NCBI RefSeq assembly: GCF_001579845.1 | Contig: NZ_CP007440.1 | Span: forward strand, 7,648,029-7,712,028 | Direction: 5' to 3' | DNA from: Rhodoplanes sp. Z2-YC6860 | GTDB taxonomy: Bacteria; Pseudomonadota; Alphaproteobacteria; Rhizobiales; Xanthobacteraceae | Length of the DNA: 64,000 nucleotides | Part shown: piece by piece, positions 1 to 64,000 of the stretch | Numbering within the stretch: the first letter of the stretch is position 1 | How the letters are laid out: each line of letters opens with the position of its first letter | The notes under the pieces: generated by a model | Told to the model about the DNA's origin: nothing | What the model saw: the letters and a program-made list of their open reading frames with translations, nothing else | Database searches by the model: none | Made by a program: the position numbers and the translations under genes

Positions 1-522
1 GTCGGCGAACCGATGCCTCTCTTCGACCTGCCCGACGAGACCGGCAGTCTCGTCTCGCTCGCATCGATGCTGCAATCGGGGCCGGTGGTCGTCAGCATCA
101 ATCGCGGCCATTGGTGCCCCTATTGCAAGATGGAACTGCGAGCGCTGGCAACCGCGCAACAACGAATCGCGAAGCTCGGCGCGCGGATCGTCTCGATCAT
201 GCCGGACACAGCGCAATACACCAGCGGCTATGCTGTGCAGAACGATCTGCCATTTCCGGTGCTGAGCGATATGGACCTCGGTTATTCGCTAGCGCTTGGC
301 TTGATCTTCTGGGTTGGTGCAGAGGTCCAGCAGCTCTATCAGGACGCCGGTGTCGAGCTCGAAAAGTACCAAGACAACCAGGGCTATTTCCTGCCGATGG
401 CGGCGAAATTCATCGTGGGCCGCGACGGGCTGATCAAGGCCCGGCAAGTCAATGTCGAATTTCGCGAGCGCATGGAGCCCGAGGCGATCATTGCGGCGCT
501 CGAGGCGCTGCGCGGCGCGTAA
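1..522 (+). CDS. Peroxiredoxin-like AhpC/TSA-family protein (5' end outside window)
   Basis: The open frame runs into the window from position 1, in phase with the ATG at 13, so the N terminus is missing. Alignment by eye with the complete paralogue at 5056-5754 puts position 13 about 70 residues into the protein. It has a thioredoxin fold with the motif RGHWCPYC: a resolving-type CxxC sits where peroxiredoxins carry the peroxidatic cysteine. This subgroup is usually annotated as peroxiredoxin-like or AhpC/TSA; the substrate is unknown and a cytosolic thiol peroxidase role is inferred. It lies 118 bp ahead of the bufferin operon on the same strand, but a separate operator-like repeat lies between them, so they are probably not one transcript. 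Confidence 0.85.
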   Translation, partial: VGEPMPLFDLPDETGSLVSLASMLQSGPVVVSINRGHWCPYCKMELRALATAQQRIAKLGARIVSIMPDTAQYTSGYAVQNDLPFPVLSDMDLGYSLALGLIFWVGAEVQQLYQDAGVELEKYQDNQGYFLPMAAKFIVGRDGLIKARQVNVEFRERMEPEAIIAALEALRGA

Positions 523-528
523 ACTGGC

Positions 529-543
529 ATAGCGCTCCGCTAT
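529..543. promoter_or_regulatory. Putative LysR-type operator, ATAG-N7-CTAT, upstream of bufA
   Basis: Perfect inverted repeat ATAGCG-CTC-CGCTAT, 97 bp before the bufA start codon. The spacing matches the T-N11-A rule of LysR-type boxes. The same 15-bp form recurs upstream of six other starts in the first 8 kb. Binding by the LysR protein encoded at 4136 is inferred. Confidence 0.6.
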
Positions 544-600
544 CGCAACGATTGGCCGACGATATTTCATCTCATGCGTCAAAGGCGGCACTCTCGTCTC

Positions 601-620
601 AACGCTCGATCATGAGCGTT
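601..620. promoter_or_regulatory. Inverted repeat in bufA leader
   Basis: AACGCTC-GATCAT-GAGCGTT is a perfect 7-bp inverted repeat that ends about 9 bp before the bufA Shine-Dalgarno (GGGAGAG). It could be an operator or an mRNA hairpin near the ribosome site. No homologous copy was noticed elsewhere. Confidence 0.4.
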
Positions 621-640
621 TCGCAAACGGGAGAGTTCTC

Positions 641-925
641 ATGTCGCACAAGACCACATTGTCGCTCGCGATCGCAGCCGCGCTCACGTCCGCCCTTGCC
701 ACGACCGTGGTTTCCACCGCGCAGGCCGGCGCCAAAGAGAAATGCTACGGCGTCGCATTGAAAGGCCAGAACGATTGCGCGGCCGGTGCCGGCACCACCT
801 GCGCGGCGACCTCGAAGGTCGACTACCAGGGCAATGCCTGGAGGCTCGTCGACCAGGGCAGCTGCATCACCACGCAGACGCCGCAAGGCGCAGGCTCGCT
901 GACGCCGATCAAGCGGCCGTCGTAA
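641..925 (+). CDS. bufA: Bufferin-type RiPP precursor, DUF2282 family (BufA1-like)
   Basis: 94-residue exported protein. An N-terminal signal peptide (hydrophobic stretch about residues 7-28, cleavage likely after AQA) precedes a short core with four cysteines at 35, 46, 54 and 75, the pattern of DUF2282 bufferins. In that family, MNIO enzymes convert core cysteines to thiooxazole-type groups that bind copper in the periplasm (established for Caulobacter bufferins). The gene is followed by the MNIO enzyme and its DUF2063 partner. GGGAGAG lies 6 bp before the ATG. The unusual feature is the promoter region: an inverted repeat shared with nearby redox genes suggests LysR control, not the ECF-sigma control known in Caulobacter. 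Copper binding here is inferred from family membership. Confidence 0.88.
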
Positions 926-995
926 CCCGCCTCGCGGAAGCCGGTGCGGTGCGCCGCGCTGGCTTCCGCCCCACGGCCGCCACGGGAGGAACGCT

Positions 996-1844
996 ATGGC
1001 TCATTGCATTGCCGGCACAGGGCTCAAGCCCGAGCACGCGGACGACATTTTCGCAGGCGCCCGCCGCGTCGATTTCTTCGAGATTCACGCCGAGAACTAC
1101 ATGGGCGCCGGTGGTCCGCCGCATCATCTGCTGCGCCGCATTCGTGCCGACTATCCGCTGTCGATCCATGGCGTGGGACTTTCGATCGGCGGTACAGCGC
1201 CGCTTGATCGCGCACATCTGATGCGACTGAAACGACTCGTTAGGACGTATGAGCCGGCGTTGTTCTCCGAACATCTTGCCTGGTCGACTCATGATGGTGT
1301 GTTCCTGAACGATCTTCTGCCGCTGCCTTACAACGACATCTCGCTCGCCCATGTCTGCGCCCATGTGAACGAGGTGCAAGACACGCTCGGCATGCGGATG
1401 CTTCTGGAGAATCCCTCCACTTATGTCGCCTTCGGCGCGACCCAGATGAGCGAGATCGAATTTCTCGGCACCGTCGCGCAGCGCACCGGCTGCGGACTTC
1501 TGCTCGATGTCAACAACGTGCATGTCTCGGCGGTCAACCATGGCTTCGACGCCGGGGCCTATATCGACGACTTCCCAATCCAGCATGTCGGGCAATTCCA
1601 TCTTGCGGGCTTCGCCGAAGACCGCGACAGCACCGGAGCCGAACTCCTGATCGACAATCACGGCCAGCTGGTCGCGGACATCGTTTGGGATCTCTACCGG
1701 CAGGCGCTAGCGCATGGCTGCCTCGCCCCTACCTTGGTCGAGTGGGACAACAATTTGCCGCCGTTCGAGACGCTGACCACCGACGTCGAGCGGGCGCGGA
1801 CGCTGATGCTGGCGCAAGCCGCCGACCTCAAGCAGGCTGCGTAA
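996..1844 (+). CDS. bufB: Multinuclear non-heme iron oxidase, DUF692 (BufB-like)
   Basis: 282-residue TIM-barrel enzyme of the MNIO/DUF692 family, which oxidises cysteines of peptide precursors with iron and oxygen. Conserved metal and active-site positions are visible: FFEIHAENY near residue 27 (E29, H31, N34), H58, SEH at 91-93, LLENPSTY with E138, LLLDVNNVH with D171 and H176, and FHLAGF with H202. Length is normal for the family. It starts 71 bp after bufA and ends 4 bp before bufC, so the three genes form one operon. The substrate is almost certainly the upstream DUF2282 peptide. No signal peptide is present, so modification happens in the cytosol before export. Confidence 0.93.
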   Translation: MAHCIAGTGLKPEHADDIFAGARRVDFFEIHAENYMGAGGPPHHLLRRIRADYPLSIHGVGLSIGGTAPLDRAHLMRLKRLVRTYEPALFSEHLAWSTHDGVFLNDLLPLPYNDISLAHVCAHVNEVQDTLGMRMLLENPSTYVAFGATQMSEIEFLGTVAQRTGCGLLLDVNNVHVSAVNHGFDAGAYIDDFPIQHVGQFHLAGFAEDRDSTGAELLIDNHGQLVADIVWDLYRQALAHGCLAPTLVEWDNNLPPFETLTTDVERARTLMLAQAADLKQAA

Positions 1845-1848
1845 CGCC

Positions 1849-2622
1849 ATGATCGCGCTATCCATCGAGAGCGGTCACGCCCAGCTTCAGCGCGACTTCG
1901 CCGAAGCGATCCTGTTCGACGACGCGCCGATCCCGGCAACGATCCGCTCGGCGTCCGGCCCGGCGCATGCCAGCCGCTTCGGCGTCTATCGCAACAATGT
2001 CATCTCTGGTCTGATCAATGCGCTCGCGGCGCGCTATCCGGTGACGCGGAAGCTGCTCTGGGACGATGCGTTCCACGCCGTGGCACGGCGTTACGTGGCC
2101 ACGGAGCCGCCCCGCTCGCCGGTGATGTTCGAATACGGCGATGGCTTCCCACAGTTTCTCCGCGAAATCGGCCGGAGCACGGCATCTGATTACCTCGCCG
2201 ACGTGGCTGAGCTCGAAGCGGCACGCACGCGCGCCTATCACGCGGCCGACGCCACGCCACTGCCGCGCGAAGCGTTTGCCGCCATCGCGCCGGAGGACTT
2301 GCCGGAGCTACGGCTTACGCTGCATCCGTCGGTCGTGCTGCTCGCATCGCGCTTTCCGGTGGTGAGCATCTGGGAGGCGAACCGGTCCGAGAACGACAAT
2401 ATGCTCCGCACCTGGAGGCCGGAATGCGCGCTGATCGCACGGCCATATGGGCAGGTCGAAGTCCGGCCGCTGTCGGTGGCCGTGCATGCTTTCGTGGCGG
2501 CGCTCGCCGATGGCTGCACGCTCGACACAGCGATTGCGAAAGGCGGCTCGGATTTCGACTTGGCCGAAGGCTTTGCCACGCTGATTTCCGCAGAGATCGT
2601 GAGGGACCCCGGGGCTCGATAG
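1849..2622 (+). CDS. bufC: DUF2063 partner protein of the MNIO enzyme (BufC-like)
   Basis: 257-residue protein with an N-terminal DUF2063 DNA-binding-like fold (about residues 10-100; the segment around RFGVYRNNV is typical) and a C-terminal domain of the HvfC/BufC type. In bufferin systems this protein assists the MNIO enzyme, probably by recognising the precursor. It begins 4 bp after bufB, which implies translational coupling. No DoxX/BufD-like gene follows directly; the closest DoxX gene in the window is about 4.6 kb away on the other strand (7199-7672). Function rests on family and context. Confidence 0.88.
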   Translation: MIALSIESGHAQLQRDFAEAILFDDAPIPATIRSASGPAHASRFGVYRNNVISGLINALAARYPVTRKLLWDDAFHAVARRYVATEPPRSPVMFEYGDGFPQFLREIGRSTASDYLADVAELEAARTRAYHAADATPLPREAFAAIAPEDLPELRLTLHPSVVLLASRFPVVSIWEANRSENDNMLRTWRPECALIARPYGQVEVRPLSVAVHAFVAALADGCTLDTAIAKGGSDFDLAEGFATLISAEIVRDPGAR

Positions 2623-2684
2623 TGCGACACGGATGGCCCGCATCTCATTGACATGACGCGATTTCTTCGGCGCCTCGCCCGACG

Positions 2685-2699
2685 ATAGCCGCTGGGTAT
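2685..2699. promoter_or_regulatory. Putative LysR-type operator upstream of ndh
   Basis: ATAG-CCGCTGG-GTAT, one mismatch from ATAG-N7-CTAT, 90 bp before the ndh start codon. Same spacing from the start as the other copies of this motif. Confidence 0.42.
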
Positions 2700-2789
2700 G
2701 AAGCGCATAGGTGATGGAACCTTGTTCCGCGACACCATGGCTGTAGCAATGGCTAGGGATCGGTTTCGCCAAACGATCTGGAGCGGATT

Positions 2790-4112
2790 ATGGATGAGAC
2801 CCGGATTCACCAAAGCCGGAAATCACAAGTCGTGATCGTGGGCGCCGGCTTCGGCGGATTGTCGGCCGCCAAGGATCTCGCCAAGGCGCCGTTCGAGATC
2901 ACACTGATCGACCGGAACAACCACCACCTGTTCCAGCCGCTGCTCTATCAGGTGGCGACCGCGGGCCTCTCGCCCGCCGACATTGCTTCGCCGATCCGCC
3001 ACATCCTGAGCGGTCAACGCAATCTCAAGGTCATGCTCGGAGAGGTCACCGGAGTCGATCTCGGCCGCAAGGAGGTGATCGCCGACGGCCGGCGCGTGCC
3101 TTACGACTATCTCGTGCTTGGGACTGGCGCGCGGCATGCCTATTTCGGCCACGACGACTGGGCGGCGTTCGCGCCAGGTCTCAAGACGCTTGACGACGCA
3201 ACCGCCTTGCGACGCCGCATCCTCTTGGCATTCGAGCGCGCCGAGACCGAGGATAATGCCGATGAGCGCGCGCGGCTTCTGACCTTCGTGGTGATCGGCG
3301 GTGGTCCAACCGGCGTCGAGGTCGCAGGCGCCATCGCCGAGCTTGCCAAGCGCGCGCTCGCCTCGGACTTCCGCTCGATCGATCCGCGCTGTGCGCGTAT
3401 CATCCTGGTCGAAGCTGCTCCACGCGTGCTTGCGCCCTTCGATCAAACATTGTCGGATGCGGCGCGACATTCGCTCGAACAACTGGGCGTCGAAGTGCAG
3501 CTCGGCGCAGCGGTCACCCATTGCAGCGACGACGGCGTTCGCCTTGGCGACAGCTTCATCCCTGCGCGCACCATCATCTGGGCGGCCGGCGTGATGGCCT
3601 CGCCGGCCGGCCGTTGGCTCGGCGCCGAGACCGACCGCGCCGGCCGGGTCAAGGTCCGCGCCGACCTGTCGGTGCCCGGCCATCCCGAGGTGTTCGTGAT
3701 CGGCGACACCGCCGCAGTCACCGATGCCAACGGCACGATACTGCCGGGTATTGCGCCGGTCGCCAAGCAGCAGGGCCAATACGTCGCCCGCGCTCTGATC
3801 GCCCGGCAGGACGGCCGCACTGTTCGGGCGTTCCGCTATCGCGACTACGGCATTCTCGCCACCATCGGCCGCTCGCGTGCGGTCGCGCAGTTCGGCAAGC
3901 TCAAGGTCACTGGCTTTCTGGCCTGGGCGCTGTGGAGCATCGCCCACGTCTACTTCCTGATCGGCTTCCGCAACCGGTTCGTCGTCGCGCTGAACTGGGC
4001 GTGGAGTTATCTCACGTTCGAGCGAGGGAGCCGTCTGATCACTGGACTGGACACGCTGCCCAGGGATAAGCGTCAGGGGTCGCGGACGGAGCTGCAGTCG
4101 AAGGCGAGCTGA
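2790..4112 (+). CDS. ndh: Type II NADH:quinone oxidoreductase-like flavoprotein
   Basis: 440-residue FAD enzyme that passes electrons from NADH to quinone without pumping protons, on the inner face of the membrane. An N-terminal FAD-binding GAGFGG lies at residues 18-23 and a second dinucleotide fold VIGGGPTGVE near residue 170. A C-terminal ATG-type FAD motif is visible (VFVIGDTAA, then GIAPVAKQQGQYVA), and a hydrophobic, aromatic C-terminal segment (about 370-415) suits membrane attachment. Length is usual for Ndh. The LysR gene starts 23 bp after it, so the two are probably co-transcribed. A motif shared with the bufferin and peroxiredoxin promoters precedes it, which suggests a stress-induced role. 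Confidence 0.88.
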   Translation: MDETRIHQSRKSQVVIVGAGFGGLSAAKDLAKAPFEITLIDRNNHHLFQPLLYQVATAGLSPADIASPIRHILSGQRNLKVMLGEVTGVDLGRKEVIADGRRVPYDYLVLGTGARHAYFGHDDWAAFAPGLKTLDDATALRRRILLAFERAETEDNADERARLLTFVVIGGGPTGVEVAGAIAELAKRALASDFRSIDPRCARIILVEAAPRVLAPFDQTLSDAARHSLEQLGVEVQLGAAVTHCSDDGVRLGDSFIPARTIIWAAGVMASPAGRWLGAETDRAGRVKVRADLSVPGHPEVFVIGDTAAVTDANGTILPGIAPVAKQQGQYVARALIARQDGRTVRAFRYRDYGILATIGRSRAVAQFGKLKVTGFLAWALWSIAHVYFLIGFRNRFVVALNWAWSYLTFERGSRLITGLDTLPRDKRQGSRTELQSKAS

Positions 4113-4135
4113 TCGCTCGTCCGGGGGGACTTCGA

Positions 4136-5023
4136 ATGGAGATGCATCAGGTCCGGTACTTCCTGGCCGTCGCCCGGACGCTGAACTTCACGCGTGCGGC
4201 CGACGAGTGCAACGTGGCGCAACCGTCGCTGACGCGCGCCATCAAGCTTCTAGAAGGCGAGCTGGGCGGCGATCTTTTTCGGCGCGAGCGGCCACGCGCG
4301 ATGCTGACGCCGCTCGGCGAGCGCATGTATCCGCTGCTTAAGCAGTGCTATGACAGCGCGCAGAGCGCCAAGGCGCTGGCCGCGATGATCAACGACGGTG
4401 AGGTCGGCGCGCTGAAGCTAGCGGTGTCGAGCAGCATCGAGCTTGGCCTGATTCTTTCGCAGGTCAGCGAACTGCGCAAAAGCTTCACCGAATTGGAGCT
4501 GAAGATCCTGCGCGGCACCGGCCCGCAGATCGTCGAATATCTCAAGGGCGGCGAGGCCGAGCTTGCGGTCGGCACGTCGATCGGCGAGGCCTGGGACCGG
4601 CTCGACAACTGGAAGCTGTTCGACGAATCCTTCGACATGGTGTTGAGCCGGATGCACCGTCTGGCGAGCCACGAAACCATCAGTCTCGACGATCTCAAGC
4701 CCGAGCGTTTCCTGCTGCGCAGCCACTGCGAAAAGTGCACCGACCTCGCCGCGATGCTGCGGGCGCAGGGCTTGAACGCCGACCATCGCCATGAGGTGTC
4801 GTCGGACCAGGACCTTTTGGCGCTGCTCGAAGCCAACATCGGCATCGGCTTTCTGCCACGCACCGTCAATGCGCCCCAGAGCCTGGTGCGCACCTCGGTA
4901 AAAGGCCTGGAACTCGGCCGCGCGGTGTCGCTCTACGGCGTCGCCGGCCGGCAGCGCTCACCAGTCGCTGCGACCTTCATGAAGATGCTGCGCGCCGCAA
5001 ACTGGCCAAAGAGGACGGACTGA
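4136..5023 (+). CDS. LysR-family transcriptional regulator
   Basis: 295-residue LysR-type regulator. The winged helix-turn-helix spans about residues 1-60 (starting MEMHQVRYFLAVARTLNF), followed by a linker helix and a periplasmic-binding-protein-like effector domain from about residue 90. A cysteine pair (CEKC near residue 197) in the effector domain could allow thiol-based sensing, as in OxyR-like proteins, but this is speculation. It lies 23 bp behind ndh. The seven ATAG-N7-CTAT-like repeats (T-N11-A boxes) around it make it the best candidate for the local regulator. LysR proteins usually bind near their own or a divergent promoter; no copy was seen just upstream of this gene, only upstream of ndh. 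Confidence 0.9.
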   Translation: MEMHQVRYFLAVARTLNFTRAADECNVAQPSLTRAIKLLEGELGGDLFRRERPRAMLTPLGERMYPLLKQCYDSAQSAKALAAMINDGEVGALKLAVSSSIELGLILSQVSELRKSFTELELKILRGTGPQIVEYLKGGEAELAVGTSIGEAWDRLDNWKLFDESFDMVLSRMHRLASHETISLDDLKPERFLLRSHCEKCTDLAAMLRAQGLNADHRHEVSSDQDLLALLEANIGIGFLPRTVNAPQSLVRTSVKGLELGRAVSLYGVAGRQRSPVAATFMKMLRAANWPKRTD

Positions 5024-5055
5024 GGCGCACTACGCACCGGCTTCGAGGCCGGACG

Positions 5056-5754
5056 CTACTGCAGCGCCGCAATCAGATCCTCGATTGCCATGCGCTTGCG
5101 GTAATCCGGGTCGACGAACCTGTTCTTGATGCGGCCGTCTTGGCTGACCACGAAGGTCGCGGGGATCGGCAGCATCCAGCTGTCGTTGCCCTGATAGGCC
5201 GGAAGCGTCCGCCCGATCCGGATCATGAACTCTTCCATCTCGGTGCCGACCCAGATCGCAAGATTGAGTGACATGGCATAGCCGTTGTCCATGTCCGTCA
5301 GGATCGGAAAGCGAACGTGGGAATCGGCCTTCATCTCGGCCGCGAAGGGCTGCCGGTCCGGCACGATCGCCACCATGCGGGCGCCGAGCGCCTCGATCCG
5401 CGATTGCGCCCTGGCCAGCGTATTGATGCTGATGCGGCAATAAGGGCACCAGTGGCCACGGTGGAAGGTCACCACCGCAGGGCCGTGCACCAGCAGGTCT
5501 TTGAGGCTGACCAGATGACCGCTTTCGTCGGGCAGCGTGAACGGCGGCATGACGTCGCCGGTTTGCGGCGCCGACTCGCCGGCGTGATGCTCCCGCAGTC
5601 GCGAGACCAGGCGATCAACCGTGGACGCGTCCTCCGGATGCAGCTTGCGAGCCGCGTCGGCGAAAATGTCGAGGCGTTCGGCCATCGACCCATCGAGATC
5701 GCGGGCCTGCTGGAACGCTTGCCTCATGTCCGTCACCACGATTGGCGTGGTCAT
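5056..5754 (-). CDS. Peroxiredoxin-like AhpC/TSA-family protein
   Basis: 232-residue thioredoxin-fold protein, a paralogue of the truncated gene at the left edge. An N-terminal helical region of about 70 residues precedes the redoxin domain, with the motif RGHWCPYC near residue 88 and a conserved QGNDSWMLPIPATFVV segment near the C terminus. The likely role is thiol-dependent reduction of peroxides or related oxidants in the cytosol; the exact substrate is not known for this subgroup. It faces the LysR gene convergently with 32 bp between stops. An exact ATAG-N7-CTAT site lies 79 bp upstream of the start, supporting control with the neighbouring redox genes. Confidence 0.88.
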   Translation of the reverse strand: MTTPIVVTDMRQAFQQARDLDGSMAERLDIFADAARKLHPEDASTVDRLVSRLREHHAGESAPQTGDVMPPFTLPDESGHLVSLKDLLVHGPAVVTFHRGHWCPYCRISINTLARAQSRIEALGARMVAIVPDRQPFAAEMKADSHVRFPILTDMDNGYAMSLNLAIWVGTEMEEFMIRIGRTLPAYQGNDSWMLPIPATFVVSQDGRIKNRFVDPDYRKRMAIEDLIAALQ

Positions 5755-5832
5755 CGCTTGATGTCCTTATCCGGATCGCCGAGTCATAAGCGATCCTGTT
5801 TCGGCCTTGCCAGTCAAATCAGGCGGTTTTCG

Positions 5833-5847
5833 ATAGCACCGGTCTAT
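5833..5847. promoter_or_regulatory. Putative LysR-type operator upstream of peroxiredoxin gene
   Basis: Exact ATAG-CACCGGT-CTAT inverted repeat, 78 bp from the start codon at 5754 (minus strand). The seven middle bases differ from the other copies while both ends are kept, which is what a protein-binding site would show. Confidence 0.6.
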
Positions 5848-5863
5848 AAATGCCGGCGAGCAC

Positions 5864-5906
5864 CGAAAAAGAGTGACGCCCCGTTTCGGGGCAAACGGAG
5901 CGTCAC
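5864..5906 (-). terminator. Rho-independent terminator of the cupin gene
   Basis: Read on the minus strand, GTGACGC-TCCGTTT pairs with AAACGGG-GCGTCAC (14 bp with one G-U pair) around the loop GCCCCG, followed by TCTTTTT. It lies 33 bp after the stop of the cupin gene at 5939. Confidence 0.8.
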
Positions 5907-5938
5907 GATGCGACGGGGCTCGTTGGGGGGACGAACCG

Positions 5939-6418
5939 TCACATATGGTGGTCGTTCGGATCGTGCCGGACATCGCCGATGAACAGCACCACCGGCGCGT
6001 CGCTGAGATTCTTCCACCAATGCGAGGTGCCCTGCGTTTCGGGGCGAATATCGCCGGCTTTGTGCACGATCGGGCCCGCGCAGTTGCTGGCATATTCAAT
6101 GATCTGGCCCTCGGCGACATAGATCAGGGCCGGACGGTCGTCATGGCTGTGCCACGGCACCACGCCGCCAGGCTGGATCACCATCTTGCGGAAGCGCAGC
6201 TCGCGGTCCTTGATCTTGGCCATCTCCTTGCCGAGATCGATCGCGCCAAGCGTGGTGTCGGTGACGCCGACGGGCTTAAAGTCGACCGCCTGGCGCGCGT
6301 TAGGCTTGCGCAGATCGGGCGGGCACTCGCCAGCCTGGGCAGCCACCACGGTGACGGCAAAAGCAGCCGAGGCCGCAGCCAGACGCAACAGGCCGCTCTT
6401 GGTTTCAAGCTTGAACAT
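5939..6418 (-). CDS. Secreted cupin-domain protein
   Basis: 159 residues. A signal peptide (hydrophobic AAASAAFAVTVVAAQA, about residues 12-27) is followed by a small cupin barrel with a metal-type motif, PWHSHDDRP near residue 88, and a histidine in the second strand (GTSHWWKN). The ATG at 6418 is preferred because AGAGGAG sits 6 bp upstream; an ATG at 6424 abuts that site directly. The protein would act in the periplasm; the substrate is unknown. It is a single-gene transcript with a strong terminator, and an exact ATAG-N7-CTAT site lies about 100 bp upstream. Confidence 0.85.
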   Translation of the reverse strand: MFKLETKSGLLRLAAASAAFAVTVVAAQAGECPPDLRKPNARQAVDFKPVGVTDTTLGAIDLGKEMAKIKDRELRFRKMVIQPGGVVPWHSHDDRPALIYVAEGQIIEYASNCAGPIVHKAGDIRPETQGTSHWWKNLSDAPVVLFIGDVRHDPNDHHM

Positions 6419-6474
6419 CTTCATCTCCTCTGTTCGATTAAAATGGTGCAATAGCTATTCAGTGATCCGATGAT

Positions 6475-6490
6475 GGAACGCGCGCGTTCC
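6475..6490. promoter_or_regulatory. Perfect 16-bp palindrome GGAACGCGCGCGTTCC
   Basis: A perfect palindrome about 57 bp upstream of the cupin start (minus strand), between that start and the ATAG-N7-CTAT site. A 10-bp palindrome AATAGCTATT lies a few bases nearer the gene. It may be a second operator overlapping the cupin promoter. No U-tract, so a terminator is unlikely. Confidence 0.45.
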
Positions 6491-6520
6491 GTTAGGAAAT
6501 GCCGCTTCGCTCTGATCGCG

Positions 6521-6535
6521 ATAGCGCTGCGCTAT
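6521..6535. promoter_or_regulatory. Putative LysR-type operator upstream of cupin gene
   Basis: Exact ATAGCG-CTG-CGCTAT, 14 of 15 bases identical to the site before bufA (529-543). It is 102 bp from the cupin start and directly behind the DUF302 stop codon. Confidence 0.6.
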
Positions 6536-6540
6536 TTCGT

Positions 6541-7020
6541 CTAGGCTTTGACGCTCGACGTGATCGACGCGATCACCATCGAAGCCATCTTGAATTGATC
6601 AGTGCGATTGGCGATGCCGTGCCGCGCGGCGATCCAGGCGAAGTCGGTGTAGACGATCCACACCGCACCGGCATTATCCTCCGTCACCAAGAGGCGCACC
6701 GGCCAGTCGAGGCCGGCGTTGGGATTCGACGTGATGAATTGCGTGCCGAGCGGCGGATTGCCGAACACCAGCAGCGTCGATGGATTGAGCTTGATGCCGG
6801 CTTCGCCTGCGAGCTTTGTCTGGTCGATTTCGCTGAAGAACTTGATGCCTTTGGCGTCGATGTCCTGCTTCAAGCGCTCGATGGTCTCGGCAAAGCCGTA
6901 CCCGCTTTTTATGCTGACAATACCGTCTTTTGATTTTGCGGCGGCGCCGGCCGCCGGGTTCACTGCAAGGGCCGCAGCCGCGACACCCGAAAGACGCAGG
7001 AATTTTGCTCTGCTTAGCAT
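6541..7020 (-). CDS. Exported DUF302 protein
   Basis: 159 residues. A hydrophobic export signal (about residues 9-27, GVAAAALAVNPAAGAAA) precedes a DUF302 domain, recognisable from the pattern around SGYGFAETIERLKQDIDAKG and the conserved LLVFGNPPLGT. The family is of unknown biochemical function and often sits with redox or metal-stress genes. The start at 7020 is chosen because CGGAGG lies about 8 bp upstream and a signal peptide begins there; the frame is open further upstream without a better start. A one-mismatch ATAG-N7-CTAT site lies 100 bp upstream. Confidence 0.85.
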   Translation of the reverse strand: MLSRAKFLRLSGVAAAALAVNPAAGAAAKSKDGIVSIKSGYGFAETIERLKQDIDAKGIKFFSEIDQTKLAGEAGIKLNPSTLLVFGNPPLGTQFITSNPNAGLDWPVRLLVTEDNAGAVWIVYTDFAWIAARHGIANRTDQFKMASMVIASITSSVKA

Positions 7021-7119
7021 GGATTCATCCTCCGATGGCCGGCGCTTGATTGCGCCGAGCGATGCATCACAATGCTGCAATAGAACGATCGACTGAATTA
7101 CCGTTGTTCTCTCGATCCG

Positions 7120-7134
7120 ATAGCGCGCGTGCAT
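7120..7134. promoter_or_regulatory. Putative LysR-type operator upstream of DUF302 gene
   Basis: ATAG-CGCGCGT-GCAT, one mismatch in the right arm, 99 bp from the DUF302 start at 7020 (minus strand). It shares the CGC after ATAG seen in three of the exact copies. Confidence 0.42.
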
Positions 7135-7144
7135 CAGCCAGCAC

Positions 7145-7185
7145 AAAAAGGAAAGCCGCCAAGCGCAGTCGCGCTCGGCGGCTTT
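7145..7185 (-). terminator. Rho-independent terminator of the DoxX gene
   Basis: On the minus strand AAAGCCGCC-G-AGCGC pairs with GCGCT-T-GGCGGCTTT around GACT, followed by CCTTTTT. It lies 13 bp after the DoxX stop and separates it from the DUF302 promoter. Confidence 0.85.
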
Positions 7186-7198
7186 GTGGGCGTTGAGC

Positions 7199-7672
7199 TC
7201 AAGCGTGCGCGTTTCGAGGCGCGGCAGCCTGCATGCGCGGAAATCTATTCGATACCAGGTGATCGATCGAGACCGCACCGGGTCCGCGCGCGATGATCAG
7301 CGTCAGCAGCGACAACCACAGAATATGCTCGGGCCAGCCGCCCGGCACGACGAAGAGTTGGATCACGAGCGTCATGCCGAACAATCCGAGCGCCGAAATC
7401 CGTGACGCCAGGCCCACGACCAGCAGCACCGAGAAGACGTGTTCGCCGAAGGTGCTGAGATAGGCCGCGAGATCCGGCGGCAGCAGCGGCACCTTGTACT
7501 CTTCACGGAACAGATAGAACGTCTCCTCGCGGATCGAGAAGCCATTCACCTTGGTCCGGGCCGAACGCCAGAACACGTCGGCGACCGCGACGCGCGACGC
7601 CAGCGCGATCAAGCTATAGGGAATTCGCTCGGCCAGATCGCGGCCTTTCTCCAGAACATCTTGGATGACCAT
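7199..7672 (-). CDS. DoxX-family membrane protein
   Basis: 157 residues with about four membrane segments. The DoxX hallmark is seen in the first half (LIALASRVAVADVFWRSARTKVNGF) and the helix GEHVFSVLLVVGLASRISALGLF. DoxX proteins sit in the inner membrane and take part in redox or thiol-stress responses; relatives (BufD/HvfD) occur in bufferin and MNIO operons. Here the gene is separated from bufABC but lies in the same cluster. Start chosen at 7672, where AGGAG lies 7 bp upstream. Divergent from the SDR gene at 7881; the 208-bp gap holds two operator-like repeats, one placed for each gene. Confidence 0.85.
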   Translation of the reverse strand: MVIQDVLEKGRDLAERIPYSLIALASRVAVADVFWRSARTKVNGFSIREETFYLFREEYKVPLLPPDLAAYLSTFGEHVFSVLLVVGLASRISALGLFGMTLVIQLFVVPGGWPEHILWLSLLTLIIARGPGAVSIDHLVSNRFPRMQAAAPRNAHA

Positions 7673-7756
7673 CGAAGTCTCCTGCTTTGAGCTGTGATGC
7701 ACCCCAGCAAACACAAACGCCCGTCTTTGCAAAAATACCGATTGGCGATGTGCGCG

Positions 7757-7771
7757 ATAGCGCACGTCTAT
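7757..7771. promoter_or_regulatory. Putative LysR-type operator, DoxX side
   Basis: Exact ATAG-CGCACGT-CTAT, 84 bp from the DoxX start at 7672. It overlaps another inverted repeat, GTGCGC-GATA-GCGCAC (7750-7765). Confidence 0.6.
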
Positions 7772-7782
7772 CCGGCTCTTCG

Positions 7783-7797
7783 TTAGCCCGGAGCTAT
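7783..7797. promoter_or_regulatory. Putative LysR-type operator, SDR side
   Basis: TTAG-CCCGGAG-CTAT, one mismatch from the motif, 83 bp before the SDR start at 7881. It mirrors the DoxX-side site in the shared divergent promoter region. Confidence 0.42.
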
Positions 7798-7880
7798 CGT
7801 CGACGTAGCCAATCGGCATTTTCCGCGCGTTCGCGGCTCGGGCATTTTCGCGCCAACGCCTTACGCAAGGGACGTCGACC

Positions 7881-8705
7881 ATGAATATTCAAGCGCCGCT
7901 TCCGCTCGATCAAACCACCCGGCCGCTCGCGGGCCGCGTCTCGCTCGTCAGCGGTTCGACCAGCGGCATCGGGCTGGGCATCGCCCGCGCGCTCGCCGCG
8001 GCGGGCTCAGCCGTCGTGCTCAACGGTTTCGGCAAGCCCGAGGACATCGCCGAGACCCAGGCCAGGATCGGCTCCGAATTTGGCGTCCGGGTGCGCTATT
8101 CGGGTGCCGATATGTCGAAACCCACGCCCATTGCCGAGATGATCGCGATGGCACTCGACGCGTTCGGCCGGCTCGACATCCTGGTCAACAATGCCGGCAT
8201 CCAGCATGTCGCGCCGCTCGAGCAATTCCCGGTCGAGAAGTGGGACGCGGTCCTCGCCATCAATCTTTCATCGGCCTTTCACACCACGCGCCTGGCTCTA
8301 CCGGCGATGCGCAAGAACAACTTCGGCCGCATCATCAACATCGCCTCAGCGCACGGCCTCGTCGCCTCGCCGTTCAAGGCCGCCTATGTGGCGGCCAAGC
8401 ACGGCATGATCGGCCTCACCAAGGTCACGGCGCTGGAAGCTGCCGAAGCCAACATCACCTGCAACGCGATCTGCCCAGGCTATGTCTACACGCCGCTGGT
8501 CGAGGCGCAGATCGAGGGCCAAGCCAAGGCGCACGGCATTCCGCGCGAGCAGGTGATCCGCGACGTGCTTCTGTCGCAGCAACCCAACAAGCGCTTTGCC
8601 ACCGTCGAAGAGCTCGGCGCGCTTTCGGCTTTTCTGGCAAGCGACGCGGCTGCCTCCATCACCGGCGCGGCATTGCCGGTCGATGGCGGCTGGACCGCGC
8701 ATTGA
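7881..8705 (+). CDS. bdhA: 3-hydroxybutyrate dehydrogenase-like short-chain dehydrogenase
   Basis: 274-residue SDR enzyme. The cofactor motif SGSTSGIGLGIA lies near residue 24, NNAG near residue 101, the catalytic Ser in NIASAHG, and YVAAK near residue 170. The sequence type matches D-3-hydroxybutyrate dehydrogenase, which oxidises 3-hydroxybutyrate to acetoacetate with NAD in the polyhydroxybutyrate cycle. The patatin-like gene begins 59 bp downstream, a pairing common in alphaproteobacteria and consistent with lipid or PHB turnover. Other SDR substrates cannot be excluded by sequence alone. Confidence 0.85.
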   Translation: MNIQAPLPLDQTTRPLAGRVSLVSGSTSGIGLGIARALAAAGSAVVLNGFGKPEDIAETQARIGSEFGVRVRYSGADMSKPTPIAEMIAMALDAFGRLDILVNNAGIQHVAPLEQFPVEKWDAVLAINLSSAFHTTRLALPAMRKNNFGRIINIASAHGLVASPFKAAYVAAKHGMIGLTKVTALEAAEANITCNAICPGYVYTPLVEAQIEGQAKAHGIPREQVIRDVLLSQQPNKRFATVEELGALSAFLASDAAASITGAALPVDGGWTAH

Positions 8706-8764
8706 GAGGCCGCCCGGCCCACCTCCGGGCGGCCTCTCACCACGACAACCAGAGGGAGGAGATC

Positions 8765-9916
8765 ATGGAAAGCAAGGTCACGACACTCGCCGACGCATGC
8801 CGCAGGGAGCAACCGAAGGAACGGCAGATCGTGCTGGTGCTGCAGGGCGGCGGCGCGCTCGGTGCCTATCAGGCCGGCGTCTATCACGCGCTGCACGAGC
8901 ACGGCATCGAACCGGACTGGATCATCGGCACATCGATCGGCGCTATCAATGCGAGCCTGATCGGTGGCAACCCGCCAGCCGAGCGGCTCGATAAACTCAA
9001 GGAATTCTGGACTCGTATGGCGTATCGGCCGCCGTTCGCGGTGCCGGCTTGGACCGGCGTTTCGGACACCATCGCGTACTGGAAGACTTTGCTGCGCGGC
9101 ATTCCGGCCTTCTTCGAGCCTAACGCCGGCGCGTTCCTCGGCACCCATGTGCCACTTGGTGCTGACAGCGCAGGCTTCTACTCCACCTCACCGCTCAGGG
9201 AGACGCTCACTGAACTCGTCGACTTCGAGCTGATCAACCGGTGCAAGCCGCGCATCACGGTCGGCGCGGCGCACGTGCGCACCAGCGAGATGCGCTACTT
9301 CGACAGCCGCGACGGCGAGATCGGCGTCGAGCACATCATGGCGTCGGGCGCGCTGCCGCCGGCGTTCCCAGCCGTGCGCATCGGCGGCGAGCTCTATTGG
9401 GACGGCGGCATCCTATCCAACACGCCAACCGAAGCGATCTTCGACGACAACCCGCGAAAGAATTCGCTGATTTTCGCTGTGCATCTCTGGAACCCGATGG
9501 GCCAGGAGCCCAGCACCATCTGGGAGGTGCTGAACCGCCACAAGGACATCCAGTATTCCAGCCGCGTCGCGAGCCACATCGCTCGGCAACGGCAGCTGCA
9601 TCACATGCGCCACATCATCAACGAGCTTGCAAACCTCTTGCCCGACGATGTGCGCAACACCGCCGAGGCGAAGGCTCTCACGGCCTATGGTTGCCCGACC
9701 GTCATGCACGTGGTGCGGCTGCTCGCGCCGCAACTCGAGAACGAGAACCACACCAAGGACGTCGACTTCAGCCCGGCAAGCATCCGGACGCGCTGGCAGG
9801 CGGGATACGAAAACACCATGCACGCTCTCAGCCAGGCGCCGTGGGAGGTCGAGACCGATCCGCTGGATGGCGTGATCCTGCACGAGCCGAACGTCGTGCT
9901 CGAAGCCGCCGAATAG
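8765..9916 (+). CDS. Patatin-like phospholipase with DUF3734 C terminus
   Basis: 383 residues. The patatin domain spans about residues 20-230: oxyanion loop LQGGGALGAYQ, nucleophile elbow GTSIG with the catalytic Ser near residue 60, and the catalytic-dyad Asp in DGG (YWDGGILSN). A DUF3734-type C-terminal region follows. The enzyme should be a cytosolic or membrane-associated serine acyl hydrolase. The start at 8765 follows AGGGAGGAG closely; the frame is open far upstream but overlaps the SDR gene. Probably co-transcribed with the SDR gene. Confidence 0.9.
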   Translation: MESKVTTLADACRREQPKERQIVLVLQGGGALGAYQAGVYHALHEHGIEPDWIIGTSIGAINASLIGGNPPAERLDKLKEFWTRMAYRPPFAVPAWTGVSDTIAYWKTLLRGIPAFFEPNAGAFLGTHVPLGADSAGFYSTSPLRETLTELVDFELINRCKPRITVGAAHVRTSEMRYFDSRDGEIGVEHIMASGALPPAFPAVRIGGELYWDGGILSNTPTEAIFDDNPRKNSLIFAVHLWNPMGQEPSTIWEVLNRHKDIQYSSRVASHIARQRQLHHMRHIINELANLLPDDVRNTAEAKALTAYGCPTVMHVVRLLAPQLENENHTKDVDFSPASIRTRWQAGYENTMHALSQAPWEVETDPLDGVILHEPNVVLEAAE

Positions 9917-9932
9917 CACAAGGGGCAGCGCC

Positions 9933-11147
9933 ATGCCGCCGATGACCGACACCCTGACTGCGCATATGCCGATGCACGATGGGGCCGGCCACGTGCTGCG
10001 CCGAACCGTCATCATCGGGCTGACAGCGTTCCTCACAGTGGTCGACCTGTTCGCGACTCAGGCGATCCTGCCGTCACTTGCCGCCGCCTATCGGGTGTCG
10101 CCCGCCGCCATGGGGTTTGCCGTCAACGCCAGCACCCTGGGCATGGCGATCGCGGGGCTCACCGTGGCGTTGTTCAGCCAGAAGATCGACCGCCGGCTTG
10201 GCATTCTGATCAGCCTCTGCGTGCTCGCAATCCCGACATCGCTGCTCGCTGTTGCGCCAAATCTCGCGACTTTCACGGTGCTACGTGTTGCGCAGGGGCT
10301 CTGCATGGCCTCGGCCTTCACGCTGACGTTGGCCTATCTCGGTGAGGAATGCAGCGCCATGGCCGCAGGCGGCGCGTTTGCGGCCTACATCACCGGAAAC
10401 GTGGCGAGCAATCTCATCGGCCGACTGGTCTCCGCCGGAGTGGCCGATCATCTCGGGCTCGCAGCCAATTTCTATTTCTTTGCCGCGCTCAATCTCGCCG
10501 GCGCCGTGCTGGTCTATTTTACCATTCGCACCACCATGCCGATGGACGAGCGCCCGCAAACAGCGCCCTCGCCGTTAGCCGCATGGGCCGCACACCTGCG
10601 CAATCCGGCGCTGCGCGCGAGCTTCGGCATCGGCTTCTGCATCCTGTTCGCCTTCATCGGCACCTTCACTTACGTGAACTTCGTGCTTGTCCGCGAGCCG
10701 CTGTCGCTCAGCAGGATGGAGCTTGGCTTAGTCTATTTCGTATTCCTGCCGCCGGTCGCAACCACACCATTCGCGGGCGCGATGGTTCAGCGCATCGGCA
10801 CGCGAGCGACGTGCGGGGCCGCACTGGCGCTGGCGGGTCTCGGCTTGCCGCTGTTGTTGCTTCCCAGTCTCAAGGCTGTACTCGTTGGATTGATGCTCAT
10901 CGGGATCGGCACGTTCTTCGCCCAAGCGGCAGCGACTGGCTTCGTCGGACGTGCGGCAACCGTCGACCGCGGCTCGGCGAGTGGCATTTACCTTGCCAGC
11001 TACTTCTCCGGTGGCCTGATCGGCAGCGCCGTGCTTGGGCAGCTATACGATCGGTTTGGTTGGCCCGCTTGCGTGATTGGGATCGCCCTGTCGCTTGCCG
11101 CAGCCGCTGCCTCGACGGTTTGGCTCAAAATCCGTGATTCCGATTGA
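9933..11147 (+). CDS. Major facilitator superfamily transporter
   Basis: 404 residues with about 12 predicted membrane helices and an inter-domain loop near residues 200-215. The YnfM/arabinose-efflux-like DHA1 pattern is suggested by FATQAILPSLAAAYRVSPAAMGFAV-type text near the N terminus. It is probably a proton-driven efflux pump in the inner membrane; the substrate is unknown. The start is 16 bp after the patatin stop, suggesting the end of the same operon. It is the last core-like gene before the accessory region. Confidence 0.85.
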   Translation: MPPMTDTLTAHMPMHDGAGHVLRRTVIIGLTAFLTVVDLFATQAILPSLAAAYRVSPAAMGFAVNASTLGMAIAGLTVALFSQKIDRRLGILISLCVLAIPTSLLAVAPNLATFTVLRVAQGLCMASAFTLTLAYLGEECSAMAAGGAFAAYITGNVASNLIGRLVSAGVADHLGLAANFYFFAALNLAGAVLVYFTIRTTMPMDERPQTAPSPLAAWAAHLRNPALRASFGIGFCILFAFIGTFTYVNFVLVREPLSLSRMELGLVYFVFLPPVATTPFAGAMVQRIGTRATCGAALALAGLGLPLLLLPSLKAVLVGLMLIGIGTFFAQAAATGFVGRAATVDRGSASGIYLASYFSGGLIGSAVLGQLYDRFGWPACVIGIALSLAAAAASTVWLKIRDSD

Positions 11148-11561
11148 GCTAATGCAAGGACCAATCACCAGGGGGCCCTTGGGCTAACGAGATCGATTGG
11201 AACTGCTGGAAGGGTTGGGGTGCTTCCCTGGTGATGCCCCAAGCTTGTGGCAGCTAGCGGCGTGCGCAATTCAAGAAAAATTCTGGAACATCGTCAGGCG
11301 TTTGGCCGCGACTCACGAAGATGCAAAACCACCGACCTCAAGATTGGTCATCACGTGACCATCGGCGCCGTAGCGGTTGGCGTCCGCCGGAGAAAATGCT
11401 GTCGAGAAATCCACGAATGCGTCGCGCTTCGCAGGTCAGTCGATCAAATTGCCTTCCAGCTGCTTCGGCGAGTTTAGCTTGCCGGTCATCGGGCGGTTGA
11501 TCAACGGCAAGCTGTCCGCGCTGCGCTCGATGTTCGGCGAGGAATAGTAGGAGGTCTACAC
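11148..11561. other. 414-bp stretch without an intact gene
   Basis: Boundary between the core-like operon and accessory DNA. Most of it shows no coding pattern, promoter or RNA that I can support. Its right part holds a short open frame (11377-11547) described separately, ending directly before the Shine-Dalgarno of the next gene. Confidence 0.5.
11377..11547 (+). pseudogene. Possible gene remnant or 56-residue ORF
   Basis: The frame from a TTG at 11377 to a TAG at 11545 ends in a protein-like sequence (FGEFSLPVIGRLINGKLSALRSMFGEE in two parts: FGEFSLPVIGRLING then KLSALRSMFGEE). There is no ATG, no convincing Shine-Dalgarno, and a stop just upstream. It may be the 3' remnant of a lost gene that once preceded the ParB-like gene in an operon, since its stop is 14 bp before that start. 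No family recognised. Confidence 0.3.
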
Positions 11562-12131
11562 GTGAGCGGCGAGCCGAAAGACGACAAGCCGTCGCAACCG
11601 ATGACGCCGGAAATCGCGCTTGAGATGCTTGACGGCGCCACGTACGAGCAAGCCGCGGCTGCAGTTGCAGAGCGGGTGCGCGTTAGCAAACTGGCTAGGA
11701 AGGTCCAAGGCAAACCCATCGAGAAGTGGCCGGACTTCGTGATGCAATGGGACGACAACCCGAGCTCGTTCCACTTCTCGCAGGACGGACTGGGGCCAGG
11801 AAAGCTAGACCTCAAAGAGATCGGGCTGTTCGTGGCCAGGCTAAGCAGCCTTGATGCCGTTTTGCAAAAATACAATTTGCGCACGCCTGACGAGGTGTGG
11901 TCGGTCGGCGACAAGTTCAAAGCGGCGAAAGTGATCGTCCATGCGAGCGAGGGCAGGAAATTTTCGCCCGTCTGGATAGCCCCGACTAGCGGGAGCGAGG
12001 TTTGCTTGGTCGGCGGCAACCACCGGCTCGCTATCGCGCGCGCCAAGGGCGTCGAGACGCTGCCGCTGATTTATCACAAGAAGGATTTCACTAAGCTCAA
12101 GCCGCTATTCCCTGAGTTGAGCAGCGATTAG
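11562..12131 (+). CDS. ParB/sulfiredoxin-like nuclease-fold protein, function unknown
   Basis: 189 residues. The GTG start at 11562 is supported by TAGGAGGT about 8 bp upstream. The N-terminal 70 residues are helical and charged. The C-terminal half contains VCLVGGNHRLAIARAKGVETL, resembling the ParB-type box (G-x-H-R-x-x-A) of ParB/Srx domains, which hydrolyse nucleotides or bind DNA. Such orphan ParB-like proteins are frequent in genomic islands and phages. No parA is nearby. Base composition and looser spacing mark it as accessory. Function cannot be assigned. Confidence 0.6.
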   Translation: MSGEPKDDKPSQPMTPEIALEMLDGATYEQAAAAVAERVRVSKLARKVQGKPIEKWPDFVMQWDDNPSSFHFSQDGLGPGKLDLKEIGLFVARLSSLDAVLQKYNLRTPDEVWSVGDKFKAAKVIVHASEGRKFSPVWIAPTSGSEVCLVGGNHRLAIARAKGVETLPLIYHKKDFTKLKPLFPELSSD

Positions 12132-12292
12132 AAATTTATGGCGAAGCCGTCATAACAGCGGTGGCCTCGCTGCTACGACTGCGGTTGCTGCGCTAGCTTC
12201 GCAGACCGGCGACTGCGTACAGCTGTGGACTGAATGATTACATCACACAGCATGGGGCCCAGGGAACGGGAAGAAAAGGTGCGAAGCGTGCC

Positions 12293-13888
12293 TTAGAAGC
12301 CGTCATCGTCGTCTTCCCGTTCGCCGCCTGAAGTGAGCCGGTCCGGGATCCTGGCCCACCACGGGAAGATGGTGCCCAAGTCGAAGGGATATTGGTTGCG
12401 CGGACGCTTCTGCCCTTTTGTGGTGTCGCGAAAAATCTCACGCAAGTCCCAGTCGGCGTATTCGGTGCGAGACGCTTTCAGCGCGTTGAGTAGCGTGCCC
12501 GGAGTCGCGCGAGAGAAGATGGATTCGAGGTGCTGTATTGCGACGAACATGATGTGCCGCTTGTCTTCCTCGATGAGGTCCGGATCAGCCGCGGCGAGCT
12601 CTTGCGCCAGCTCGAACACCTTCTTCTGAAGCGGGCCCTTGAAGGCGAGGAACGTGTCGAGCGTGATTATCATACCATACGCTTCGAGCGCGATGTCCTC
12701 GCTGATGAGCTTGCGGCGCGCGTGCGAGAAGAAGCGCCAAATCTGCACCACTCCTTCAGCCATCTGCTCATACTGGTGGTTCTGCGACGCGAAGGGGTCG
12801 TCCGCGAACTGCGCGAGGTAATTCAGCTTGGTGGCCTTGCATTCTGCGACGATGACGACTTGGCCTGCGTGGTTTACCAGAACGTCGGGCGTGTCGATGG
12901 GCTTGCTCCCCGTGCCATAGCGATAGGCCCGACTGACGCCGAACTCGGGGAATGTCCGCTTGACGAGCTCGAAGCAGTATTCCTCGAAGCGCTCGTTCGC
13001 TTCCCTTAGCAGCTTCTGCCCGCCCTGGATCAAGTCGTAGTAGAGCCCGCTGGTGACGCGCAGCAGGATTAGCTCCGGGATCGGCGCGAAGAATCCGTCG
13101 TCCTTGGGCGTCGCTATCAGCGGGTATTGACGCAGCATGCTTGGCAGGTAGGCAATCGGCAGCCGCCGGCCGTGGTTTTTGTTGCTTTGCGCGATCAATT
13201 CCGCCGTCTTGCGCTTGATTTCGGGGAGCGGTGCGGCGAGGAGCGGCAAGGCCTTCTGCACCATGTCGTTTGTTAGGCCGTACTCTTCTAGCGAGGTGTG
13301 CCGCCGCACTTGGACGCTCGCTTGGAAAGTCGCGTACCACGCGAAGCCGGCGAACATCATGTCCTGCACGGATACGCCGTGCTTGGACTCGAAATGCTCG
13401 GCACATTTACCCTGGCCGTAGATGAATCCGTAGCGGAAGATCTGGTTGTGGTTGAGATAGCCGCGCTGCCAATGAAACGTCCGCTGCGCAATGCGGTGCA
13501 ATTCGCTGAGCACGTCGGCCGGGTCGCTCCGCAGGCCGTATTCGAGGTTCTCCACATTCCGCAGCCGGTTGACGATTTCGGCCATCGCGCCAAATACAGC
13601 GCAGTTTAGAATTTGGTTGCGGCCGTCGCGCCTGGGCGTCTTGGGCACGAGGAAGAGCTGGATGAGGATGGTTTCGAGCTCCCAGCGGTGGATGGAAAAT
13701 TTGTCGCCGGGGACCGCGTTAGCGGCCTCGGCCGGAAAGGTGATGTGCTGGCGCGCGTAGTGGGCGCGACCGCTCTGGAGCGCGTCGATTGCCCAGACCA
13801 TTTTTAAGAAGGCGAAATCGTCCGCCTTCGACAGGAGGCTGTGCAGCTTTTTCAAATTGAGCCGAAAGCCAGTATCACTATCACGCAT
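12293..13888 (-). CDS. PD-(D/E)xK nuclease-like protein, candidate defence effector
   Basis: 531 residues; the family is not recognised by name. The central to C-terminal part has a restriction-endonuclease-like core: a helix FEEYCFELVKRTF near 301, then PDVLV with D335, then VVIVAEC-K with E349 and K351, giving the D-(x13)-E-x-K signature of PD-(D/E)xK nucleases. The N-terminal 300 residues are mostly helical with no known domain. The C terminus is acidic (EREDDDDGF). It lies 40 bp downstream of an ORC/STAND-like ATPase gene, clearly in one operon, so I infer an ATPase sensor plus nuclease effector. No Shine-Dalgarno is obvious. DNA cleavage is predicted, not shown. Confidence 0.7.
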   Translation of the reverse strand: MRDSDTGFRLNLKKLHSLLSKADDFAFLKMVWAIDALQSGRAHYARQHITFPAEAANAVPGDKFSIHRWELETILIQLFLVPKTPRRDGRNQILNCAVFGAMAEIVNRLRNVENLEYGLRSDPADVLSELHRIAQRTFHWQRGYLNHNQIFRYGFIYGQGKCAEHFESKHGVSVQDMMFAGFAWYATFQASVQVRRHTSLEEYGLTNDMVQKALPLLAAPLPEIKRKTAELIAQSNKNHGRRLPIAYLPSMLRQYPLIATPKDDGFFAPIPELILLRVTSGLYYDLIQGGQKLLREANERFEEYCFELVKRTFPEFGVSRAYRYGTGSKPIDTPDVLVNHAGQVVIVAECKATKLNYLAQFADDPFASQNHQYEQMAEGVVQIWRFFSHARRKLISEDIALEAYGMIITLDTFLAFKGPLQKKVFELAQELAAADPDLIEEDKRHIMFVAIQHLESIFSRATPGTLLNALKASRTEYADWDLREIFRDTTKGQKRPRNQYPFDLGTIFPWWARIPDRLTSGGEREDDDDGF

Positions 13889-13928
13889 GGGAACTTGGCC
13901 GGCGTCTGGCGCTCCCTAAATGGGTCGG

Positions 13929-15245
13929 CTATTGGCGCGATCGAATGATGTTCGTCTCGGGCATGTGGCCTAGCGTACCCGGATTGCGGCCGTCGAGCGG
14001 GTGGTCGTTTCCGAGCTGAACGCCGCGCGCCTCCGCGCGAAGCCGGACGTAGCCGCGCACCACGGCCTCGTTGAACTCGTACCATCCCTGGCGCGTCGCC
14101 TTCAGAATGCCGGCATGCGAGACCTTCTTCAGAGAGTTCATGCGCTGATTGAACGTCTCGCGCGGCAGCGGTTCCTCGCCCAGGTTGCGCATGATGCGGA
14201 CGTAGCTGTTGTAGATGTCGGTGCTGCGGCGCTTGAGCTGCGAGTCGTCGGCCACGGCCCACAAGACGCTCTCATAGTCAGCCTTGTACTTGAGCGAGGC
14301 CTTCTCGTAGATCGCCTTCAGGTGAGGCTCGATGTCGATAACAGCCTTCTTCACGGCCTCCGAATAGTGCCAGGGCATCGTGGTAACCACGGCCTCGGCG
14401 TCCTCGAACACCTGCCACAGGAGCTTTTCGGTGATGAGGTGGATGTAATGCGGGAAGCCGTCGCTGATGAGCGCGATGCGGTAGGCCGTGTTCATCTCCA
14501 CGTCCAGCCCGAACGCCTGGGTCGCCTTGCTGATGATGTCGAGGCGCGGCTGAAGCGCCAGCCGTTCGAGCGGGGCCGCGGTGAGGTAGCGGTAGCAGGA
14601 GTGGTGCGCGTCCAGTAGGTCACTGAGCGAAGCACCGATGCCGCAGAACAGCAGGCGCAACGGCACCGACTGGTCGCCGCACTGCTTGATGAAGTCCGCG
14701 AAGAGCATGCGCTCGGCCGGATCGTGGATGCGCTCGAACTCGTCGATGACGACGACGGGCTGGTCGGCGTACTGGTCGGCGAGATAGCCGACTACGGAAA
14801 TTGCGTCATCGACCGATTTGAAGTCGGGGATGGCGCCGTGCTGGATCGTCTTCTGGAATTCGGCGGACACGAAGCCTTGCCAGCCGGCAGACCCCTTCGC
14901 CTGCCTGGTGAACAGCGTCGCGGTCGGGTCGCCGGAGCGCAGCCGCGTCGATAGACTCCGCATGATGCTGTAGAACGTCGAGGAATTGTCGCAGCCCAGC
15001 AATATCGGCGCGCTCTTGGCGGTGTGATGCTCAAGCGCGGCCGTCTGCGCGAGTGAGGTCTTTCCGACGCCTCGGTCCCCATGGATGAAGACGTGCCGGC
15101 CAGGCTGCACGAAGGCGCGCCGGATGTCTTCGAGGATGCGCCCTCGCCCGAGCAAGAACTCAGGGCTGCGGATAGGCGTAGTTGGCGTCAGAAGCAATGG
15201 CAGCTTCTGCTCAAACGCCTGACGGGTGTAGCCTGCAATGGTCAT
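13929..15245 (-). CDS. ORC1/Cdc6-like AAA+ ATPase of an island-borne two-gene system
   Basis: 438 residues. Walker A GDRGVGKT at 56-63, Walker B VVVIDE at 164-169 and a sensor-1-like LLFCGIG near 198-204 place it in the ORC1/Cdc6-like branch of AAA+/STAND ATPases. A C-terminal winged-helix-like region (about 345-420) could bind DNA. The ATG at 15245 is preferred; the frame stays open 84 bp upstream but that part lacks conserved character. It precedes the nuclease-like gene by 40 bp. ATPase plus nuclease pairs of this layout are common in phage-defence islands, and the surroundings are accessory. The trigger and mechanism are unknown. Confidence 0.78.
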   Translation of the reverse strand: MTIAGYTRQAFEQKLPLLLTPTTPIRSPEFLLGRGRILEDIRRAFVQPGRHVFIHGDRGVGKTSLAQTAALEHHTAKSAPILLGCDNSSTFYSIMRSLSTRLRSGDPTATLFTRQAKGSAGWQGFVSAEFQKTIQHGAIPDFKSVDDAISVVGYLADQYADQPVVVIDEFERIHDPAERMLFADFIKQCGDQSVPLRLLFCGIGASLSDLLDAHHSCYRYLTAAPLERLALQPRLDIISKATQAFGLDVEMNTAYRIALISDGFPHYIHLITEKLLWQVFEDAEAVVTTMPWHYSEAVKKAVIDIEPHLKAIYEKASLKYKADYESVLWAVADDSQLKRRSTDIYNSYVRIMRNLGEEPLPRETFNQRMNSLKKVSHAGILKATRQGWYEFNEAVVRGYVRLRAEARGVQLGNDHPLDGRNPGTLGHMPETNIIRSRQ

Positions 15246-15696
15246 CTGCCACCGGCCGCGACTCAGCTGCCAGCTAGCATAAGCAGGGGTGCAACAGGTT
15301 CCGAGTCGGAATCCGGCTGGTCCCCGCATTCCACTTGAAAACTTTCAAGCGGGCGGCACGCGTTAAAGGGCGGTTTAGTGGCTTTTGCGCGATGCTCGCG
15401 GCTGGCTCGGACGGTCCCCGACAGGGCATTTCCGAACCTGGAGCACAGCAAGCTCACTCGTCACGCATCCGGTCGCTATCTGGAGATCGGACATGTCGTA
15501 ACGGTGAGGGATTGGATCACCGATTGCCATTCCCGCCATGTCGGAACGCGGACACACAAAGGCGGACCAGATGGCGCTGCCCTTCTATACCTCCCAGCAT
15601 CGAACAGATCCCCGCTGTTGATCGCAAACGGGGCGAAGCGGACATGTTGAATTTATTAGAATAAGCCCTGGTGAGTCATCATCGGTTTTTTTCTCG
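15246..15696. other. 451-bp stretch without an identified gene
   Basis: This lies upstream of the ATPase/nuclease operon (minus strand) and downstream of the zinc-ribbon gene (minus strand). It should hold the promoter of the ATPase operon, but no clear -35/-10 pair or operator was seen. Several overlapping plus-strand frames of 60-109 codons exist without Shine-Dalgarno sites or protein-like composition, and I do not support any of them as genes. Confidence 0.5.
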
Positions 15697-16263
15697 TCAG
15701 AATGCGCCACATCGCTGGGCAGCTGCAGTGTATTGCCGTTTTAGGCGGTTGTACGTCTGCTCATGCATTCCCTTTGGTCTTGGTGGCAGGGATCTTGTCA
15801 ACTCAAAGTCACCCCCAAGCCTCATCAGAATTTTCCGCGCTCTACCCAGCCCGCGAAGTCTGACGGACTCGAGTTGGCTGGCGTAGCCCAAATCATAGCA
15901 GCGCCGACACGCGAAGCCTGCGATTCCGCCGAGGTACAGTATGGCAACCCTGCGGCCGCAATATTGCTCGTGCGAAAACGCGGTGCAGCGAAACCAAGGT
16001 CGGCCTCCGCCGAGAGTGCACGCTGTCCAAACGACGGGGACCTGCTGCTCGATCGCCCGCGAGCCACCGCCCTCGTCATCTGTTACGATGAACGCCAAGA
16101 CCACAGTACCTGCATCGACCCGAACTGAAATAGTCCCGAGTTGCTCCCTGTCTCGTTCCCAGCTGAGTTGAAAGGCAAGACCCGGAGTGAGTTGGTTACG
16201 TCGTCGAAGTAGCCGGACGTCGATCGATTGGCACATCTCGCATGTTGGCCGAGAAACCATCAT
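15697..16263 (-). CDS. Zinc-ribbon-like hypothetical protein of accessory regions
   Basis: 188 residues. Cysteine pairs are seen at CEMC near the N terminus, at CT...C and YCGRR in the middle, and at CRRC in FACRRCYDLGYASQ, so one or two zinc-binding knuckles are likely. The C-terminal part (PPRPKGMHEQTYNRLKRQY) is typical of a hypothetical family seen repeatedly in alphaproteobacterial islands and prophages. AGGGA lies a few bases before the ATG. It may bind nucleic acid; no function is established. Divergent from the DUF7002-like gene with about 100 bp between starts. Confidence 0.68.
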   Translation of the reverse strand: MMVSRPTCEMCQSIDVRLLRRRNQLTPGLAFQLSWERDREQLGTISVRVDAGTVVLAFIVTDDEGGGSRAIEQQVPVVWTACTLGGGRPWFRCTAFSHEQYCGRRVAILYLGGIAGFACRRCYDLGYASQLESVRLRGLGRARKILMRLGGDFELTRSLPPRPKGMHEQTYNRLKRQYTAAAQRCGAF

Positions 16264-16362
16264 ATTTTCCCTGTCGAAATCATTAGGAAAATTTGGCGTA
16301 GAGACTCCACGCGCGAAGTCGCGATCGCAGAGCGGCGCGGCCCTTCCACTTCGAATGATCCT

Positions 16363-16980
16363 ATGGCTCTAGATGTACACGCGTTCGCTCAACTTCGACC
16401 CGCGCTGTTCCACTACACGGCGCGGGCCAACCTAGACTGCATCCGAGGCGAGCGCACGCTTTATAGCGTGAGGGCGCTGAAGCCAAATGGTTCTGCGGTG
16501 AGGCGTGCCTCGACGGTCACGCTGTCGCTAAATGGTAGGCCGGTTGTTGTGCGCGACCAGCGGTCGCTACAGCGAGGACACGTCGAGCTGATCGGTGACT
16601 GGACCTGGGAAACTCTGTTGAGCGAGCTTGATGCCCGCGTGTTCTTCTGGCCCGGGACCCGGGAAGCGCCGATCGGCTACGGCCAGAGGCTGGCGGGACG
16701 TTACCGGGCCGACGATCAAGTATTGCTGCGAGTTGTCTTACTCGATTTGCTCAAGGCAAACGGAGATCGTCCACCGCACTTCTGTCGTTACAATTCGGGA
16801 GCACCGCGGACCGTGGCGGGCCGAGCCAGTCCGCGTGGACCAGATACTTTTCAGCGTGCGTGCCGCGTGACGTACCCGCCGGGTAGTGTCGCGGAGGTCT
16901 CCTTTCTAGACCGCGTCATACTGCCTGCCAACGCCGAGTGCCAAGACGTGGCTGGCCTCTGGACGCCTCTGTTCTCGTAA
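16363..16980 (+). CDS. DUF7002-like protein, possible ADP-ribosyltransferase-like fold
   Basis: 205 residues. Recognisable blocks are LFHYTARANLDCIRGE near the N terminus, VVVRDQRSLQ in the middle, ARVFFWPGT, and RYNSGAPRTV followed by GPDTFQRA. These match the layout of DUF7002 proteins (LYH..., IRDQ..., RVFFW..., NSG..., TF...). The opening H-Y-T recalls RES/ART-type folds, but catalytic activity is inference only. The ATG at 16363 is chosen because the homologous region begins there; an upstream extension overlaps the divergent gene's promoter. It sits alone with a terminator downstream. Confidence 0.65.
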   Translation: MALDVHAFAQLRPALFHYTARANLDCIRGERTLYSVRALKPNGSAVRRASTVTLSLNGRPVVVRDQRSLQRGHVELIGDWTWETLLSELDARVFFWPGTREAPIGYGQRLAGRYRADDQVLLRVVLLDLLKANGDRPPHFCRYNSGAPRTVAGRASPRGPDTFQRACRVTYPPGSVAEVSFLDRVILPANAECQDVAGLWTPLFS

Positions 16981-17041
16981 ATGATTACCAGCGTCCCGTC
17001 GCGCACAGGCTGCCGGCTGGCCCTTCGAGACACGCTACGTA

Positions 17042-17080
17042 GCCCCCATGTCGTATCACGGTACGGGGGCAGACTTTTTA
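17042..17080 (+). terminator. Likely rho-independent terminator after the DUF7002-like gene
   Basis: GCCCCC (17042-17047) pairs with GGGGGC (17065-17070), with a weaker inner CGT/ACG pair, followed by AGACTTTTTA. It lies 62 bp after the stop at 16980. Confidence 0.55.
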
Positions 17081-17102
17081 TGCGGCGATCCCACGCGCGC
17101 GC

Positions 17103-17555
17103 CTACTCAACATGAATTGTCGAGGAATAGACAAGCCGAGGACCCGCCTTGATCTCCTCGATGGAGCCGTTTCTATAGTCGGGCGTGATAGAGATCTCGA
17201 TCGGATAGGTGTCTGAGGTCATAGGCTTGCTGTGAAATGAAAAAGGGCCGGCTGAAAATCTTCGTTCTCTGACAGCAACTATAAATCCGACAACACCTCG
17301 CGAGTCCGTAGCGCCCATGCAGTCCCCTTCGCATGCTGGTAACCCGCGGGCCAGACGCTGCTGCGCATCTGGTAGCCAAGGTTTCTTTATATTGACAAAC
17401 AGCAGCGTCCCGTCAGGTACGTCAGTGTAACCGCTTATCGTCGGAAATTGGCCTCCGCTTACCGAAAGCCTGAAGCTGTAGGCCCAGGCGCTAGCCGCGA
17501 ACCCGCTGGCGAGAGTGACCATCGCCAGAACTCTGATACCGCTTATGCAATTCAT
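17103..17555 (-). CDS. Secreted hypothetical protein
   Basis: 150 residues with a signal peptide (hydrophobic VLAMVTLASGFAASAWA, cleavage likely near residue 25). The mature part is beta-rich with one cysteine pair (ACEGDC) and no family I recognise. The Shine-Dalgarno GGGGAG, 8 bp before the ATG, lies in the 3' arm of a GC-rich hairpin, so translation may be controlled. It faces the DUF7002-like gene convergently. Expression and function are unknown. Confidence 0.6.
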   Translation of the reverse strand: MNCISGIRVLAMVTLASGFAASAWAYSFRLSVSGGQFPTISGYTDVPDGTLLFVNIKKPWLPDAQQRLARGLPACEGDCMGATDSRGVVGFIVAVRERRFSAGPFSFHSKPMTSDTYPIEISITPDYRNGSIEEIKAGPRLVYSSTIHVE

Positions 17556-17561
17556 ACTCAG

Positions 17562-17585
17562 CTCCCCGTCCTGGTGATCGGGGAG
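17562..17585 (-). promoter_or_regulatory. Hairpin covering the Shine-Dalgarno of the secreted-protein gene
   Basis: In the minus-strand transcript CTCCCCG pairs with CGGGGAG (7 bp) around ATCACCAGGA. The 3' arm contains the ribosome-binding sequence of the gene that starts 6 bp later. This arrangement could mask translation. Confidence 0.4.
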
Positions 17586-17978
17586 TTGGAAATTCCGCAG
17601 TTAAGGGAACGCTGCGGTCTTTAGCCTTTCGGCCTGAACATGCACCGCAGCCTCCCCGACCGTAGGGTCGAGGAGTGCGGATCACGACCGCACAACAACG
17701 TAACTGCGGGGTTTCCACGCCCCGGAGCGGCCATTTCGGCGGCCCCGATCGAGACAATACCGGAAGCAGGGACAGAATTACATGGGGTACTCAGGCCGCG
17801 CGCCGTCAAAAACTACCGCTTGGAAGCGACGCACGCGACCGCTGGACCGGCGGGTCCGCAGGCGGGCCATCGCGAAACCCGGCCTCAAACCGGAGCGCAA
17901 GGGATTCGAAACGCAGCCGGTCCTTTTGTTAATGCGGCTTCCCTCGGTAGTCCCACATCCGCACTTCCTAAGCGGTTA
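17586..17978. other. 393-bp stretch without an identified gene
   Basis: This lies between the secreted-protein promoter and the 3' end of the replication-initiator-like gene. Overlapping frames exist on both strands, but their arginine/proline-rich composition and lack of ribosome sites speak against coding. No RNA or promoter could be supported. Confidence 0.45.
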
Positions 17979-18509
17979 CTATGAGGTTCTTCCTGTGGGC
18001 TCGCAGTCTTTCTGTTGCAAGTCCGCAGGATTATCCTTGCGAGCTCGCAGGATTTTGCCTCTTGGAGATGTGCGGCGCTTCAAAGTCATCGGGTCAGTCT
18101 CCAGATGCCCCAACTTCATCCGGTAACGATTTGATGTTTTGCGACCGCGGCCATGAACGACTTCAATTAGGGCGAGCGATTCCAGCGTTTGCAAAGCCCG
18201 CCATACAGTCGAGCAATTTCGGTTTGTGTCGGTAGCCAAACGTTCGATGGCCGGCCAAGCTTCTCTGGTTTTTGAGTTGAAGTATCGGGAAAGGGCAATG
18301 GCAACCGCATATGTCGCGCCAGACAGATTAGGATAGCTTGCGCATATCAAGAGCCAACCCTCTTTCGCCTGTTGGAAGCCACCGTTCTTGGACTGCTTAG
18401 CGTTCGCCTCGGACATCAGATCGTGCTGCGGCAACTGGGCAGGACTCGCGCCTGCAAATCTCGGAGCTGCACGCATTGGAAAGCTTTGTACAAGGCGACC
18501 ATCAGTCAC
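17979..18509 (-). CDS. Replication-initiator-like helix-turn-helix protein (HTH_36 type)
   Basis: 176 residues from a GTG at 18509 that overlaps the previous stop by 8 bp; an ATG at 18416 (145 residues) is an alternative start. The core (about residues 45-125) shows a winged HTH of the type found in plasmid and phage replication proteins: LSGATYAVAIALSRYFNSKT, then AWPAIERLATDTNRNCSTVWRALQTLESLALIEVV. The C-terminal tail is Lys/Arg-rich. Its own 3' coding region contains three 22-bp iteron-like repeats. Third gene of a minus-strand operon behind the AlpA-like gene. Probably replication or control functions of a former mobile element. Confidence 0.65.
   Translation of the reverse strand: MTDGRLVQSFPMRAAPRFAGASPAQLPQHDLMSEANAKQSKNGGFQQAKEGWLLICASYPNLSGATYAVAIALSRYFNSKTREAWPAIERLATDTNRNCSTVWRALQTLESLALIEVVHGRGRKTSNRYRMKLGHLETDPMTLKRRTSPRGKILRARKDNPADLQQKDCEPTGRTS
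18000..18065. repeat. Three imperfect 22-bp direct repeats (iteron-like)
   Basis: The units start at 18000, 18022 and 18044 and share (T/C)CGCAG at the same offset plus a following GATT in the last two. Adjacent units agree at about 13 of 22 positions. The 22-bp period equals two helix turns and is not a multiple of three, so it is not a protein repeat. They lie inside the 3' end of the replication-initiator-like gene. Confidence 0.4.
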
Positions 18510-18987
18510 TATTCGCCATCCCAGGTTGGGGGGCGGACTGCTGGGTGGACCGATTTCCTTCCGTCAGTCTCTTGGCACCGCTTCTTCCTGATTTTGCATC
18601 TGACGCCGACGCGCCACCCCCTCTCGAGCGCCAAAGTCGAAGACGAGGGGTCCCATGCTTGTTGTCCTCGATCGTAAACTTGGCAACTTCGCCGATCGAG
18701 CGAACGCGGATGGCTTCAATCCCGTCGCGGAATGCAACAAGGGATAAGCTCGGGTCGTAACCGGCTTCGCACAACGCACGGCACAGTGAGAGTATCGGCG
18801 TGTAACCGGACATCGAAATCCCAGCCACACAGCAACTTGTCTCAATAAGCTCCGCGCGAAGCGCCGCTTGTCCCGAGCACGAGCATGATTTAGCGGTAGG
18901 GCTGACGCGGTTCTCGATCCCGCCTCTGCCCTGCGCCTCCTCACCGTTCGAGCGGTGGCGGAGGCGCTTCGCTTTTCTAGCGCTCAC
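18502..18987 (-). CDS. Hypothetical protein of the AlpA/HTH operon
   Basis: 161 residues. The start at 18987 overlaps the AlpA-like stop as ATGA, so translation is coupled. The N-terminal third is Arg-rich and low in structure. A compact middle segment (MSGYTPILSLCRALCEAG, then YDPSLSLVAFRDG, then IRVRSIGEVAKFTIEDN) resembles short hypothetical proteins common in alphaproteobacterial mobile islands, so the functional start may be the internal ATG of that segment. No enzymatic motif is visible. Confidence 0.55.
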   Translation of the reverse strand: MSARKAKRLRHRSNGEEAQGRGGIENRVSPTAKSCSCSGQAALRAELIETSCCVAGISMSGYTPILSLCRALCEAGYDPSLSLVAFRDGIEAIRVRSIGEVAKFTIEDNKHGTPRLRLWRSRGGGASASDAKSGRSGAKRLTEGNRSTQQSAPQPGMANSD

Positions 18988-19244
18988 TTCTCGCTTGCCA
19001 CGCCAAGTTTCGAGTGAGCTGTTGAAAGTGCATTCAGGAACTTGGAGTTTGCATCCGACGTATCACGAGTTGTGCGCGAAGCCAGCCAAGCGTCTAGATC
19101 GACTAACCGGTAGACCACCCTACGTCCGAGCTTGCAGTAGACCGGCCCATTTCCGTTTAGCCGGAGTTTCGCAAGCGTGCTTTCGGATAGACCGACGAAG
19201 CTAGCAGCAGCTTTGGCGGAAACAACCTTCGGCGAAGCCGTCAT
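18984..19244 (-). CDS. AlpA/excisionase-like helix-turn-helix protein
   Basis: 86 residues. A MerR-like DNA-binding helix-turn-helix fills the first 55 residues: VVSAKAAASFVGLSESTLAKLR followed by GPVYCKLGRRVVYRLVDLDAWL, the pattern of HTH_17/AlpA proteins. Such proteins act as excision factors or regulators of integrases in islands and prophages. First gene of a three-gene minus-strand operon (ATGA overlap, then an 8-bp overlap). No integrase is found nearby, so a direct role in excision cannot be confirmed. Confidence 0.8.
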   Translation of the reverse strand: MTASPKVVSAKAAASFVGLSESTLAKLRLNGNGPVYCKLGRRVVYRLVDLDAWLASRTTRDTSDANSKFLNALSTAHSKLGVASEK

Positions 19245-19351
19245 TTCGAGCCCTCTCCATGCAAATCCGTGAACGCCAACGAACGTGGCTGCAACGTGAT
19301 CTACATCGAAGAATTTCGGTACAAAGACGCGGTCAGAAACCAGCGCGAAAT

Positions 19352-19384
19352 AGACAGAAATCCCGTTTTGTGGATTTTCTGTCT
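19352..19384 (-). terminator. Hairpin at the stop codon of the 316-residue island protein
   Basis: On the minus strand AGACAGAAAATCC pairs with GGATTTCTGTCT (12 bp, one bulged A) around ACAAAACG, followed by ATTT. The 5' arm overlaps the TAG stop at 19383. The T-tract is weak, so it may act with Rho or serve as an mRNA-stabilising stem. Confidence 0.5.
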
Positions 19385-20333
19385 ACGGCAGCTGCCGAAA
19401 CCTGTCGTAGTATGGCTTGAGCTTTTCACCGATCGCCGCGCGGCTTGGCTCGACACCGTGGGTCGATTTAAACCAAGTTTGGAAGTGCTGGATTGCTGCT
19501 TCTTTCTTTTCTGGCAACTGACGTTGCTCGATGAGCGCGGCCACTTCCAAATGGAACGAGTCCCAAGCGTACGGCGGCCGACCGCGGCGATTTTGCTGCG
19601 GGAGTTTGGCAGATGCTTCGCTCACCACGTAACTGTCGCCTACCCGTTCGACGCCAGCTACCGGCACCCGATCACCTGGAAAGCAAGAAAGCACATCAAC
19701 AGTCTTCAGCACGACATGGCAGTAAAATTTCGAACCGTTGCTCGCCGAACTCGCTTCAAAATCCATCCCCGTTAATGTCCAGAATGACGACGGAATTTTC
19801 TGGATCGGGTAGTCCAAGAAATCTCTCTCGTCGCGATCCAGCCATTCTTGGATGTTTTTCTGATCATATCCCGGCAGAAGCCGGCCCATCGCTTGCAGTT
19901 CTCCACGCTTCAGAGCCACAAATATTTGGGATGACGAATATTCAAGACCTTGCTTGTACTTCGTGCGCCAAGCGGCGAGTTCCTGCTGATAGATCTCCGT
20001 GTCTTTCCGCTCCCCTTCGAATCTTGCCTTTTCTTCAGTACTTAAACCTGGGAAGCGCAGCAGTTGATCGTAGTGCGACAGGGACAACGGTATCTGTTCA
20101 TCCACCATGGCAAGGTATCGAGGATCGGGAGGGATTCCGATTCGATCGGCCTCCTCGTCCGAAATTTCCGGGAAAGGGATCTCGATCGCTAAACCCGCGG
20201 CAACTTCTCCATCGTGGATTTCTTGGCCGTCTTCGTTGAAGTCAGGCTTTGGCAGTCGTTGGAAAGCGACCCAATACAACACCTCTCCTAGAAAGATGTG
20301 TTCAGGCACGGGGACTGGCTGCAAAAACAACAT
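19383..20333 (-). CDS. Hypothetical island protein with C-terminal RGRPP...KLKPYY module
   Basis: 316 residues. The N-terminal two thirds are acidic and helical with no recognised fold. The C-terminal 75 residues carry RRGRPPYAWDSFHLEVAALI, LPEKKEAAIQHFQTWF and EPSRAAIGEKLKPYYDRF, a module that recurs in hypothetical proteins next to tRNA genes and in islands of Bradyrhizobium-like bacteria and may bind DNA (AT-hook-like RGRPP). AAGG lies about 6 bp before the ATG. It is the gene nearest the tRNA-Arg, the place where an integrase would be expected, but it has no recombinase residues. Confidence 0.62.
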   Translation of the reverse strand: MLFLQPVPVPEHIFLGEVLYWVAFQRLPKPDFNEDGQEIHDGEVAAGLAIEIPFPEISDEEADRIGIPPDPRYLAMVDEQIPLSLSHYDQLLRFPGLSTEEKARFEGERKDTEIYQQELAAWRTKYKQGLEYSSSQIFVALKRGELQAMGRLLPGYDQKNIQEWLDRDERDFLDYPIQKIPSSFWTLTGMDFEASSASNGSKFYCHVVLKTVDVLSCFPGDRVPVAGVERVGDSYVVSEASAKLPQQNRRGRPPYAWDSFHLEVAALIEQRQLPEKKEAAIQHFQTWFKSTHGVEPSRAAIGEKLKPYYDRFRQLP

Positions 20334-20484
20334 TCCGACCGCCTTGTTAGGAGAGCGATCGATTGTCGGAGGCGCTCTTAGCTAAGCCGAACGACACGGT
20401 GCTGCCCCGGTGCTGCCCAAAACGTTTGCCGAGTCAACTGGCAGAAAAACGATCAGAAATTCTGTTGCTGTTTCAAACGTTTGT

Positions 20485-20561
20485 TGGCGCGCCCGAAGAG
20501 ATTCGAACTCCTGACCCCTAGATTCGTAGTCTAGTGCTCTATCCAGCTGAGCTACGGGCGC
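20485..20561 (-). tRNA. tRNA-Arg(ACG)
   Basis: 77 nt including an encoded CCA. The cloverleaf is read on the minus strand: acceptor GCGCCCG/CGGGCGC, D-arm GTAGCTCAGCTGGATAGAGC, anticodon stem CTAGA/TCTAG with loop CTACGAA (anticodon ACG, read as ICG), T-arm with GTTCGAATC, discriminator G and CCA. Its 3' end points toward the accessory region to the left, as expected for an island attachment site. Confidence 0.96.
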
Positions 20562-20680
20562 CTGCCGTTTCCGCAAGGGAAAGTTCCGAGCCCAAAGGCG
20601 CGGAACGCGGCCTTAGCTAGCGGCTTCGTTCCCTATTGGCAAGGGTTGCGGGCCGTTGAGTTACCGATGAGGTAACAGGC

Positions 20681-20723
20681 CCCCTCCCCGACCCTCCCCT
20701 ACACGCGGGAGAGGGAGCGCACC
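20681..20723. repeat. Dispersed GC-rich repeat, half copy
   Basis: The C-rich/G-rich pair CCCCTCCCCGACCCTCCC...GGGAGAGGGAGCGCACC is nearly identical to the right half of the element at 55649-55757. It lies just behind the histidine kinase stop and may form a hairpin at the transcript end. Confidence 0.6.
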
Positions 20724-20735
20724 ACCGATGTTGCA

Positions 20736-22253
20736 TCAGGCCCTGGCCCGGGCCGGACGGTGGGCTTCGAGGTCCACGGCGCGGTCCGGGATGGTGAACT
20801 GGAACGTCGCCCCGATGGTACCCTCGACAAGGCCGATCTCGCCGCCATGGGCGCGCACCAGCTCGCCCGCGATGACGAGGCCCAAGCCCGTGCCGCCGGT
20901 GCGGGCCGAGCTTTGGAACGGCTTGAACAGGTGCTCTCTCGCCTTGGCGGGGAAGCCCGGTCCGGTGTCGGAGACCTCGACCACCACCACGGCGCCCTCG
21001 CGGCGGCCGGTGATGCGCACCTGATCGCGCGACGGATCGTTCGGCGCCCGCGTCTCCAACGCCTGCACGGCGTTGCGCGCGAGATTGAGCAGAATGCGCA
21101 GCAGCTGGTCCGGGTCGGCATCGACCATCAGATCGCGCTCGATCGCGGTGATCCAGCCGATGCGATCGTCGGCAAGCTCCAGCGTGTCGCGCACCTCGGC
21201 AACGATCGGCTCGAGCGCGGTCTCCTCGCGGTCCGGTGGCGGCTCCTGCGCCCGGCCGTAGGACAGCGTCGATTCGCAGAACGCGATGGCGCGCTCCAGC
21301 GCGCGCATCAGCTTCGGTGCAAAGCGCTGCACCCGCGGGTCGGGCACCATCGTGAGGCCTTCGGAGAACAGCGACGCCGAGGTGAGCAGGTTGCGCAGGT
21401 CGTGGTTGATCTTCGAGACCGCGAGGCCCAGCGCCGCAAGGCGGCTCTTCTGCTGCAGCATCGAGGAGAGATCGGCCTGCATCGAGGCGAGTTCGGTCTC
21501 GGCGAGCCCGATCTCGTCACGGCGCTTGGAGACGCTGATAATGCGCGAGGAATTCTCCGGATCGGCGCGGAACGCCATCATGTTGGCGGTGATGCGCCGC
21601 ATCGGCCGCACCAGCAGGTAATGCAGCGCGAGGTAGACCAGCATCGCGGTGATGCCGGAGATCAGCAGCGAGAGCAGCAGGATGTTGGTCGAGAAGCGGA
21701 TCATCGCCTGGCGCAGCGGCTTCTCGTCCATCACGATTTCGAGGAAGTCGCCGCCCATCGGCGCCGGGCCGACCACGCGCATGGCGTCGTCGTCGCTGCA
21801 AAGAAGCGTGACGAAGGCGTCGGCAATGGCGCGATGCCAGGGCATGTCGCGCATGTCGATCTCATGATTGACGTGCGGCGGCATGTCGGAGACCGCAAGC
21901 AGGCGGCGCTGATGGCCCATCTTCATCGCCACGCCATGAGCGCCGACGCTCGCGAGGATTTGCCGCGCCAGGCTCTCCGGCACCATGCCGCTTGGCGCTG
22001 CGTCGAGCACCAGCGCCGCGGTGTGAGCTGCGGCGAGGCGATCGTTGAGCCAGTTCAGCCGGAACGTCGCGATCGAAGGCACATAGATCAGCACTTCGGC
22101 CAGCATCACGAACAGCACGGTCAGCAACAGCAACTTGCCGGAGAGGCCAAGCCTGACCGGGCCGGGCCCCACCGGGCGCTGCGGCTGTTCCTTTTCGGTC
22201 TCCGGCGATGGGGCGGGAGACGCCGCCATCGGGACCGGTTCGTGTCTCGTCAT
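20736..22253 (-). CDS. Orphan membrane sensor histidine kinase
   Basis: 505 residues. A transmembrane helix near residues 38-58, a periplasmic sensing region to about 185, a second helix (ILLLSLLISGITAMLVYLAL), a HAMP linker, a histidine box KINHDLRNLL and an ATPase domain with N box NLARNAVQAL, G1 DTGPGFP and G2 GTGLGL. The ATG at 22253 has GGAG just upstream. No response-regulator gene adjoins it, so the partner must be encoded elsewhere. The signal is unknown. It follows the flavoprotein gene by 46 bp on the same strand and may be co-transcribed with it. Confidence 0.9.
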   Translation of the reverse strand: MTRHEPVPMAASPAPSPETEKEQPQRPVGPGPVRLGLSGKLLLLTVLFVMLAEVLIYVPSIATFRLNWLNDRLAAAHTAALVLDAAPSGMVPESLARQILASVGAHGVAMKMGHQRRLLAVSDMPPHVNHEIDMRDMPWHRAIADAFVTLLCSDDDAMRVVGPAPMGGDFLEIVMDEKPLRQAMIRFSTNILLLSLLISGITAMLVYLALHYLLVRPMRRITANMMAFRADPENSSRIISVSKRRDEIGLAETELASMQADLSSMLQQKSRLAALGLAVSKINHDLRNLLTSASLFSEGLTMVPDPRVQRFAPKLMRALERAIAFCESTLSYGRAQEPPPDREETALEPIVAEVRDTLELADDRIGWITAIERDLMVDADPDQLLRILLNLARNAVQALETRAPNDPSRDQVRITGRREGAVVVVEVSDTGPGFPAKAREHLFKPFQSSARTGGTGLGLVIAGELVRAHGGEIGLVEGTIGATFQFTIPDRAVDLEAHRPARARA

Positions 22254-22299
22254 GAACTCCGTGCGTTTCCGCACGTCCTCGACGCGCTATGGGCAGGCC

Positions 22300-23751
22300 C
22301 TAACCGAAGCGCCTCAGCAAGCCCGACAGTCGCCGCACCCAGGAAGTCGATAATTTGGGCGCGAAGAAGGAGATGGCGGCCCGTTTACCCACCTCCATAT
22401 AGGTCGGGTAGGGTACAACCAAATCGGCCATGGCGCGAATATTGAGGCCATGGTTGATGGCCAGGGTCCAGGTGCTGATCTGCTCGGAAGCAGCCGCGCC
22501 GACGATGGTCACGCCCAGAATCAGCCCCTTGGTGTCGGTCACCACCTTGATGTGGCCGTGGGTTTCGCGCTCGGTCTGGGCGCGGTCGTTGTCGAGGTAG
22601 GGCCAGCGCAGCAGCCGGACCGCGCCGCCGTGCACCTCGTTGGCGCGCTCATAGGTCAGGCCGACATGCGCGAGTTCCGGTTCGGTGAAGGTGACGCGCG
22701 GGATCTCGTCCACCTGCAGGCCGACCGGCAGCCGGAACAACAGATGCTTGACCAGGAGCGCGGCCTGCTGCTGCGCCGAATGGGTCGAATGCGGCAGGCT
22801 GGTGACGTCGCCGATCGCGTAAATGCGGCGGTTGGTGGTGCCAAACCTTTTGTTCACCACGATCCCGGCCGGATCCACTTTGACGCGGGCGCTTTCGAGA
22901 TTGAGGCCCGCGATGTTGGGGCGCCGGCCGACGGCGACCAGGAGATCGGTGCCCTGGATGGTCTCCTCGGTGTCGCCCGCCAGCACCACCTCGATTCGCT
23001 GACGGAGCGTGCGCACCCGCTCGACCTTGACGCCGCCCCGGATGGTGACGCCCTCGCGCTCCAGCGCGTCGAGGACGATGGCGGCGCATTCCGGGTCTTC
23101 CTGGGCGAGCGGCTTGTCCAGCTCCAGCACCGAGACTTCGGAGCCCAGACGGCGGAATGCCTGAGCGAGTTCCAGGCCGCTCTGCCCGGCGCCGACGACG
23201 ATCAGATGCTTCGGCCGCTCGCGGGCCTCGAAGATCGTTTCGTTGGTGAAATAAGGACACTGGTCGAGGCCGGAGATCTCCGGCACCTGCGGCTTGGAGC
23301 CGGTGGCGATGATGAAGCGGCGGGCCCGCACCTCGAACCGGACGTCGTCGCCCCCATCGTGTCCTTGCCCGACCGCCACGGTGCGGGTGTCGCGAAACCG
23401 CGCCTCGCCCTCGATGACGCGCACGCGCAGGCCCGCAAGCCGCTCCCGCGACTCGTTTGGCGCGATCGCGTTGATGACCCGGTGAACGTGGTCGTTGACC
23501 TCGTCGAACTCGACGGCAGGCTTGGCGAGCTTGATGCCGAAGGGGCCGCTCGACCGAAACGCCTCGGCGCGGCGCGCCGCGGCCAGCATCGCCTTCGAGG
23601 GCACGCAGGCGGTGTTGAGGTGCTCGCCGCCCATGCGGCCCTTCTCGATCAGGACCACGGATGCGCCCAGCGCCGCAGCGGCCTCGGCCGCCGCAAGCCC
23701 CGCGGCGCCTGCGCCGATCACGCAAAGCTCGGGCTTCAACTCCTCAGCCAT
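22300..23751 (-). CDS. Flavoprotein disulfide reductase-like enzyme lacking one redox cysteine
   Basis: 483 residues of the dihydrolipoamide dehydrogenase/mercuric reductase family. FAD motif GAGAAGLAAAEAAA near residue 12, NAD fold VVGAGQSGLELAQAF near 180, second FAD motif IYAIGDVTSLP near 305, and a C-terminal dimerisation domain. The redox site reads GGEHLNTACVPSK where the family has GGxCLNxGCxPSK: the first cysteine is His, so the usual disulfide cannot form. It may be a non-disulfide NADH-dependent oxidoreductase, or use another thiol. The interface HxxxE pair of disulfide reductases was not seen (the C terminus reads WTLAINHGLNIRAMA). ATG at 23751 has GAGG upstream. Confidence 0.82.
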   Translation of the reverse strand: MAEELKPELCVIGAGAAGLAAAEAAAALGASVVLIEKGRMGGEHLNTACVPSKAMLAAARRAEAFRSSGPFGIKLAKPAVEFDEVNDHVHRVINAIAPNESRERLAGLRVRVIEGEARFRDTRTVAVGQGHDGGDDVRFEVRARRFIIATGSKPQVPEISGLDQCPYFTNETIFEARERPKHLIVVGAGQSGLELAQAFRRLGSEVSVLELDKPLAQEDPECAAIVLDALEREGVTIRGGVKVERVRTLRQRIEVVLAGDTEETIQGTDLLVAVGRRPNIAGLNLESARVKVDPAGIVVNKRFGTTNRRIYAIGDVTSLPHSTHSAQQQAALLVKHLLFRLPVGLQVDEIPRVTFTEPELAHVGLTYERANEVHGGAVRLLRWPYLDNDRAQTERETHGHIKVVTDTKGLILGVTIVGAAASEQISTWTLAINHGLNIRAMADLVVPYPTYMEVGKRAAISFFAPKLSTSWVRRLSGLLRRFG

Positions 23752-23872
23752 CCCAATCCTCGTCGTCAAAACCGCGCAAAGTCATGCAAATAGAGCCGCC
23801 GGTCAGGCGTCCGCCCATGTGGCTGATATTTGAGGTAAATCGCGGCCCTTGCCAACCCGGCGTGGCCTTCAT

Positions 23873-23901
23873 TTGACGCCCCCGCGCTGCGTCCTTATAA
23901 G
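23873..23901 (+). promoter_or_regulatory. rpmH promoter
   Basis: TTGACG and TATAAG separated by 17 bp, a near-consensus sigma-70 promoter. Transcription would start about 45 bp before the rpmH GTG. Confidence 0.7.
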
Positions 23902-23954
23902 CGCGCCCTTGACGGCGATACCGCCCCAGAGGGGGCGAACCGGAGATTTACCTC

Positions 23955-24089
23955 GTGAAGCGGACCTATCAACCCAGCAAGCTGGTGCGCAAGCGCCGTC
24001 ACGGATTTCGCGCCCGCCTCAAGACCACGGGTGGCCGCAAGGTTCTGGCAGCCCGGCGCGCTCGCGGACGCAAGCGGCTTAGCGCCTGA
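23955..24089 (+). CDS. rpmH: 50S ribosomal protein L34
   Basis: 44 residues, complete: opens [19 protein letters not shown] and ends in a Lys/Arg-rich tail, as in all bacterial L34 proteins. It starts with GTG at 23955. Part of the large ribosomal subunit. Followed 28 bp later by rnpA and then yidC, the conserved rpmH-rnpA-yidC order. A strong promoter precedes it. Confidence 0.97.
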
Positions 24090-24117
24090 TCCCGGCGCGG
24101 GCCTCCCCGCCGGTGAT

Positions 24118-24516
24118 ATGAAGCGGCTCAAGCAACGCGCCGATTTCCTGGCCGCGGCGGCAGGCCACCGGGCCCCAGCCGGCGGATTCGTGCTTCAGGC
24201 CCGCGATCGCCACGAGGATGGACCGGTGCGCGTGGGTTTCACCTGCTCCAAGAAGGTCGGCAACTCGGTCGAGCGAAACCGGGTGCGCCGGCGTTTGCGC
24301 GAGGTCGTCAGACTTTCGCCGCCCGAGGCGATGCGGCGCGGCTTTGATTATGTGCTGATCGGGCGCACCACGGCGCTCCAGATGCCATTCGACCGTCTGG
24401 TCGAGGACTTCGGCCGCGCGCTCCGCCGCGTCCACGCGTCACGGCCCGATCCTAAAAGCCAAAGCGTAAATGCTGGCGGCACCCCGAACACCACCCCACA
24501 TCGGGGGGCGAAATAG
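24118..24516 (+). CDS. rnpA: Ribonuclease P protein component
   Basis: 132 residues. The protein subunit of RNase P, which helps the catalytic RNA remove 5' leaders from tRNA precursors. The basic signature KKVGNSVERNRVRRRLREVVR lies near residues 50-70 (given here in parts: KKVGNSVERN, RVRRRLREVV). The C-terminal extension beyond residue 110 is variable. ATG at 24118 chosen since the usual N terminus (LKQRADFLAAA) follows directly. Next gene yidC begins 8 bp after the stop. No yidD gene separates them here. Confidence 0.95.
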   Translation: MKRLKQRADFLAAAAGHRAPAGGFVLQARDRHEDGPVRVGFTCSKKVGNSVERNRVRRRLREVVRLSPPEAMRRGFDYVLIGRTTALQMPFDRLVEDFGRALRRVHASRPDPKSQSVNAGGTPNTTPHRGAK

Positions 24517-24524
24517 AGCCGGAT

Positions 24525-26366
24525 ATGACCGACCAAAAGAATACCCTCCTCGCCATCGTGCTGTCCGCGATCGTTCTGATCGGCTGGCAGTATTTCTTCG
24601 GTCTGCCGCAGATGGAGAAGCAGCGCCAGGAGGCCCAACTCAAGGCGCAGCAGCAACAGGCGCAGCAGCAGACCCAGCCGGCGCCCGCGCCGGGACAAGC
24701 AGGCCAGGCCGCGCAGCCGCAGCTTCCCGGCCAGGGCGGCGCTTCAACCCCCATCCAACAGCTCAGCCGCGAACAGGTGATCGCGGCCTCGCCGCGCATC
24801 AGCATCGAGGCGCCGCGGGTCGCGGGCTCGATTGCGCTCAAGGGGGCGGCGATCGATGACCTCACGCTGACGCAGTATCGCGAGACGGTCGATCCGAAGT
24901 CGCCGCCGATCGTGCTGCTGTCGCCGGCCGGCAGCCCGCATCCGTTCTATGCGGAGTTCGGCTGGGTCACCGGCTCCGGCGCACCGGTGAAGGTGCCGGG
25001 CAGCGACACGCTGTGGACCCAGGCGAGCCCCGGCAAGCTCGATGTCGGCAAGCCGGTCACGCTGACCTGGGACAACGGCGAAGGCCTGCAATTCCGCCGC
25101 ATCATCTCGATCGACGATCAGTATCTGATCTCGGTCGAGAGCCAGGTGGTCAACAGCGGCAGCGCCGCGGTGACGCTCTATCCCTACGGACTCATCCGCC
25201 GCCACGGCACGCCCGAGACGCTCGGCTATTACATCCTGCACGAAGGCCTGATCGGCGTGATGGGCGACCAGGGCCTGCAGGAGTTCACCTACAAGCAGAT
25301 CGAGGACAAGAAGAACGTCTCGTTCAAGGCGACCAACGCCTGGGTCGGCATCACCGACAAATACTGGGCCGCGACGCTGCTGCCCGATCCCAAGGCCACC
25401 ATCCAGACGAAGTACTCGTTCGAGACCACCGGCACGCAGAAGACCTACCAGACCGACTATCTCGGCGACGCCGTGACGATCGCGCCGGGCGCGACCGCAT
25501 CGAACACCTCGCGGCTGTTCGCCGGCGCCAAGGAAGTCGCTGTCGTCGACGGCTACGAGAAACAGCTCAACCTCAACCGCTTCGAGCTGCTGATCGACTG
25601 GGGCTATTTCTACTTCATCACCAAGCCGATGTTCTGGTCGATCGACTGGCTTTACCGCCATGTCGGCAACTTCGGCATCGCCATCCTGCTGATCACGCTC
25701 ACCATCAAGATCATCTTCCTGCCGCTCGCCAACAAATCCTACGCCTCGATGGCGAAGATGAAGGCGGTGCAGCCCGAGATGGCCGCGATCCGCGAGCGCT
25801 ATGCCGACGACAAGATGAAGCAGCAGCAGGCGCTGATGGAGCTCTACAAGACGGAGAAGATCAATCCGGTCGCCGGCTGTCTGCCGATCGCGATCCAGGT
25901 GCCGGTGTTCTTCGCGCTCTACAAGGTCCTGTTCATCTCGATCGAGATGCGCCACGCGCCGTTCTACGGCTGGATCCACGACCTCTCGGCGCCCGATCCG
26001 ACCAACCTGTTCAATCTGTTCGGGTTGCTGCATTTCGACCCGACCACGCTGCCGATGATCGGCCACTTCCTGCACATCGGCGTATGGCCCATGATCATGG
26101 GCGTCACGATGTTCTTCCAGATGAAGCTCAACCCGTCGCCGCCGGATCCGACGCAGAAGATGATCTTCGACTGGATGCCGCTGATCTTCACCTTCATGCT
26201 GGCGTCGTTCTCGGCGGGCCTTGTGATCTACTGGGCGTGGAACAACACGCTGTCGGTCGCGCAGCAGTCGTTCATCATGCACCGCCACGGTGCGAAGATC
26301 GAGCTGTGGGACAATCTCAAGGGGCTGTTTGTGAAAAAGCAGACCGACAAGGACAAGAAGAAGTAG
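24525..26366 (+). CDS. yidC: Membrane protein insertase YidC
   Basis: 613 residues, normal for Gram-negative YidC. An N-terminal membrane anchor (residues about 8-26), a Gln/Pro-rich linker with (Q)n runs, a large periplasmic beta domain (about 85-360), then five helices of the Oxa1 core from about residue 365 (ends near 590) and a Lys-rich tail. It inserts and folds inner-membrane proteins with or without SecYEG. The hydrophilic-groove arginine of the first core helix cannot be fixed by eye. Last gene of the rpmH operon, followed by a strong terminator. Confidence 0.97.
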   Translation: MTDQKNTLLAIVLSAIVLIGWQYFFGLPQMEKQRQEAQLKAQQQQAQQQTQPAPAPGQAGQAAQPQLPGQGGASTPIQQLSREQVIAASPRISIEAPRVAGSIALKGAAIDDLTLTQYRETVDPKSPPIVLLSPAGSPHPFYAEFGWVTGSGAPVKVPGSDTLWTQASPGKLDVGKPVTLTWDNGEGLQFRRIISIDDQYLISVESQVVNSGSAAVTLYPYGLIRRHGTPETLGYYILHEGLIGVMGDQGLQEFTYKQIEDKKNVSFKATNAWVGITDKYWAATLLPDPKATIQTKYSFETTGTQKTYQTDYLGDAVTIAPGATASNTSRLFAGAKEVAVVDGYEKQLNLNRFELLIDWGYFYFITKPMFWSIDWLYRHVGNFGIAILLITLTIKIIFLPLANKSYASMAKMKAVQPEMAAIRERYADDKMKQQQALMELYKTEKINPVAGCLPIAIQVPVFFALYKVLFISIEMRHAPFYGWIHDLSAPDPTNLFNLFGLLHFDPTTLPMIGHFLHIGVWPMIMGVTMFFQMKLNPSPPDPTQKMIFDWMPLIFTFMLASFSAGLVIYWAWNNTLSVAQQSFIMHRHGAKIELWDNLKGLFVKKQTDKDKKK

Positions 26367-26395
26367 CGCTTCAGCGCATCGTCGCTAAAAGATTT

Positions 26396-26427
26396 GGCCG
26401 GGCTTTTGCCCGGCCATTTTCTTTTTC
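26396..26427 (+). terminator. Rho-independent terminator after yidC
   Basis: GGCCGGGC-TTTT-GCCCGGCC, a perfect 8-bp stem, followed by ATTTTCTTTTTC. It lies 29 bp after the yidC stop. Confidence 0.92.
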
Positions 26428-26450
26428 AACGCATGCCACTCTTTCTCCGA

Positions 26451-26553
26451 CCTCATCCTGAGGAGGCGCGAAGCGCCGTTTCGAAGGATGGGGCGGCCTC
26501 GTGGCCGCCTCGCCTTCGAGACGCATCGCTTCGCGATGCTCCTCAGGGTGAGG
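26451..26553. repeat. Composite palindromic repeat (REP-like)
   Basis: Outer arms CCTCATCCTGAGGAG and CTCCTCAGGGTGAGG enclose three smaller hairpins (GGCGCGAAGCGCC, GGCGGCCTCGTGGCCGCC, GCATCGCTTCGCGATGC). A related element is at 63575-63690. Such elements are widespread between genes in Bradyrhizobium relatives; here it separates the convergent yidC and DUF1993 genes. Confidence 0.75.
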
Positions 26554-26581
26554 CGGGGAGAAAGATAGATCTGGGGCGCAA

Positions 26582-27097
26582 CTACGCCGGCGGGGTGCCC
26601 ATGAAGTCGCGCTTGCCGACTTCCACGCCGCACTGGCGGATGATGTCGTAGGCCGTGGTGGCGTGGAAATAGAAGTTCGGCAGGCTGTTGCCGAGCAGCA
26701 GGCTCTGCCCGGTGAACTCGCGGACATTGCCGTTCGGGAAGGTGATCTTGATCTCCTTGCCCTCGGTGCCGTCGACCTCGGACTGCTTCACGGTCTTGAG
26801 GAACTCGATGGTCTTGGCGATGCGATCCTTGAGCTGGGCCAGCGTGGTCTCATCGTTGGCGAACTTCAGGAGCTCCTTGCCGGACAGCCGAGCCGCAGCG
26901 TTTGCGGCATGATCGGTCGCGGCACGGACCTGGCGCACCAGTGGGAACATGTCCGGCGACAGCCGCATGTTGAGAAGGTCCGCCTCGTTGACCTTGCGGG
27001 CCGAGGCCCAGGCCGCCGCCTTGTCGAGCACCCCGGACAGGCCGTTCAAGTGCTGCATGAAAACCGGGATGGAGACCGTGTACATGGAAACCGGCAT
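26582..27097 (-). CDS. DUF1993 family protein
   Basis: 171 residues, all-helical. DUF1993 is recognised by MYTVSIPVFMQHLNGLSGVLDKA at the start and by LPNFYFHATTAYDIIRQCGVEVGKRDF at the C terminus (parts quoted: LPNFYFHATTAYDIIR, CGVEVGKRDF). The fold is related to DinB-like four-helix bundles; the histidine of FHATTAY may bind metal, but no reaction is known. The start at 27097 is the first methionine matching family N termini; an extension to 27160 overlaps the engB start. Divergent from engB. Confidence 0.85.
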   Translation of the reverse strand: MPVSMYTVSIPVFMQHLNGLSGVLDKAAAWASARKVNEADLLNMRLSPDMFPLVRQVRAATDHAANAAARLSGKELLKFANDETTLAQLKDRIAKTIEFLKTVKQSEVDGTEGKEIKITFPNGNVREFTGQSLLLGNSLPNFYFHATTAYDIIRQCGVEVGKRDFMGTPPA

Positions 27098-27152
27098 AGA
27101 ATACGCCTCGTGTTGGATGACAATCTGACACCGGAACCCTAGCTTAAACACC

Positions 27153-27815
27153 GTGAGCACTGAACCCGATTTTTCAGCTGGCTACTCTGCTGCCGAGCGC
27201 GAAGCCGGCCGCCTGCTTTTCGCCCAGGAATGGCGCTTCGCGACCGCTGCCGGCTCGATCGAATCGCTGCCGAAACCGCACGGCGTCGAGATCGCCTTTG
27301 CGGGCCGTTCCAATGTCGGCAAGTCGAGCCTGATCAACGCGCTCACCGGAAGGAACGCGCTGGCCCGCACCTCGCACACGCCGGGCCGCACCCAGGAGCT
27401 GATCTTCTTTGGCGGCGATCCCGTGCTGACGCTGGTCGACATGCCGGGTTATGGCTTTGCGGCGGCGCCACGGGACAAGGTCCGCGCCTGGACGCGGATG
27501 ATCCACGAGTATCTGCGCGGCCGCACCAATCTCGCGCGCGTCTATGTGCTGATCGACGCGCGACACGGGCTGAAGGATTCAGACACGCCGCCGCTCGACG
27601 CGCTGAGCGAAGCCGCGGTCAGCCATCAGATCGTGCTGACCAAAGCGGATCAGGTGAAAGCGTCGGAACTGGCCGAGCGCATCGTCTCGATCGAAACCGC
27701 ACTGAAGAAACGGCCGGCTGCATTTCCGAATGTGCTGCCGACCTCATCGCGATCGGGCACGGGAATGCCTGAGCTGCGCGCGGCGATTGCGCGACTCAAG
27801 AAAGAACGAAGCTGA
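27153..27815 (+). CDS. engB: Ribosome biogenesis GTP-binding protein EngB (YsxC/YihA)
   Basis: 220 residues from a GTG start. All G motifs are present: G1 GRSNVGKSSL near residue 51, G2 region RTSHTPGRTQ, G3 DMPGYG near 97, G4 TKAD near 165, G5 TSSRSGTG. The GTPase assists assembly of the large ribosomal subunit and is usually essential. It starts 55 bp from the divergent DUF1993 start. In this order of bacteria engB normally neighbours argB; here a structured intergenic region, DUF423 and a citrate-synthase-like gene lie between. Confidence 0.95.
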   Translation: MSTEPDFSAGYSAAEREAGRLLFAQEWRFATAAGSIESLPKPHGVEIAFAGRSNVGKSSLINALTGRNALARTSHTPGRTQELIFFGGDPVLTLVDMPGYGFAAAPRDKVRAWTRMIHEYLRGRTNLARVYVLIDARHGLKDSDTPPLDALSEAAVSHQIVLTKADQVKASELAERIVSIETALKKRPAAFPNVLPTSSRSGTGMPELRAAIARLKKERS

Positions 27816-27826
27816 GTGGGCCAAAG

Positions 27827-27990
27827 AAAAAAGGGCCCCGGCGGAATGGGCGACGCCAGGGCCCCAAGATCAATTCGGGATGGATTGTGCCGTAATCAGA
27901 TCGCTCCGATCACGCACAAAAAGCTTAGCTGAAGTTTTTGCGACTGCACGTCAGTGAGAACCTGACAGGTGCAAAACTTCCGCAAAAAAC
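27827..27990 (-). ncRNA. Candidate small RNA with its own terminator
   Basis: No minus-strand gene lies here, yet the minus strand carries an orphan terminator: GGGCCC-TGGCG pairing with CGCC-GGGGCCC (27833-27864; 10 bp with one mismatch), followed by TTTTTTCTTT. Upstream on the same strand are a perfect GATCG/CGATC hairpin (27899-27911) and a long stem-loop (27931-27980: GAAGTTTT, GCAC, GTCAG pair with CTGAC, GTGC, AAAACTTC). The 5' end and promoter are not determined. An alternative is a structured 5' leader for the plus-strand DUF423 gene. Confidence 0.42.
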
Positions 27991-28050
27991 ATCTCAAAGA
28001 CATCGCAAAGCACGCGTGTTCCCCTGGAATAACGGATAACGAGGTTCGCT

Positions 28051-28410
28051 ATGGCAAGCGCAATGCTGATCTTCGCTGGACTCATGGGGGCGGCCGGAAT
28101 CGTGCTCGCCGCAGCATCGGCACATGGCGCGCCTGGCACGGGCCTGGATAGTGCCGGATACCTCCTACTACTACACGCCGTGGCTGTGGTTGGTGGCGTG
28201 TCGCTGATCCATCAATCGATGCTGTCGCGTGTCGCGGGCCTCATCGCACTTTGCGGCTTCGCTGTTGGCGCCGTGCTTTTTGCAGGTGACGTTGCGGCGC
28301 GCGCTTACATCGGCTCGCGACTGTTTCCGATGGCGGCGCCGACCGGCGGCACGATCATGATCGCGAGCTGGCTCGTGTTCAGCGTTGCCGCGATGCTGGC
28401 GCGGGTGTGA
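28051..28410 (+). CDS. DUF423 family small membrane protein
   Basis: 119 residues with four hydrophobic segments. The family signature is the first helix with AASAHGAPG (family form ...GAFGAHGL...). These proteins lie in the inner membrane and have no known function. Stop overlaps the start region of the next gene, so the two are coupled. Upstream leader contains a long stem-loop. Confidence 0.82.
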   Translation: MASAMLIFAGLMGAAGIVLAAASAHGAPGTGLDSAGYLLLLHAVAVVGGVSLIHQSMLSRVAGLIALCGFAVGAVLFAGDVAARAYIGSRLFPMAAPTGGTIMIASWLVFSVAAMLARV

Positions 28411-28412
28411 CG

Positions 28413-29483
28413 ATGGCGGTCAACAGCGGGCTCGAAGGCGTCATCGCTGCGGACACGGTGCTGAGCCATACCGACGGCAACAGCGGCACCATCTGGGTGC
28501 GCGGCCACACCATCGACGATCTCGTCACCCACCACGGTTTCGAGGGCACCGTCGCGATCATCTGGGAGGGCTTCGCCGGCGAGAAGCTGACGCGCGAAGC
28601 CATCACGCACGAATTCGGTGCCAGCCGGGTGCGAACATTCGCAGCGATGGACGACTGGATCGGCGCGGCCGCGAAGCGACCGTTGCTCGAAGGCGTGCGG
28701 ATCGCGCTCGCGGCGCTGCCTGAGGTCAGCAAGCCAGCAGACATTCATGCGGTTCTGCCGGTTGCGACGGCGGCGCTGATCCGGCTGCGTGATGGCCAGA
28801 AGCCGGTTGCGCCGGATCCTGCGCTCACCACCGCGGCCGACTTCCTGCGCATGCTGCGCGGTGCGTCTGCCGGCGCCAACGAAATCCGTGCGCTCGACAC
28901 GTATCTCACCACCGTGTGCGAGAACGGCCTCGGCAATTCGAGCTTCGCGGCGCGCGTGACGGTGTCGACGCGAGCCTCGCTCGCCTCCGCCGTGGTCAGC
29001 GGCTACTGCGCCTTCACCGGGCCGCTGCATGGCGGCGCGCCGGGCCCGGTGCTCGACATGCTGGACGATATCAAGGCCTCCGGCGACATCGACGGCTGGA
29101 TCGAGAACAGGCTCAAGGACGGCGGCCGGCTGATGGGCTTCGGCCATCGCGTGTTCCGCATCCGCGACCCGCGCGCCGATGTGCTGCGGGCCGCGGTCGC
29201 AGCCCTCAACAAGGATGCCGGGCGGCTCGCTTTCGCCTCGGAGGTCGAGCACAAGGCGCTCGCGGCACTGGCGCGGCACAAACCCGGCCGCGCGCTGCAA
29301 TCCAACATCGAGATGAATGCGGCGCTGCTGCTCGACGCTGTCGGCGTGCCACGCGACGCCTTCACCCAGGTGTTCTCGATCGCGCGCTGCCCCGGCTGGC
29401 TCGCCAATGCGATGGAGCAGCAGAAAGCCGGCCGGATGATCCGCCCAGCCTCGAATTATGTGGGGCCGAAGCCGGCCGCCTGA
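28413..29483 (+). CDS. Citrate synthase family protein
   Basis: About 356 residues (a GTG two codons earlier at 28407 overlaps the DUF423 stop). The citrate synthase fold is recognised by FTGPLHGGAPGPV with the catalytic His near residue 210, MGFGHRVFRIRDPRA with the second His near 243, and IEMNAALLLDAVGVP near the third catalytic position. Shorter than housekeeping citrate synthase (about 430) and with an N-terminal half resembling CitA-like or methylcitrate-type enzymes. It condenses an acyl-CoA with an oxo-acid; the precise acyl-CoA is uncertain. Coupled to DUF423. Confidence 0.85.
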   Translation: MAVNSGLEGVIAADTVLSHTDGNSGTIWVRGHTIDDLVTHHGFEGTVAIIWEGFAGEKLTREAITHEFGASRVRTFAAMDDWIGAAAKRPLLEGVRIALAALPEVSKPADIHAVLPVATAALIRLRDGQKPVAPDPALTTAADFLRMLRGASAGANEIRALDTYLTTVCENGLGNSSFAARVTVSTRASLASAVVSGYCAFTGPLHGGAPGPVLDMLDDIKASGDIDGWIENRLKDGGRLMGFGHRVFRIRDPRADVLRAAVAALNKDAGRLAFASEVEHKALAALARHKPGRALQSNIEMNAALLLDAVGVPRDAFTQVFSIARCPGWLANAMEQQKAGRMIRPASNYVGPKPAA

Positions 29484-29560
29484 GTCGCGATATTCGGCTC
29501 TCGCCGCCCCGGGAATAGTCAGCTAGAAAAGCGGCGCCTAACGCCTGCGAGACCCGGCCC

Positions 29561-30457
29561 ATGAATGACAGCACTGTGACAAATCCCCTCGAAGCCGCCC
29601 GTGTCCTGTCCGAGGCGCTGCCGCACATGCAGCGCTACGACGAGGAAACCATCGTCATCAAGTACGGCGGTCACGCGATGGGCAACGAGGAGGTGGCGCG
29701 GGCGTTCGCGCGCGACATCGTGCTGCTCGAGCAGACCGCCATAAATCCGGTGGTGGTGCACGGCGGCGGGCCGCAGATCGAAGCAATGCTCAAGCGCGCC
29801 GGCGTGCAATCCCAGTTCGCTGCGGGCCTGCGCATCACGGACGCCTCCACGCTCGAGATCGTCGAGATGGTGCTGGCCGGCTCCATCAACAAGCAGATCG
29901 TCGGTTACATCAACGCCGCCGGCGGCAAGGCCATCGGGCTTTGCGGCAAGGACGGCAACATGGTGCTCGCCAAGAAGGCGACCCGGAAGGTGATCGATCC
30001 GGATTCGCACATCGAGAAGGTCATCGATCTGGGCTTCGTCGGCGAGCCCGACAAGGTCGACACCACGGTGCTCGACACCGTGCTCGGCCGCGAACTCATC
30101 CCGGTGCTGGCGCCGGTCGCGGCCTCGGCCGACGGCGGCAGCTACAACGTCAATGCCGACACCTTTGCGGGCGCCATCGCCGGCGCGCTCAAGGCCAAGC
30201 GCTTCCTGCTGCTCACCGACGTGGCGGGCGTGCTCGACAAGAGCAAGAAGCTGATCAAGGAGATGTCCGCGGCCGATGTGCGCCGGCTGATTGCCGACGG
30301 CACGATCACCGCGGGCATGATCCCCAAGGTCGAGACTTGCCTCTACGCGCTGGAAAAGGGCGTCGAGGGCGTGGTGATCCTCGACGGCCGGGTGCCGCAT
30401 GCGGTGCTGCTGGAGCTGTTCACCGACCAGGGCGCCGGTACTCTGATCCACCGATAG
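29561..30457 (+). CDS. argB: Acetylglutamate kinase
   Basis: 298 residues. Amino-acid kinase family: phosphorylates N-acetylglutamate in arginine synthesis. Visible motifs are [10 protein letters not shown] near residue 27, [13 protein letters not shown] near 62, [17 protein letters not shown] near 88, and [17 protein letters not shown] near 192. Length and the N-terminal helix (residues 1-25) fit the arginine-sensitive hexameric type. Start fits the usual N terminus. The position after engB is conserved in this order of bacteria apart from the inserted genes. Confidence 0.96.
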
Positions 30458-30524
30458 GGCTTCATACTCCCGTCACATCGATAGCGGGAAATATCGTCCC
30501 ACCGTTCGCGGAAAGGGACGCCCG

Positions 30525-31526
30525 ATGGTTCGTGCTCATTCGGTCATTCTCGCCCTGGCGGTGAGCGCTGCACTCACATGCAGCGCCACCGCACAGACGC
30601 AAAAGGCCAAGGCGATCTACACGGCGAGCGCAGCCGGCGCCTATCAGATCTCGTTCTGCCCGCCGATTCCCGTGGCCATGGAGAGCGCGGGCTTTCCCGG
30701 CTACGTGTGCACACCGAGCGGCGGCACGCCGGACAACATCGCCAAGGTGCTGGCCGATCCGCGGTCGCTGGGCTTCGTCCAGCTCGACGTGCTGGCGCGC
30801 TGGGCGTTGGACAATTTCGAGGCCGCCAAAAAGCTCGTGCTGATCCGGACGCTCGCTTGCGAGGGCCTGTGGATGGTCACGCGCGAGAAGGACATGGCCA
30901 CGGTCTATCTCGGCCAGATCGTCGGCCACGCGCGGCGTTTGCAGTTCGCCATTGCCGACGGCGGCTCACGCGCGTCATTCGAATTCGTGCAACGGATCGA
31001 CCCGGATGGGCTCGGCCGGGCGAGCAACATCGAGATCGTCGACAACGCCACGACCGCGATCGAACGCGTGGCCTCGGAGCACGCCGACGTCGGCTTCTTC
31101 GTGCAATTCGTCGAGCCGACCAATTCGAACATCAGGCTTTTGCAGGAGCGCAAGCTCCGCACCGTGCCGGTGGTCAATCCCGAGCTGATCGCCGCGCGCG
31201 TGTCGAACATGCCGGTGTATCAGGTGCAGAGTTTCAACCTCAGCGAATGGAGCGCGTTTGGCGGCAACGGCTCGCTGACCACGACCTGCACGCCGGCCGT
31301 GATCATCACGGGCGCGCCGGAAGCCATCGCCGATCTCGAAGGGGCCGACAACCAGCGGGCTCTGTTGAGCATGATCAAGGCCGCGCCTGACACCGCCTTC
31401 CTGCCGAGAGACAACCGCATGGTGCGGCTGATCTCGTCGAGCCGCACCGTTCCCGGCCCGGAGTTGAAGGACATGCTGGCGGCCTACGACGCCGCGAAGC
31501 GGAAGGCCGAGGCGTCGACTCCGTAG
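30525..31526 (+). CDS. Periplasmic TAXI/NMT1-like substrate-binding protein
   Basis: 333 residues with a signal peptide (LALAVSAALTCSATAQ, cleavage near residue 25). The mature domain shows a two-lobe binding-protein layout with GGTPDNIAKVLADPRSLGFVQLD near residue 65 (quoted in parts: GGTPDNIAKV, LGFVQLD), similar to TAXI-type solute receptors of TRAP transporters. No TRAP membrane subunits lie nearby, so it may work alone or with a distant transporter. Two cysteines near residues 46 and 57 could form a disulfide. Followed by a palindromic repeat. Confidence 0.6.
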   Translation: MVRAHSVILALAVSAALTCSATAQTQKAKAIYTASAAGAYQISFCPPIPVAMESAGFPGYVCTPSGGTPDNIAKVLADPRSLGFVQLDVLARWALDNFEAAKKLVLIRTLACEGLWMVTREKDMATVYLGQIVGHARRLQFAIADGGSRASFEFVQRIDPDGLGRASNIEIVDNATTAIERVASEHADVGFFVQFVEPTNSNIRLLQERKLRTVPVVNPELIAARVSNMPVYQVQSFNLSEWSAFGGNGSLTTTCTPAVIITGAPEAIADLEGADNQRALLSMIKAAPDTAFLPRDNRMVRLISSSRTVPGPELKDMLAAYDAAKRKAEASTP

Positions 31527-31544
31527 CGGCCTGTCGCTGAGGCA

Positions 31545-31691
31545 GCCGTCATTCCGGGGCGCGCCGAAAGGCGCGAACCCGGAATCCAGAACAGCACGCA
31601 GTCTTATCCGGTCTGGATTCCGGGCTCGCTCGCCATAGCGCGTCGAAGACGCGCGTGAACGCGCTGATGGCGAGCGCCCCGGAATGACGGC
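31545..31691. repeat. Large palindromic intergenic repeat
   Basis: Outer arms GCCGTCATTCCGGGG and CCCCGGAATGACGGC; inner arms include CCGGAATCCAGA/TCTGGATTCCGG and CTCGCCAT.../ATGGCGAG. This is the common GTCATTCCGGGGCGC element of Bradyrhizobium-like genomes. It ends the binding-protein transcript. Confidence 0.8.
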
Positions 31692-31790
31692 GGAGAGTAC
31701 TCAACATCTTGCAAAGTCCCGTTCACCATTTCCGAACCGCGGTTGAAACGCCCATTTCGCGCCCTTGACTTCCCTCCAGTATTTTCCGAT

Positions 31791-31810
31791 ATTTCTGTCA
31801 TGACAGAAAT
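31791..31810. promoter_or_regulatory. Perfect 20-bp palindrome spanning the gbsR-like start codon
   Basis: ATTTCTGTCATGACAGAAAT is fully symmetrical, with the ATG start at its centre (31800-31802). A TTGACT box at 31765-31770 with GATATT 17 bp later (31788-31793) would place transcription start at or within a few bases of the ATG, so the mRNA may be leaderless and the palindrome would overlap the -10 region. A bound dimer of the encoded regulator would block transcription: likely autoregulation. Confidence 0.65.
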
Positions 31811-32375
31811 TACAAAAACTAACGAAACCCTTCGCCCCCGCGAGCTGCCGCCGGCCCTGGAGCATTTCGTCCTGCAGTGGGGCGATCTTGGCGGCAAATG
31901 GGGGGTCAACCGCTCGGTCGCCCAGATCCACGCCCTGCTCTACCTGTCCGAGCGGCCACTGACCGCCGAGGACATCGCCGACCAGCTCGGGCTGGCCCGC
32001 TCCAACGTCTCGAATTCGATCAAGGAGCTGCAGAGCTGGGACTTGATCCGGCGCGTGCCGATCAAGGGCGACCGGCGCGATCATTTCGAGGCCGAGACCG
32101 ACGTCTGGGAAATCTTCGCCCGCATCGCCATGGGCCGGAAGGAGCGCGAGATCGACCCGGCGATCGCCGCGCTTCGCACCTGCGCGGCCGAAGCCGACGG
32201 CGACAGCAAGATCAATCCGGTCGCCATCGCGCGGCTCAAGGCGCTCCTGGAATTCGTCGACACCATGGACCGCTGGGCCGGCCAGATGAAGAACGTGCCA
32301 CGCACGCAGATCGCGGGGCTGGTGCGGCTCGGAACCAAGATCGTGAGCTTCCTGACCTTCGGCAAAAGGAAATGA
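31800..32375 (+). CDS. GbsR/MarR-family transcriptional regulator
   Basis: 191 residues. The winged HTH of the GbsR type spans about residues 30-95: WGVNRSVAQIHALLYLSERPL, then TAEDIADQLGLARSNVSNSIKEL and a wing with GDRRDHF (quoted in parts: TAEDIADQLGL, ARSNVSNSIKEL). A helical C-terminal dimer region follows. The ATG at 31800 sits in the centre of a 20-bp palindrome with no Shine-Dalgarno upstream, consistent with a leaderless message. It heads an operon with DUF4166 and a fused SDR gene; it probably represses this operon. Signal unknown, perhaps envelope or osmotic stress as for GbsR relatives. Confidence 0.87.
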   Translation: MTEITKTNETLRPRELPPALEHFVLQWGDLGGKWGVNRSVAQIHALLYLSERPLTAEDIADQLGLARSNVSNSIKELQSWDLIRRVPIKGDRRDHFEAETDVWEIFARIAMGRKEREIDPAIAALRTCAAEADGDSKINPVAIARLKALLEFVDTMDRWAGQMKNVPRTQIAGLVRLGTKIVSFLTFGKRK

Positions 32376-32404
32376 GCAGCCGTCAGCGGTTGAGTCGTGT
32401 AGCG

Positions 32405-33115
32405 ATGGAGTGGACCGTGGCATTGGCGAACATGAATGTCCCGGACAGCGCCCGCACCATTCCGGTCCGGGCCCCGCGGGAAACGCAAGAAACAACACAA
32501 GACACGCTCCTCGACCTCCGCTTCCGCGCCCTGATGTCCGACGCCGAATGGTCGTCGCTGCCACAGGCCGTGCGTCGCCGTTTCACCAAGCGGCTCTCCG
32601 GCGGACGCACCGCGGTCTATGCGGGCGAGATTCTCGAGACCCGGATGAATTTCGCCGGCCGCTGCCTCGCCCAGCTCGCGCGCCTGATCGGCGCACCGTT
32701 GCCGACCTCGACCGACGCCCATGTGCCGATCGTCGTGACGGTCACCGAGGACATGGCGACGGGCGGCCAGATCTGGACGCGGCTCTGCACCCGCCGCGAC
32801 GGCTTCCCGCAGATCATCAACTCGTCGAAGCGCTTCAGCGGTCCCACGGGGATCGAGGAATATCTCGGCCGCGGGCTCAGCATGGCGCTGACCATCCACG
32901 CCTCGAACGGCGCGCTGGTGTTCCGCAGCGACACCTACGTCGTGCGCGTGTTGGGGTTTCGCCTGCGGCTGCCTGCATGGCTCTCGCCCGGCGTCATGAC
33001 GGTGAGCCATGCGGAGATCGGTGAGACGCGTTTTCTCTTTTCGCTGAAGGTCGAGCATCCGTGGTTCGGCGTGCTGATCGACCAGACGGCGGCGTTCCAG
33101 GAGACGGTGACATGA
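32405..33115 (+). CDS. DUF4166 domain protein
   Basis: 236 residues. Two recognisable blocks of DUF4166: LPQAVRRRFTKRLSGGRTAVYAG near residue 60 (quoted in part) and GGQIWTRLCTRRDGFPQIINSSKRF near 130 (in part: IWTRLCTRRDGFPQI). The family has no established reaction and often occurs fused or next to saccharopine-dehydrogenase- or SDR-type enzymes. ATG at 32405 taken; MNVPDS at 32432 is an alternative. Its stop overlaps the next start as ATGA, showing translational coupling. Confidence 0.8.
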   Translation: MEWTVALANMNVPDSARTIPVRAPRETQETTQDTLLDLRFRALMSDAEWSSLPQAVRRRFTKRLSGGRTAVYAGEILETRMNFAGRCLAQLARLIGAPLPTSTDAHVPIVVTVTEDMATGGQIWTRLCTRRDGFPQIINSSKRFSGPTGIEEYLGRGLSMALTIHASNGALVFRSDTYVVRVLGFRLRLPAWLSPGVMTVSHAEIGETRFLFSLKVEHPWFGVLIDQTAAFQETVT

Positions 33116-34620
33116 TATCCGAGCTGCTCTGGACTTTGATCCTGCTCCAGATGGTGATGGGCCTGTTCGACACGGTCTATCACCACGAGCTGACCGAGCG
33201 GCTGCCCTGGCGGGCGTCGCAGCAGCATGAGCTCGCACTGCATGCGGTCCGCAATCTGCTGTACGCCGCCGTGTTCGTCCTGATCGGCTGGTTCGAGACC
33301 CACGGCGTGTGGGCGCTGGTGCTGCTCGCGATCCTTGCCACCGAAGTGATCATCACCTTGATCGACTTCGTCGAGGAGGATCTGAGCCGCAAGCTGCCGG
33401 CGAGCGAGCGCATCAATCACACACTGCTGGCGCTGAACTACGGCGCGATCCTTGCGCTGCTCGTACCGATCCTGCTCGCATGGTCGCAAGACGCCACGGC
33501 CCTGAAGCCCGCCTTCCACGGCTTCTGGAGCATCCTCACCCCCATGGCTGCGGCCGGAGTCATCGTGTCGGGCCTCCGCGACACTTTCGCCGCCCGCCGC
33601 GCCGGACAACTGACAGCCGGTCGCGCCGCCGAGCTTGTTGCCGCCCTCCCCGAACGGCAGCATGTCCTCGTCACCGGCGCGACCGGCTTCATCGGCAGCC
33701 GCCTGGTCGCGGCGCTGAGTGAAGCCGGCCATGAGGTCACCGTGCTGGCGCGCGATCCCGCCAAGGCCGCGGCGCTCACGCCGCCGTTCCGGCTCATCAC
33801 CGCGCTCGACCAGATTGCGGGCGATGCGCGGATCGACACCATCGTCAATCTCGCGGGCGAGCCGATCGCCAACGGGCTTTGGACGATCGCCAAGCGCCGG
33901 CGCATCCTGCGCTCTCGCCTGAAGATGACCCGCGACGTTGTGCGGCTGATCGCCCGGCTCGAGACGAAGCCCGCGCTGCTGCTCAACGGATCGGCCATAG
34001 GCTGGTACGGCCTCTGGCAGGACGAGCCGCTCACCGAGTTCGACGGCGGCAAGGCTTGCTTCAGCCACCGCCTGTGCGAAGCCTGGGAGCGCATGGCGAT
34101 GCGCGCGCAACGCCATGGCGTCCGCGTGGTCCGGTTGCGGATCGGACTCGTGCTCGGCACCGAAGGCGGCTTCCTGAGCCGCATGCTGACGCCGTTCGAG
34201 CTCGGCCTGGGCGGACCGATGGGCCACGGGCGGCAATGGATGTCATGGATCGAGCGCGACGATCTCATCCGTCTCATCGCCCATGTCATGGTTACGCCGA
34301 AGCTCTGCGGCGCCGTCAACGCCACAGCGCCGGAGCCGGTGCGCAACGCGGACTTCGCCCGCGAGCTCGGCCGCGCGTTCCGGCGCCCGGCCGTCATTCC
34401 GATCCCGGGTTTCGCGCTGCGCCTTCTCGGCGACCTTGCCGACGAGCTGTTCCTCGGCGGCCAGCAGGTGCTGCCCGACAAGGCGCTGGCAAGCGGCTTC
34501 ACCTTCCGCCACGAGACGCTGCGCAGTGCGCTTGCCGCAATACTGCCGCGCGCTGCTATGCAGTCCGCGTGGAAGCCGAGCGACAGGTTTCGGGTGGCCA
34601 CGCCAGGAACGAAGGTTTAG
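33112..34620 (+). CDS. Membrane domain fused to TIGR01777-type epimerase (SDR)
   Basis: 502 residues. Residues 1-165 form about four to five membrane helices (WTLILLQMVMGLFDTVYHH start; helices near 45, 65, 105, 140). Residues 180-490 are an extended SDR of the TIGR01777/YfcH family: NAD motif GATGFIGSRLV near 188, NLAGEPI near 248, SAIGWYG near 301, and the C-terminal DUF1731 region FALRLLGDLADELFLGGQQVLP (quoted in part: LADELFLGGQ). YfcH alone is about 300 residues, so this is a real fusion that tethers the epimerase to the membrane. Substrate unknown. Co-expressed with DUF4166 and the regulator. Confidence 0.85.
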   Translation: MISELLWTLILLQMVMGLFDTVYHHELTERLPWRASQQHELALHAVRNLLYAAVFVLIGWFETHGVWALVLLAILATEVIITLIDFVEEDLSRKLPASERINHTLLALNYGAILALLVPILLAWSQDATALKPAFHGFWSILTPMAAAGVIVSGLRDTFAARRAGQLTAGRAAELVAALPERQHVLVTGATGFIGSRLVAALSEAGHEVTVLARDPAKAAALTPPFRLITALDQIAGDARIDTIVNLAGEPIANGLWTIAKRRRILRSRLKMTRDVVRLIARLETKPALLLNGSAIGWYGLWQDEPLTEFDGGKACFSHRLCEAWERMAMRAQRHGVRVVRLRIGLVLGTEGGFLSRMLTPFELGLGGPMGHGRQWMSWIERDDLIRLIAHVMVTPKLCGAVNATAPEPVRNADFARELGRAFRRPAVIPIPGFALRLLGDLADELFLGGQQVLPDKALASGFTFRHETLRSALAAILPRAAMQSAWKPSDRFRVATPGTKV

Positions 34621-34656
34621 GGTGCGGCGCCCTTTGTTGTCACCGCCGGATTCTCC

Positions 34657-35541
34657 TTGAACGCACCGTCCATCACCGCTGCTCCAGCGACCCGGCTCGC
34701 CGATCTTCTGCCCGGTTTCGTCACCGCAACGATGTTTGCCACCAGCAACGTGCTGAGCAAAATCGTGCTGATCTCGGGCGCCGATGTCCTGACACTGTCT
34801 TTCTTCCGTGGTGCGGTTGGTATCGTCCTGCTTGCGGCCTGGTTCGGTCTGGGCACGCGGCCGAAGCCGCACACGCCGCGAGCGCGCTGGATCAGCATCG
34901 GTCTCGGTGTGATTTTCGCCGGCGTGGTGTTCGGGCTGTTCGCCGCATTCGCCCGCGTCGCCGTGCCGATCGGCATTCTCAGCTATTTCATCTATCCGCT
35001 GATGACGGGGCTGCTCGGCATCCTGTTCGGGCTCGAACGCATCAGCTGGCGCGGCGCGCTCGCAGCCCTCGTGGCCTTTGCCGGACTGACGCTGATGATC
35101 CGCGCCAACCCGCATGACATCGCCTGGGCCGGTGTCGCCTTTGCGTTTGGCTCGGCGATGTGCCGCACCGCGATCCTGTTGATCACACGCGCAACGCTGC
35201 AGGACTCCGATCCGCAGACCACCACCTGGTACACCATCGTCGCCTCGACCGCCGTGCTCGGTCTCGCCGCGCTCGTGACCTGGAACTGGCAGGGCCCTCA
35301 GACTGCCGCGGGCTGGGCCGCGATGATGGTCGTCAGCGTCGGCACCACGGTCGGCATCATGTGCATGTTCATCTCGGTCAAACGCATCGGGCCGTTTCGC
35401 ACCGCGCTGGTGATGTTCCTGGAGCCGCTCTTCACCACCATCCTGAGCGCGCCGGTGCTGGGCGAGGTGATCACACCCATGCAGGCGCTGGGCGGCGCCG
35501 TGATGCTCGCCGCGTTGGTGTCATTTCAATTGCGACGTTGA
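34657..35541 (+). CDS. DMT-superfamily (EamA) transporter
   Basis: 294 residues with about ten membrane helices in two EamA repeats (residues about 20-145 and 160-290; the second ends FLEPLFTTILSAPVLGEVITP, typical of EamA). An inner-membrane metabolite exporter of unknown substrate. It starts with TTG at 34657, since no suitable ATG exists before the first helix. The next gene starts 8 bp after the stop, so the two are likely one transcript. Confidence 0.83.
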   Translation: MNAPSITAAPATRLADLLPGFVTATMFATSNVLSKIVLISGADVLTLSFFRGAVGIVLLAAWFGLGTRPKPHTPRARWISIGLGVIFAGVVFGLFAAFARVAVPIGILSYFIYPLMTGLLGILFGLERISWRGALAALVAFAGLTLMIRANPHDIAWAGVAFAFGSAMCRTAILLITRATLQDSDPQTTTWYTIVASTAVLGLAALVTWNWQGPQTAAGWAAMMVVSVGTTVGIMCMFISVKRIGPFRTALVMFLEPLFTTILSAPVLGEVITPMQALGGAVMLAALVSFQLRR

Positions 35542-35549
35542 GGACAGCG

Positions 35550-36707
35550 GTGGGCGACATTCGACGTGTTCTGGTGGTTGGAGGCGGAGTCGGCGGGCTG
35601 ACAGCCGCTGCGACATTCGCACGGCGGGGCATGGAAACGGTCCTGATCGAGCGGCGGCCGGCCTTTGACATTCCCGGCATTGGACTCGGCCAGCCGGCCA
35701 ATGCGCTCCGCGTCTACGACACGCTCGGCGTGCTCGATCAAATCCTCGACACGGGCTTCAGCTACAACGAGATGTGGTTGTTCGACCGCGACCGGCGGCT
35801 GATCGTCGAGCACAAGTTCCAGATGGGCGACGACCGGGTCCCGGCGTTCTGTGCGCTGTCACGATTGCAGCTCCACGAAATCCTGCTGGGAGCAGCCCAA
35901 CGCGCCGGAGCCGAAATTCGTCTCGGCACGACCGTCAGCGAAATCCATGAGGAGAAGGACCGCGTCCACGTCGTTTTCTCGACGGGCAAGCGCGAAACGT
36001 TCGATCTTGTGGCGGGCTTCGATGGCATCCGCTCCCAGTTCCGCCAGCATCTCTACGGTACCGCTTTCGTCCCGCGCCCTTCGGGCTATGGCGCCTGGCG
36101 GGTGCAGGTGCCGCGGCCGGACTGCGTGCGCGGCATGGAGTTTCTGCAAGGCATCGGCGGCAAGACCGGCGCGATGCCGCTGAGCAACGACGTGATGTAT
36201 CTGTTCCACATCCGTCCCGAGGCCGTGGGCGCCAATTTCGCCGGACAGGATTATCTGCAGCTCTTCAGGGACCGTCTGGCGCAATACGGCAGCTACGTGC
36301 GCGAGATCCTCGCCTCGCTCACAGCCGACTCCGATATCGTCTACAGCCCGATCGAGCCGATGATGCTGCCCTGGCCGTGGAGCCGCGGACGCGTTGTGAT
36401 CGGCGGCGACGCTGCACACACTGTTTCGCCACATCTGACGCAGGGCGCCGCCATGGCGGCGGAAGACGCATACGTGCTGGTGCGGGAGGTGCTCAACGAC
36501 GACGTCCCGGTCGAAGACAGGCTGGTCCGCTACGCGATGAAGCGCTATCCGCGATGCGCCTTCGTCTATACGTTCTCCGGACAATGGCTTCTCGATGAGC
36601 AATCCGTCCGCTCGGAAGAGGATCTCGAAGCCGCCCGGATTGAATTGACGGCCAACGCGTCTGCTCGCATCGGCGCCAGCGATCGTCTGCTCGACGGCCC
36701 AATCTAG
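35550..36707 (+). CDS. FAD-dependent monooxygenase (PHBH fold)
   Basis: 385 residues. Group A flavin hydroxylase: N-terminal FAD motif VVGGGVGGLTAAATFARRG near residue 8, the DG-type motif GFDGIRSQFR near 155, and GDAAHTVSPHLTQGAAMAAEDA near 285 (quoted in part: GDAAHTVSPHLTQG). It hydroxylates an aromatic or similar substrate with NAD(P)H and oxygen; the substrate is not clear. GTG at 35550 is chosen since the FAD motif needs only eight residues before it; a longer open frame overlaps the transporter gene. Confidence 0.88.
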   Translation: MGDIRRVLVVGGGVGGLTAAATFARRGMETVLIERRPAFDIPGIGLGQPANALRVYDTLGVLDQILDTGFSYNEMWLFDRDRRLIVEHKFQMGDDRVPAFCALSRLQLHEILLGAAQRAGAEIRLGTTVSEIHEEKDRVHVVFSTGKRETFDLVAGFDGIRSQFRQHLYGTAFVPRPSGYGAWRVQVPRPDCVRGMEFLQGIGGKTGAMPLSNDVMYLFHIRPEAVGANFAGQDYLQLFRDRLAQYGSYVREILASLTADSDIVYSPIEPMMLPWPWSRGRVVIGGDAAHTVSPHLTQGAAMAAEDAYVLVREVLNDDVPVEDRLVRYAMKRYPRCAFVYTFSGQWLLDEQSVRSEEDLEAARIELTANASARIGASDRLLDGPI

Positions 36708-36764
36708 GCCACTAGAGAAAGAACACGCCTTGCATTCCAGCCCGGCGGCTGATGTTCTAATTGC

Positions 36765-37625
36765 ATGATCAGAACCGCCATCGCCGCCTTGCTGGGAGCA
36801 TGCTTGGCCATGCCCGCTTTCGCAGCCGCTCCGGACCACATCATGGTGTCGCACGGCGACGCCAGGCTCGAAGTGCTGGCGCAGGGCAAAGGCCCGACCA
36901 TCGTGATGCTGCCGTCGCTCGGCCGCGGCGCGACCGACTTCGACGCCATCGCCGACAAGCTCGCCGAGGCGGGCTTCCGCGTGCTGCGGCCCGAACCGCG
37001 CGGCATCGGCAAGAGCACCGGGCCATGGCAGGGCGTGAAGCTCGAAGACCTCGCGGCCGATATCGCGGCGGTCATCGAGCAGGATAAGAACGGACCGGCG
37101 TTCGTGGTCGGCCATGCGTTTGGCAATCGCGTGGCGCGGATGCTCGCGACCGCGCGGCCGGAGCTGGTGGCCGGCGTCAGCCTGATTGCCGCCAATGTCG
37201 GACGCAATCCGAGCCCGCCGAACGTGCGCGCGGCCATTCGTCTCAGCGCCGATCTCAAGGCGTCCGACGACGAGCGGGTCAAGGCGATGCAATTCGTGTT
37301 CTTCGCGCCGGGCAGCGACGCGCGGGTGTGGCTGAAGGGCTGGCACCCGGACGTTCTCGCAGCGCAGCGAATTGCCGGCGACCTGACGGCGCGCGAAATC
37401 GATTATGCGGCAGGCAAGGCGCCTGTGCTTTACATCCAGCCGAGCCACGATCCGCTGGCGCGTGTCGACGAGGCGGAGGAATACAAGAAAGCACTCGGCG
37501 ACCGCGTCACCGTGGTGGTGATCCCGAACTCGGCTCATGCGGTGATCATCGAGCAGCCTCAAGCCGTCTCCGATGCGCTGATCGCCTACGCCCGCAAGCT
37601 CTGGCCGGCCTCCGCACCGAAGTAG
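36765..37625 (+). CDS. Exported alpha/beta-hydrolase-fold protein with altered nucleophile elbow
   Basis: 286 residues. A signal peptide (IAALLGACLAMPAFA, cleavage near residue 20) precedes an alpha/beta hydrolase domain: oxyanion region IVMLPSLGRGATDFD near 45, and the elbow VVGHAFGNR near residue 117 where the consensus G-x-S-x-G carries Ala instead of Ser. The His near the C terminus is present (NSAHAVIIE near 260). Without the serine it may not be a hydrolase, or it may use another residue. The function of this subgroup is unknown. Confidence 0.82.
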   Translation: MIRTAIAALLGACLAMPAFAAAPDHIMVSHGDARLEVLAQGKGPTIVMLPSLGRGATDFDAIADKLAEAGFRVLRPEPRGIGKSTGPWQGVKLEDLAADIAAVIEQDKNGPAFVVGHAFGNRVARMLATARPELVAGVSLIAANVGRNPSPPNVRAAIRLSADLKASDDERVKAMQFVFFAPGSDARVWLKGWHPDVLAAQRIAGDLTAREIDYAAGKAPVLYIQPSHDPLARVDEAEEYKKALGDRVTVVVIPNSAHAVIIEQPQAVSDALIAYARKLWPASAPK

Positions 37626-37712
37626 GACACGTCTGAGGCAAACGCGGAGCAGGCCCCGTCGCCTGCGGCTTTGGCTTCGTGCTACGGTCGCGGCCCGCCA
37701 ACGAGGTGCCCC

Positions 37713-38804
37713 ATGAGTTCCAATCGCGTCAAAGTCGGTATCGTCGGTCTCGGCCGCTGGGCCAAGGTGCTCACCCGCGCAGCAAAGACCTCCAACGCCT
37801 TGGAGATCGTGCAGGGCTTCAGCCGCTCCGAAGAAAGCCGCGCGGAGTTCGAAAAAGAGTTCGGCGTGAAAAGCGCGCCAACGCTCGAAGCGCTGCTGGG
37901 CAATCCCGAGCTCAAGGGCGTGATCCTTACGGTGCCGAACGAGCAGCATCTGCCGCTCGCGCGCGAGGTCGCCAAGGCCGGCAAGCACGTCTACACCGAG
38001 AAGCCGATTGCCAGCACCCTGGAAGAAGGCCTCGCCATCGAGGCGCTGGAAAAGACCTACGGCGTCAGCGTCACGGTCGGCCACAGTGCGCGGCTGATGG
38101 CGGGCATCCGCGCCATGGGCAAGGCGATCGAAGCCGGCGAACTCGGCAAAGTCGGCTTCATGGAGGCGAACTTCTCCAACGAGCGCGCGCTGGAGCTCAC
38201 GCCGAAAGCGTGGCGCTGGTACAAGGACCGCGCTCCGGGCGGGCCGCTATCGCAGCTCGCGATCCATCAGTTCGACGTGCTGCATTATCTCGGCGGCGAG
38301 ATCGTCGAGGCCAATTCGATCGCATCGAAGCTCTCGCCGGTCGGCGCCGAGGTCGACGACCAGTCGATGACGGTGCTGAAGTTCGCCGACGGCAAGATCG
38401 GCTATGTCGGCAGCTCCTGGACCTCGCCCGGCGTGTTCAGCGTCCGGGTGTTCGGCTCGAAGGGCCTGATGCACTACGAGATCGACTTCGGCACCTGGGA
38501 CACGCCCGACAAGCTGCACCAGACCTCGACGCTCTACATCCAGCGCGGCAAGGACGGCTACGGCAAGCGCGAGGAATTGCCGGTGCCGGAGAGCGACATG
38601 TTCCGCGCCGAGCTCGAGATGTTCGCGGACAGCTGCCGCACCGGAAAGGCCAACGAACTGAGTGCGCGCAACGGCAACGTGGCGCTGGCGGTGGTCTATG
38701 CCGGCCTGCGCTCGATCGAACGGAGCGGCCAGGCCGTGAAGCTTGCCGACATCATCGCCGAGGCGCACGAGCGCCTCGCCAAGGGAAGCCGTCATGTTGC
38801 CTAG
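37713..38804 (+). CDS. Gfo/Idh/MocA-family oxidoreductase
   Basis: 363 residues. N-terminal NAD(P) fold GIVGLGRWAKVLTRAA near residue 9; the conserved YTEKPIA near 95 holds the catalytic Lys of the EKP motif; the C-terminal MocA-type domain includes GPLSQLAIHQFDVLHYLGG near 185 with the His used in catalysis in relatives. Such enzymes oxidise sugars, inositols or similar substrates. ATG at 37713 fits the NAD motif. The creatininase-like gene overlaps its stop by 11 bp, so the pair is coupled and acts in one pathway, unknown. Confidence 0.87.
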   Translation: MSSNRVKVGIVGLGRWAKVLTRAAKTSNALEIVQGFSRSEESRAEFEKEFGVKSAPTLEALLGNPELKGVILTVPNEQHLPLAREVAKAGKHVYTEKPIASTLEEGLAIEALEKTYGVSVTVGHSARLMAGIRAMGKAIEAGELGKVGFMEANFSNERALELTPKAWRWYKDRAPGGPLSQLAIHQFDVLHYLGGEIVEANSIASKLSPVGAEVDDQSMTVLKFADGKIGYVGSSWTSPGVFSVRVFGSKGLMHYEIDFGTWDTPDKLHQTSTLYIQRGKDGYGKREELPVPESDMFRAELEMFADSCRTGKANELSARNGNVALAVVYAGLRSIERSGQAVKLADIIAEAHERLAKGSRHVA

Positions 38805-39597
38805 CCGCTATTTCGCCGATCTGACGCAGCCGGAGATCGCGGCGCAGTTCAAGAAGAACCCCTTCGTGATCCTGCCGTGCGGCAGCGTCGAGCAGCACGG
38901 CCCGCATCTGCCGACCGGCACCGACACGCTGGCCGCCAACGTGATCGCGCATGCGGTCGCGGAGCGGATGGATGGGCTGGTGCTGCCGGCGACGCCGTTC
39001 GGCGTGACGCCGATGCACATGCCGTTCGAGGGCACCATCACGCTGACGCCCGACACCTACATGCGGGTGCAGACCGAGACCTGCGCTTCGACGGCGAAGC
39101 ACGGCGCCAAGCAGCTCATGATCATCAACTGGCACGAGGGCAACATCCCCTCGCTCGCCATCGCGGCCGAGTCGCTGCATCGCGACCACGGCATGAGCGT
39201 GCTGACGGTGCAGGCCTGCTACGTCGCGGAAGAGCTCTATGGCCATTCCTGCAACGGGCTGACGCACGGCGGCGAGATCGAGGCGCTGGCCGTGCTGGCG
39301 CACCAGCCCAATCTCGTGCATCTCGACCGCATCGACTATTCGTCCGATCACACGCTGGGCCACAAGATGGACAAGCTCCGGCGCACGCGGACCTATCAGC
39401 CGGTGCTGACCGACATCCGCTCGATCGCAGCGACCGGCTGGTTCGGCAGCCCGCAGCACGCCACCGCCGAGAAGGGCGCCAAGATGCTGACCGACATCGC
39501 CGACGCCATCGCGAAAGAAGCGCGCGAGATCTATCGCCAGCTCGACGCCGTGCAAGGCGGCACGCGCGAGATCAAGCAGCTTCGACAGGTCGGATAG
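38794..39597 (+). CDS. Creatininase-family amidohydrolase
   Basis: 267 residues. Metal-binding motifs of the creatininase fold: LPCGSVEQHGPHLPTGTDT near residue 28 (E and H ligands), NWHEGN near 112, and THGGEIEAL near 158 (with the metal Glu). The family includes creatininase, FAPy deformylase (ArfB) and mycofactocin-related enzymes; here neighbours (MocA-type dehydrogenase, cupin, 2-hydroxyacid dehydrogenase) suggest degradation of a small cyclic amide or sugar-derived compound. The start overlaps the upstream gene. Exact substrate unknown. Confidence 0.88.
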   Translation: MLPSRYFADLTQPEIAAQFKKNPFVILPCGSVEQHGPHLPTGTDTLAANVIAHAVAERMDGLVLPATPFGVTPMHMPFEGTITLTPDTYMRVQTETCASTAKHGAKQLMIINWHEGNIPSLAIAAESLHRDHGMSVLTVQACYVAEELYGHSCNGLTHGGEIEALAVLAHQPNLVHLDRIDYSSDHTLGHKMDKLRRTRTYQPVLTDIRSIAATGWFGSPQHATAEKGAKMLTDIADAIAKEAREIYRQLDAVQGGTREIKQLRQVG

Positions 39598-39607
39598 GAG
39601 CGAGGCC

Positions 39608-39982
39608 ATGGCGCGACTGCTCAAACAATCCGAAGCCAAAAAGCTTGGCCTGCCCGGCCGGACCTCGCTCGAACCGGTGTCAGGCGCGATCGGCTCGAAG
39701 GTCACGTTCCGCATCGCCGAGCTCGCGGTGCCCAAGCCCGGCGATCCGCCGCGCGGCCCTCATCTGCATGACGGGTTTGAAGAGTGCATCTATGTGCTGA
39801 AGGGCACCGGCACGACGGTTGCGGAAAGCGGCGAGATCCCGATCAAGCCCGGCGACATCGTGCTGATCCCGCCAAACGAAAAGCACATGACGCGCAACAC
39901 CGGCACCGAGCCGCTGGTGCTGCTGTGCTTCTTCGCCGAGCCCGAGGTGACCAAAGGCACGACGGAGTTCAAGAGTTTCTGA
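39608..39982 (+). CDS. Small cupin-domain protein
   Basis: 124 residues, single cupin barrel. Metal-type motif GPHLHDGFEECIYVLKGTGT near residue 48 (two His and Glu), second motif PPNEKHMTRN near 88. It starts 10 bp after the creatininase-like stop, so it belongs to the same operon. Cupins of this size act as isomerases, lyases or sugar binders; the reaction here is not known. Confidence 0.85.
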   Translation: MARLLKQSEAKKLGLPGRTSLEPVSGAIGSKVTFRIAELAVPKPGDPPRGPHLHDGFEECIYVLKGTGTTVAESGEIPIKPGDIVLIPPNEKHMTRNTGTEPLVLLCFFAEPEVTKGTTEFKSF

Positions 39983-40017
39983 TTTCGCGTTTCACCTTCA
40001 CTCTCGACACACACACC

Positions 40018-40135
40018 GCCGTCACCCCCGCGCTTGACGCGGGGGTCCATACGATGCCGCAACAAACAACAACCTTACGATTGAGGTCGCTGCTGCCGCT
40101 CATGGATTGCCGGGTCAAGCCCGGCAATGACAGCG
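40018..40135. repeat. Two palindromic repeats between cupin and dehydrogenase genes
   Basis: CCCCCGCG-CTTGA-CGCGGGGG and ATTGCCGGG-TCAA-GCCCGGCAAT hairpins flank a less ordered stretch. Both are typical half elements of the GTCATTGCCGGG-type repeats of Hyphomicrobiales. They may stabilise the end of the preceding transcript. Confidence 0.7.
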
Positions 40136-40185
40136 AGTTGGTGGCAATAGCCTCGCGCTAACACTCAAAGCGAGCCGGATACCCC

Positions 40186-41163
40186 ATGCCTCATCGCGTT
40201 CTCTGCCTCCGTCCCGAAGCCGATTTCACCCGCGTCGATGCGGCCGCGCCAAAAGCGCTCGACGTTTCCTATCGCGGACCGGCTGACGCTGATGTGCCCG
40301 CGCTGATGAAAGCCTCCGACGCGCTGGTGATCCCCGCCGTCGGGCCGAAGCTCGCATCCGAGCTGTTCGAAGGCACCAAGCTCAAGCTCGTGCAGGTCAC
40401 CGGCGCCGGCGTAGACCGCCTCGATCAGGCGGCGCTGACGAAGCTCGGCATTCCGGTCGCGAACGTGCCCGGCGGCAGCAACAGCGCGGTCGCCGAGTAT
40501 GCGGTCACGGCGGCGTCGATGCTGCTGCGGCGGTTCGGCTGGGCCGATGCGGAAATCAAGGCCGGCAACTACGCCAAGTTCCGCGGCCGCATGATCGCCG
40601 ATAATCTCGCCGGCATCGAAGGCCTGACGGTCGGTCTCGTCGGCTTCGGCACCATCGGCCGCGCGGTGGCGCAAGCGTTCCACCGCATGGGCGCGAAGCT
40701 GTGCTTCTTCGATCCGGTGGGCGATGCGGCGCTGGCCAAGACTCTCGATGCCAAGAGCGTTTCGCTCGACGAGCTGCTGTCGACGTCGGATGTGGTCTCG
40801 CTGCACGTGCCGCTGTTGCCCGCGACGCAGAACCTTATCGGCACGAAGGAGCTCGCGCGCATGAAGCCCGGCGCGGTCCTCATTCAAGGTTCGCGCGGCG
40901 GCATCGTCGACGAGACTGCCCTGGCGGCGAGCCTGACGGCAGGCCATCTCGGCGGCGCCGCGGTCGACGTCTATTCCACCGAGCCGCCCGCCTCCGACAA
41001 TCCGCTGCTCAAGCTTTCCGGCGAAGCCGCGTCGCGGATTCTGCTCACGCCGCATATCGCGGGCGTCACCCGGCAGGCATCGGCGTTTCTGTTCCGCTCG
41101 GCATGGCAGAACGTCGAGCGCGTGCTCGGGACGGGTCAACCGCCGCTCAACCGCGTCTACTGA
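40186..41163 (+). CDS. D-2-hydroxyacid dehydrogenase (NAD)
   Basis: 325 residues. NAD motif GLVGFGTIGRAVAQAF near residue 150; catalytic Arg in VLIQGSRGGIVDE near 234; Glu in AAVDVYSTEPP near 263; His in LLTPHIAGVT near 287. The full triad of D-lactate/glycerate/phosphoglycerate-dehydrogenase-type enzymes is present. The cofactor-loop character cannot be fixed by eye, so NAD versus NADP preference is open. Probably works with the preceding MocA/creatininase group on an oxo- or hydroxy-acid. Convergent with the Crp-type gene. Confidence 0.9.
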   Translation: MPHRVLCLRPEADFTRVDAAAPKALDVSYRGPADADVPALMKASDALVIPAVGPKLASELFEGTKLKLVQVTGAGVDRLDQAALTKLGIPVANVPGGSNSAVAEYAVTAASMLLRRFGWADAEIKAGNYAKFRGRMIADNLAGIEGLTVGLVGFGTIGRAVAQAFHRMGAKLCFFDPVGDAALAKTLDAKSVSLDELLSTSDVVSLHVPLLPATQNLIGTKELARMKPGAVLIQGSRGGIVDETALAASLTAGHLGGAAVDVYSTEPPASDNPLLKLSGEAASRILLTPHIAGVTRQASAFLFRSAWQNVERVLGTGQPPLNRVY

Positions 41164-41172
41164 GACCGGCGG

Positions 41173-41904
41173 CTAAAGCCGCACCGGCCGCCGGATATGC
41201 AGATAGCCCGGATCGAAGTTTCCGATCCCGGCCAACTGCGGCCAGTCGTAAACCGTCATCTCGCCGTTGCGGAATTGCACCGCACCTGTGCGCCGCAGCG
41301 CCTGCAGCGTGCGGTTGACGGTGACGAGCGACATCGCCAGCGCATCTCCGAGCTGCCCCTGATGGAATGGCAGCAGACACGAGCCCTGTTTCGCGATCCC
41401 TGCGCTGCGGGCGCGGTAATACAATTCGCAAAACAAGTGCGCCATGCGGGTGCGGCCCGGGCGCGTGCCGAGATTGGCGATCGTGGCACGGACGATCGCG
41501 GCGTCAACCAGTGTCTCCTGCCAGACCGCGAGCGCGATCGGCGGCCGCGATCTGACCAGCTCCAGAAATTCCTCGCGGGCAATCAGGCCGACGCGCGCAC
41601 CGCCAATCGAGCACAGCGCGAAGTCGCGGCGCGAGAGAAACAGCGCCTGCGCGTCCGGCAGATCGCCCGCCATGTGAAACGACAGATATTGCCGCTTGCC
41701 ATCGCTGCGCGTGCTGTAGCGCGCGATGAGACCATCGATCACCAACGCCAACGTCTCGCTCTCGCTGCCTTCGGCGAACAGATCCTCGTCGGGTTTCAGA
41801 TGGCGCGCGCGCACCGAAATCGAGCGTAACGCGGCATCGTCCTCAGGGCCGATCCGCGAATGCTCATTCAGCTTGTGCAGGAGAATGTCGAGAGCCGTGT
41901 CCAT
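41173..41904 (-). CDS. Crp/Fnr-family transcriptional regulator
   Basis: 243 residues. N-terminal cyclic-nucleotide-binding-type beta barrel (residues about 20-135) and C-terminal winged HTH (about 165-225; recognition part GQLGDALAMSLVTVNRTLQAL). The N terminus has no cysteine cluster, so it is not an oxygen-sensing FNR. The type resembles the many Bradyrhizobium regulators of unknown ligand. A short inverted repeat TATCA-AA-TGATA lies 60 bp upstream. It may control the neighbouring catabolic genes or itself. Confidence 0.88.
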   Translation of the reverse strand: MDTALDILLHKLNEHSRIGPEDDAALRSISVRARHLKPDEDLFAEGSESETLALVIDGLIARYSTRSDGKRQYLSFHMAGDLPDAQALFLSRRDFALCSIGGARVGLIAREEFLELVRSRPPIALAVWQETLVDAAIVRATIANLGTRPGRTRMAHLFCELYYRARSAGIAKQGSCLLPFHQGQLGDALAMSLVTVNRTLQALRRTGAVQFRNGEMTVYDWPQLAGIGNFDPGYLHIRRPVRL

Positions 41905-41963
41905 TCCGCGGCGATGTGACGTGTGACGTAAGGAATATGATCACACCTCCGCGCTGCGCGAAT

Positions 41964-41975
41964 TATCAAATGATA
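41964..41975. promoter_or_regulatory. Inverted repeat TATCA-AA-TGATA upstream of the Crp-type gene
   Basis: It lies 60 bp before the start at 41904 in an AT-rich patch. A direct repeat GTGACGT occurs nearer the start (around 41918-41931). Possible autoregulatory operator; spacing differs from canonical Crp sites. Confidence 0.3.
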
Positions 41976-42084
41976 CACAGAAGCTGTTTCTCTACAGTCA
42001 CTTAGCTCATGTCAAAAGACACATACCGGAACCTGCGCTGGCCCTGCCGGCCGAAGATGGCGGCGGCGCGCCGGTCTCGGCGGA

Positions 42085-43056
42085 CTACTTCTTGTCTTCG
42101 CTGGCGGCGGCCTTGGCGACCGGCCCCCAGCGCTCGACATCCTCCTGCAATTGCTTGGCGAACTGCTCGGGCGTGCTGGCGATCAGGTCGAAGCCCAGCG
42201 TCTTGATGCGCTCCTTCATGTCCGGCGTGTCGAGGATCGCGAGCACTTCGCTGTTGAGCTTCTTGACGATCGCGGGATCGAGTCCCGCGGGACCCAACAG
42301 TCCCGCCCAGTTGCCGACCGCAAAGCCCGGCAGGCCGGACTCGTCCATGGTCGGCATGTCAGGCAACAGCGCCGAACGCTTCAACTCGGCCATCGCGATC
42401 GGGCGCAGCCGATCGGATTTCTCCGACATCATGCCGGGTACGCTTGCAAACAGCACCTGCACCTGACCACCCATCAGGTCGATGATCGCCGGATTCATTC
42501 CCTTGTTCGGCACATGCACCATGTCGAAACCGGCTTTGACCTTCAAAAGCTCGCCGGCGAGATGCGACGCACTGCCAACGCCAGCCGAGCTGAAGGCGAG
42601 CTTGCCGGAGTTCGCCTTGGCGTAGGCGATGAACTCCTTCAACGAATGCGCCGGCACCGAAGGGTTGACGACCAGCGCGTAAGGACTGATCGCCACGTTG
42701 ATAATCGGCGTGAAATCTTTTGCGAGGTCGTAAGGTGGCGTCTTGTTGACGACCACCGACAGCGAAAGGCTCGACGGCGTGTAGAGCAGCGTCAGCCCAT
42801 CAGGCGGCGACGCGATCACCGCCTTGCTGCCGATCACGCCGGCGGCACCGGCCCTGTTCTCGACCACGAACTGCTGATTGAGCCGCTCGCCGAGTTTCTG
42901 CGCCAGCAGGCGCGCCATCACGTCGACGCCACCGCCAGCGGCGACCGGTACGATGATCTTCACCGGTTTGTCGGGATATTCCGCCTTCGCCGCAAACGTG
43001 CCCATGGCGAGGCCGAGAGCCGAGATCAGGCCTGTCATGGCCAATTTTCTGATCAT
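42085..43056 (-). CDS. Bug-family (TctC-type) periplasmic solute-binding protein
   Basis: 323 residues. Signal peptide (LISALGLAMGTFAAKAEYPDKP: cleavage after AKA near residue 25), then YPDKPVKIIVPVAAGGGVDVMAR, the highly conserved opening of Bug receptors (quoted in part: VKIIVPVAAGGGVD). It binds carboxylates or related compounds for tripartite tricarboxylate transporters. No tctA/tctB genes are adjacent, as is common for Bug paralogues. GGAGG lies 6 bp before the ATG. Divergent from the DUF1194 gene. Confidence 0.92.
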   Translation of the reverse strand: MIRKLAMTGLISALGLAMGTFAAKAEYPDKPVKIIVPVAAGGGVDVMARLLAQKLGERLNQQFVVENRAGAAGVIGSKAVIASPPDGLTLLYTPSSLSLSVVVNKTPPYDLAKDFTPIINVAISPYALVVNPSVPAHSLKEFIAYAKANSGKLAFSSAGVGSASHLAGELLKVKAGFDMVHVPNKGMNPAIIDLMGGQVQVLFASVPGMMSEKSDRLRPIAMAELKRSALLPDMPTMDESGLPGFAVGNWAGLLGPAGLDPAIVKKLNSEVLAILDTPDMKERIKTLGFDLIASTPEQFAKQLQEDVERWGPVAKAAASEDKK

Positions 43057-43133
43057 TGCTTTCCTCCGTTTGCGCTATTCTCGGAAACCGCACCCTTGCG
43101 CGCAAGGTGATGGATTTCTTTCGAGGCCTGACA

Positions 43134-43838
43134 ATGTCGCGATTGCTGTCCGTCATTTGCGCTGTGATCATTTGTCTCGGCGGTCCTGTTTCTCTCGACC
43201 GGCCGGCCCGCGCGCAGACCGGGGCCCTGCCCACCACGGACCTCATCCTGGTGCTGATGGTCGACACCTCGGGCAGCGTCAATCAGCGGCGCTTCGAATT
43301 GCAGCGGCGCGGCTACGCGGACGCGTTCCGCAGCAAGCAGGTGCTCGACGCAATCCGCGGCCTGTCGACCGGCTCGATTGCCGTGACCATGGTGCAGTGG
43401 ACCGGCCCGTCGATGCAGTGGCCGGCCGTGCCGTGGACACTGATCAAGGACGAGGCTTCCGCGAATGCGTTTGCCGACGCTATCGAAAACGCGCAACGGC
43501 GGCTGTTCGGCGGCGGCACCTCGATCAGCGGCGCCATCGACCATGCCATGCTGATCCTGCCGCACGCGCCCTATCGCGGGCTCAAGCGCGTCATCGATAT
43601 CTCGGGCGACGGCTCCAACAATCGTGGCCGCGACGTGCGCGAGGCACGCGACGAGGCGGTGCGCGCGGGCGTGGTGATCAACGGCCTGCCGATCGTGGCG
43701 CTGGAATACGATCTCGACAAATACTACACCGACAACGTGATCGGCGGACCGGGCTCGTTTATCGTGCCGGCCGATTCGTATGAAAATTTCGCGCAGGCCG
43801 TTGCCCGCAAGCTCATTCTGGAAATCGCCTCGAATTGA
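43134..43838 (+). CDS. Exported DUF1194 protein (von Willebrand A-like)
   Basis: 234 residues. Signal peptide (LLSVICAVIICLGGPVSLDRPARAQ). The DUF1194 domain resembles a vWA domain with a MIDAS-like DTSGSVN near residue 46 and ISGDGSNNRG near 158. It is probably a periplasmic metal-dependent protein-binding module of unknown partner. Start at 43134 chosen because GAGG lies 7 bp upstream and the signal peptide begins there. The MgtC-like gene begins 11 bp after the stop. Confidence 0.85.
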   Translation: MSRLLSVICAVIICLGGPVSLDRPARAQTGALPTTDLILVLMVDTSGSVNQRRFELQRRGYADAFRSKQVLDAIRGLSTGSIAVTMVQWTGPSMQWPAVPWTLIKDEASANAFADAIENAQRRLFGGGTSISGAIDHAMLILPHAPYRGLKRVIDISGDGSNNRGRDVREARDEAVRAGVVINGLPIVALEYDLDKYYTDNVIGGPGSFIVPADSYENFAQAVARKLILEIASN

Positions 43839-43849
43839 CCGGAGCCGCG

Positions 43850-44311
43850 ATGGACACTTCTGAAATCGTGCTTCGCCTCCTGGTCGCGGCGCTGGCCGGT
43901 ATCGCACTCGGGCTCAACCGCGATCTGCGCGGCAAACCAACCGGCGTCCGCACGCTCGGGCTGGTTGGGCTGGCCTCGTGCATCGTGGTGCTTGCTGTCA
44001 GCCATGGCGACTCAGGCAATCCCGGCCGCGTCATCCAGGGCATCGTCACCGGTATCGGCTTTCTCGGTGCCGGCGTGATCGTCCGCAACAGCATGGGCAA
44101 GCAGGTTCACGGCCTGACGACGGCGGCCTGCGTATGGCTCACAGCCTGCATCGGCGCCAGCTGCGCGGTCGGCGAATGGCGTGTGTTGGCGATCGGCGCG
44201 CCGCTGGTCGCGGTCATTCTGATCTACGGCGGAACGTTCGAGAAATGGGTGCACCAGAAATGGCCAGGACCGGAGCGAAGCGCCGGCCCCGACCAGTTCG
44301 ACGATTACTGA
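43850..44311 (+). CDS. MgtC/SapB-family membrane protein
   Basis: 153 residues with four membrane helices. The MgtC signature is LLVAALAGIALGLNRDLRGKPTGVRTLGLVGLAS near the start (quoted in part: GLNRDLRGKPTGVRTLG) and GIVTGIGFLGAGVIV in the third helix. Only the membrane domain is present, without the soluble C-terminal ACT-like domain of MgtC proper. MgtC proteins help survival under low magnesium; the role of these short forms is unclear. CGGAG lies just upstream. Likely operon with DUF1194. Confidence 0.87.
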   Translation: MDTSEIVLRLLVAALAGIALGLNRDLRGKPTGVRTLGLVGLASCIVVLAVSHGDSGNPGRVIQGIVTGIGFLGAGVIVRNSMGKQVHGLTTAACVWLTACIGASCAVGEWRVLAIGAPLVAVILIYGGTFEKWVHQKWPGPERSAGPDQFDDY

Positions 44312-44386
44312 GCTGCTCAAGCAAGCTTGTTCGGGATTAAGTCGGATGCCGCATCTGTCGCCACATCGGCGGCGAACTCCCACTCC

Positions 44387-44875
44387 CTACCGCCCGTCCG
44401 ATCCGCTGGTCATGCGCGTCCGATACTTGCGGCCCATGTGCTGCACGTCGTCGTCGGTCTTGAGCCCGGCCGAATGGATGCCGTGAATCGCGAGCAACTC
44501 GTCCTTGTCCTCGGTGTCGCCGGTGACGCCGACCGCGCCGATCACCTCGCCGTCCTTGTCGCGGATCTGCATGCCGCCGCCCTCGCAAAACAGCAGATCG
44601 TCGCTCTGCGCTATCAGAAACTTCATGAACACCGGCTTCTCCTCCTGGCGGATGCGCACGAGCTTGGAGCTGCGGCTCAATGCGAGCGCCGCGTAGGCCT
44701 TGCCGAGCGCCATCTCAAACCGGACCATCGAAGCGCCGTCCTCCTTCTGGAACGCCTTCACGATGCAGCCCGGCTCGACCACGACCGCACTCATCGGCCG
44801 GCAGTCCATCTCTGCACCGCGCTTGATAATGGCGTCGAGGATGCGGTTGGCCTGTTCGAGGGTCACTGAAGCCAT
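44387..44875 (-). CDS. GlcG/HbpS-type heme-binding-family protein
   Basis: 162 residues, one domain of the heme-binding (GlcG/HbpS/PduO-C) family: opens MASVTLEQANRILDAIIKRGAEM and contains the family core GGGMQIRDKDGEVIGAVGVTGDTEDKDE (quoted in part: IRDKDGEVIGAVGVTG). Members bind heme or cobalamin-type cofactors or act as chaperones; actual heme binding is uncertain. No signal peptide, so cytosolic. Convergent with the MgtC-like gene. Confidence 0.87.
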   Translation of the reverse strand: MASVTLEQANRILDAIIKRGAEMDCRPMSAVVVEPGCIVKAFQKEDGASMVRFEMALGKAYAALALSRSSKLVRIRQEEKPVFMKFLIAQSDDLLFCEGGGMQIRDKDGEVIGAVGVTGDTEDKDELLAIHGIHSAGLKTDDDVQHMGRKYRTRMTSGSDGR

Positions 44876-44970
44876 ATCGTTTTTCTCCCGTTGTGGTGCG
44901 CGACTGTAGCGTGCCCGTGGTAATTTCCCAGATGATTCACTACCAAGCGATTCACAAGTCGATTTCGCGC

Positions 44971-46008
44971 ATGACCGCCCAAGCCATCACACGGTTGACC
45001 TTTGCGCTCGCGGCGCTGGCCACGAGCAGCGTGACCGCACGCGCTGACCTGCAGATCTGCAGCCGCATGAGCTATGTGGTGGAGACCGCGATTGCGATCG
45101 AGGACAAGGGTGCGGCCGCGACGCGCGGCTGGTTCCGGATCGATCCGGGCCAGTGCCGCACGGTGATCCAGGGCGACGTGCCGGGCCAAGGAACGGGCCA
45201 GGCGCTGTACATCCACGCCCGCGCGCTGCCGATTTACGGTGGCTCGCCGCTGCCGCAGAACGGCCACGCCGAATTCTGCATCGGCAGCGAATCCTTCGTG
45301 CTGACCACGGCGCAGAGCTGCAACCGCACCGGCCAGCGCATGGCGCGCTTCACCGCCGTGAAGCCCAGTCCGACCGACAAGGGCCTCGCCGTCTATCTTG
45401 CCGAGGACGCCGAATACACCGACGAGCAGGCGCGCGACGCCGGCATCCAGCGGCTGCTCGTGATCGCAGGCTACGACGCCAACCCGATCGACGGCATCCG
45501 CGCCGGCAAGACCGACGTGGCGCTGGCGCAGTTCATCATCGACAACAAGCTCGAGAACACCGCGGCCGGCCGGCAGGATTTCTTCGACGTGCTGATGGCC
45601 GCGGCGCAGAAGCCCTCCACGGCGGGATTTTCCTGGTGCAACGAGACTCGCAACACCGTGATGGCCGCGGTCGGCGTCGAGGAGCAGGGCAACATCGTCA
45701 CCCGCGGCTGGTATCGCGTCGCGCCCGGCAAGTGCCTGCGACCCGACGTGTCCGGGAAGCCGCGGCGGCTCTACAGCTTCGGCGAGGCGATCGGGCCCGA
45801 CAACCAGCCGCTCCGTGATCCGGCGCGGACGGCGGGGCAGAATGCAGCCTCAAACCTGAGCTGGGGCGGTTCCACCATCCTTTGCACCCGCAGCTCCCGG
45901 TTCGAGCTCTCCGACCACAGGGACTGCGGCAGCAACGGGCTGACCGCCACGGGCTTCGCCACCGTGGAATTGTCGCCCACCGGGGCCACCACGGTGCAGT
46001 TCAAATAG
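44971..46008 (+). CDS. Exported protein with two DUF1036 domains
   Basis: 345 residues from the ATG at 44971 (an ATG at 44932 would add 13). Signal peptide (LTFALAALATSSVTARA). Two similar DUF1036 modules lie at about residues 30-120 and 215-320; each has a C...RGW(F/Y)R(I/V)(D/A)PG(Q/K)C core, seen as TRGWFRIDPGQC and TRGWYRVAPGKC. Between them is a segment resembling a peptidoglycan-binding repeat (LLVIAGYDANPIDGIRAGKT). Probably a periplasmic, disulfide-bonded protein; function unknown. Confidence 0.82.
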   Translation: MTAQAITRLTFALAALATSSVTARADLQICSRMSYVVETAIAIEDKGAAATRGWFRIDPGQCRTVIQGDVPGQGTGQALYIHARALPIYGGSPLPQNGHAEFCIGSESFVLTTAQSCNRTGQRMARFTAVKPSPTDKGLAVYLAEDAEYTDEQARDAGIQRLLVIAGYDANPIDGIRAGKTDVALAQFIIDNKLENTAAGRQDFFDVLMAAAQKPSTAGFSWCNETRNTVMAAVGVEEQGNIVTRGWYRVAPGKCLRPDVSGKPRRLYSFGEAIGPDNQPLRDPARTAGQNAASNLSWGGSTILCTRSSRFELSDHRDCGSNGLTATGFATVELSPTGATTVQFK

Positions 46009-46054
46009 CCACCCGCCCTTGCAGGGAGCGCCCGGACGGTGCATTCGTCTGCCG

Positions 46055-46756
46055 ATGAATACGCCCTCCAGAACGCCGATCCATGATTTCAACGCGGTCG
46101 AAACCTGGGTATTCGACCTCGACAACACGCTGTATCCGCACGACACCAATCTCTGGCAGCAGATCGACGACCGCATCCGCGCCTTCGTGACGGAATTCCT
46201 TGGCATCTCCAAGGAGGACGCGTTCCGGCTGCAGAAGGACTACTACAAGCGCTACGGCACGACGATGCGCGGGCTGATGGCCGAGCACAATCTCAAGCCC
46301 GACGACTACCTCGAGTTCGTGCACAAGATCGACCACTCGCCCCTGCTGCCCAATCCGAAGCTAGGCCACGCCATCGAACGGCTTCCGGGCCGCAAGCTCA
46401 TCCTCACCAACGGCACGCGGGCCCACGCCGAGGCGGTGATGAAGCGGCTCGAGATCGATCACCACTTCGAGGACGTGTTCGACATCGCGGCCGCCGACCT
46501 CGATCCGAAGCCGCAGCCGCAGGTCTATGACCGCTTCCTGAAGAAGCATGGCGTCGAGCCGCGCCGGGCCGCGATGTTCGAGGACCTGGCGCGAAACCTC
46601 ACGGTGCCGCACGCGCTCGGCATGACCACCGTGCTGGTGGTGCCGCCCGCGACCCGCGAGGTGGTCCGCGAAGGTTGGGAGCTCGAGGGCCGCGAGGCCG
46701 CGCACGTCGATTACGTCACCGACGACCTGACCGGGTTTCTGCGCACCTGCCGCTGA
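46055..46756 (+). CDS. Pyrimidine 5'-nucleotidase-type HAD phosphatase
   Basis: 233 residues. HAD motifs: FDLDNTLYP near residue 20 (nucleophile Asp and acid Asp), LTNGTR near 118 and FEDLARN near 174 (motif IV), with a Lys in DPKPQPQVY near 149. This matches the Sdt1/PyrP-like nucleotidase subfamily, which dephosphorylates pyrimidine monophosphates. In this order of bacteria the gene regularly precedes dapD, as here (63 bp gap). Cytosolic. Confidence 0.9.
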   Translation: MNTPSRTPIHDFNAVETWVFDLDNTLYPHDTNLWQQIDDRIRAFVTEFLGISKEDAFRLQKDYYKRYGTTMRGLMAEHNLKPDDYLEFVHKIDHSPLLPNPKLGHAIERLPGRKLILTNGTRAHAEAVMKRLEIDHHFEDVFDIAAADLDPKPQPQVYDRFLKKHGVEPRRAAMFEDLARNLTVPHALGMTTVLVVPPATREVVREGWELEGREAAHVDYVTDDLTGFLRTCR

Positions 46757-46819
46757 TTCCCTCGCTTGACATCGTGGCGCCGGACCACGACAAAAACCCG
46801 GTATCCGGGGACGAAATCC

Positions 46820-47662
<843 letters not shown>

Positions 47663-47756
47663 ACGGCCACACCTCTCCGCAAACTGCGCAAGCTATCTAT
47701 CGCCGCTCACAACCGCAGGCTAGATTTCCGTGGCTGCTTTGTGACAGGGGCAGGCG

Positions 47757-48224
47757 ATGGATTTCGTCAATATTTTCATTAGCTTCAACGGGCGCATCAA
47801 TCGCGCGAAATACTGGATCGCGGTGCTGATTCTGACCGCCATCAATCTCGTCTTCGTTGCATTGGCCTTTCTCGGAAGCGGGAGCGCGGCCCTGCATGGC
47901 GTCAAAACCGTCGTCGGTATCGCGGCGACGATCTCGGCCATCGCTGTCGCCATCAAACGGCTGCACGACCGCAACAAGTCCGGCTGGTTCGTTCTGCTGT
48001 TCGTGGTCGCGCCGGCTGTCCTGCTCGGCCTGGGTCTCGCGATCGGCACGATGTCGACCGGTACGGATTTCATTGCAACCGCCCTCTGGCTGATCGCCAT
48101 GGTCATCGGCCTCTGGAGCTTCGTCGAGCTCGGCTGCCTGCGCGGCACCATCGGCCAGAACAAATACGGCTCCGACCCGCTCGCTCCCGAGGTGCTGACG
48201 CCGCCGGTGCGCACCCATGCCTGA
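47757..48224 (+). CDS. DUF805 family membrane protein
   Basis: 155 residues with four membrane helices and the DUF805 signatures [15 protein letters not shown] near residue 10 and [16 protein letters not shown] near 67. An inner-membrane protein of unknown function. It lies between dapD and dapE in the same direction, a placement common in this group. Confidence 0.87.
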
Positions 48225-48268
48225 GCCGGTGCATTGACGCCAACGCCACCGCACCGGATAACCGCTGC

Positions 48269-49432
48269 ATGACAGTCTCTGCCGATCCTGTCGCGCTGGC
48301 CCGCGACCTTCTTCGCTGCCCGTCCGTGACCCCCGCCGAAGGCGGCGCGCTGACTTATCTCGAAGGCGTGCTCAAGCGCGCGGGCTTCACCGTGCACCGC
48401 ATGACGTTCTCCGAGCCCGGTACGGCCGACGTCGAGAATCTCTACGCCCGGATCGGCACGGCCTCGCCGCATCTGATGTTCGCCGGCCATACCGATGTGG
48501 TGCCGCCGGGCGATCCGACGGTCTGGTCGCACGCACCATTCTCGGGCGACATCGACAACGGCGTGCTCTACGGCCGCGGCGCGGTCGACATGAAGGGCGC
48601 GATTGCCTGCAAGATCGCGGCGACGCTCGACCATCTCGCCGCGAACGGCGGCAAGCCCAAAGGCTCGATCTCGTTCCTGATCACCGGCGACGAGGAAGGC
48701 ATCGCGGTCAACGGCAGCCCCAAGCTTCTCAAGTGGGCGGCAGCGCATGGCGAGCGCTTCGACCATTGCGTGCTGGGCGAGCCCGGCAACGTCGCCGAGC
48801 TCGGCGACACCATCAAGCTTGGCCGCAGAGGCTCGCAGAACGGCGTGCTCGTCATCACCGGCAAGCAGGGCCATGTCGCCTACCCGCATCGCGCCGACAA
48901 TCCGGTGCGCGGGCTCGTGAAGTTGATGACCGCATTGATGGATGAGCCGCTCGACAAAGGCAGCCATAAGTTCGATCCGTCGAATCTGGAGTTCACCTCG
49001 ATCGACATCGGCAATCCGACCGTGAACCTCATTCCGGGCGAGGCGCGGGCGCGCTTCAACATCCGCTTCAACGACTGCCACGACTACGCGTCGCTGAAGA
49101 CGCTCGTCGAGCAGCGCGCCGAGAAGGCCGCCGCCGGCAAGGTGAAGTGGAGGATCGACTGGGAGCCGTCGAACGCCGACGTGTTCTACACCGAGCCGAG
49201 CCCGTTCACCGATGTGGTGATCGGGGCGGTGGCCGAAGTGACGGGGCGCAAGCCGAAGCTCTCGACATCGGGCGGCACGTCGGACGCGCGCTTCATCAAG
49301 AACTATTGCCCTGTGGTGGAATTCGGCCTGGTCGGCACCACGATGCACGCGACCGACGAGCGCGTGCCGGTCGAGGACTTGCAGAAGCTGACGGCGGTGT
49401 ACCGGAAGATCGTCGACAATTATTTCCGCTGA
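48269..49432 (+). CDS. dapE: Succinyl-diaminopimelate desuccinylase
   Basis: 387 residues. M20 metallopeptidase that removes succinate to give LL-diaminopimelate. Zinc ligands are seen in [10 protein letters not shown] near residue 72, [10 protein letters not shown] near 105, GDEEG near 138, and the C-terminal [18 protein letters not shown] near 350 (quoted in part: GTTMHATDE). GSPK and GTSDARF segments match DapE rather than ArgE. Works downstream of DapD. Followed by a repeat element and the convergent truA operon. Confidence 0.95.
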
Positions 49433-49464
49433 CTCTTCTCTATCTTCGCACCTTGCGCCCTTCA

Positions 49465-49570
49465 CCTCCCCCTGAAAGGGGGAGGTCGACGCGCGAAAGC
49501 GTGTCGGGTGGGGGTCTCTTTGCTGCCCATCGGACCCCCGCCCCGACCCTCCCCCTTTCAGGGGGAGGGA
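49465..49570. repeat. Palindromic GC-rich repeat between dapE and truA
   Basis: CCTCCCCCT-GAAA-GGGGGAGG is repeated inverted as CCTCCCCCTTTCAGGGGGAGG, with GGTGGGGGTC/GACCCCCGCC arms between. It separates convergent genes and may act as a bidirectional transcript end. Confidence 0.75.
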
Positions 49571-49604
49571 GTTCACCGCCGATGCTGCAGCACTTCAATT
49601 CGCC

Positions 49605-50342
49605 TTAATAATCGACCTTCACCAGATAAAGCCCATCCGGCGGCGCGACCGGCCCGCACGCCGCGCGGTCGCGGGCTTGCAGCGCGCGCCACATGCCGTC
49701 GACGCCCCATTTGCCGTCGCCGACCAGCACCAGTGAGCCGACCAGCGAGCGCACCTGGTTGTGCAGGAACGAACGCGCGACGGCCACGACGTGAACCTCA
49801 TCGCCCACGCGCGACACATCGAGCTTATCGAGCGTCTTCTCCGGCGATTTCGCCTGGCACTCGGTCGAGCGGAACGTCGTGAAATCGTGCTTGCCGATCA
49901 GCCGCTGCGCCGACGCATGCATCGCCTCGACGTCGAGCTTGCGTGGCACGCGCCAGGCGCGGCCGCGCTCCAGCGCCAGGTCCGGCCGACGGTTGGCGAT
50001 GCGGTAAAGATAATGCCGCCGCCGCGCCGAGCGCCGCGCGTCGAAATCATCCGCCACCTTCTCGGCCTTGAGCACCGCGACCGGATGCGGCCGCAAATGC
50101 GCGTTGAGCGCGTCACGCACCGTGTCGGTCTCGCGCTCCACCGCCAGATCGAAATGCGCCACCTGCCCGAGCGCATGCACGCCTGCATCGGTGCGGCCCG
50201 CGCCCTGCACCATCACCCTCTCGCCGGTGAACGACTCGATCGCGGCCATGATCGCGCCCTGCACCGACAGGTCCTTCTCCTGAAGCTGCCAGCCGACGAA
50301 CGGTGCGCCGTCGTATTCGATGATGATCTTGTAGCGCGGCAT
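49605..50342 (-). CDS. truA: tRNA pseudouridine(38-40) synthase
   Basis: 245 residues. Catalytic Asp in [19 protein letters not shown] near residue 52 (quoted in part: [11 protein letters not shown]), opening [17 protein letters not shown], and the C-terminal [15 protein letters not shown] region near 195. It isomerises uridines in the anticodon arm of tRNAs. ATG at 50342 fits the family start. Last gene of the def-fmt-GNAT-truA operon (4-bp gap to GNAT). Confidence 0.95.
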
Positions 50343-50346
50343 GGGT

Positions 50347-50847
50347 TCAGCGCCCGTCGAAGGCGCGGGAGTACGACACCTCGCCCGCCCTTGGCGCATC
50401 CGGCGCGAGCGTCAGCGTCTGAAAGTGGGGACCGACGTAGGGCGACACGAATCCATCCATCACCGCAAAGCCGAAACGGCGATAATAGGCCGGATCGCCG
50501 AGCACGAATACGAGGCGCTCGGCGCGGTCTTTGAGACGGGCTACACCGTCGCGGATCAATGCACCGCCGATGCCCTGGCGTTGCAGGGGCGGCAGCACGC
50601 CGATCGGGGCGAGGCCCACCACGAGCACGTTGCGTTCGTCCAGCCGAAGCACCAGCCGCGGAAACCCGGCGTAACCCACCACGCCCTGCCTGTTCTCGGC
50701 GACCAGCGACAGCACCAGATCACCGTCCGCGCGCAGCCGCTCGACCAGCTTCGATTCGGCATCGCCGCCGAATGCCGCATCGAGCAACACGCGCACGCTC
50801 GCGATGTCGCCCGGCCGCTCCGGCCGGATGCTCAACGCGTCGCTCAT
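50347..50847 (-). CDS. GNAT-family N-acetyltransferase
   Basis: 166 residues. Acetyl-CoA-binding segment [21 protein letters not shown] near residue 84 (quoted in part: [15 protein letters not shown]), the R/Q-x-x-G-x-G/A signature. The conserved [16 protein letters not shown] near 117 places it in the YhbS-like group of N-acetyltransferases. Its start overlaps the fmt stop as ATGA and it ends 4 bp before truA, so it is an integral operon member. Substrate unknown. Confidence 0.88.
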
Positions 50848-51767
50848 GCGAGCCGCGTTCCGGCCTTTACCGGCGCCCCGCGCAGGAAATCTTCGGCGCG
50901 CATCGGCTTGCCGCCGGCCTTCTGCAACTCGACGATGCGCACCGCGCCATCCAGGCAAGCGATCGTGAGGCGGTCGTCGAGCGCCGTCCCGGGCGCGCCA
51001 CGGCCCTCGCCCCTGGCGCTGCGCAGCACTTTGACGCGGTCGCCGCCGATCTCGCACCAGGCGCCGGGAAACGGCGCGAGGCCGCGGATGTGGTCGTGGA
51101 CGTTCTTCCACGGCTTCGCCCAGTCGATGCGCGTCTCGGCCTTGTCGATCTTGGCCGCGTAAGTGACGCCGTCTTCGGGCTGCGGCGTGAATGTCAGACG
51201 GCCCTGTTCCAGCTCAGAGATCGCCCGCGCCATGAGTTTCGCGCCGGCCGGCGCCATGGCGTCGTGCAACTCGCCCGCCGTCATCGCGGCGCCGATCGGC
51301 ATGCGCTCGATCAGCGCCATGGCCCCGGTGTCGAGGCCTTCGTCCATCTTCATCACGGTGACGCCGGTCTCGGCGTCGCCCGCCATGACGGCGCGGTTGA
51401 TCGGGGCTGCGCCGCGCCAGCGCGGCAACAGCGAAGCGTGCAGGTTGAAGCAGCCGAAACGCGGTGCGTTGAGGACGGGCTTGGGCAGGATCAGCCCATA
51501 AGCCACCACCACCGCGGCATCGGCATTGTGGGCGGCAAATGCCGCCTGTTCGTCGGCGCCTTTGAGCGAAGCCGGCGTCAGCACCGGAATGCCGAGCCGC
51601 CGCGCCTCGCGCTCGACCGGCGACGGCACCAGTTCCAGGCCGCGCCGGCCGCCTGGCTTGGCGGCGCGCGTATAGACCGCCGCGATCTTGCGGCCGCTGC
51701 CGGCAAGCTCCAGAAGCGTCGGCACGGCGAAATCCGGTGTGCCCATGAACACAAGACGCAACGGCAT
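50844..51767 (-). CDS. fmt: Methionyl-tRNA formyltransferase
   Basis: 307 residues. Formylates the initiator Met-tRNA. Motif [16 protein letters not shown] near residue 108 contains the catalytic Asn-His-Asp context (SLLPxWRG), and the N terminus [14 protein letters not shown] is diagnostic. Full length with C-terminal OB-like domain. It follows def by 2 bp and overlaps the GNAT gene by 4 bp. Confidence 0.96.
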
Positions 51768-51769
51768 TG

Positions 51770-52282
51770 CTATTCCGCGCGCTTGAGCTGCTTGGTGAAC
51801 TTCTTGACGACGCGGTCGCGCTTCAGCTTCGAGATGTGGTCGATGAACAGCACGCCGTTGAGGTGGTCGACCTCGTGCTGGATGCAGGTGGCAAGCAAGC
51901 CATCAGCGGCGATCTCGTGCTGCTCGCCCTGCAGGTCGGTGTACTTGATCTTGACCTCGGCCGGACGGTCGACCTCCTCGTAGAACTCCGGGATCGACAG
52001 GCAGCCCTCCTCGTGGGTGTTCTTCGCCTCCGAGGACCAGGTCAGCTCCGGATTGATGAACACCTGCGGCTGCTTCGGCTCGTCCTTCTTGGCGAGGTCC
52101 ATGGTGACGACCCGCACCGGTTCGCCGATCTGGATCGCGGCAAGGCCGATGCCCGGCGCCGCGTACATCGTCTCGAACATGTCCTCGATGAGTTGCTTGG
52201 TCGCCGCGTCGATCTTGCCGACCGGCTTGGAAACCTGCCGCAACCGCTTGTCCGGCAAAATCAGAATGTCCCGCAGTGCCAT
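51770..52282 (-). CDS. def: Peptide deformylase
   Basis: 170 residues. Three motifs of the iron/zinc enzyme: GIGLAAIQ near residue 44, EGCLSIP near 91 and QHEVDHLNG near 134. Removes the N-formyl group of nascent proteins. The ATG at 52282 ([15 protein letters not shown]) matches the family start; the frame extends 63 bp upstream. First gene of the minus-strand operon; divergent from rmuC with a gap of about 195 bp. Confidence 0.96.
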
Positions 52283-52477
52283 GTCTTCCAAGCCATGTCT
52301 TCCCACCTTCCGCCGCGATTTAAGGGCTGGACATCGGCCGGTCAATGTGTTCTCTATTTGTTCTTATCGAGAACTGATGAGCCTTCCTTTCCGACGCAGA
52401 ACGCGCCGGACGGCGCCTGCCCACAAGGCCGGGCGGCCGAACTGCTGGAACAGAACCGAATCGCGTAAGAAACCGTC

Positions 52478-53620
52478 ATGGAAACCGCCCTTCTGGTTGC
52501 ACTCGGCCTCGTCGTGGGCCTCGCCATCGCCGGGCTCGCGGTGTTCATCGCCCGGCCGCGCACGCCTGCCGAAGACCCCGCCGCGGCCCAGCGCGCCGCC
52601 GAGCAGACCGCTGCCGCGCAAATGGCCGATCAGCGAATCGTCGAGCTCGGCGCCCGCGTCCAACAGATGGGCGAACTGCTCGCCAAGGCGCAGACGCAGT
52701 TGCAAAGCTCCATGCACGAACGCCTCGACGCGGTCACGGCGCATCTCGGCACTTCGATGCAGAACGCCACCAAGCACACGACCGACAATCTGCAGAAGCT
52801 CAACGAGCGGCTCGCTGTCATCGACAGCGCGCAGAAGAACCTCACGGACCTCGCCTCGCAGGTCACCTCGCTGCGCGCGGTGCTGTCCAACAAGCAGACC
52901 CGCGGCGCCTTCGGCCAGGGCCGGATGGAGGCGATCATCCAGGACCAGTTGCCGAAGGGCACCTACGAGTTCCAGTACACGCTGAAGAACGGCAGGCGTC
53001 CGGACTGCGTCGTGATGATCCCCGACCAGCGGCCGCTCGTCATCGACGCCAAGTTTCCGCTCGAGGCGGTCACCGCGTTTCGCGACGGCAAGACCGACGA
53101 CGAGCGCAAGACCGCGGCGCAGCGCGTGCGGGCCGACGTAACCAAGCATATCAACGACATCGCCGAGAAATATCTCTGCCCCGGCGAGACCCAGGACACC
53201 GCGCTGATGTTCGTGCCGTCCGAGTCGGTCTACGCCGAGTTGCACGACGGCTTCGACGACATTGTGCAGAAGGGCTATCGCGCCCAGGTGATGATGGTGT
53301 CACCGGCGCTGTTGATGCTGGCCATTCAGGTCATCCGGCAGGTCCAGAAAGACACCCAGATGCGCGAGGCCGCCGATCTCATCCGCGCCGAAGTCGGCCA
53401 GATGCTGAAGGACGTGCGGCTGCTCGGCGACCGCGTCAAAAAGTTGCAGACCCATTTCGGCCAGGCCAACGAAGACCTCGGCACCATCCTGACCTCGGCG
53501 AACAAGATCGAGAAACGCGGCGCGCGGATCGAGGAGATGGATTTCGAAGGCAACGGGGCACCGCCCGCCAATGTCATCCCGGCGCCGGTGCGGCGCATCA
53601 AGGCCGCGGGCGAGTTTTGA
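52478..53620 (+). CDS. rmuC: DNA recombination protein RmuC
   Basis: 380 residues. An N-terminal membrane helix (LLVALGLVVGLAIAGLAVFI, residues 4-23), an Ala/Gln-rich coiled coil (about 30-130), and the RmuC domain from about 140 with the nuclease-like RRPDCVVMIPDQRPLVIDAKFPLEAV (quoted in part: PDCVVMIPD, LVIDAKFPLEA), a PD-(D/E)xK arrangement. It limits inversions and rearrangements in E. coli; the biochemical role is not fully known. Divergent from def. Confidence 0.92.
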   Translation: METALLVALGLVVGLAIAGLAVFIARPRTPAEDPAAAQRAAEQTAAAQMADQRIVELGARVQQMGELLAKAQTQLQSSMHERLDAVTAHLGTSMQNATKHTTDNLQKLNERLAVIDSAQKNLTDLASQVTSLRAVLSNKQTRGAFGQGRMEAIIQDQLPKGTYEFQYTLKNGRRPDCVVMIPDQRPLVIDAKFPLEAVTAFRDGKTDDERKTAAQRVRADVTKHINDIAEKYLCPGETQDTALMFVPSESVYAELHDGFDDIVQKGYRAQVMMVSPALLMLAIQVIRQVQKDTQMREAADLIRAEVGQMLKDVRLLGDRVKKLQTHFGQANEDLGTILTSANKIEKRGARIEEMDFEGNGAPPANVIPAPVRRIKAAGEF

Positions 53621-53651
53621 ATAGCGGCGCGACGCTGATAGCTTGCCCTGG

Positions 53652-55001
53652 ATGACGTCAACAGCCGAGACCAAATCGGAAAAGCCCGGCTGGCGCGAAG
53701 CCTTCGCGGTTTATCTCAAACCGCGCGTGCTGATCGTGTTGTTTCTTGGCTTCTCGGCCGGCCTGCCGCTGGCGCTGTCCGGCTCGACGCTGCTGATCTG
53801 GATGAGCGAGGTGGGTGTCGACCTCCGCACCATCGGATTATTCGCCCTCGTCGGCACGCCCTACACCATCAAGTTTCTCTGGGCGCCGGTGGTCGACGCC
53901 CTCGACGTTCCGGTGCTGTCGCGCCTGCTGGGACGGCGGCGCGGCTGGCTGGTCTTTACGCAGTTGCTGCTGATGGTAGCGATCGTCTTCCTCGGATTGT
54001 GCGATCCGCGCGGGTCGGCACTGCTGGTTGCGATCGGCGCTTTGCTGGTCGCCACAGCATCGGCGACGCAGGACATCGTCATCGACGCATTCCGCGTCGA
54101 CAGCCTGGATGAAAACGAGCAGGCCGCCGGCATGGCCTCCTATGTCGCGGCCTACCGCATCGGAATGCTGATCTCCACCGCCGGCGCGCTGTTCATCGTC
54201 AGCGGCTTCGAAGGCCTTGGTCTCAGCCGCCATGGCGCCTGGAGCGCCGGCTATGCGGTGATGGCTGCGATGGTGCTGATCGGCATCGTGACATCGGTGC
54301 TCGCGACCGAGCCGGAGAAATCGCGCATGGCCGAAGCTGCCCATGCGAAAGAAAGCCCGCTTCAACGCGTGACCGAGGCGGCGATCGGCGCGTTCTCGGA
54401 CTTCCTCACCCGCGATATGGCGTTCATCGCGTTGGCCTTCGTCGTGTTGTTCAAGTTCACTGACGCGCTGGCCGGCGCCATGACGGGACCGTTCGTCATC
54501 CAGATCGGATTTTCGCGGAACGAATATGCCGCGATCATCAAAGGTGTCGGGCTCGCGGCCACGCTGATCGGCGGCTTCGCCGGCGGGTTCATCGCTCGCG
54601 CCTATCCGCTTGCGATCAGCCTGTGGATCGGTGGGTTGCTGCAAGCGGCCGCCAACGTGGCGTTTTCCTGGCAGGCCGTGGTCGGCCACGACATCGCCTG
54701 GCTGACGTTCGCGATCGTGATGGAGAATTTCACCAGCGCGATCGGCACGGTGATGTTCGTCGCTTACCTGTCGGCGCTATGCCAGAACCCGCTCCACACC
54801 GCGACGCAGTACGCGCTGCTCACCGCGCTCGCGGCCTTCGGCCGGACCTATCTGTCGTCGGGCGCAGGCTACATCGCGGCGGCCACCGGCTGGGTGTGGT
54901 TCTTCATCATCTGCGCGCTGGCCGGCCTGCCCAGCATGGTGCTGCTCTGGTGGCTGCAGATCCGCGGGCATTTCGAAACGCTGGTGCCGCGGAAAAACTA
55001 G
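53652..55001 (+). CDS. AmpG-like MFS transporter
   Basis: 449 residues with about 12-14 membrane helices. The opening segment [23 protein letters not shown] is characteristic of AmpG-type permeases (quoted in part: [15 protein letters not shown]), which import anhydromuropeptides for cell-wall recycling. [16 protein letters not shown] near residue 138 is also typical. ATG at 53652 preferred to the TTG at 53643. Stop overlaps the convergent recR stop by 4 bp. Confidence 0.86.
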
Positions 55002-55603
55002 AGCGGCGTGCGGCTCCGCATCGCCGCCGACAGCGTGCCCTCATCGAGATAATCGAGCTCGCCGCCGACCGGCACGCCATGCGCGAGCCGTGTGACGGTG
55101 ACGTTGGCGTCGTGCAACAAGTCCGTGATGTAGTGCGCGGTGGTCTGGCCGTCGACCGTGGCGTTGAGCGCCAGCACGATCTCCTTCACTTCGGGATCGT
55201 GCGCCCGCGACACCAGCGCATCGATGGTCAGCTCCGCTGGGCCTACGCCATCGAGCGGCGACAGCGTGCCGCCCAGCACGTGATAGCGCGCGTTCAGCAC
55301 CGCGGCGCGCTCCAGCGCCCAGACGTCGGCGACGTCCGCCACCACGATGATCACCGACTGATCGCGCCGCACGTCGGTGCAGACCGTACAGGGGTCCGAT
55401 GTGTCGATGTTGCCGCAGGTCTTGCACACCACGATCTTCTCGATCGCGGTTTCCAGCGCCGCCGTCAGCGGCGCCATCAACTGCTCGCGCTTCTTGATCA
55501 GATGCAGCGCCGCCCGCCGCGCCGAGCGCGGACCAAGCCCGGGCAGGCGCGCCAGGAGCTGGATCAGGCGCTCGATTTCAGGTCCGGCGGTGGATTTGGG
55601 CAT
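54998..55603 (-). CDS. recR: Recombination protein RecR
   Basis: 201 residues. Helix-hairpin-helix [16 protein letters not shown] near residue 20, C4 zinc finger CKTCGN...CTVC near 59, Toprim domain with [10 protein letters not shown] near 95 and the Walker-B-like [16 protein letters not shown] near 178. Acts with RecF/RecO in gap repair. Belongs to the conserved dnaX-ybaB-recR set, although here a repeat element of about 200 bp separates it from ybaB. Confidence 0.96.
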
Positions 55604-55648
55604 CGTTCTGGTTTCTGAAGGCCGCACGCACGGTCGATGTTTTGTCGT

Positions 55649-55757
55649 CCCCTCCCCCGCCTGTGGGGGAGGGACAGGGAGGGGGCAGCAACGAACACCG
55701 GTGCATATCTCTGCCCCCTCCCCAACCCTCCCCCGCACGCGGGAGAGGGGGCGCACC
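55649..55757. repeat. Palindromic repeat between ybaB and recR
   Basis: CCCTCCCCCGCC-TGT-GGGGGAGGG and CCCTCCCCCGC-ACGC-GGGAGAGGG hairpins. The right half is nearly the same as the element at 20681-20723. It interrupts an otherwise conserved operon. Confidence 0.75.
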
Positions 55758-55800
55758 GTCAGTGGTGCTACAGATGCGTATTCACCGCTTCAAAGGAAAT

Positions 55801-56127
55801 TCAAAACAGCTTCAGCCCCGGCGGCAACGGCAGGCCGCCGGTCAGGGACTTCATCTTCTCCTGCATGACGCTTTCGGCCTTGCGGCGTGCGTCGGCGTGA
55901 GCGGCGACCAGGAGGTCTTCCAGGATTTCCTTTTCCTCGGGCTTGATCAGCGAATCGTCGAACTTGACGCTCTTCAGTTCGCCTTTCGCGGTGAGCGTCA
56001 CCGTCACCATGCCGCCGCCGGCGGTGCCGTCGACTTCGATCCGATCGAGCTCCGCCTGCATCTCCTGCATCTTGGCCTGGAGCTGCGAGGCTTGCTTCAT
56101 CATGCCCATCAAGTCGCCGATTGCCAT
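55801..56127 (-). CDS. ybaB: YbaB/EbfC nucleoid-associated protein
   Basis: 108 residues. All-family features: LMGMMKQASQLQAKMQEMQAEL at the N terminus (quoted in part: MMKQASQLQAKMQ), a central beta-hairpin with GGGMVTVTLTAKGELKSVKFD, and the C-terminal helix. A homodimer that binds DNA and shapes the nucleoid. Start at 56127 (MAIGDLMGMM) fits the family. Follows dnaX by 5 bp. Confidence 0.95.
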   Translation of the reverse strand: MAIGDLMGMMKQASQLQAKMQEMQAELDRIEVDGTAGGGMVTVTLTAKGELKSVKFDDSLIKPEEKEILEDLLVAAHADARRKAESVMQEKMKSLTGGLPLPPGLKLF

Positions 56128-56132
56128 GTCAC

Positions 56133-57998
56133 TCACTCGTTGTCGTCGCGTTCCCAATTGTCGCCGAATCCGGAATCGTCGGGCAGCGGAATCTCCGGCT
56201 CCGCGGCCGGCAGATCCTGCGCCGCATCCTTCTGGCCGCGCACGCTGACAATTTCCGCTCCGGGGAATCGTTCCAGCACCGCCTTGACCAGCGGATCGGC
56301 ACGCACGCCGATCTCAAGCTCGGCCTTTTGCGCGTCCGCCACCGACTTCAGCGTCGGTGCGCCCTCTTCGCGCGAGATCACCACCACCCACGGCCTGCCG
56401 GTCCAGAGCTGCAGCTTGCGCGACAGATCGTTGACCAGCACCTTGGATGCGGTCTCCTCCAGCGCAATCTCGAGCTTGCCGTCCTCGCAGCGGACCAGAC
56501 GCATGTCACGCTCCAGCGCGAGCTTCAACTGGATGTCGCGCTTGTCGGCGGCGAGCGCCACGAGTTCCGCAAAGTTGCGAATGACCAGCGCCGGGGCGCT
56601 TTGCGGTTGCGACGCAGCTTGCGGCTGCGATGCGCTGGCTTGAGCCATCGGCTCACGCGCCACCGCCACAGCGCGCGGCGCACCGCGCGGGGCCTCGAAT
56701 CGCGGCGCCTGCGACGGGGCCGCCGCCGAAGCGGCGCCGGCACCTGCCCCGCCACCATTTCCCGATGGCCGCGGCGTGGCTCCGCCCTCGCCGCCGTTGA
56801 GCGTTCGGATCGCCTCGTCCGGCGTCGGCAGATCGGCCACATAAGCGATCCGCACCAGCACCATCTCGGCGGCGGCGAGCGGCCGCCCCGCCTCCTCCAC
56901 CTCGGCCGTGCCCTTCAGCAGCATCTGCCAGGTGCGAGACAGCACGCGGATCGAAAGCGCGGTCGCCAAAGCCCGGCCGCGGGTGCGCTCCACTTCACCC
57001 AAAGAAACATCGTCGGCCACGGACGGCACGATCTTCATGCGTGTGACGAAATGCGTGAACTCGGCCAAGTCAGCAATCACCACCGCGGGATCGGCGCCGA
57101 TGTCGTACTGCTCGCGCAACTCAGTGAGCGCCGCCGCGACATCGCCTTTCATCAGCGCTTCGAACAGGTCGATGACGCGGGTGCGGTCGGCGAGCCCGAG
57201 CATCTGGCGCACATCCTCGGCGCGCACCTTGCCGGCCGCGTGCGCGATGGCCTGATCGAACAGCGACAGCGAATCACGCACCGAGCCTTCGGCGGCGCGC
57301 GCGACCAGCGCCAGCGCCTCCTGCTCGACCTCGATATTCTCCTTCTCGGCGATGCCGCCGAGGTGCTTCACCAAGGTCGCGGCATCGATCCGGCGCAGGT
57401 CGAAGCGCTGGCAGCGCGACAGCACCGTCACCGGCACCTCGCGGATCTCGGTCGTGGCAAAGATGAACTTGGCGTGCGGCGGCGGCTCTTCCAAAGTCTT
57501 CAGCAGCGCGTTGAACGCCGCGGTCGACAGCATGTGCACTTCGTCGAGGATGTAGACCTTGTAGCGCGCGTTGACCGGCGCGTAGCGCACCGCGTCGTTG
57601 ATCTGGCGCACGTCGTCGACGCCATTGTGCGAGGCGGCGTCCATTTCGATCACGTCGATGTGCCGGCTCTCCATGATGGCCTGGCAGTGCAGGCCGAAGG
57701 TCGGCAGGTCGATGGTCGGGCCTTTCACCGAGCCGTCGGCCAATTCATAGTTCAGCGCGCGGGCGAGGATGCGGGCCGTGGTGGTTTTGCCGACACCGCG
57801 GACCCCGGTGAGGATCCAGGCCTGCGGAATGCGTCCGGTCTCGAAGGCATTCGAGATGGTGCGGACCATCGCCTCCTGGCCGATCAGGTCGTTGAAGTTC
57901 GACGGCCGGTATTTGCGCGCCAGGACGCGATAGGACGCCGCCGTGGCGTTGCCGCCCGGGCCTCCGAGATCGAGATCGGTCTTGGTGGCGTCGTTCAT
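56133..57998 (-). CDS. dnaX: DNA polymerase III subunits gamma and tau
   Basis: 621 residues. Clamp-loader AAA+ ATPase: Walker A GVRGVGKT at 65-72, Walker B VYILDEVHML near 150 and the SRC motif LSRCQRFDLRRI near 203. The zinc-module cysteines of enteric DnaX are reduced to one (LHCQAIMESRH), normal for this order. A Pro/Ala/Gln-rich linker (about 390-470) leads to the tau C terminus. No A-rich slippery site was seen, so a gamma form by frameshift is not supported. The start at 57998 is chosen because upstream frame is non-conserved. SRP RNA lies just upstream on the same strand. Confidence 0.96.
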   Translation of the reverse strand: MNDATKTDLDLGGPGGNATAASYRVLARKYRPSNFNDLIGQEAMVRTISNAFETGRIPQAWILTGVRGVGKTTTARILARALNYELADGSVKGPTIDLPTFGLHCQAIMESRHIDVIEMDAASHNGVDDVRQINDAVRYAPVNARYKVYILDEVHMLSTAAFNALLKTLEEPPPHAKFIFATTEIREVPVTVLSRCQRFDLRRIDAATLVKHLGGIAEKENIEVEQEALALVARAAEGSVRDSLSLFDQAIAHAAGKVRAEDVRQMLGLADRTRVIDLFEALMKGDVAAALTELREQYDIGADPAVVIADLAEFTHFVTRMKIVPSVADDVSLGEVERTRGRALATALSIRVLSRTWQMLLKGTAEVEEAGRPLAAAEMVLVRIAYVADLPTPDEAIRTLNGGEGGATPRPSGNGGGAGAGAASAAAPSQAPRFEAPRGAPRAVAVAREPMAQASASQPQAASQPQSAPALVIRNFAELVALAADKRDIQLKLALERDMRLVRCEDGKLEIALEETASKVLVNDLSRKLQLWTGRPWVVVISREEGAPTLKSVADAQKAELEIGVRADPLVKAVLERFPGAEIVSVRGQKDAAQDLPAAEPEIPLPDDSGFGDNWERDDNE

Positions 57999-58124
57999 GC
58001 CGCAGGGTTCGGTCGTAATGGGCGAGCCCGCCCAGGACGTCCATCTTACGCCCTGTAAGGCCACAACGCCGCATGAATGCGCGGGCCATCCACGGGGCAC
58101 GCGCCAGACAATTGGCGGTGAAAA

Positions 58125-58226
58125 GGGGTGGGAGGCTGACGAGCGACCCGTTCCGTGCTCGTTAGGGCTGCTTCCTTCCGGACCTGACCCGGTTGGCGAG
58201 TGGCACGTCCACCGCCAACCTCCCGG
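58125..58226 (-). ncRNA. ffs: Signal recognition particle RNA, small bacterial type
   Basis: About 100 nt. The conserved apical domain GGTCAGGTCCGGAAGGAAGC is present on the minus strand (around 58164-58188), and the ends GGGAGG near 58224 and CCTCCC near 58130 pair. A TATAGG -10-like box lies just upstream at 58229-58234 and TTTT follows the 3' end. Binds Ffh for co-translational targeting. Placement immediately before dnaX is conserved in alphaproteobacteria. Confidence 0.95.
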
Positions 58227-58312
58227 CCCCTATATCGGCTGTCCGGTGGAGCAAAGCAAGCGTCTCGCGGTTCCGGCTTTCCCGCGGCCGCCACGTGGCT
58301 AATATCCCGGCC

Positions 58313-58753
58313 ATGTTTGGACGAAACCACTCCGACCGCGCCGCCAACTGGGCGCTCGACCCGCTGCTGGCGCGGGACACCACCCCGATCGGCGACCTGC
58401 CGCTCTGCCGGGCGTTGTTGATCAACGACGCCAACTATCCCTGGCTGCTGCTGGTGCCGCGGCGCGACGCCGCGGTCGAGATCACCGACCTGGACTACAT
58501 CGAGCAGCAGCAGCTCATGAGCGAGATGAGTCACGCCGCCACCACGCTGAAGGCGCTGACCGGCTGCGACAAGATCAATGTCGCGGCGCTGGGCAATGTC
58601 GTGTCGCAGCTCCATGTGCATGTCATCGCGCGCTCGCGCGGCGACGCCGCCTGGCCCAAGCCGGTCTGGAACGTGGCGCCGCCGAAGGACTACCACCCGC
58701 GGGAGCGCGACAAGCTGATCGCGTCGCTGCAGCAACAGCTCGTGCTGCCGTAG
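58313..58753 (+). CDS. HIT-family protein
   Basis: 146 residues. The histidine triad reads QLHVHVIAR near residue 98 (H-x-H form, the last position replaced by Ala-Arg), with the family opening LLINDANYPWLLLVPR near 32. These enzymes hydrolyse dinucleotide polyphosphates or nucleotide conjugates. Two of three triad histidines plus a distal one are visible. Divergent from the SRP RNA. Confidence 0.9.
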   Translation: MFGRNHSDRAANWALDPLLARDTTPIGDLPLCRALLINDANYPWLLLVPRRDAAVEITDLDYIEQQQLMSEMSHAATTLKALTGCDKINVAALGNVVSQLHVHVIARSRGDAAWPKPVWNVAPPKDYHPRERDKLIASLQQQLVLP

Positions 58754-58760
58754 CCGCGCG

Positions 58761-59846
58761 ATGCTTGGCGCCCCCATCGCATTGCCCGAACGGCCGCGCA
58801 TCCTGGTGATCTCGCTGCGCCGGATCGGCGACCTGCTGCTGGCGACGCCATTGGTGCGGAGCCTGAAGTGGGCCTGGCCGCAGGCCTCGATCGATATGCT
58901 GGTGCAGCCCGGCACCGCGGACATCGTCGAAGGCAATCCGGACGTCGCACGCGTGATCGTGATGCCGAACAAACAGTCGTTCCGGCTCGCGCTGCGGCTA
59001 TTCAAACGCTACGACCTCGCGGTCTCGACCCAGACCGGCGACCGGCCGACATTCTTTGCGGTGCTCGCGGGGCGCCAGCACGCCGGCCTCACCGCAATGG
59101 ACGGAGACAAGCCCGGCACGCGCATCAAGCGCGCACTGCTTCATCGCAGCACGCCGATGGCGCCGGACATCCATCGCGTCGAGCATGTGATGCAGCTTGC
59201 CGACACGCTCGGTATTCCTCGCATGCCGCAGGTCGTGCCGCCTTCACCGGCAGCGCTGCCGATCGCACCGGGCGACAACTATGCCGTGATCCATGCGGCG
59301 CCGATGTTCCGCTACAAGCAATGGACCGCCGAAGGCTTTCGCGCGCTGGCCGCGGGACTTCGGCAGCGCGGGCTCAACATCGTGGCGATCAGCGGTCCGG
59401 GCGCCGAGGAGCGGCGGTATCTCGATGAGGTGTGGCAAGGCGCCGTTCCGATCCATCAGTTCTCATGGGCGCAGAACACAGCGCTCCTCGAGCGGGCCCG
59501 CGTCTATATCGGCCCTGACACTTCGACGAGCCATCTCGCCGCCGCCACCGGCTGCCCGACCGTGGTGCTGTTCGGGCCGATGGACCCGCGCGTGTGGGGA
59601 CCTTGGCCGGCGGGCGGGCTGAGCGAGGCACTTAACGAGCCTTGGCAAGCGAGCGGCACCATCCAGCAGCGCGGCAATGTTTGGATCGTGCAAAACCCGC
59701 TGCCGTGCCTGCCCTGCACCTTCGAGGGCTGCGAGCGACACATCGGCAGCGCCAGCATCTGCCTCGAAGAGCTCGGCGCCGATCGCGTTCTGGCGGCCGT
59801 GGATCAAGCGTTGGCGAGCACACCGCCCCGCGCCGCCGTGGCTTGA
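58761..59846 (+). CDS. Glycosyltransferase family 9 (heptosyltransferase-like)
   Basis: 361 residues. GT9 pattern: PRILVISLRRIGDLLLATPLVRSLK near residue 11 (quoted in part: RRIGDLLLATP), and the nucleotide-sugar site IGPDTSTSHLAAATGCPTVVLFGP near 250 (quoted in part: GPDTSTSHLAAATG). Family members add ADP-heptose to lipopolysaccharide core; here the acceptor is unknown. Starts 7 bp after the HIT gene; nudC follows by 21 bp. Confidence 0.88.
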   Translation: MLGAPIALPERPRILVISLRRIGDLLLATPLVRSLKWAWPQASIDMLVQPGTADIVEGNPDVARVIVMPNKQSFRLALRLFKRYDLAVSTQTGDRPTFFAVLAGRQHAGLTAMDGDKPGTRIKRALLHRSTPMAPDIHRVEHVMQLADTLGIPRMPQVVPPSPAALPIAPGDNYAVIHAAPMFRYKQWTAEGFRALAAGLRQRGLNIVAISGPGAEERRYLDEVWQGAVPIHQFSWAQNTALLERARVYIGPDTSTSHLAAATGCPTVVLFGPMDPRVWGPWPAGGLSEALNEPWQASGTIQQRGNVWIVQNPLPCLPCTFEGCERHIGSASICLEELGADRVLAAVDQALASTPPRAAVA

Positions 59847-59867
59847 CCGGAATCTTCGGCCGTTTCA

Positions 59868-60830
59868 ATGTCCGCCTCGATGTCCCTGCCCTTCGATCTC
59901 GGTCCGCGACCCCACCTGGGTTACACCCAAAGCCGGATTGATCGCGTCGCCGAGCGCCGGCTCGACGGCGACTGGCTCGCCGCGCGCATGGCGGATGTCG
60001 CCTCCCGCATCTACGTCATCGGCGGCGAGATGATCGTGCTGAAGAAGCGCGACACCGTGCACGATCCGGATTTCGAGCCGCACGAAGCGCGCGCGCTCGC
60101 ACCCCATACCGAGACCGTGTTCCTCGGAATGTTCGACGGCCATGCCTGCTTCGGTGTCGGCATTTTGCCCGCTGCGGCCGAGGCGCTGAAGGCGCGCGGC
60201 GATCTGGTGATCACCGATCTGCGCTCGATTGCTATTCAGGGGCTCGTTGCCGCCGAACATCTGCCGCCGCTCGCCGAGGCCAAGGCGATGCTGCATTGGC
60301 ACGCGCGCCATCGCTTCTGCTCGAACTGCGGCGCTGCGACCAGCATGGTCGAGGCCGGCTGGAAGCGCTCCTGTCCCAATTGCAAGGCCGAGCACTTCCC
60401 GCGCACCGATCCGGTGGTGATCATGCTGTCGGTCAGCGGGGACAAGGGCCTGTTGGGCCGCTCCGGACGCTTCGCCGCCACAATGTGGTCATGTCTCGCC
60501 GGTTTCGTCGAACCTGGCGAAGCGATCGAAGACGCGGTGCGCCGGGAAACCTTGGAGGAAGCCGGCGTCAGATGCGGGCGGGTGAAATACCTCTACTCGC
60601 AGCCCTGGCCGTTTCCGATGTCTCTGATGATCGGCGCCCACGCCGAGGCGCTGAATGAAGACCTGACCATGGACAAGAACGAGCTCGTTGGCCTGCGCTG
60701 GTTCAGCAAGGATGAATGCGCCGCAATGCTGCTGCGCAAGCATCCCGAAGGCCTCACCTGTCCGCCACCGGTCGCGATCGCCCATCACATCATCAGAAGC
60801 TGGGTGGAGAGCGACGGTGCCATCTTCTAG
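59868..60830 (+). CDS. nudC: NAD(+)/NADH diphosphatase (NudC)
   Basis: 320 residues. N-terminal domain, zinc ribbon with CSNCG and CPNC near 150-170, and a Nudix box GFVEPGEAIEDAVRRETLEEAGV near 225 (G-x5-E-x7-R-E-x-x-E-E-x-G, all catalytic Glu present). The NudC-type signature SQPWPFP follows the box. It hydrolyses NADH and removes NAD caps from RNA. Its 3' end overlaps the start of the PfkB-type gene by 14 bp. Confidence 0.95.
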   Translation: MSASMSLPFDLGPRPHLGYTQSRIDRVAERRLDGDWLAARMADVASRIYVIGGEMIVLKKRDTVHDPDFEPHEARALAPHTETVFLGMFDGHACFGVGILPAAAEALKARGDLVITDLRSIAIQGLVAAEHLPPLAEAKAMLHWHARHRFCSNCGAATSMVEAGWKRSCPNCKAEHFPRTDPVVIMLSVSGDKGLLGRSGRFAATMWSCLAGFVEPGEAIEDAVRRETLEEAGVRCGRVKYLYSQPWPFPMSLMIGAHAEALNEDLTMDKNELVGLRWFSKDECAAMLLRKHPEGLTCPPPVAIAHHIIRSWVESDGAIF

Positions 60831-61746
60831 CGGACCCGGTTCGAAAGGACCTGCGGTCCTGTGCGTCGGCATTGCCGTGCAGGACATCGTCTTTCGCGTG
60901 CAGGAATTTCCGCCGCCCGGCGGCAAGTGCATGACCAACGAGTTCGTTGTCGTGCCTGGCGGCTGCGCCGTCAACGCCGCGATCGCAATCGCGCGCCTCG
61001 GCGGCAGGGCGTATTACGTTGGACCGCTCGGTCATCCGGCCGACACTGTCAGCAATCAGATCATCGATCAGTTGACGCGCGATGGCGTCGGCACCATCGG
61101 CGTGGTGCGGGTGCCGGAAGCGACTGCGCCGGTCTCGGGCATCATGATCGACGGCACCGGCGAGCGCATGATCGCGACCTATCGCGACAAGCGCATCGAG
61201 AGCGCGCGGGTTGCCGATCCCGATCGGCTCGTCACCGGCATGTCGATGGTGCTCGCCGACAACCGCTTCCCGCATTTTGTCCGGCCGATCTGCGAGGCCG
61301 CCCGGCGGCAGGGCATTCCGGTGCTGCTCGACGCCGATCGGCCCACAGTCGCGGACGATCCGCTGTTTCTGGTGCCGACGCATGTGGTGTTCTCGTCGGA
61401 ATGCCTGCGCGCCACCACCGGCCAGCAGGACCTGGCGGCGGGGCTCCTGCGCATGCGGTCGCACAGCAACGCATTCCTGGCGGTGAGCGATGGCCCCGGC
61501 CCTGTGCGCTATATGGATGGCGGCGCGGTGCGAAACCTTCCGGTGTTCAAAGTCGATGCGGTCGATACGCTCGCGGCCGGCGATGTGTTCCATGCCGGCA
61601 TCGCGCTGGCGCTGGCCGAGGGCCGCGACGAAATCGCGGCCATGCGATTTGGTTCTGCAGCCGCCGCAATCAAGTGCACGCGCTTCGGCGGCAGCATGGG
61701 CGCGCCAAAGCGTGCCGAGGTGGACGCACTGTTGGCACGGACCTAG
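60817..61746 (+). CDS. PfkB/ribokinase-family carbohydrate kinase
   Basis: 309 residues from a GTG inside the nudC end. Sugar-binding N terminus with GGCAVNAAIAIARLG near residue 45 and the C-terminal catalytic motif DTLAAGDVFHAG near 250 (Asp base present; the usual G-A-G-D reads A-A-G-D, which keeps the anion hole and is seen in relatives). Phosphorylates a sugar or nucleoside; similarity suggests a sulfofructose-kinase-like or ribokinase-like group without fixing the substrate. Confidence 0.85.
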   Translation: MPSSSGPGSKGPAVLCVGIAVQDIVFRVQEFPPPGGKCMTNEFVVVPGGCAVNAAIAIARLGGRAYYVGPLGHPADTVSNQIIDQLTRDGVGTIGVVRVPEATAPVSGIMIDGTGERMIATYRDKRIESARVADPDRLVTGMSMVLADNRFPHFVRPICEAARRQGIPVLLDADRPTVADDPLFLVPTHVVFSSECLRATTGQQDLAAGLLRMRSHSNAFLAVSDGPGPVRYMDGGAVRNLPVFKVDAVDTLAAGDVFHAGIALALAEGRDEIAAMRFGSAAAAIKCTRFGGSMGAPKRAEVDALLART

Positions 61747-61755
61747 CGCCGGCGT

Positions 61756-62217
61756 TTACTGCCCGGGATACGGCGTGCCGTCTTTGTGCGTGAACCGGCC
61801 GTCGGAATTCGCGCTCATCATGTCGATGTCGGAGCACGTGGTGAGATCGGCCATCTGCCGCGAGCCGACCTCGAGATAAACCGCCATCGCGTCCGACTCG
61901 TTGATCATGTGATGGCCGTTGCCGGAGCCTTTTGCGAAGGCGGCGCAATCGCCGGCCCGCAGCACCGTCTCGGCGCCATCTTCGACCAGCGTCAGTTCGC
62001 CTTCGAGCACATAGACGAACTCGTCCTCGTGCGAATGCCAATGACGCTGGCTCGACCAGTTGCCCGGCGGCAGGTGCATGAGATTGACGCCGAAATCCTT
62101 GAGCCCGCCGGCGTCGCCCAGCCGCTGACGCACGCGCTCGGCACAGGGCGCGTCGAAGGGTTTCGGATAAGGGCAACCCTTGCGTTCCGGCACGGCGCTG
62201 ACGTCGATTTTCGGCAT
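61756..62217 (-). CDS. Cupin-domain protein
   Basis: 153 residues. Cupin motif HWHSHEDEFVYVLEGELTLVED near residue 60 (two His, Glu) and second motif GNGHHMINES near 107. The family occurs next to transport or sulfur genes; no reaction known. Convergent with the PfkB gene. ATG at 62217 precedes KIDVSAVPERKG. May be co-transcribed with the small Cys-rich peptide gene upstream (5 bp gap). Confidence 0.86.
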   Translation of the reverse strand: MPKIDVSAVPERKGCPYPKPFDAPCAERVRQRLGDAGGLKDFGVNLMHLPPGNWSSQRHWHSHEDEFVYVLEGELTLVEDGAETVLRAGDCAAFAKGSGNGHHMINESDAMAVYLEVGSRQMADLTTCSDIDMMSANSDGRFTHKDGTPYPGQ

Positions 62218-62222
62218 GTGAT

Positions 62223-62381
62223 CTATTTCTTCTGCACCGACGGGCACGGCGCGCCGCAGGGCGCGCATGCGCCGGCGAAGTCCTCCGGCGAAACCGGCCG
62301 GCCCGCCGACGGCGAGGTCAGGTGGTCGGCCAGTAGAGCGGCAAAGCCTACGAGAAAAACGATGGCATAGACGGCGCGCAT
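62223..62381 (-). CDS. 52-residue membrane peptide with Cys-rich tail
   Basis: One N-terminal membrane helix (YAIVFLVGFAALLADHL, residues 5-21) and a tail with cysteines at 39, 42 and 46 (CAPCGAPC). GGGAG lies 8 bp before the ATG at 62381, the YeeE/YedE gene ends 4 bp upstream and the cupin gene starts 5 bp downstream, so it is a genuine operon member. No family recognised. Three close cysteines suggest a metal or persulfide-carrying role; this is speculation. Confidence 0.68.
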   Translation of the reverse strand: MRAVYAIVFLVGFAALLADHLTSPSAGRPVSPEDFAGACAPCGAPCPSVQKK

Positions 62382-62385
62382 CGGC

Positions 62386-63531
62386 TCACTCCCGCGACAG
62401 GCCGAACAACGGCCGGAGCTTGATGCCGATCCAGCAGCCCGGCAGCGCCGCGGCAAACCAGACCCAGCCATGCAGCGAGCCGGACGCAAGCCCGCCGACG
62501 AACGCACCGATGTTGCAGCCGAAGCCCAAGCGGGCGCCCCAGCCCATCAGCAGGCCGCCGACTGCGGCGGCCAGGAGCGAGCCCACCGGCGGCCAGGGAT
62601 TGCGTGCGAACGGCGCGGTCGCCGCAGCCGCCGCCATGGCGCCGAAGATCATCCCCAAGTCCGTGAGGCTCGAGGTGTCGCCGAGGATCGAATCGCCCAG
62701 CGCGTGTTTGGGTCCCGCCCACTGCCAGAACTCCGCGCCGGAAAAATCGTAGCCGGCGAGCGCCGCAAGCTTCGCGCCCCACACGGTGAAGCCGAACGTC
62801 ACGCTCCAGGGATGATGACCGGCCGCGAACACGCCGATCGAGAGCAAGCCAATCAGCACCGCGCCAATCAGAATCCGCCGCGACGGCTTGAACGAAGCGC
62901 CGCGCTTTCGCGCCAGCGCAATGCCGGCGACGGCCGCGACCGCGAGCGTCGCCCAGGTGGCGGCAAGGCCGCCCCACGGGCCGAGATAATCCGCGGCGAG
63001 AATCGGATCGAGGCCGCCCAAGGCGAGAAACGCCGGCAAGTGCAGACTGCCAATGACGGAGCCGGCGATGAAGAAGGCGAGCGTGATGATCATGCGGCCC
63101 GAGCCGCCGCCGACCGTGTAGAGCGTGCCGGAGCCGCAGCCGTTGCCGAGCTGCATGCCGATGCCGAACACGAACGCGCCGATGATCAGCGACGGCCCGA
63201 TTGGCGCAATCGCGCCGCCGAAGCCCGGCACGAGCTTCGCCACCGGCACCACGGCTGTGGCCGCAATCGCGATCAGCAGGAGCCCGCCGAGAAAGCCGTC
63301 GGCCTGGCCGCGGGTGATCAGCCGGCGCCATGAGGCGGTGAAGCTGAACTCGGTCTTGAGGAACGCAACGCCGAGCGCGAAGCCCAGCAGGATCAGCGCC
63401 ACGGCCGCCGGCTGGCCGTCGATCATCACCAGCGCAATCATCACCGCGGTGGCAAGCACTGAGGCGATCAGGAACGGCCAGTCGAGGCGCGGCAGCCGCA
63501 CGGTGGCGGATTCGGTGGCGGCAATGGTCAT
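62386..63531 (-). CDS. YeeE/YedE-family sulfur-compound transporter
   Basis: 381 residues with about 9-11 membrane helices and two related halves. The family signature GNGCGSGTLYTVGGGSGRM near residue 145 (quoted in part: GNGCGSGTLYTVGGG) and its counterpart LGFGCNIGAFVGGLASGSL near 345 carry the conserved cysteines of thiosulfate importer TsuA. ATG at 63531 chosen; TTG at 63555 is less likely. Rhodanese and a Cys-rich peptide gene adjoin it, supporting a role in sulfur uptake or delivery. Confidence 0.9.
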   Translation of the reverse strand: MTIAATESATVRLPRLDWPFLIASVLATAVMIALVMIDGQPAAVALILLGFALGVAFLKTEFSFTASWRRLITRGQADGFLGGLLLIAIAATAVVPVAKLVPGFGGAIAPIGPSLIIGAFVFGIGMQLGNGCGSGTLYTVGGGSGRMIITLAFFIAGSVIGSLHLPAFLALGGLDPILAADYLGPWGGLAATWATLAVAAVAGIALARKRGASFKPSRRILIGAVLIGLLSIGVFAAGHHPWSVTFGFTVWGAKLAALAGYDFSGAEFWQWAGPKHALGDSILGDTSSLTDLGMIFGAMAAAAATAPFARNPWPPVGSLLAAAVGGLLMGWGARLGFGCNIGAFVGGLASGSLHGWVWFAAALPGCWIGIKLRPLFGLSRE

Positions 63532-63574
63532 TGGTTGTTTCAACTTCCGGGACAACGCGGGCAGTCTATCTCCG

Positions 63575-63690
63575 TCACCCTGACGTGCGAGCGGAGCGAG
63601 CCTCGAAGGGCGACGGCCCGGGATTTCGGGGCCGCATCCTTCGAGGCCCGCCTACGGCGGGCACCTCAGGATAACGGATTGAGAGTGGTA
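63575..63690. repeat. Palindromic intergenic repeat (REP-like)
   Basis: CCGTCACCCTGACGTGCGAGCGGAGCGAGCC-type left arm (quoted in part: GTCACCCTGACGTGCGAG) and CTTCGAGGCCCGCCTACGG.../GGCGGGCACCTCAGG right arm. It shares CTTCGAGGC and CCTCAGG blocks with the element at 26451-26553. Lies between rhodanese and transporter genes. Confidence 0.65.
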
Positions 63691-63713
63691 CATGCTTCGA
63701 GATAGAGCACCAG

Positions 63714-64000
63714 CTAAAGCCCCATGCCCAGCGCCTTCTTCACATCGTCCCACCGCGTGCGCGACGATTCAATCGGGCGGTGCGCATCGGAGCTCCATTC
63801 CACCATCGAGCCGGCATAGAGCTTCACGTTCGGCTGGCCGAGAATCTCCGACAGCACGAACCAGTCGGTCGCAGCCCAGTGGCCGGTGTTGCAATAGGTC
63901 ACCACCGGACCCGCCGGCACCTTGCTCGCGATCGCCGCAAGCTCGGCCTTCGGTCGCAGCCGGTTGGTCGCGGGATCGTAGAAGCTCGCGCTGTCGATGT
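63714..64000 (-). CDS. Rhodanese-like sulfurtransferase (5' end outside window)
   Basis: About 95 C-terminal residues are present; the frame continues off the right edge. The active-site loop reads YCNTGHWAA, with the catalytic Cys of rhodaneses in a CNTGHWA form typical of two-domain (3-mercaptopyruvate/thiosulfate) sulfurtransferases. The conserved preceding VTYCNTG strand is seen. Transfers a sulfane sulfur to thiol acceptors; exported forms are common in this subgroup but the N terminus is not visible. It lies upstream of the YeeE/YedE gene on the same strand, about 180 bp away. Confidence 0.9.
   Translation of the reverse strand, partial: IDSASFYDPATNRLRPKAELAAIASKVPAGPVVTYCNTGHWAATDWFVLSEILGQPNVKLYAGSMVEWSSDAHRPIESSRTRWDDVKKALGMGL

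Follow-up and report, generated by a model that had tools for sequence, protein, structure and literature searches.

The LysR-type regulator encoded inside a gene cluster near the start of the window (the whole 64,000-nucleotide stretch of the Rhodoplanes sp. Z2-YC6860 genome that was analysed) very probably works a DNA switch shared by its neighbours. We put at about 0.78 the probability that this linked LysR binds a tandem operator and activates a compact local regulon that includes a bufferin operon. Clustering of the sites, conservation at orthologues and the co-occurrence of LysR and operator all support a LysR regulon, the interpretation already offered by a sequence-only reading of this DNA. 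The operator, its position, orientation and conservation, its co-occurrence with the LysR and its replacement of a sigmaF-type promoter at bufA are directly visible in the genomes compared; binding and activation are the likely explanation of that pattern.

All seven 15-bp sites listed by the sequence-only reading (529, 2685, 5833, 6521, 7120, 7757 and 7783) are present. Its tally of mismatches to ATAG-N7-CTAT stands for the exact dyads at 529, 5833, 6521 and 7757 and for the single mismatches at 2685 and 7783, but the site at 7120 has two mismatches rather than one: it reads ATAG-N7-GCAT on the + strand, ATGC-N7-CTAT in gene orientation, and lies outside the set of 14 window matches with at most one mismatch. 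The spacing of 78-102 bp between dyad and start codon was found as described (bufA 97, ndh 90, prx 78, cupin 102, DUF302 99, DoxX 84, SDR 83), as was the LysR gene within the cluster, whose product has HTH_1 (68.5 bits, cut-off 26.6) and LysR_substrate (110.3 bits, cut-off 28) domains. Five exact dyads occur within 8 kb around the cluster. The fifth, at genome 7647772, falls outside the window, 257 bp to the left of its edge, and precedes the prx gene whose 3' part begins the window. A further exact dyad at genome 7637329, 10.7 kb left of the window, precedes the open reading frame of a PAS protein; no second box was found there, as judged by eye. The features are collected in Table 1.

Table 1. 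Genes and regulatory sites of the cluster (window positions unless marked genome)
Feature	Position	Strand	Remarks
prxA dyad, exact, ATAGCCTTCCGCTAT	genome 7647772-7647786 (L114:17773)		second half not supported
prxA 3' part, peroxiredoxin	1..522	+	AhpC-TSA/Redoxin; starts at genome 7647834, outside window; ORF L114:17835-18551
bufA operator	529..569	+	exact dyad 529-543; second box ATTG-N7-ATAT-TTCA 551-569
bufA, bufferin precursor (DUF2282)	641..925	+	PF10048, E=1.2e-21
bufB, MNIO maturase	996..1844	+	NF050167, 375 bits (cut-off 310)
bufC, partner protein (DUF2063)	1849..2622	+	PF09836
ndh dyad, 1 mismatch	2685..2699	+	then ATAG at 22-bp period; second half unsupported by score
ndh, type II NADH dehydrogenase	2790..4112	+	Pyr_redox_2, NDH2_C
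lysR, presumed regulator	4136..5023	+	HTH_1, LysR_substrate; orthologues in 80 loci
prxB, peroxiredoxin	5056..5754	-	Redoxin/AhpC-TSA
prxB dyad, exact	5833..5847	-	second half not supported
cupin protein	5939..6418	-	Cupin_2; probable signal peptide (read by eye)
cupin operator, both halves	6495..6536	-	R1 36.9 bits, E=3e-8
DUF302 protein	6541..7020	-	PF03625
DUF302 operator	7094..7134	-	dyad with 2 mismatches, strong second half
DoxX membrane protein	7199..7672	-	PF07681; NF050144 (HvfX) 45.6 bits, below cut-off 80
DoxX operator, both halves	7731..7771	-	exact dyad
SDR operator	7783..7823	+	dyad with 1 mismatch, strong second half; R1 24.7 bits, E=2e-4
SDR oxidoreductase	7881..8705	+	PF13561, PF00106
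patatin-like protein (DUF3734), after SDR	8765..9916	+	PF01734, PF12536

In the orthologous loci the dyad belongs to a 43-bp LysR-type operator. Its second box, A[AG]AG-N7-GCAT-TTCA, lies 22 bp downstream of the dyad, is weaker than ATAG-N7-CTAT and ends in GGCATTTCA. We modelled the 43 bp as R1. From 48 non-redundant sites, 47 served for training, all but L052:9706, whose second box is not clear; the window and its nearest relative (L034) were kept out of the set. Of 3991 first-look candidates in the Rhodoplanes genome 150 were scored, and in the comparison across genomes, under stricter filters, 32 per genome. The motif is not scattered at random, an outcome that would have told against the sequence-only reading: six of the eight R1 matches at E<=10 in this genome fall in the cluster, the cupin operator ranking highest of the candidates scored. 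The second half is independently best at offset 0 in five of the eight sites of the genome and not in the other three (this scoring left out the DUF302 site of L034); both halves are present at bufA, cupin, DUF302, DoxX and SDR, whereas the score supports the dyad alone at ndh, prxA and prxB. At prxA, R1 matches the opposite strand and spans nothing but the dyad. At bufA the operator scores 14.6 bits, with only model positions 2-26 matched; its second half is best at offset 0, and 0.00008 of window positions score equally high. The ndh dyad is exact in L034 (ATAGCCTTGCGCTAT). The DoxX and SDR operators are divergent, their dyads 11 bp apart. The sites have the T-N11-A form of LysR targets, as had been noted earlier. 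The alignment of the 47 sites has the second (activation) box near -35, and its conserved A62 and T66 suggest a -10 element that would set the centre of the dyad at about -65.

The sequence-only reading had proposed looking for the motif at orthologous loci, and there the dyad is conserved. We took the 80 best-matching of 298 relatives and searched the DNA surrounding their lysR orthologues, 1.27 Mb in all. It holds 152 exact dyads against 13 matches to the reversed pattern, counts that are not independent because the loci are mostly from one genus, Bradyrhizobium. Eight of the 13 reversed matches lie between two neighbouring dyads and five elsewhere. An exact dyad is present in 76 of the loci, with none in L057, L074, L102 and L106; the presence of the LysR in each of the 80 is by construction, because the loci were found through it. 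Counting gene hits rather than loci, an exact dyad precedes the cupin gene in 73/73 rows and the DUF302 gene in 24/25, and a dyad with at most one mismatch precedes SDR in 50/52 and lysR in 71/82. For prx the figure is 31 exact dyads in 134 rows (reversed control 8), rows in which genes are entered twice, since the search used two Prx queries. Distances from dyad to gene are fixed across these loci. Of the 52 loci with an SDR hit, 51 have SDR and lysR pointing away from each other, 49 have a dyad between the two genes, and 51 have the patatin gene adjoining SDR. In seven other families a LysR homologue of 41-45% identity was examined; each of the seven has a prx hit within 3 kb, and four have an exact dyad (3-14 kb read per locus). 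Next to the distant homologues of the comparison across genomes, R1 at E<=0.01 gave no full operator.

A chance origin of the dyads is strongly disfavoured. The one-mismatch form is indeed common, its 729 occurrences in the genome falling below the 892 of the reversed control, and it has no genome-wide enrichment; the search by that form alone was dropped as uninformative. Within the window its 14 matches compare with 5.7 expected at the genome rate and 3.2 in shuffles. The exact form is rare, as the sequence-only reading had estimated (16 in 8,193,889 bp; reversed control 10), and ten of the 16 lie beyond an 18.5-kb neighbourhood of the cluster, or 1.22 per Mb. Given that outside rate, 0.009 would be expected in 7.3 kb, where four were found (Poisson 3e-10, for a region chosen after the fact). 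None of these ten (flanks L116-L124) is among the eight R1 matches. One of the ten, at genome 1542457, sits about 50 bp before another LysR gene. Against chance stand the clustering of the exact sites, their conservation across genomes, the second box and the fixed distances.

The linked LysR is favoured over other regulators by co-occurrence. With close LysR proteins defined as those of at least 54% identity and distant ones as those of at most 45% (a cut set after the gap had been seen), the operator at R1 E<=0.01 was found in 6/6 genomes of the order with a close LysR and in 4/193 without, 199 genomes in all. Co-occurrence does not prove binding, because the operator travels together with the LysR and the neighbouring genes in a single inherited block; cupin orthologues of at least 64% identity are confined to LysR-bearing genomes. 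The OxyR consensus consists of four ATAG/CTAT elements at a 22-bp period, so that half-site and period equal those found here; the genome encodes a canonical OxyR with GHC-N8-C (genome 375343-376245), and peroxiredoxins are among the targets. Even so, it is very improbable that the boxes are sites of this OxyR. OxyR-like proteins (E<=1e-65) occur in 141 of the 199 genomes and the operator in 10, and OxyR was rejected as cognate regulator on that ground; among the 135 OxyR-positive genomes that lack a close LysR the operator occurs in two (G159 and G019), about chance at E<=0.01. The operators moreover adjoin LysR genes, even lying divergently upstream of lysR. Their second box is degenerate and directional, unlike that of OxyR. 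Binding by some other LysR-type paralogue with a similar recognition helix is improbable. In its favour, an operator match in G037 (L167) adjoins a paralogue that is 35% identical and almost unchanged in this helix; in L179 a LysR of 31% identity accompanies an operator-like site upstream of a distant cupin gene; and LysR-type genes are numerous in the Rhodoplanes genome, where the OxyR-type LysR profile gives 68 matches. Yet the linked LysR is its own genome's only match at E<=1e-65.

The linked LysR resembles OxyR in its fold and in its predicted peroxiredoxin targets, and has an invariant cysteine in or close to the place of the peroxidatic one. C25, C71 and C198 are cysteine in 81/81 aligned rows, C25 and C198 also in 9/9 further homologues, and C198 is the only invariant cysteine of the effector domain in the 81 rows. 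It aligns with the peroxidatic (GHC) cysteine of two OxyR proteins and lies about two residues off the catalytic position in a profile alignment to Pseudomonas aeruginosa OxyR. An invariant cysteine this near the OxyR position suggests oxidant sensing. Unlike OxyR, the protein has no resolving cysteine at GHC-N8-C spacing (C201 is cysteine in 3/81 rows), and it scores 83.6 bits against the OxyR family profile, below a cut-off of 329 that the canonical OxyR of the genome also fails to reach (267.8). The structure model has a mean pLDDT of 74.1, with effector-domain blocks mostly at 77-92 and the DNA-binding domain at about 50 or less. A PDB search with it places CcmR, OxyR, CbnR and BenM on a par, so the signal cannot be read from the fold. 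LsrB of the Rhizobiales offers a parallel, as a redox-responsive regulator of the LysR type that exists alongside OxyR in this order (PMC11975290). By its description in the available text of that source, LsrB differs in sharing an operon with trxB, whereas the linked lysR follows ndh and is followed by convergent prxB; in its cysteines (144/236/244/273 as against C25/C71/C198/C201); and in a large regulon where that of the linked LysR is local. Because lysR starts 24 bp after ndh, it is probably part of the ndh operon and autoregulated through the 2685 dyad.

The bufferin genes of this lineage appear to have come under the LysR switch instead of their usual control. They form a Buf1 core in the usual order (DUF2282 precursor, MNIO maturase BufB, DUF2063 partner), and bufB is the sole PF05114 match of the genome. 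The bufA-bufB-bufC core is shared with surveyed bufferin clusters, where Buf1 clusters are reported with sigma factor and NrsF genes and the word 'LysR' is absent from the main text as available (PMC12452194). The sigmaF/NrsF regulon of Caulobacter has the same kinds of target (DUF2282-DUF692-DUF2063, DoxX and a molybdopterin oxidoreductase); there the bufferin operons are described as controlled by an ECF sigma factor through GTAACC-N16-CGAA, whereas bufA of the window has a LysR operator and no such promoter (PMC3511200). A contrast between LysR and ECF control, anticipated by the sequence-only reading, thus appears as a promoter difference between genomes. In Bradyrhizobium, 5/5 bufA genes carry a sigmaF-type promoter (one mismatch) and lack the box; in the window (400-660) and L034 (5200-5480) no such promoter was found at up to two mismatches and spacings of 15-17, by a Caulobacter consensus that may be too strict, and both operator halves are present. 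Because the box replaces the sigmaF-type promoter, the predicted LysR control of the bufferin is well supported at the level of sequence. That the operon is still under sigmaF/NrsF, with the bufA dyad incidental or minor, is unlikely, and the same two promoter differences tell against it. In its favour, besides Caulobacter precedent, an ECF sigma-NrsF pair is kept 11.6-12.8 kb left of the window, and GTGACC-N16-CGAA precedes the DoxX gene adjoining that pair.

Across a wider survey of bufB (matched in 211/397 genomes), 10/41 rows had a sigmaF-type promoter no more than one mismatch away from the Caulobacter consensus; the 41 rows include the window (L137) and the duplicates L170-L172 and comprise 38 distinct loci. 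The best 29 other bufB loci of the order have no exact dyad and no R1 match at E<=1; at the same tolerance of one mismatch, five of them have a sigmaF-type promoter, so the Caulobacter consensus falls short of describing the whole order. L039, a Xanthobacteraceae metagenome-assembled genome, has an operon of bufA-like peptide, bufB, bufC and prx, and L183, from another family, has bufA-bufB beside lysR-prx. A literature search gave no title on LysR and bufferins among the matches listed, a weak test since 'bufferin' also matches 'buffering', and no title or abstract start describing the LysR regulon of the window among the matches listed.

We propose that the linked LysR would bind ATAG-N7-CTAT about 65 bp before the start of transcription, contact the second box, which abuts the -35 region 22 bp further downstream, and activate prxA, bufABC, ndh-lysR, prxB, cupin, DUF302, DoxX and SDR-patatin. 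The inducer would be an oxidant or thiol stress read by invariant Cys198, and the window bufferin may serve an oxidative programme instead of copper alone. More tentatively, a clade of cysteine-bearing LysR proteins, ancestrally paired with peroxiredoxins, might have recruited bufferin operons more than once (the window and L034, with the operator replacing a sigmaF-type promoter; L039; possibly L183), placing bufferins in a thiol or reactive-chlorine/oxygen response with the oxidant read through Cys198 without a resolving cysteine.

The close LysR group includes Bradyrhizobium named japonicum and diazoefficiens (among the best 80 of 298 relatives), both soybean symbionts. For this uncharacterised group, found in many Bradyrhizobium, a 43-bp operator and a proposed regulon are now ready to hand. 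Bufferin peptides are a recent addition to copper biology, with control described, in the available text of the sources, through ECF sigma factors; with related genomes placing the same operon under two types of promoter, it can be tested directly which signal bufferins answer to.

The sites before bufA, cupin, DUF302, DoxX and SDR are, judged from sequence, near-certain operators; those before ndh, prxB and prxA are likely operators, ranked lower because the second half of the operator is supported in the five and unsupported in the three. Aligning 47 non-redundant sites of orthologous loci, with the window and the nearest relative's locus (L034) left out, gave the consensus nnATAGC-N6-CTATCG-N6-[AG]AGC-N5-GGCATTTCA, with 11 invariant columns among its 43. 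LysR sites show a strong dyad followed by a weaker dyad at a 22-bp period, and the 43-column operator is of this pattern. The downstream columns A62 and T66 are compatible with a -10 element, which would put the centre of the dyad at about -65 and bring the second box up against -35. When a second-half matrix built from other genomes was scored alone, it peaked at the exact predicted offset at the five better-ranked window sites, where at most 0.00008 of window positions reach an equal score; at ndh, prxB and prxA the second half was not best at that offset. Of the seven L034 sites scored, those of bufA, cupin, DoxX and SDR likewise had their best second half at this offset, and those of ndh and both peroxiredoxin genes failed.

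A pattern scan recovered all four exact ATAG-N7-CTAT dyads proposed by the sequence-only reading (529, 5833, 6521 and 7757) and its one-mismatch copies at 2685 and 7783; the copy at 7120, put at one mismatch, has two. The spacing it described also holds, seven gene-oriented dyads stopping 78 to 102 bp ahead of start codons. The genome, a single contig of 8,193,889 bp with the window at 7648029-7712028, contains 16 exact dyads against 10 for a reversed control pattern; beyond the neighbourhood there are 10 of the 16, a density of 1.22 per Mb, and the 7.3 kb of the finding holds 4 against 0.009 expected. Five fall within 8 kb from genome position 7647772. With one mismatch allowed the motif is unenriched across the genome (729 versus 892 for the control), so lone imperfect dyads mean little. 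An exact dyad at L114:7330 (genome 7637329) lies ahead of an ORF with a PAS domain (L114:7424-7825); it shows no second box by eye and could be a further regulon member or chance; another at genome 1542457 (L121:1758), about 50 bp ahead of another LysR-type gene, is perhaps the autoregulatory site of that gene itself.

Features of the LysR cluster and its surroundings (R1 E, own-genome scan; dyads, counts in the 80 orthologous loci; L114, own-genome DNA reaching left of the window)
Feature	Position	R1 E	Exact dyad	At most one mismatch	Remark
cupin		3e-8	73/73		
SDR		2e-4	19/52	50/52	
prxA		0.03			match on strand opposite to prxA; near-palindromic dyad alone covered
DoxX		0.07	4/9		
bufA		0.33	1/6		
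DUF302		1.05	24/25		
lysR			21/82	71/82	
patatin			5/78	23/78	
Two partial matches elsewhere in genome		0.85 and 1.36			
Fifth exact dyad	257 bp left of window				ahead of prxA, whose gene end opens the window
NrsF + ECF sigma factor (sigmaF type)	L114:5223-6463 (genome 7635222-7636462)				left of window
Molybdopterin oxidoreductase (MsrP-like) + cytochrome b561	L114:11761-13269				4.8-6.3 kb left of window

Searching genome contigs with the LysR protein gave 298 relatives, of which the best 80 were retained; their loci total 1,273,858 bp, and kinship among them inflates the counts. These best 80 of 298 loci hold 152 exact dyads, spread over 76 of the 80, and 13 copies of the reversed pattern, 8 of which sit between two neighbouring dyads. 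The stretch counted for each gene ran from 260 bp ahead of its start to 40 bp past it, starts outside the window being inferred from alignments; these stretches gave no exact control match for SDR, lysR, DoxX, bufA or patatin, 4 for cupin and 5 for DUF302. Of the 52 loci having an SDR match, 51 have SDR and lysR in divergent orientation and 49 have a dyad in the space that separates the two genes; at 69 of 70 sites this dyad ends 66-71 bp ahead of lysR. The window's layout differs, lysR lying downstream of ndh, which carries its own dyad. Across the 80 loci, 22 pairs of exact dyads are separated by under 60 bp, their starts being most commonly 24 or 19 bp from each other, and such pairs occur in the gap from a peroxiredoxin gene to cupin or DUF302 (L049, L050, L061 and others), as if there were one dyad per divergent gene; the window pair 7757/7783 has the same layout, at 26 bp.

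R1, a model of the 43-bp operator trained without the window and L034, gave eight matches in the organism's own genome at E<=10, the ndh and prxB sites being absent from them, and the regulon looks local. Among 199 genomes from the order, 6 encode a LysR at 54% identity or more, and in every one of these an R1 match (E<=0.01) lies no more than 7 kb away on the contig that carries the gene; R1 matches 4 of the remaining 193 (Fisher 3e-9, kinship ignored). OxyR is disfavoured as the operator's partner by the presence of an OxyR-like protein in 141 of the 199 genomes. In seven other families, LysR homologues at 41-45% identity have a peroxiredoxin match within 3 kb in 7/7 cases, and an exact dyad lies near four of them (L168, L181, L184 and L186; 3-14 kb read). 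Among the genomes of these seven, the 199-genome scan gave an R1 match in G037 alone, beside a LysR paralogue of 35% identity whose recognition helix is almost identical and whose operator match adjoins it. With filters off, R1 matches L184 and L186 at E<=0.0015, L183 at 0.065 and L182 at 0.42, and even then neither L181 nor L185. The distant-homologue and paralogue results suggest that the dyad goes with a LysR clade that has peroxiredoxin as its oldest partner. At L167:5011-6920 the operator match of the paralogue stands before a membrane-protein gene of divergent orientation, and a bufferin operon is about 1 kb away.

C25, C71 and C198 of the LysR protein are invariant in 81/81 rows (the window and 80 orthologues, the best 80 of 298). 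Nine further homologues were aligned, the seven of 41-45%, one of 55% and the 35% paralogue; all nine retain C25 and C198, and two retain C71. C198 lines up with the peroxidatic cysteine in OxyR of Corynebacterium glutamicum and in the genome's own OxyR; in a profile alignment to Pseudomonas aeruginosa OxyR it lies about two residues off. Unlike OxyR, the window LysR lacks the resolving cysteine, and the OxyR family score is out of its reach. Given C198 and the targets (two peroxiredoxins, NDH-2, DoxX and cupin), our best guess is single-thiol sensing of an oxidant or electrophile. Proteins of the same general kinds have been listed among those whose genes are linked to chlorite dismutase: LysR regulators, an SDR and a cupin protein, the last suspected of a role in the reactive-chlorine response (PMC9751292).

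The genes bufA, bufB and bufC form a Buf1-type operon, the genome's only MNIO locus. In Caulobacter such operons are described as dependent on sigmaF, with the promoter GTAACC-N16-CGAA (PMC3511200). At each of the five Bradyrhizobium loci with bufA near this lysR (two of them MAGs), bufA is preceded by a one-mismatch sigmaF-type promoter and by no LysR operator; in the window and L034 the LysR operator occupies that position, and no sigmaF-type promoter is found before bufA at up to two mismatches. The suggested contrast between LysR and ECF-sigma control at bufferin matches a promoter difference predicted between genomes. In a wider bufB survey of 41 rows (38 distinct loci), the exact dyad before bufA occurs in the window and L034 only, and a sigmaF-type promoter in 10 rows. 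Left of the window, at 11.6-12.8 kb, the genome retains an ECF sigma-NrsF pair, adjoined by a divergent DoxX gene (L114:6631) with a sigmaF-type promoter, GTGACC-N16-CGAA, before it; the genome's molybdopterin oxidoreductase/cytochrome b561 pair recalls the Caulobacter sigmaF target YedY. An ORF at L114:8307-9638, which separates the sigmaF genes from the LysR cluster, looks by eye like a tyrosine recombinase; this junction could mark the edge of a mobile element.

Similar arrangements occur elsewhere. In L093 an exact dyad precedes a small ORF, bufC and a peroxiredoxin gene, with a weaker second half. A Xanthobacteraceae MAG (L039) has a one-mismatch dyad and a well-scoring second half, followed by a short cysteine-bearing peptide ORF, bufB, bufC and a peroxiredoxin gene, a site that R1 does not report at E<=0.5. 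L183 has a second-half match of 9.9 bits (E=0.065) placed 82 bp upstream of bufA, beside lysR and a peroxiredoxin gene, but no good dyad. From these sequences, two more lineages, those of L039 and L183, may share the same capture of bufferin.
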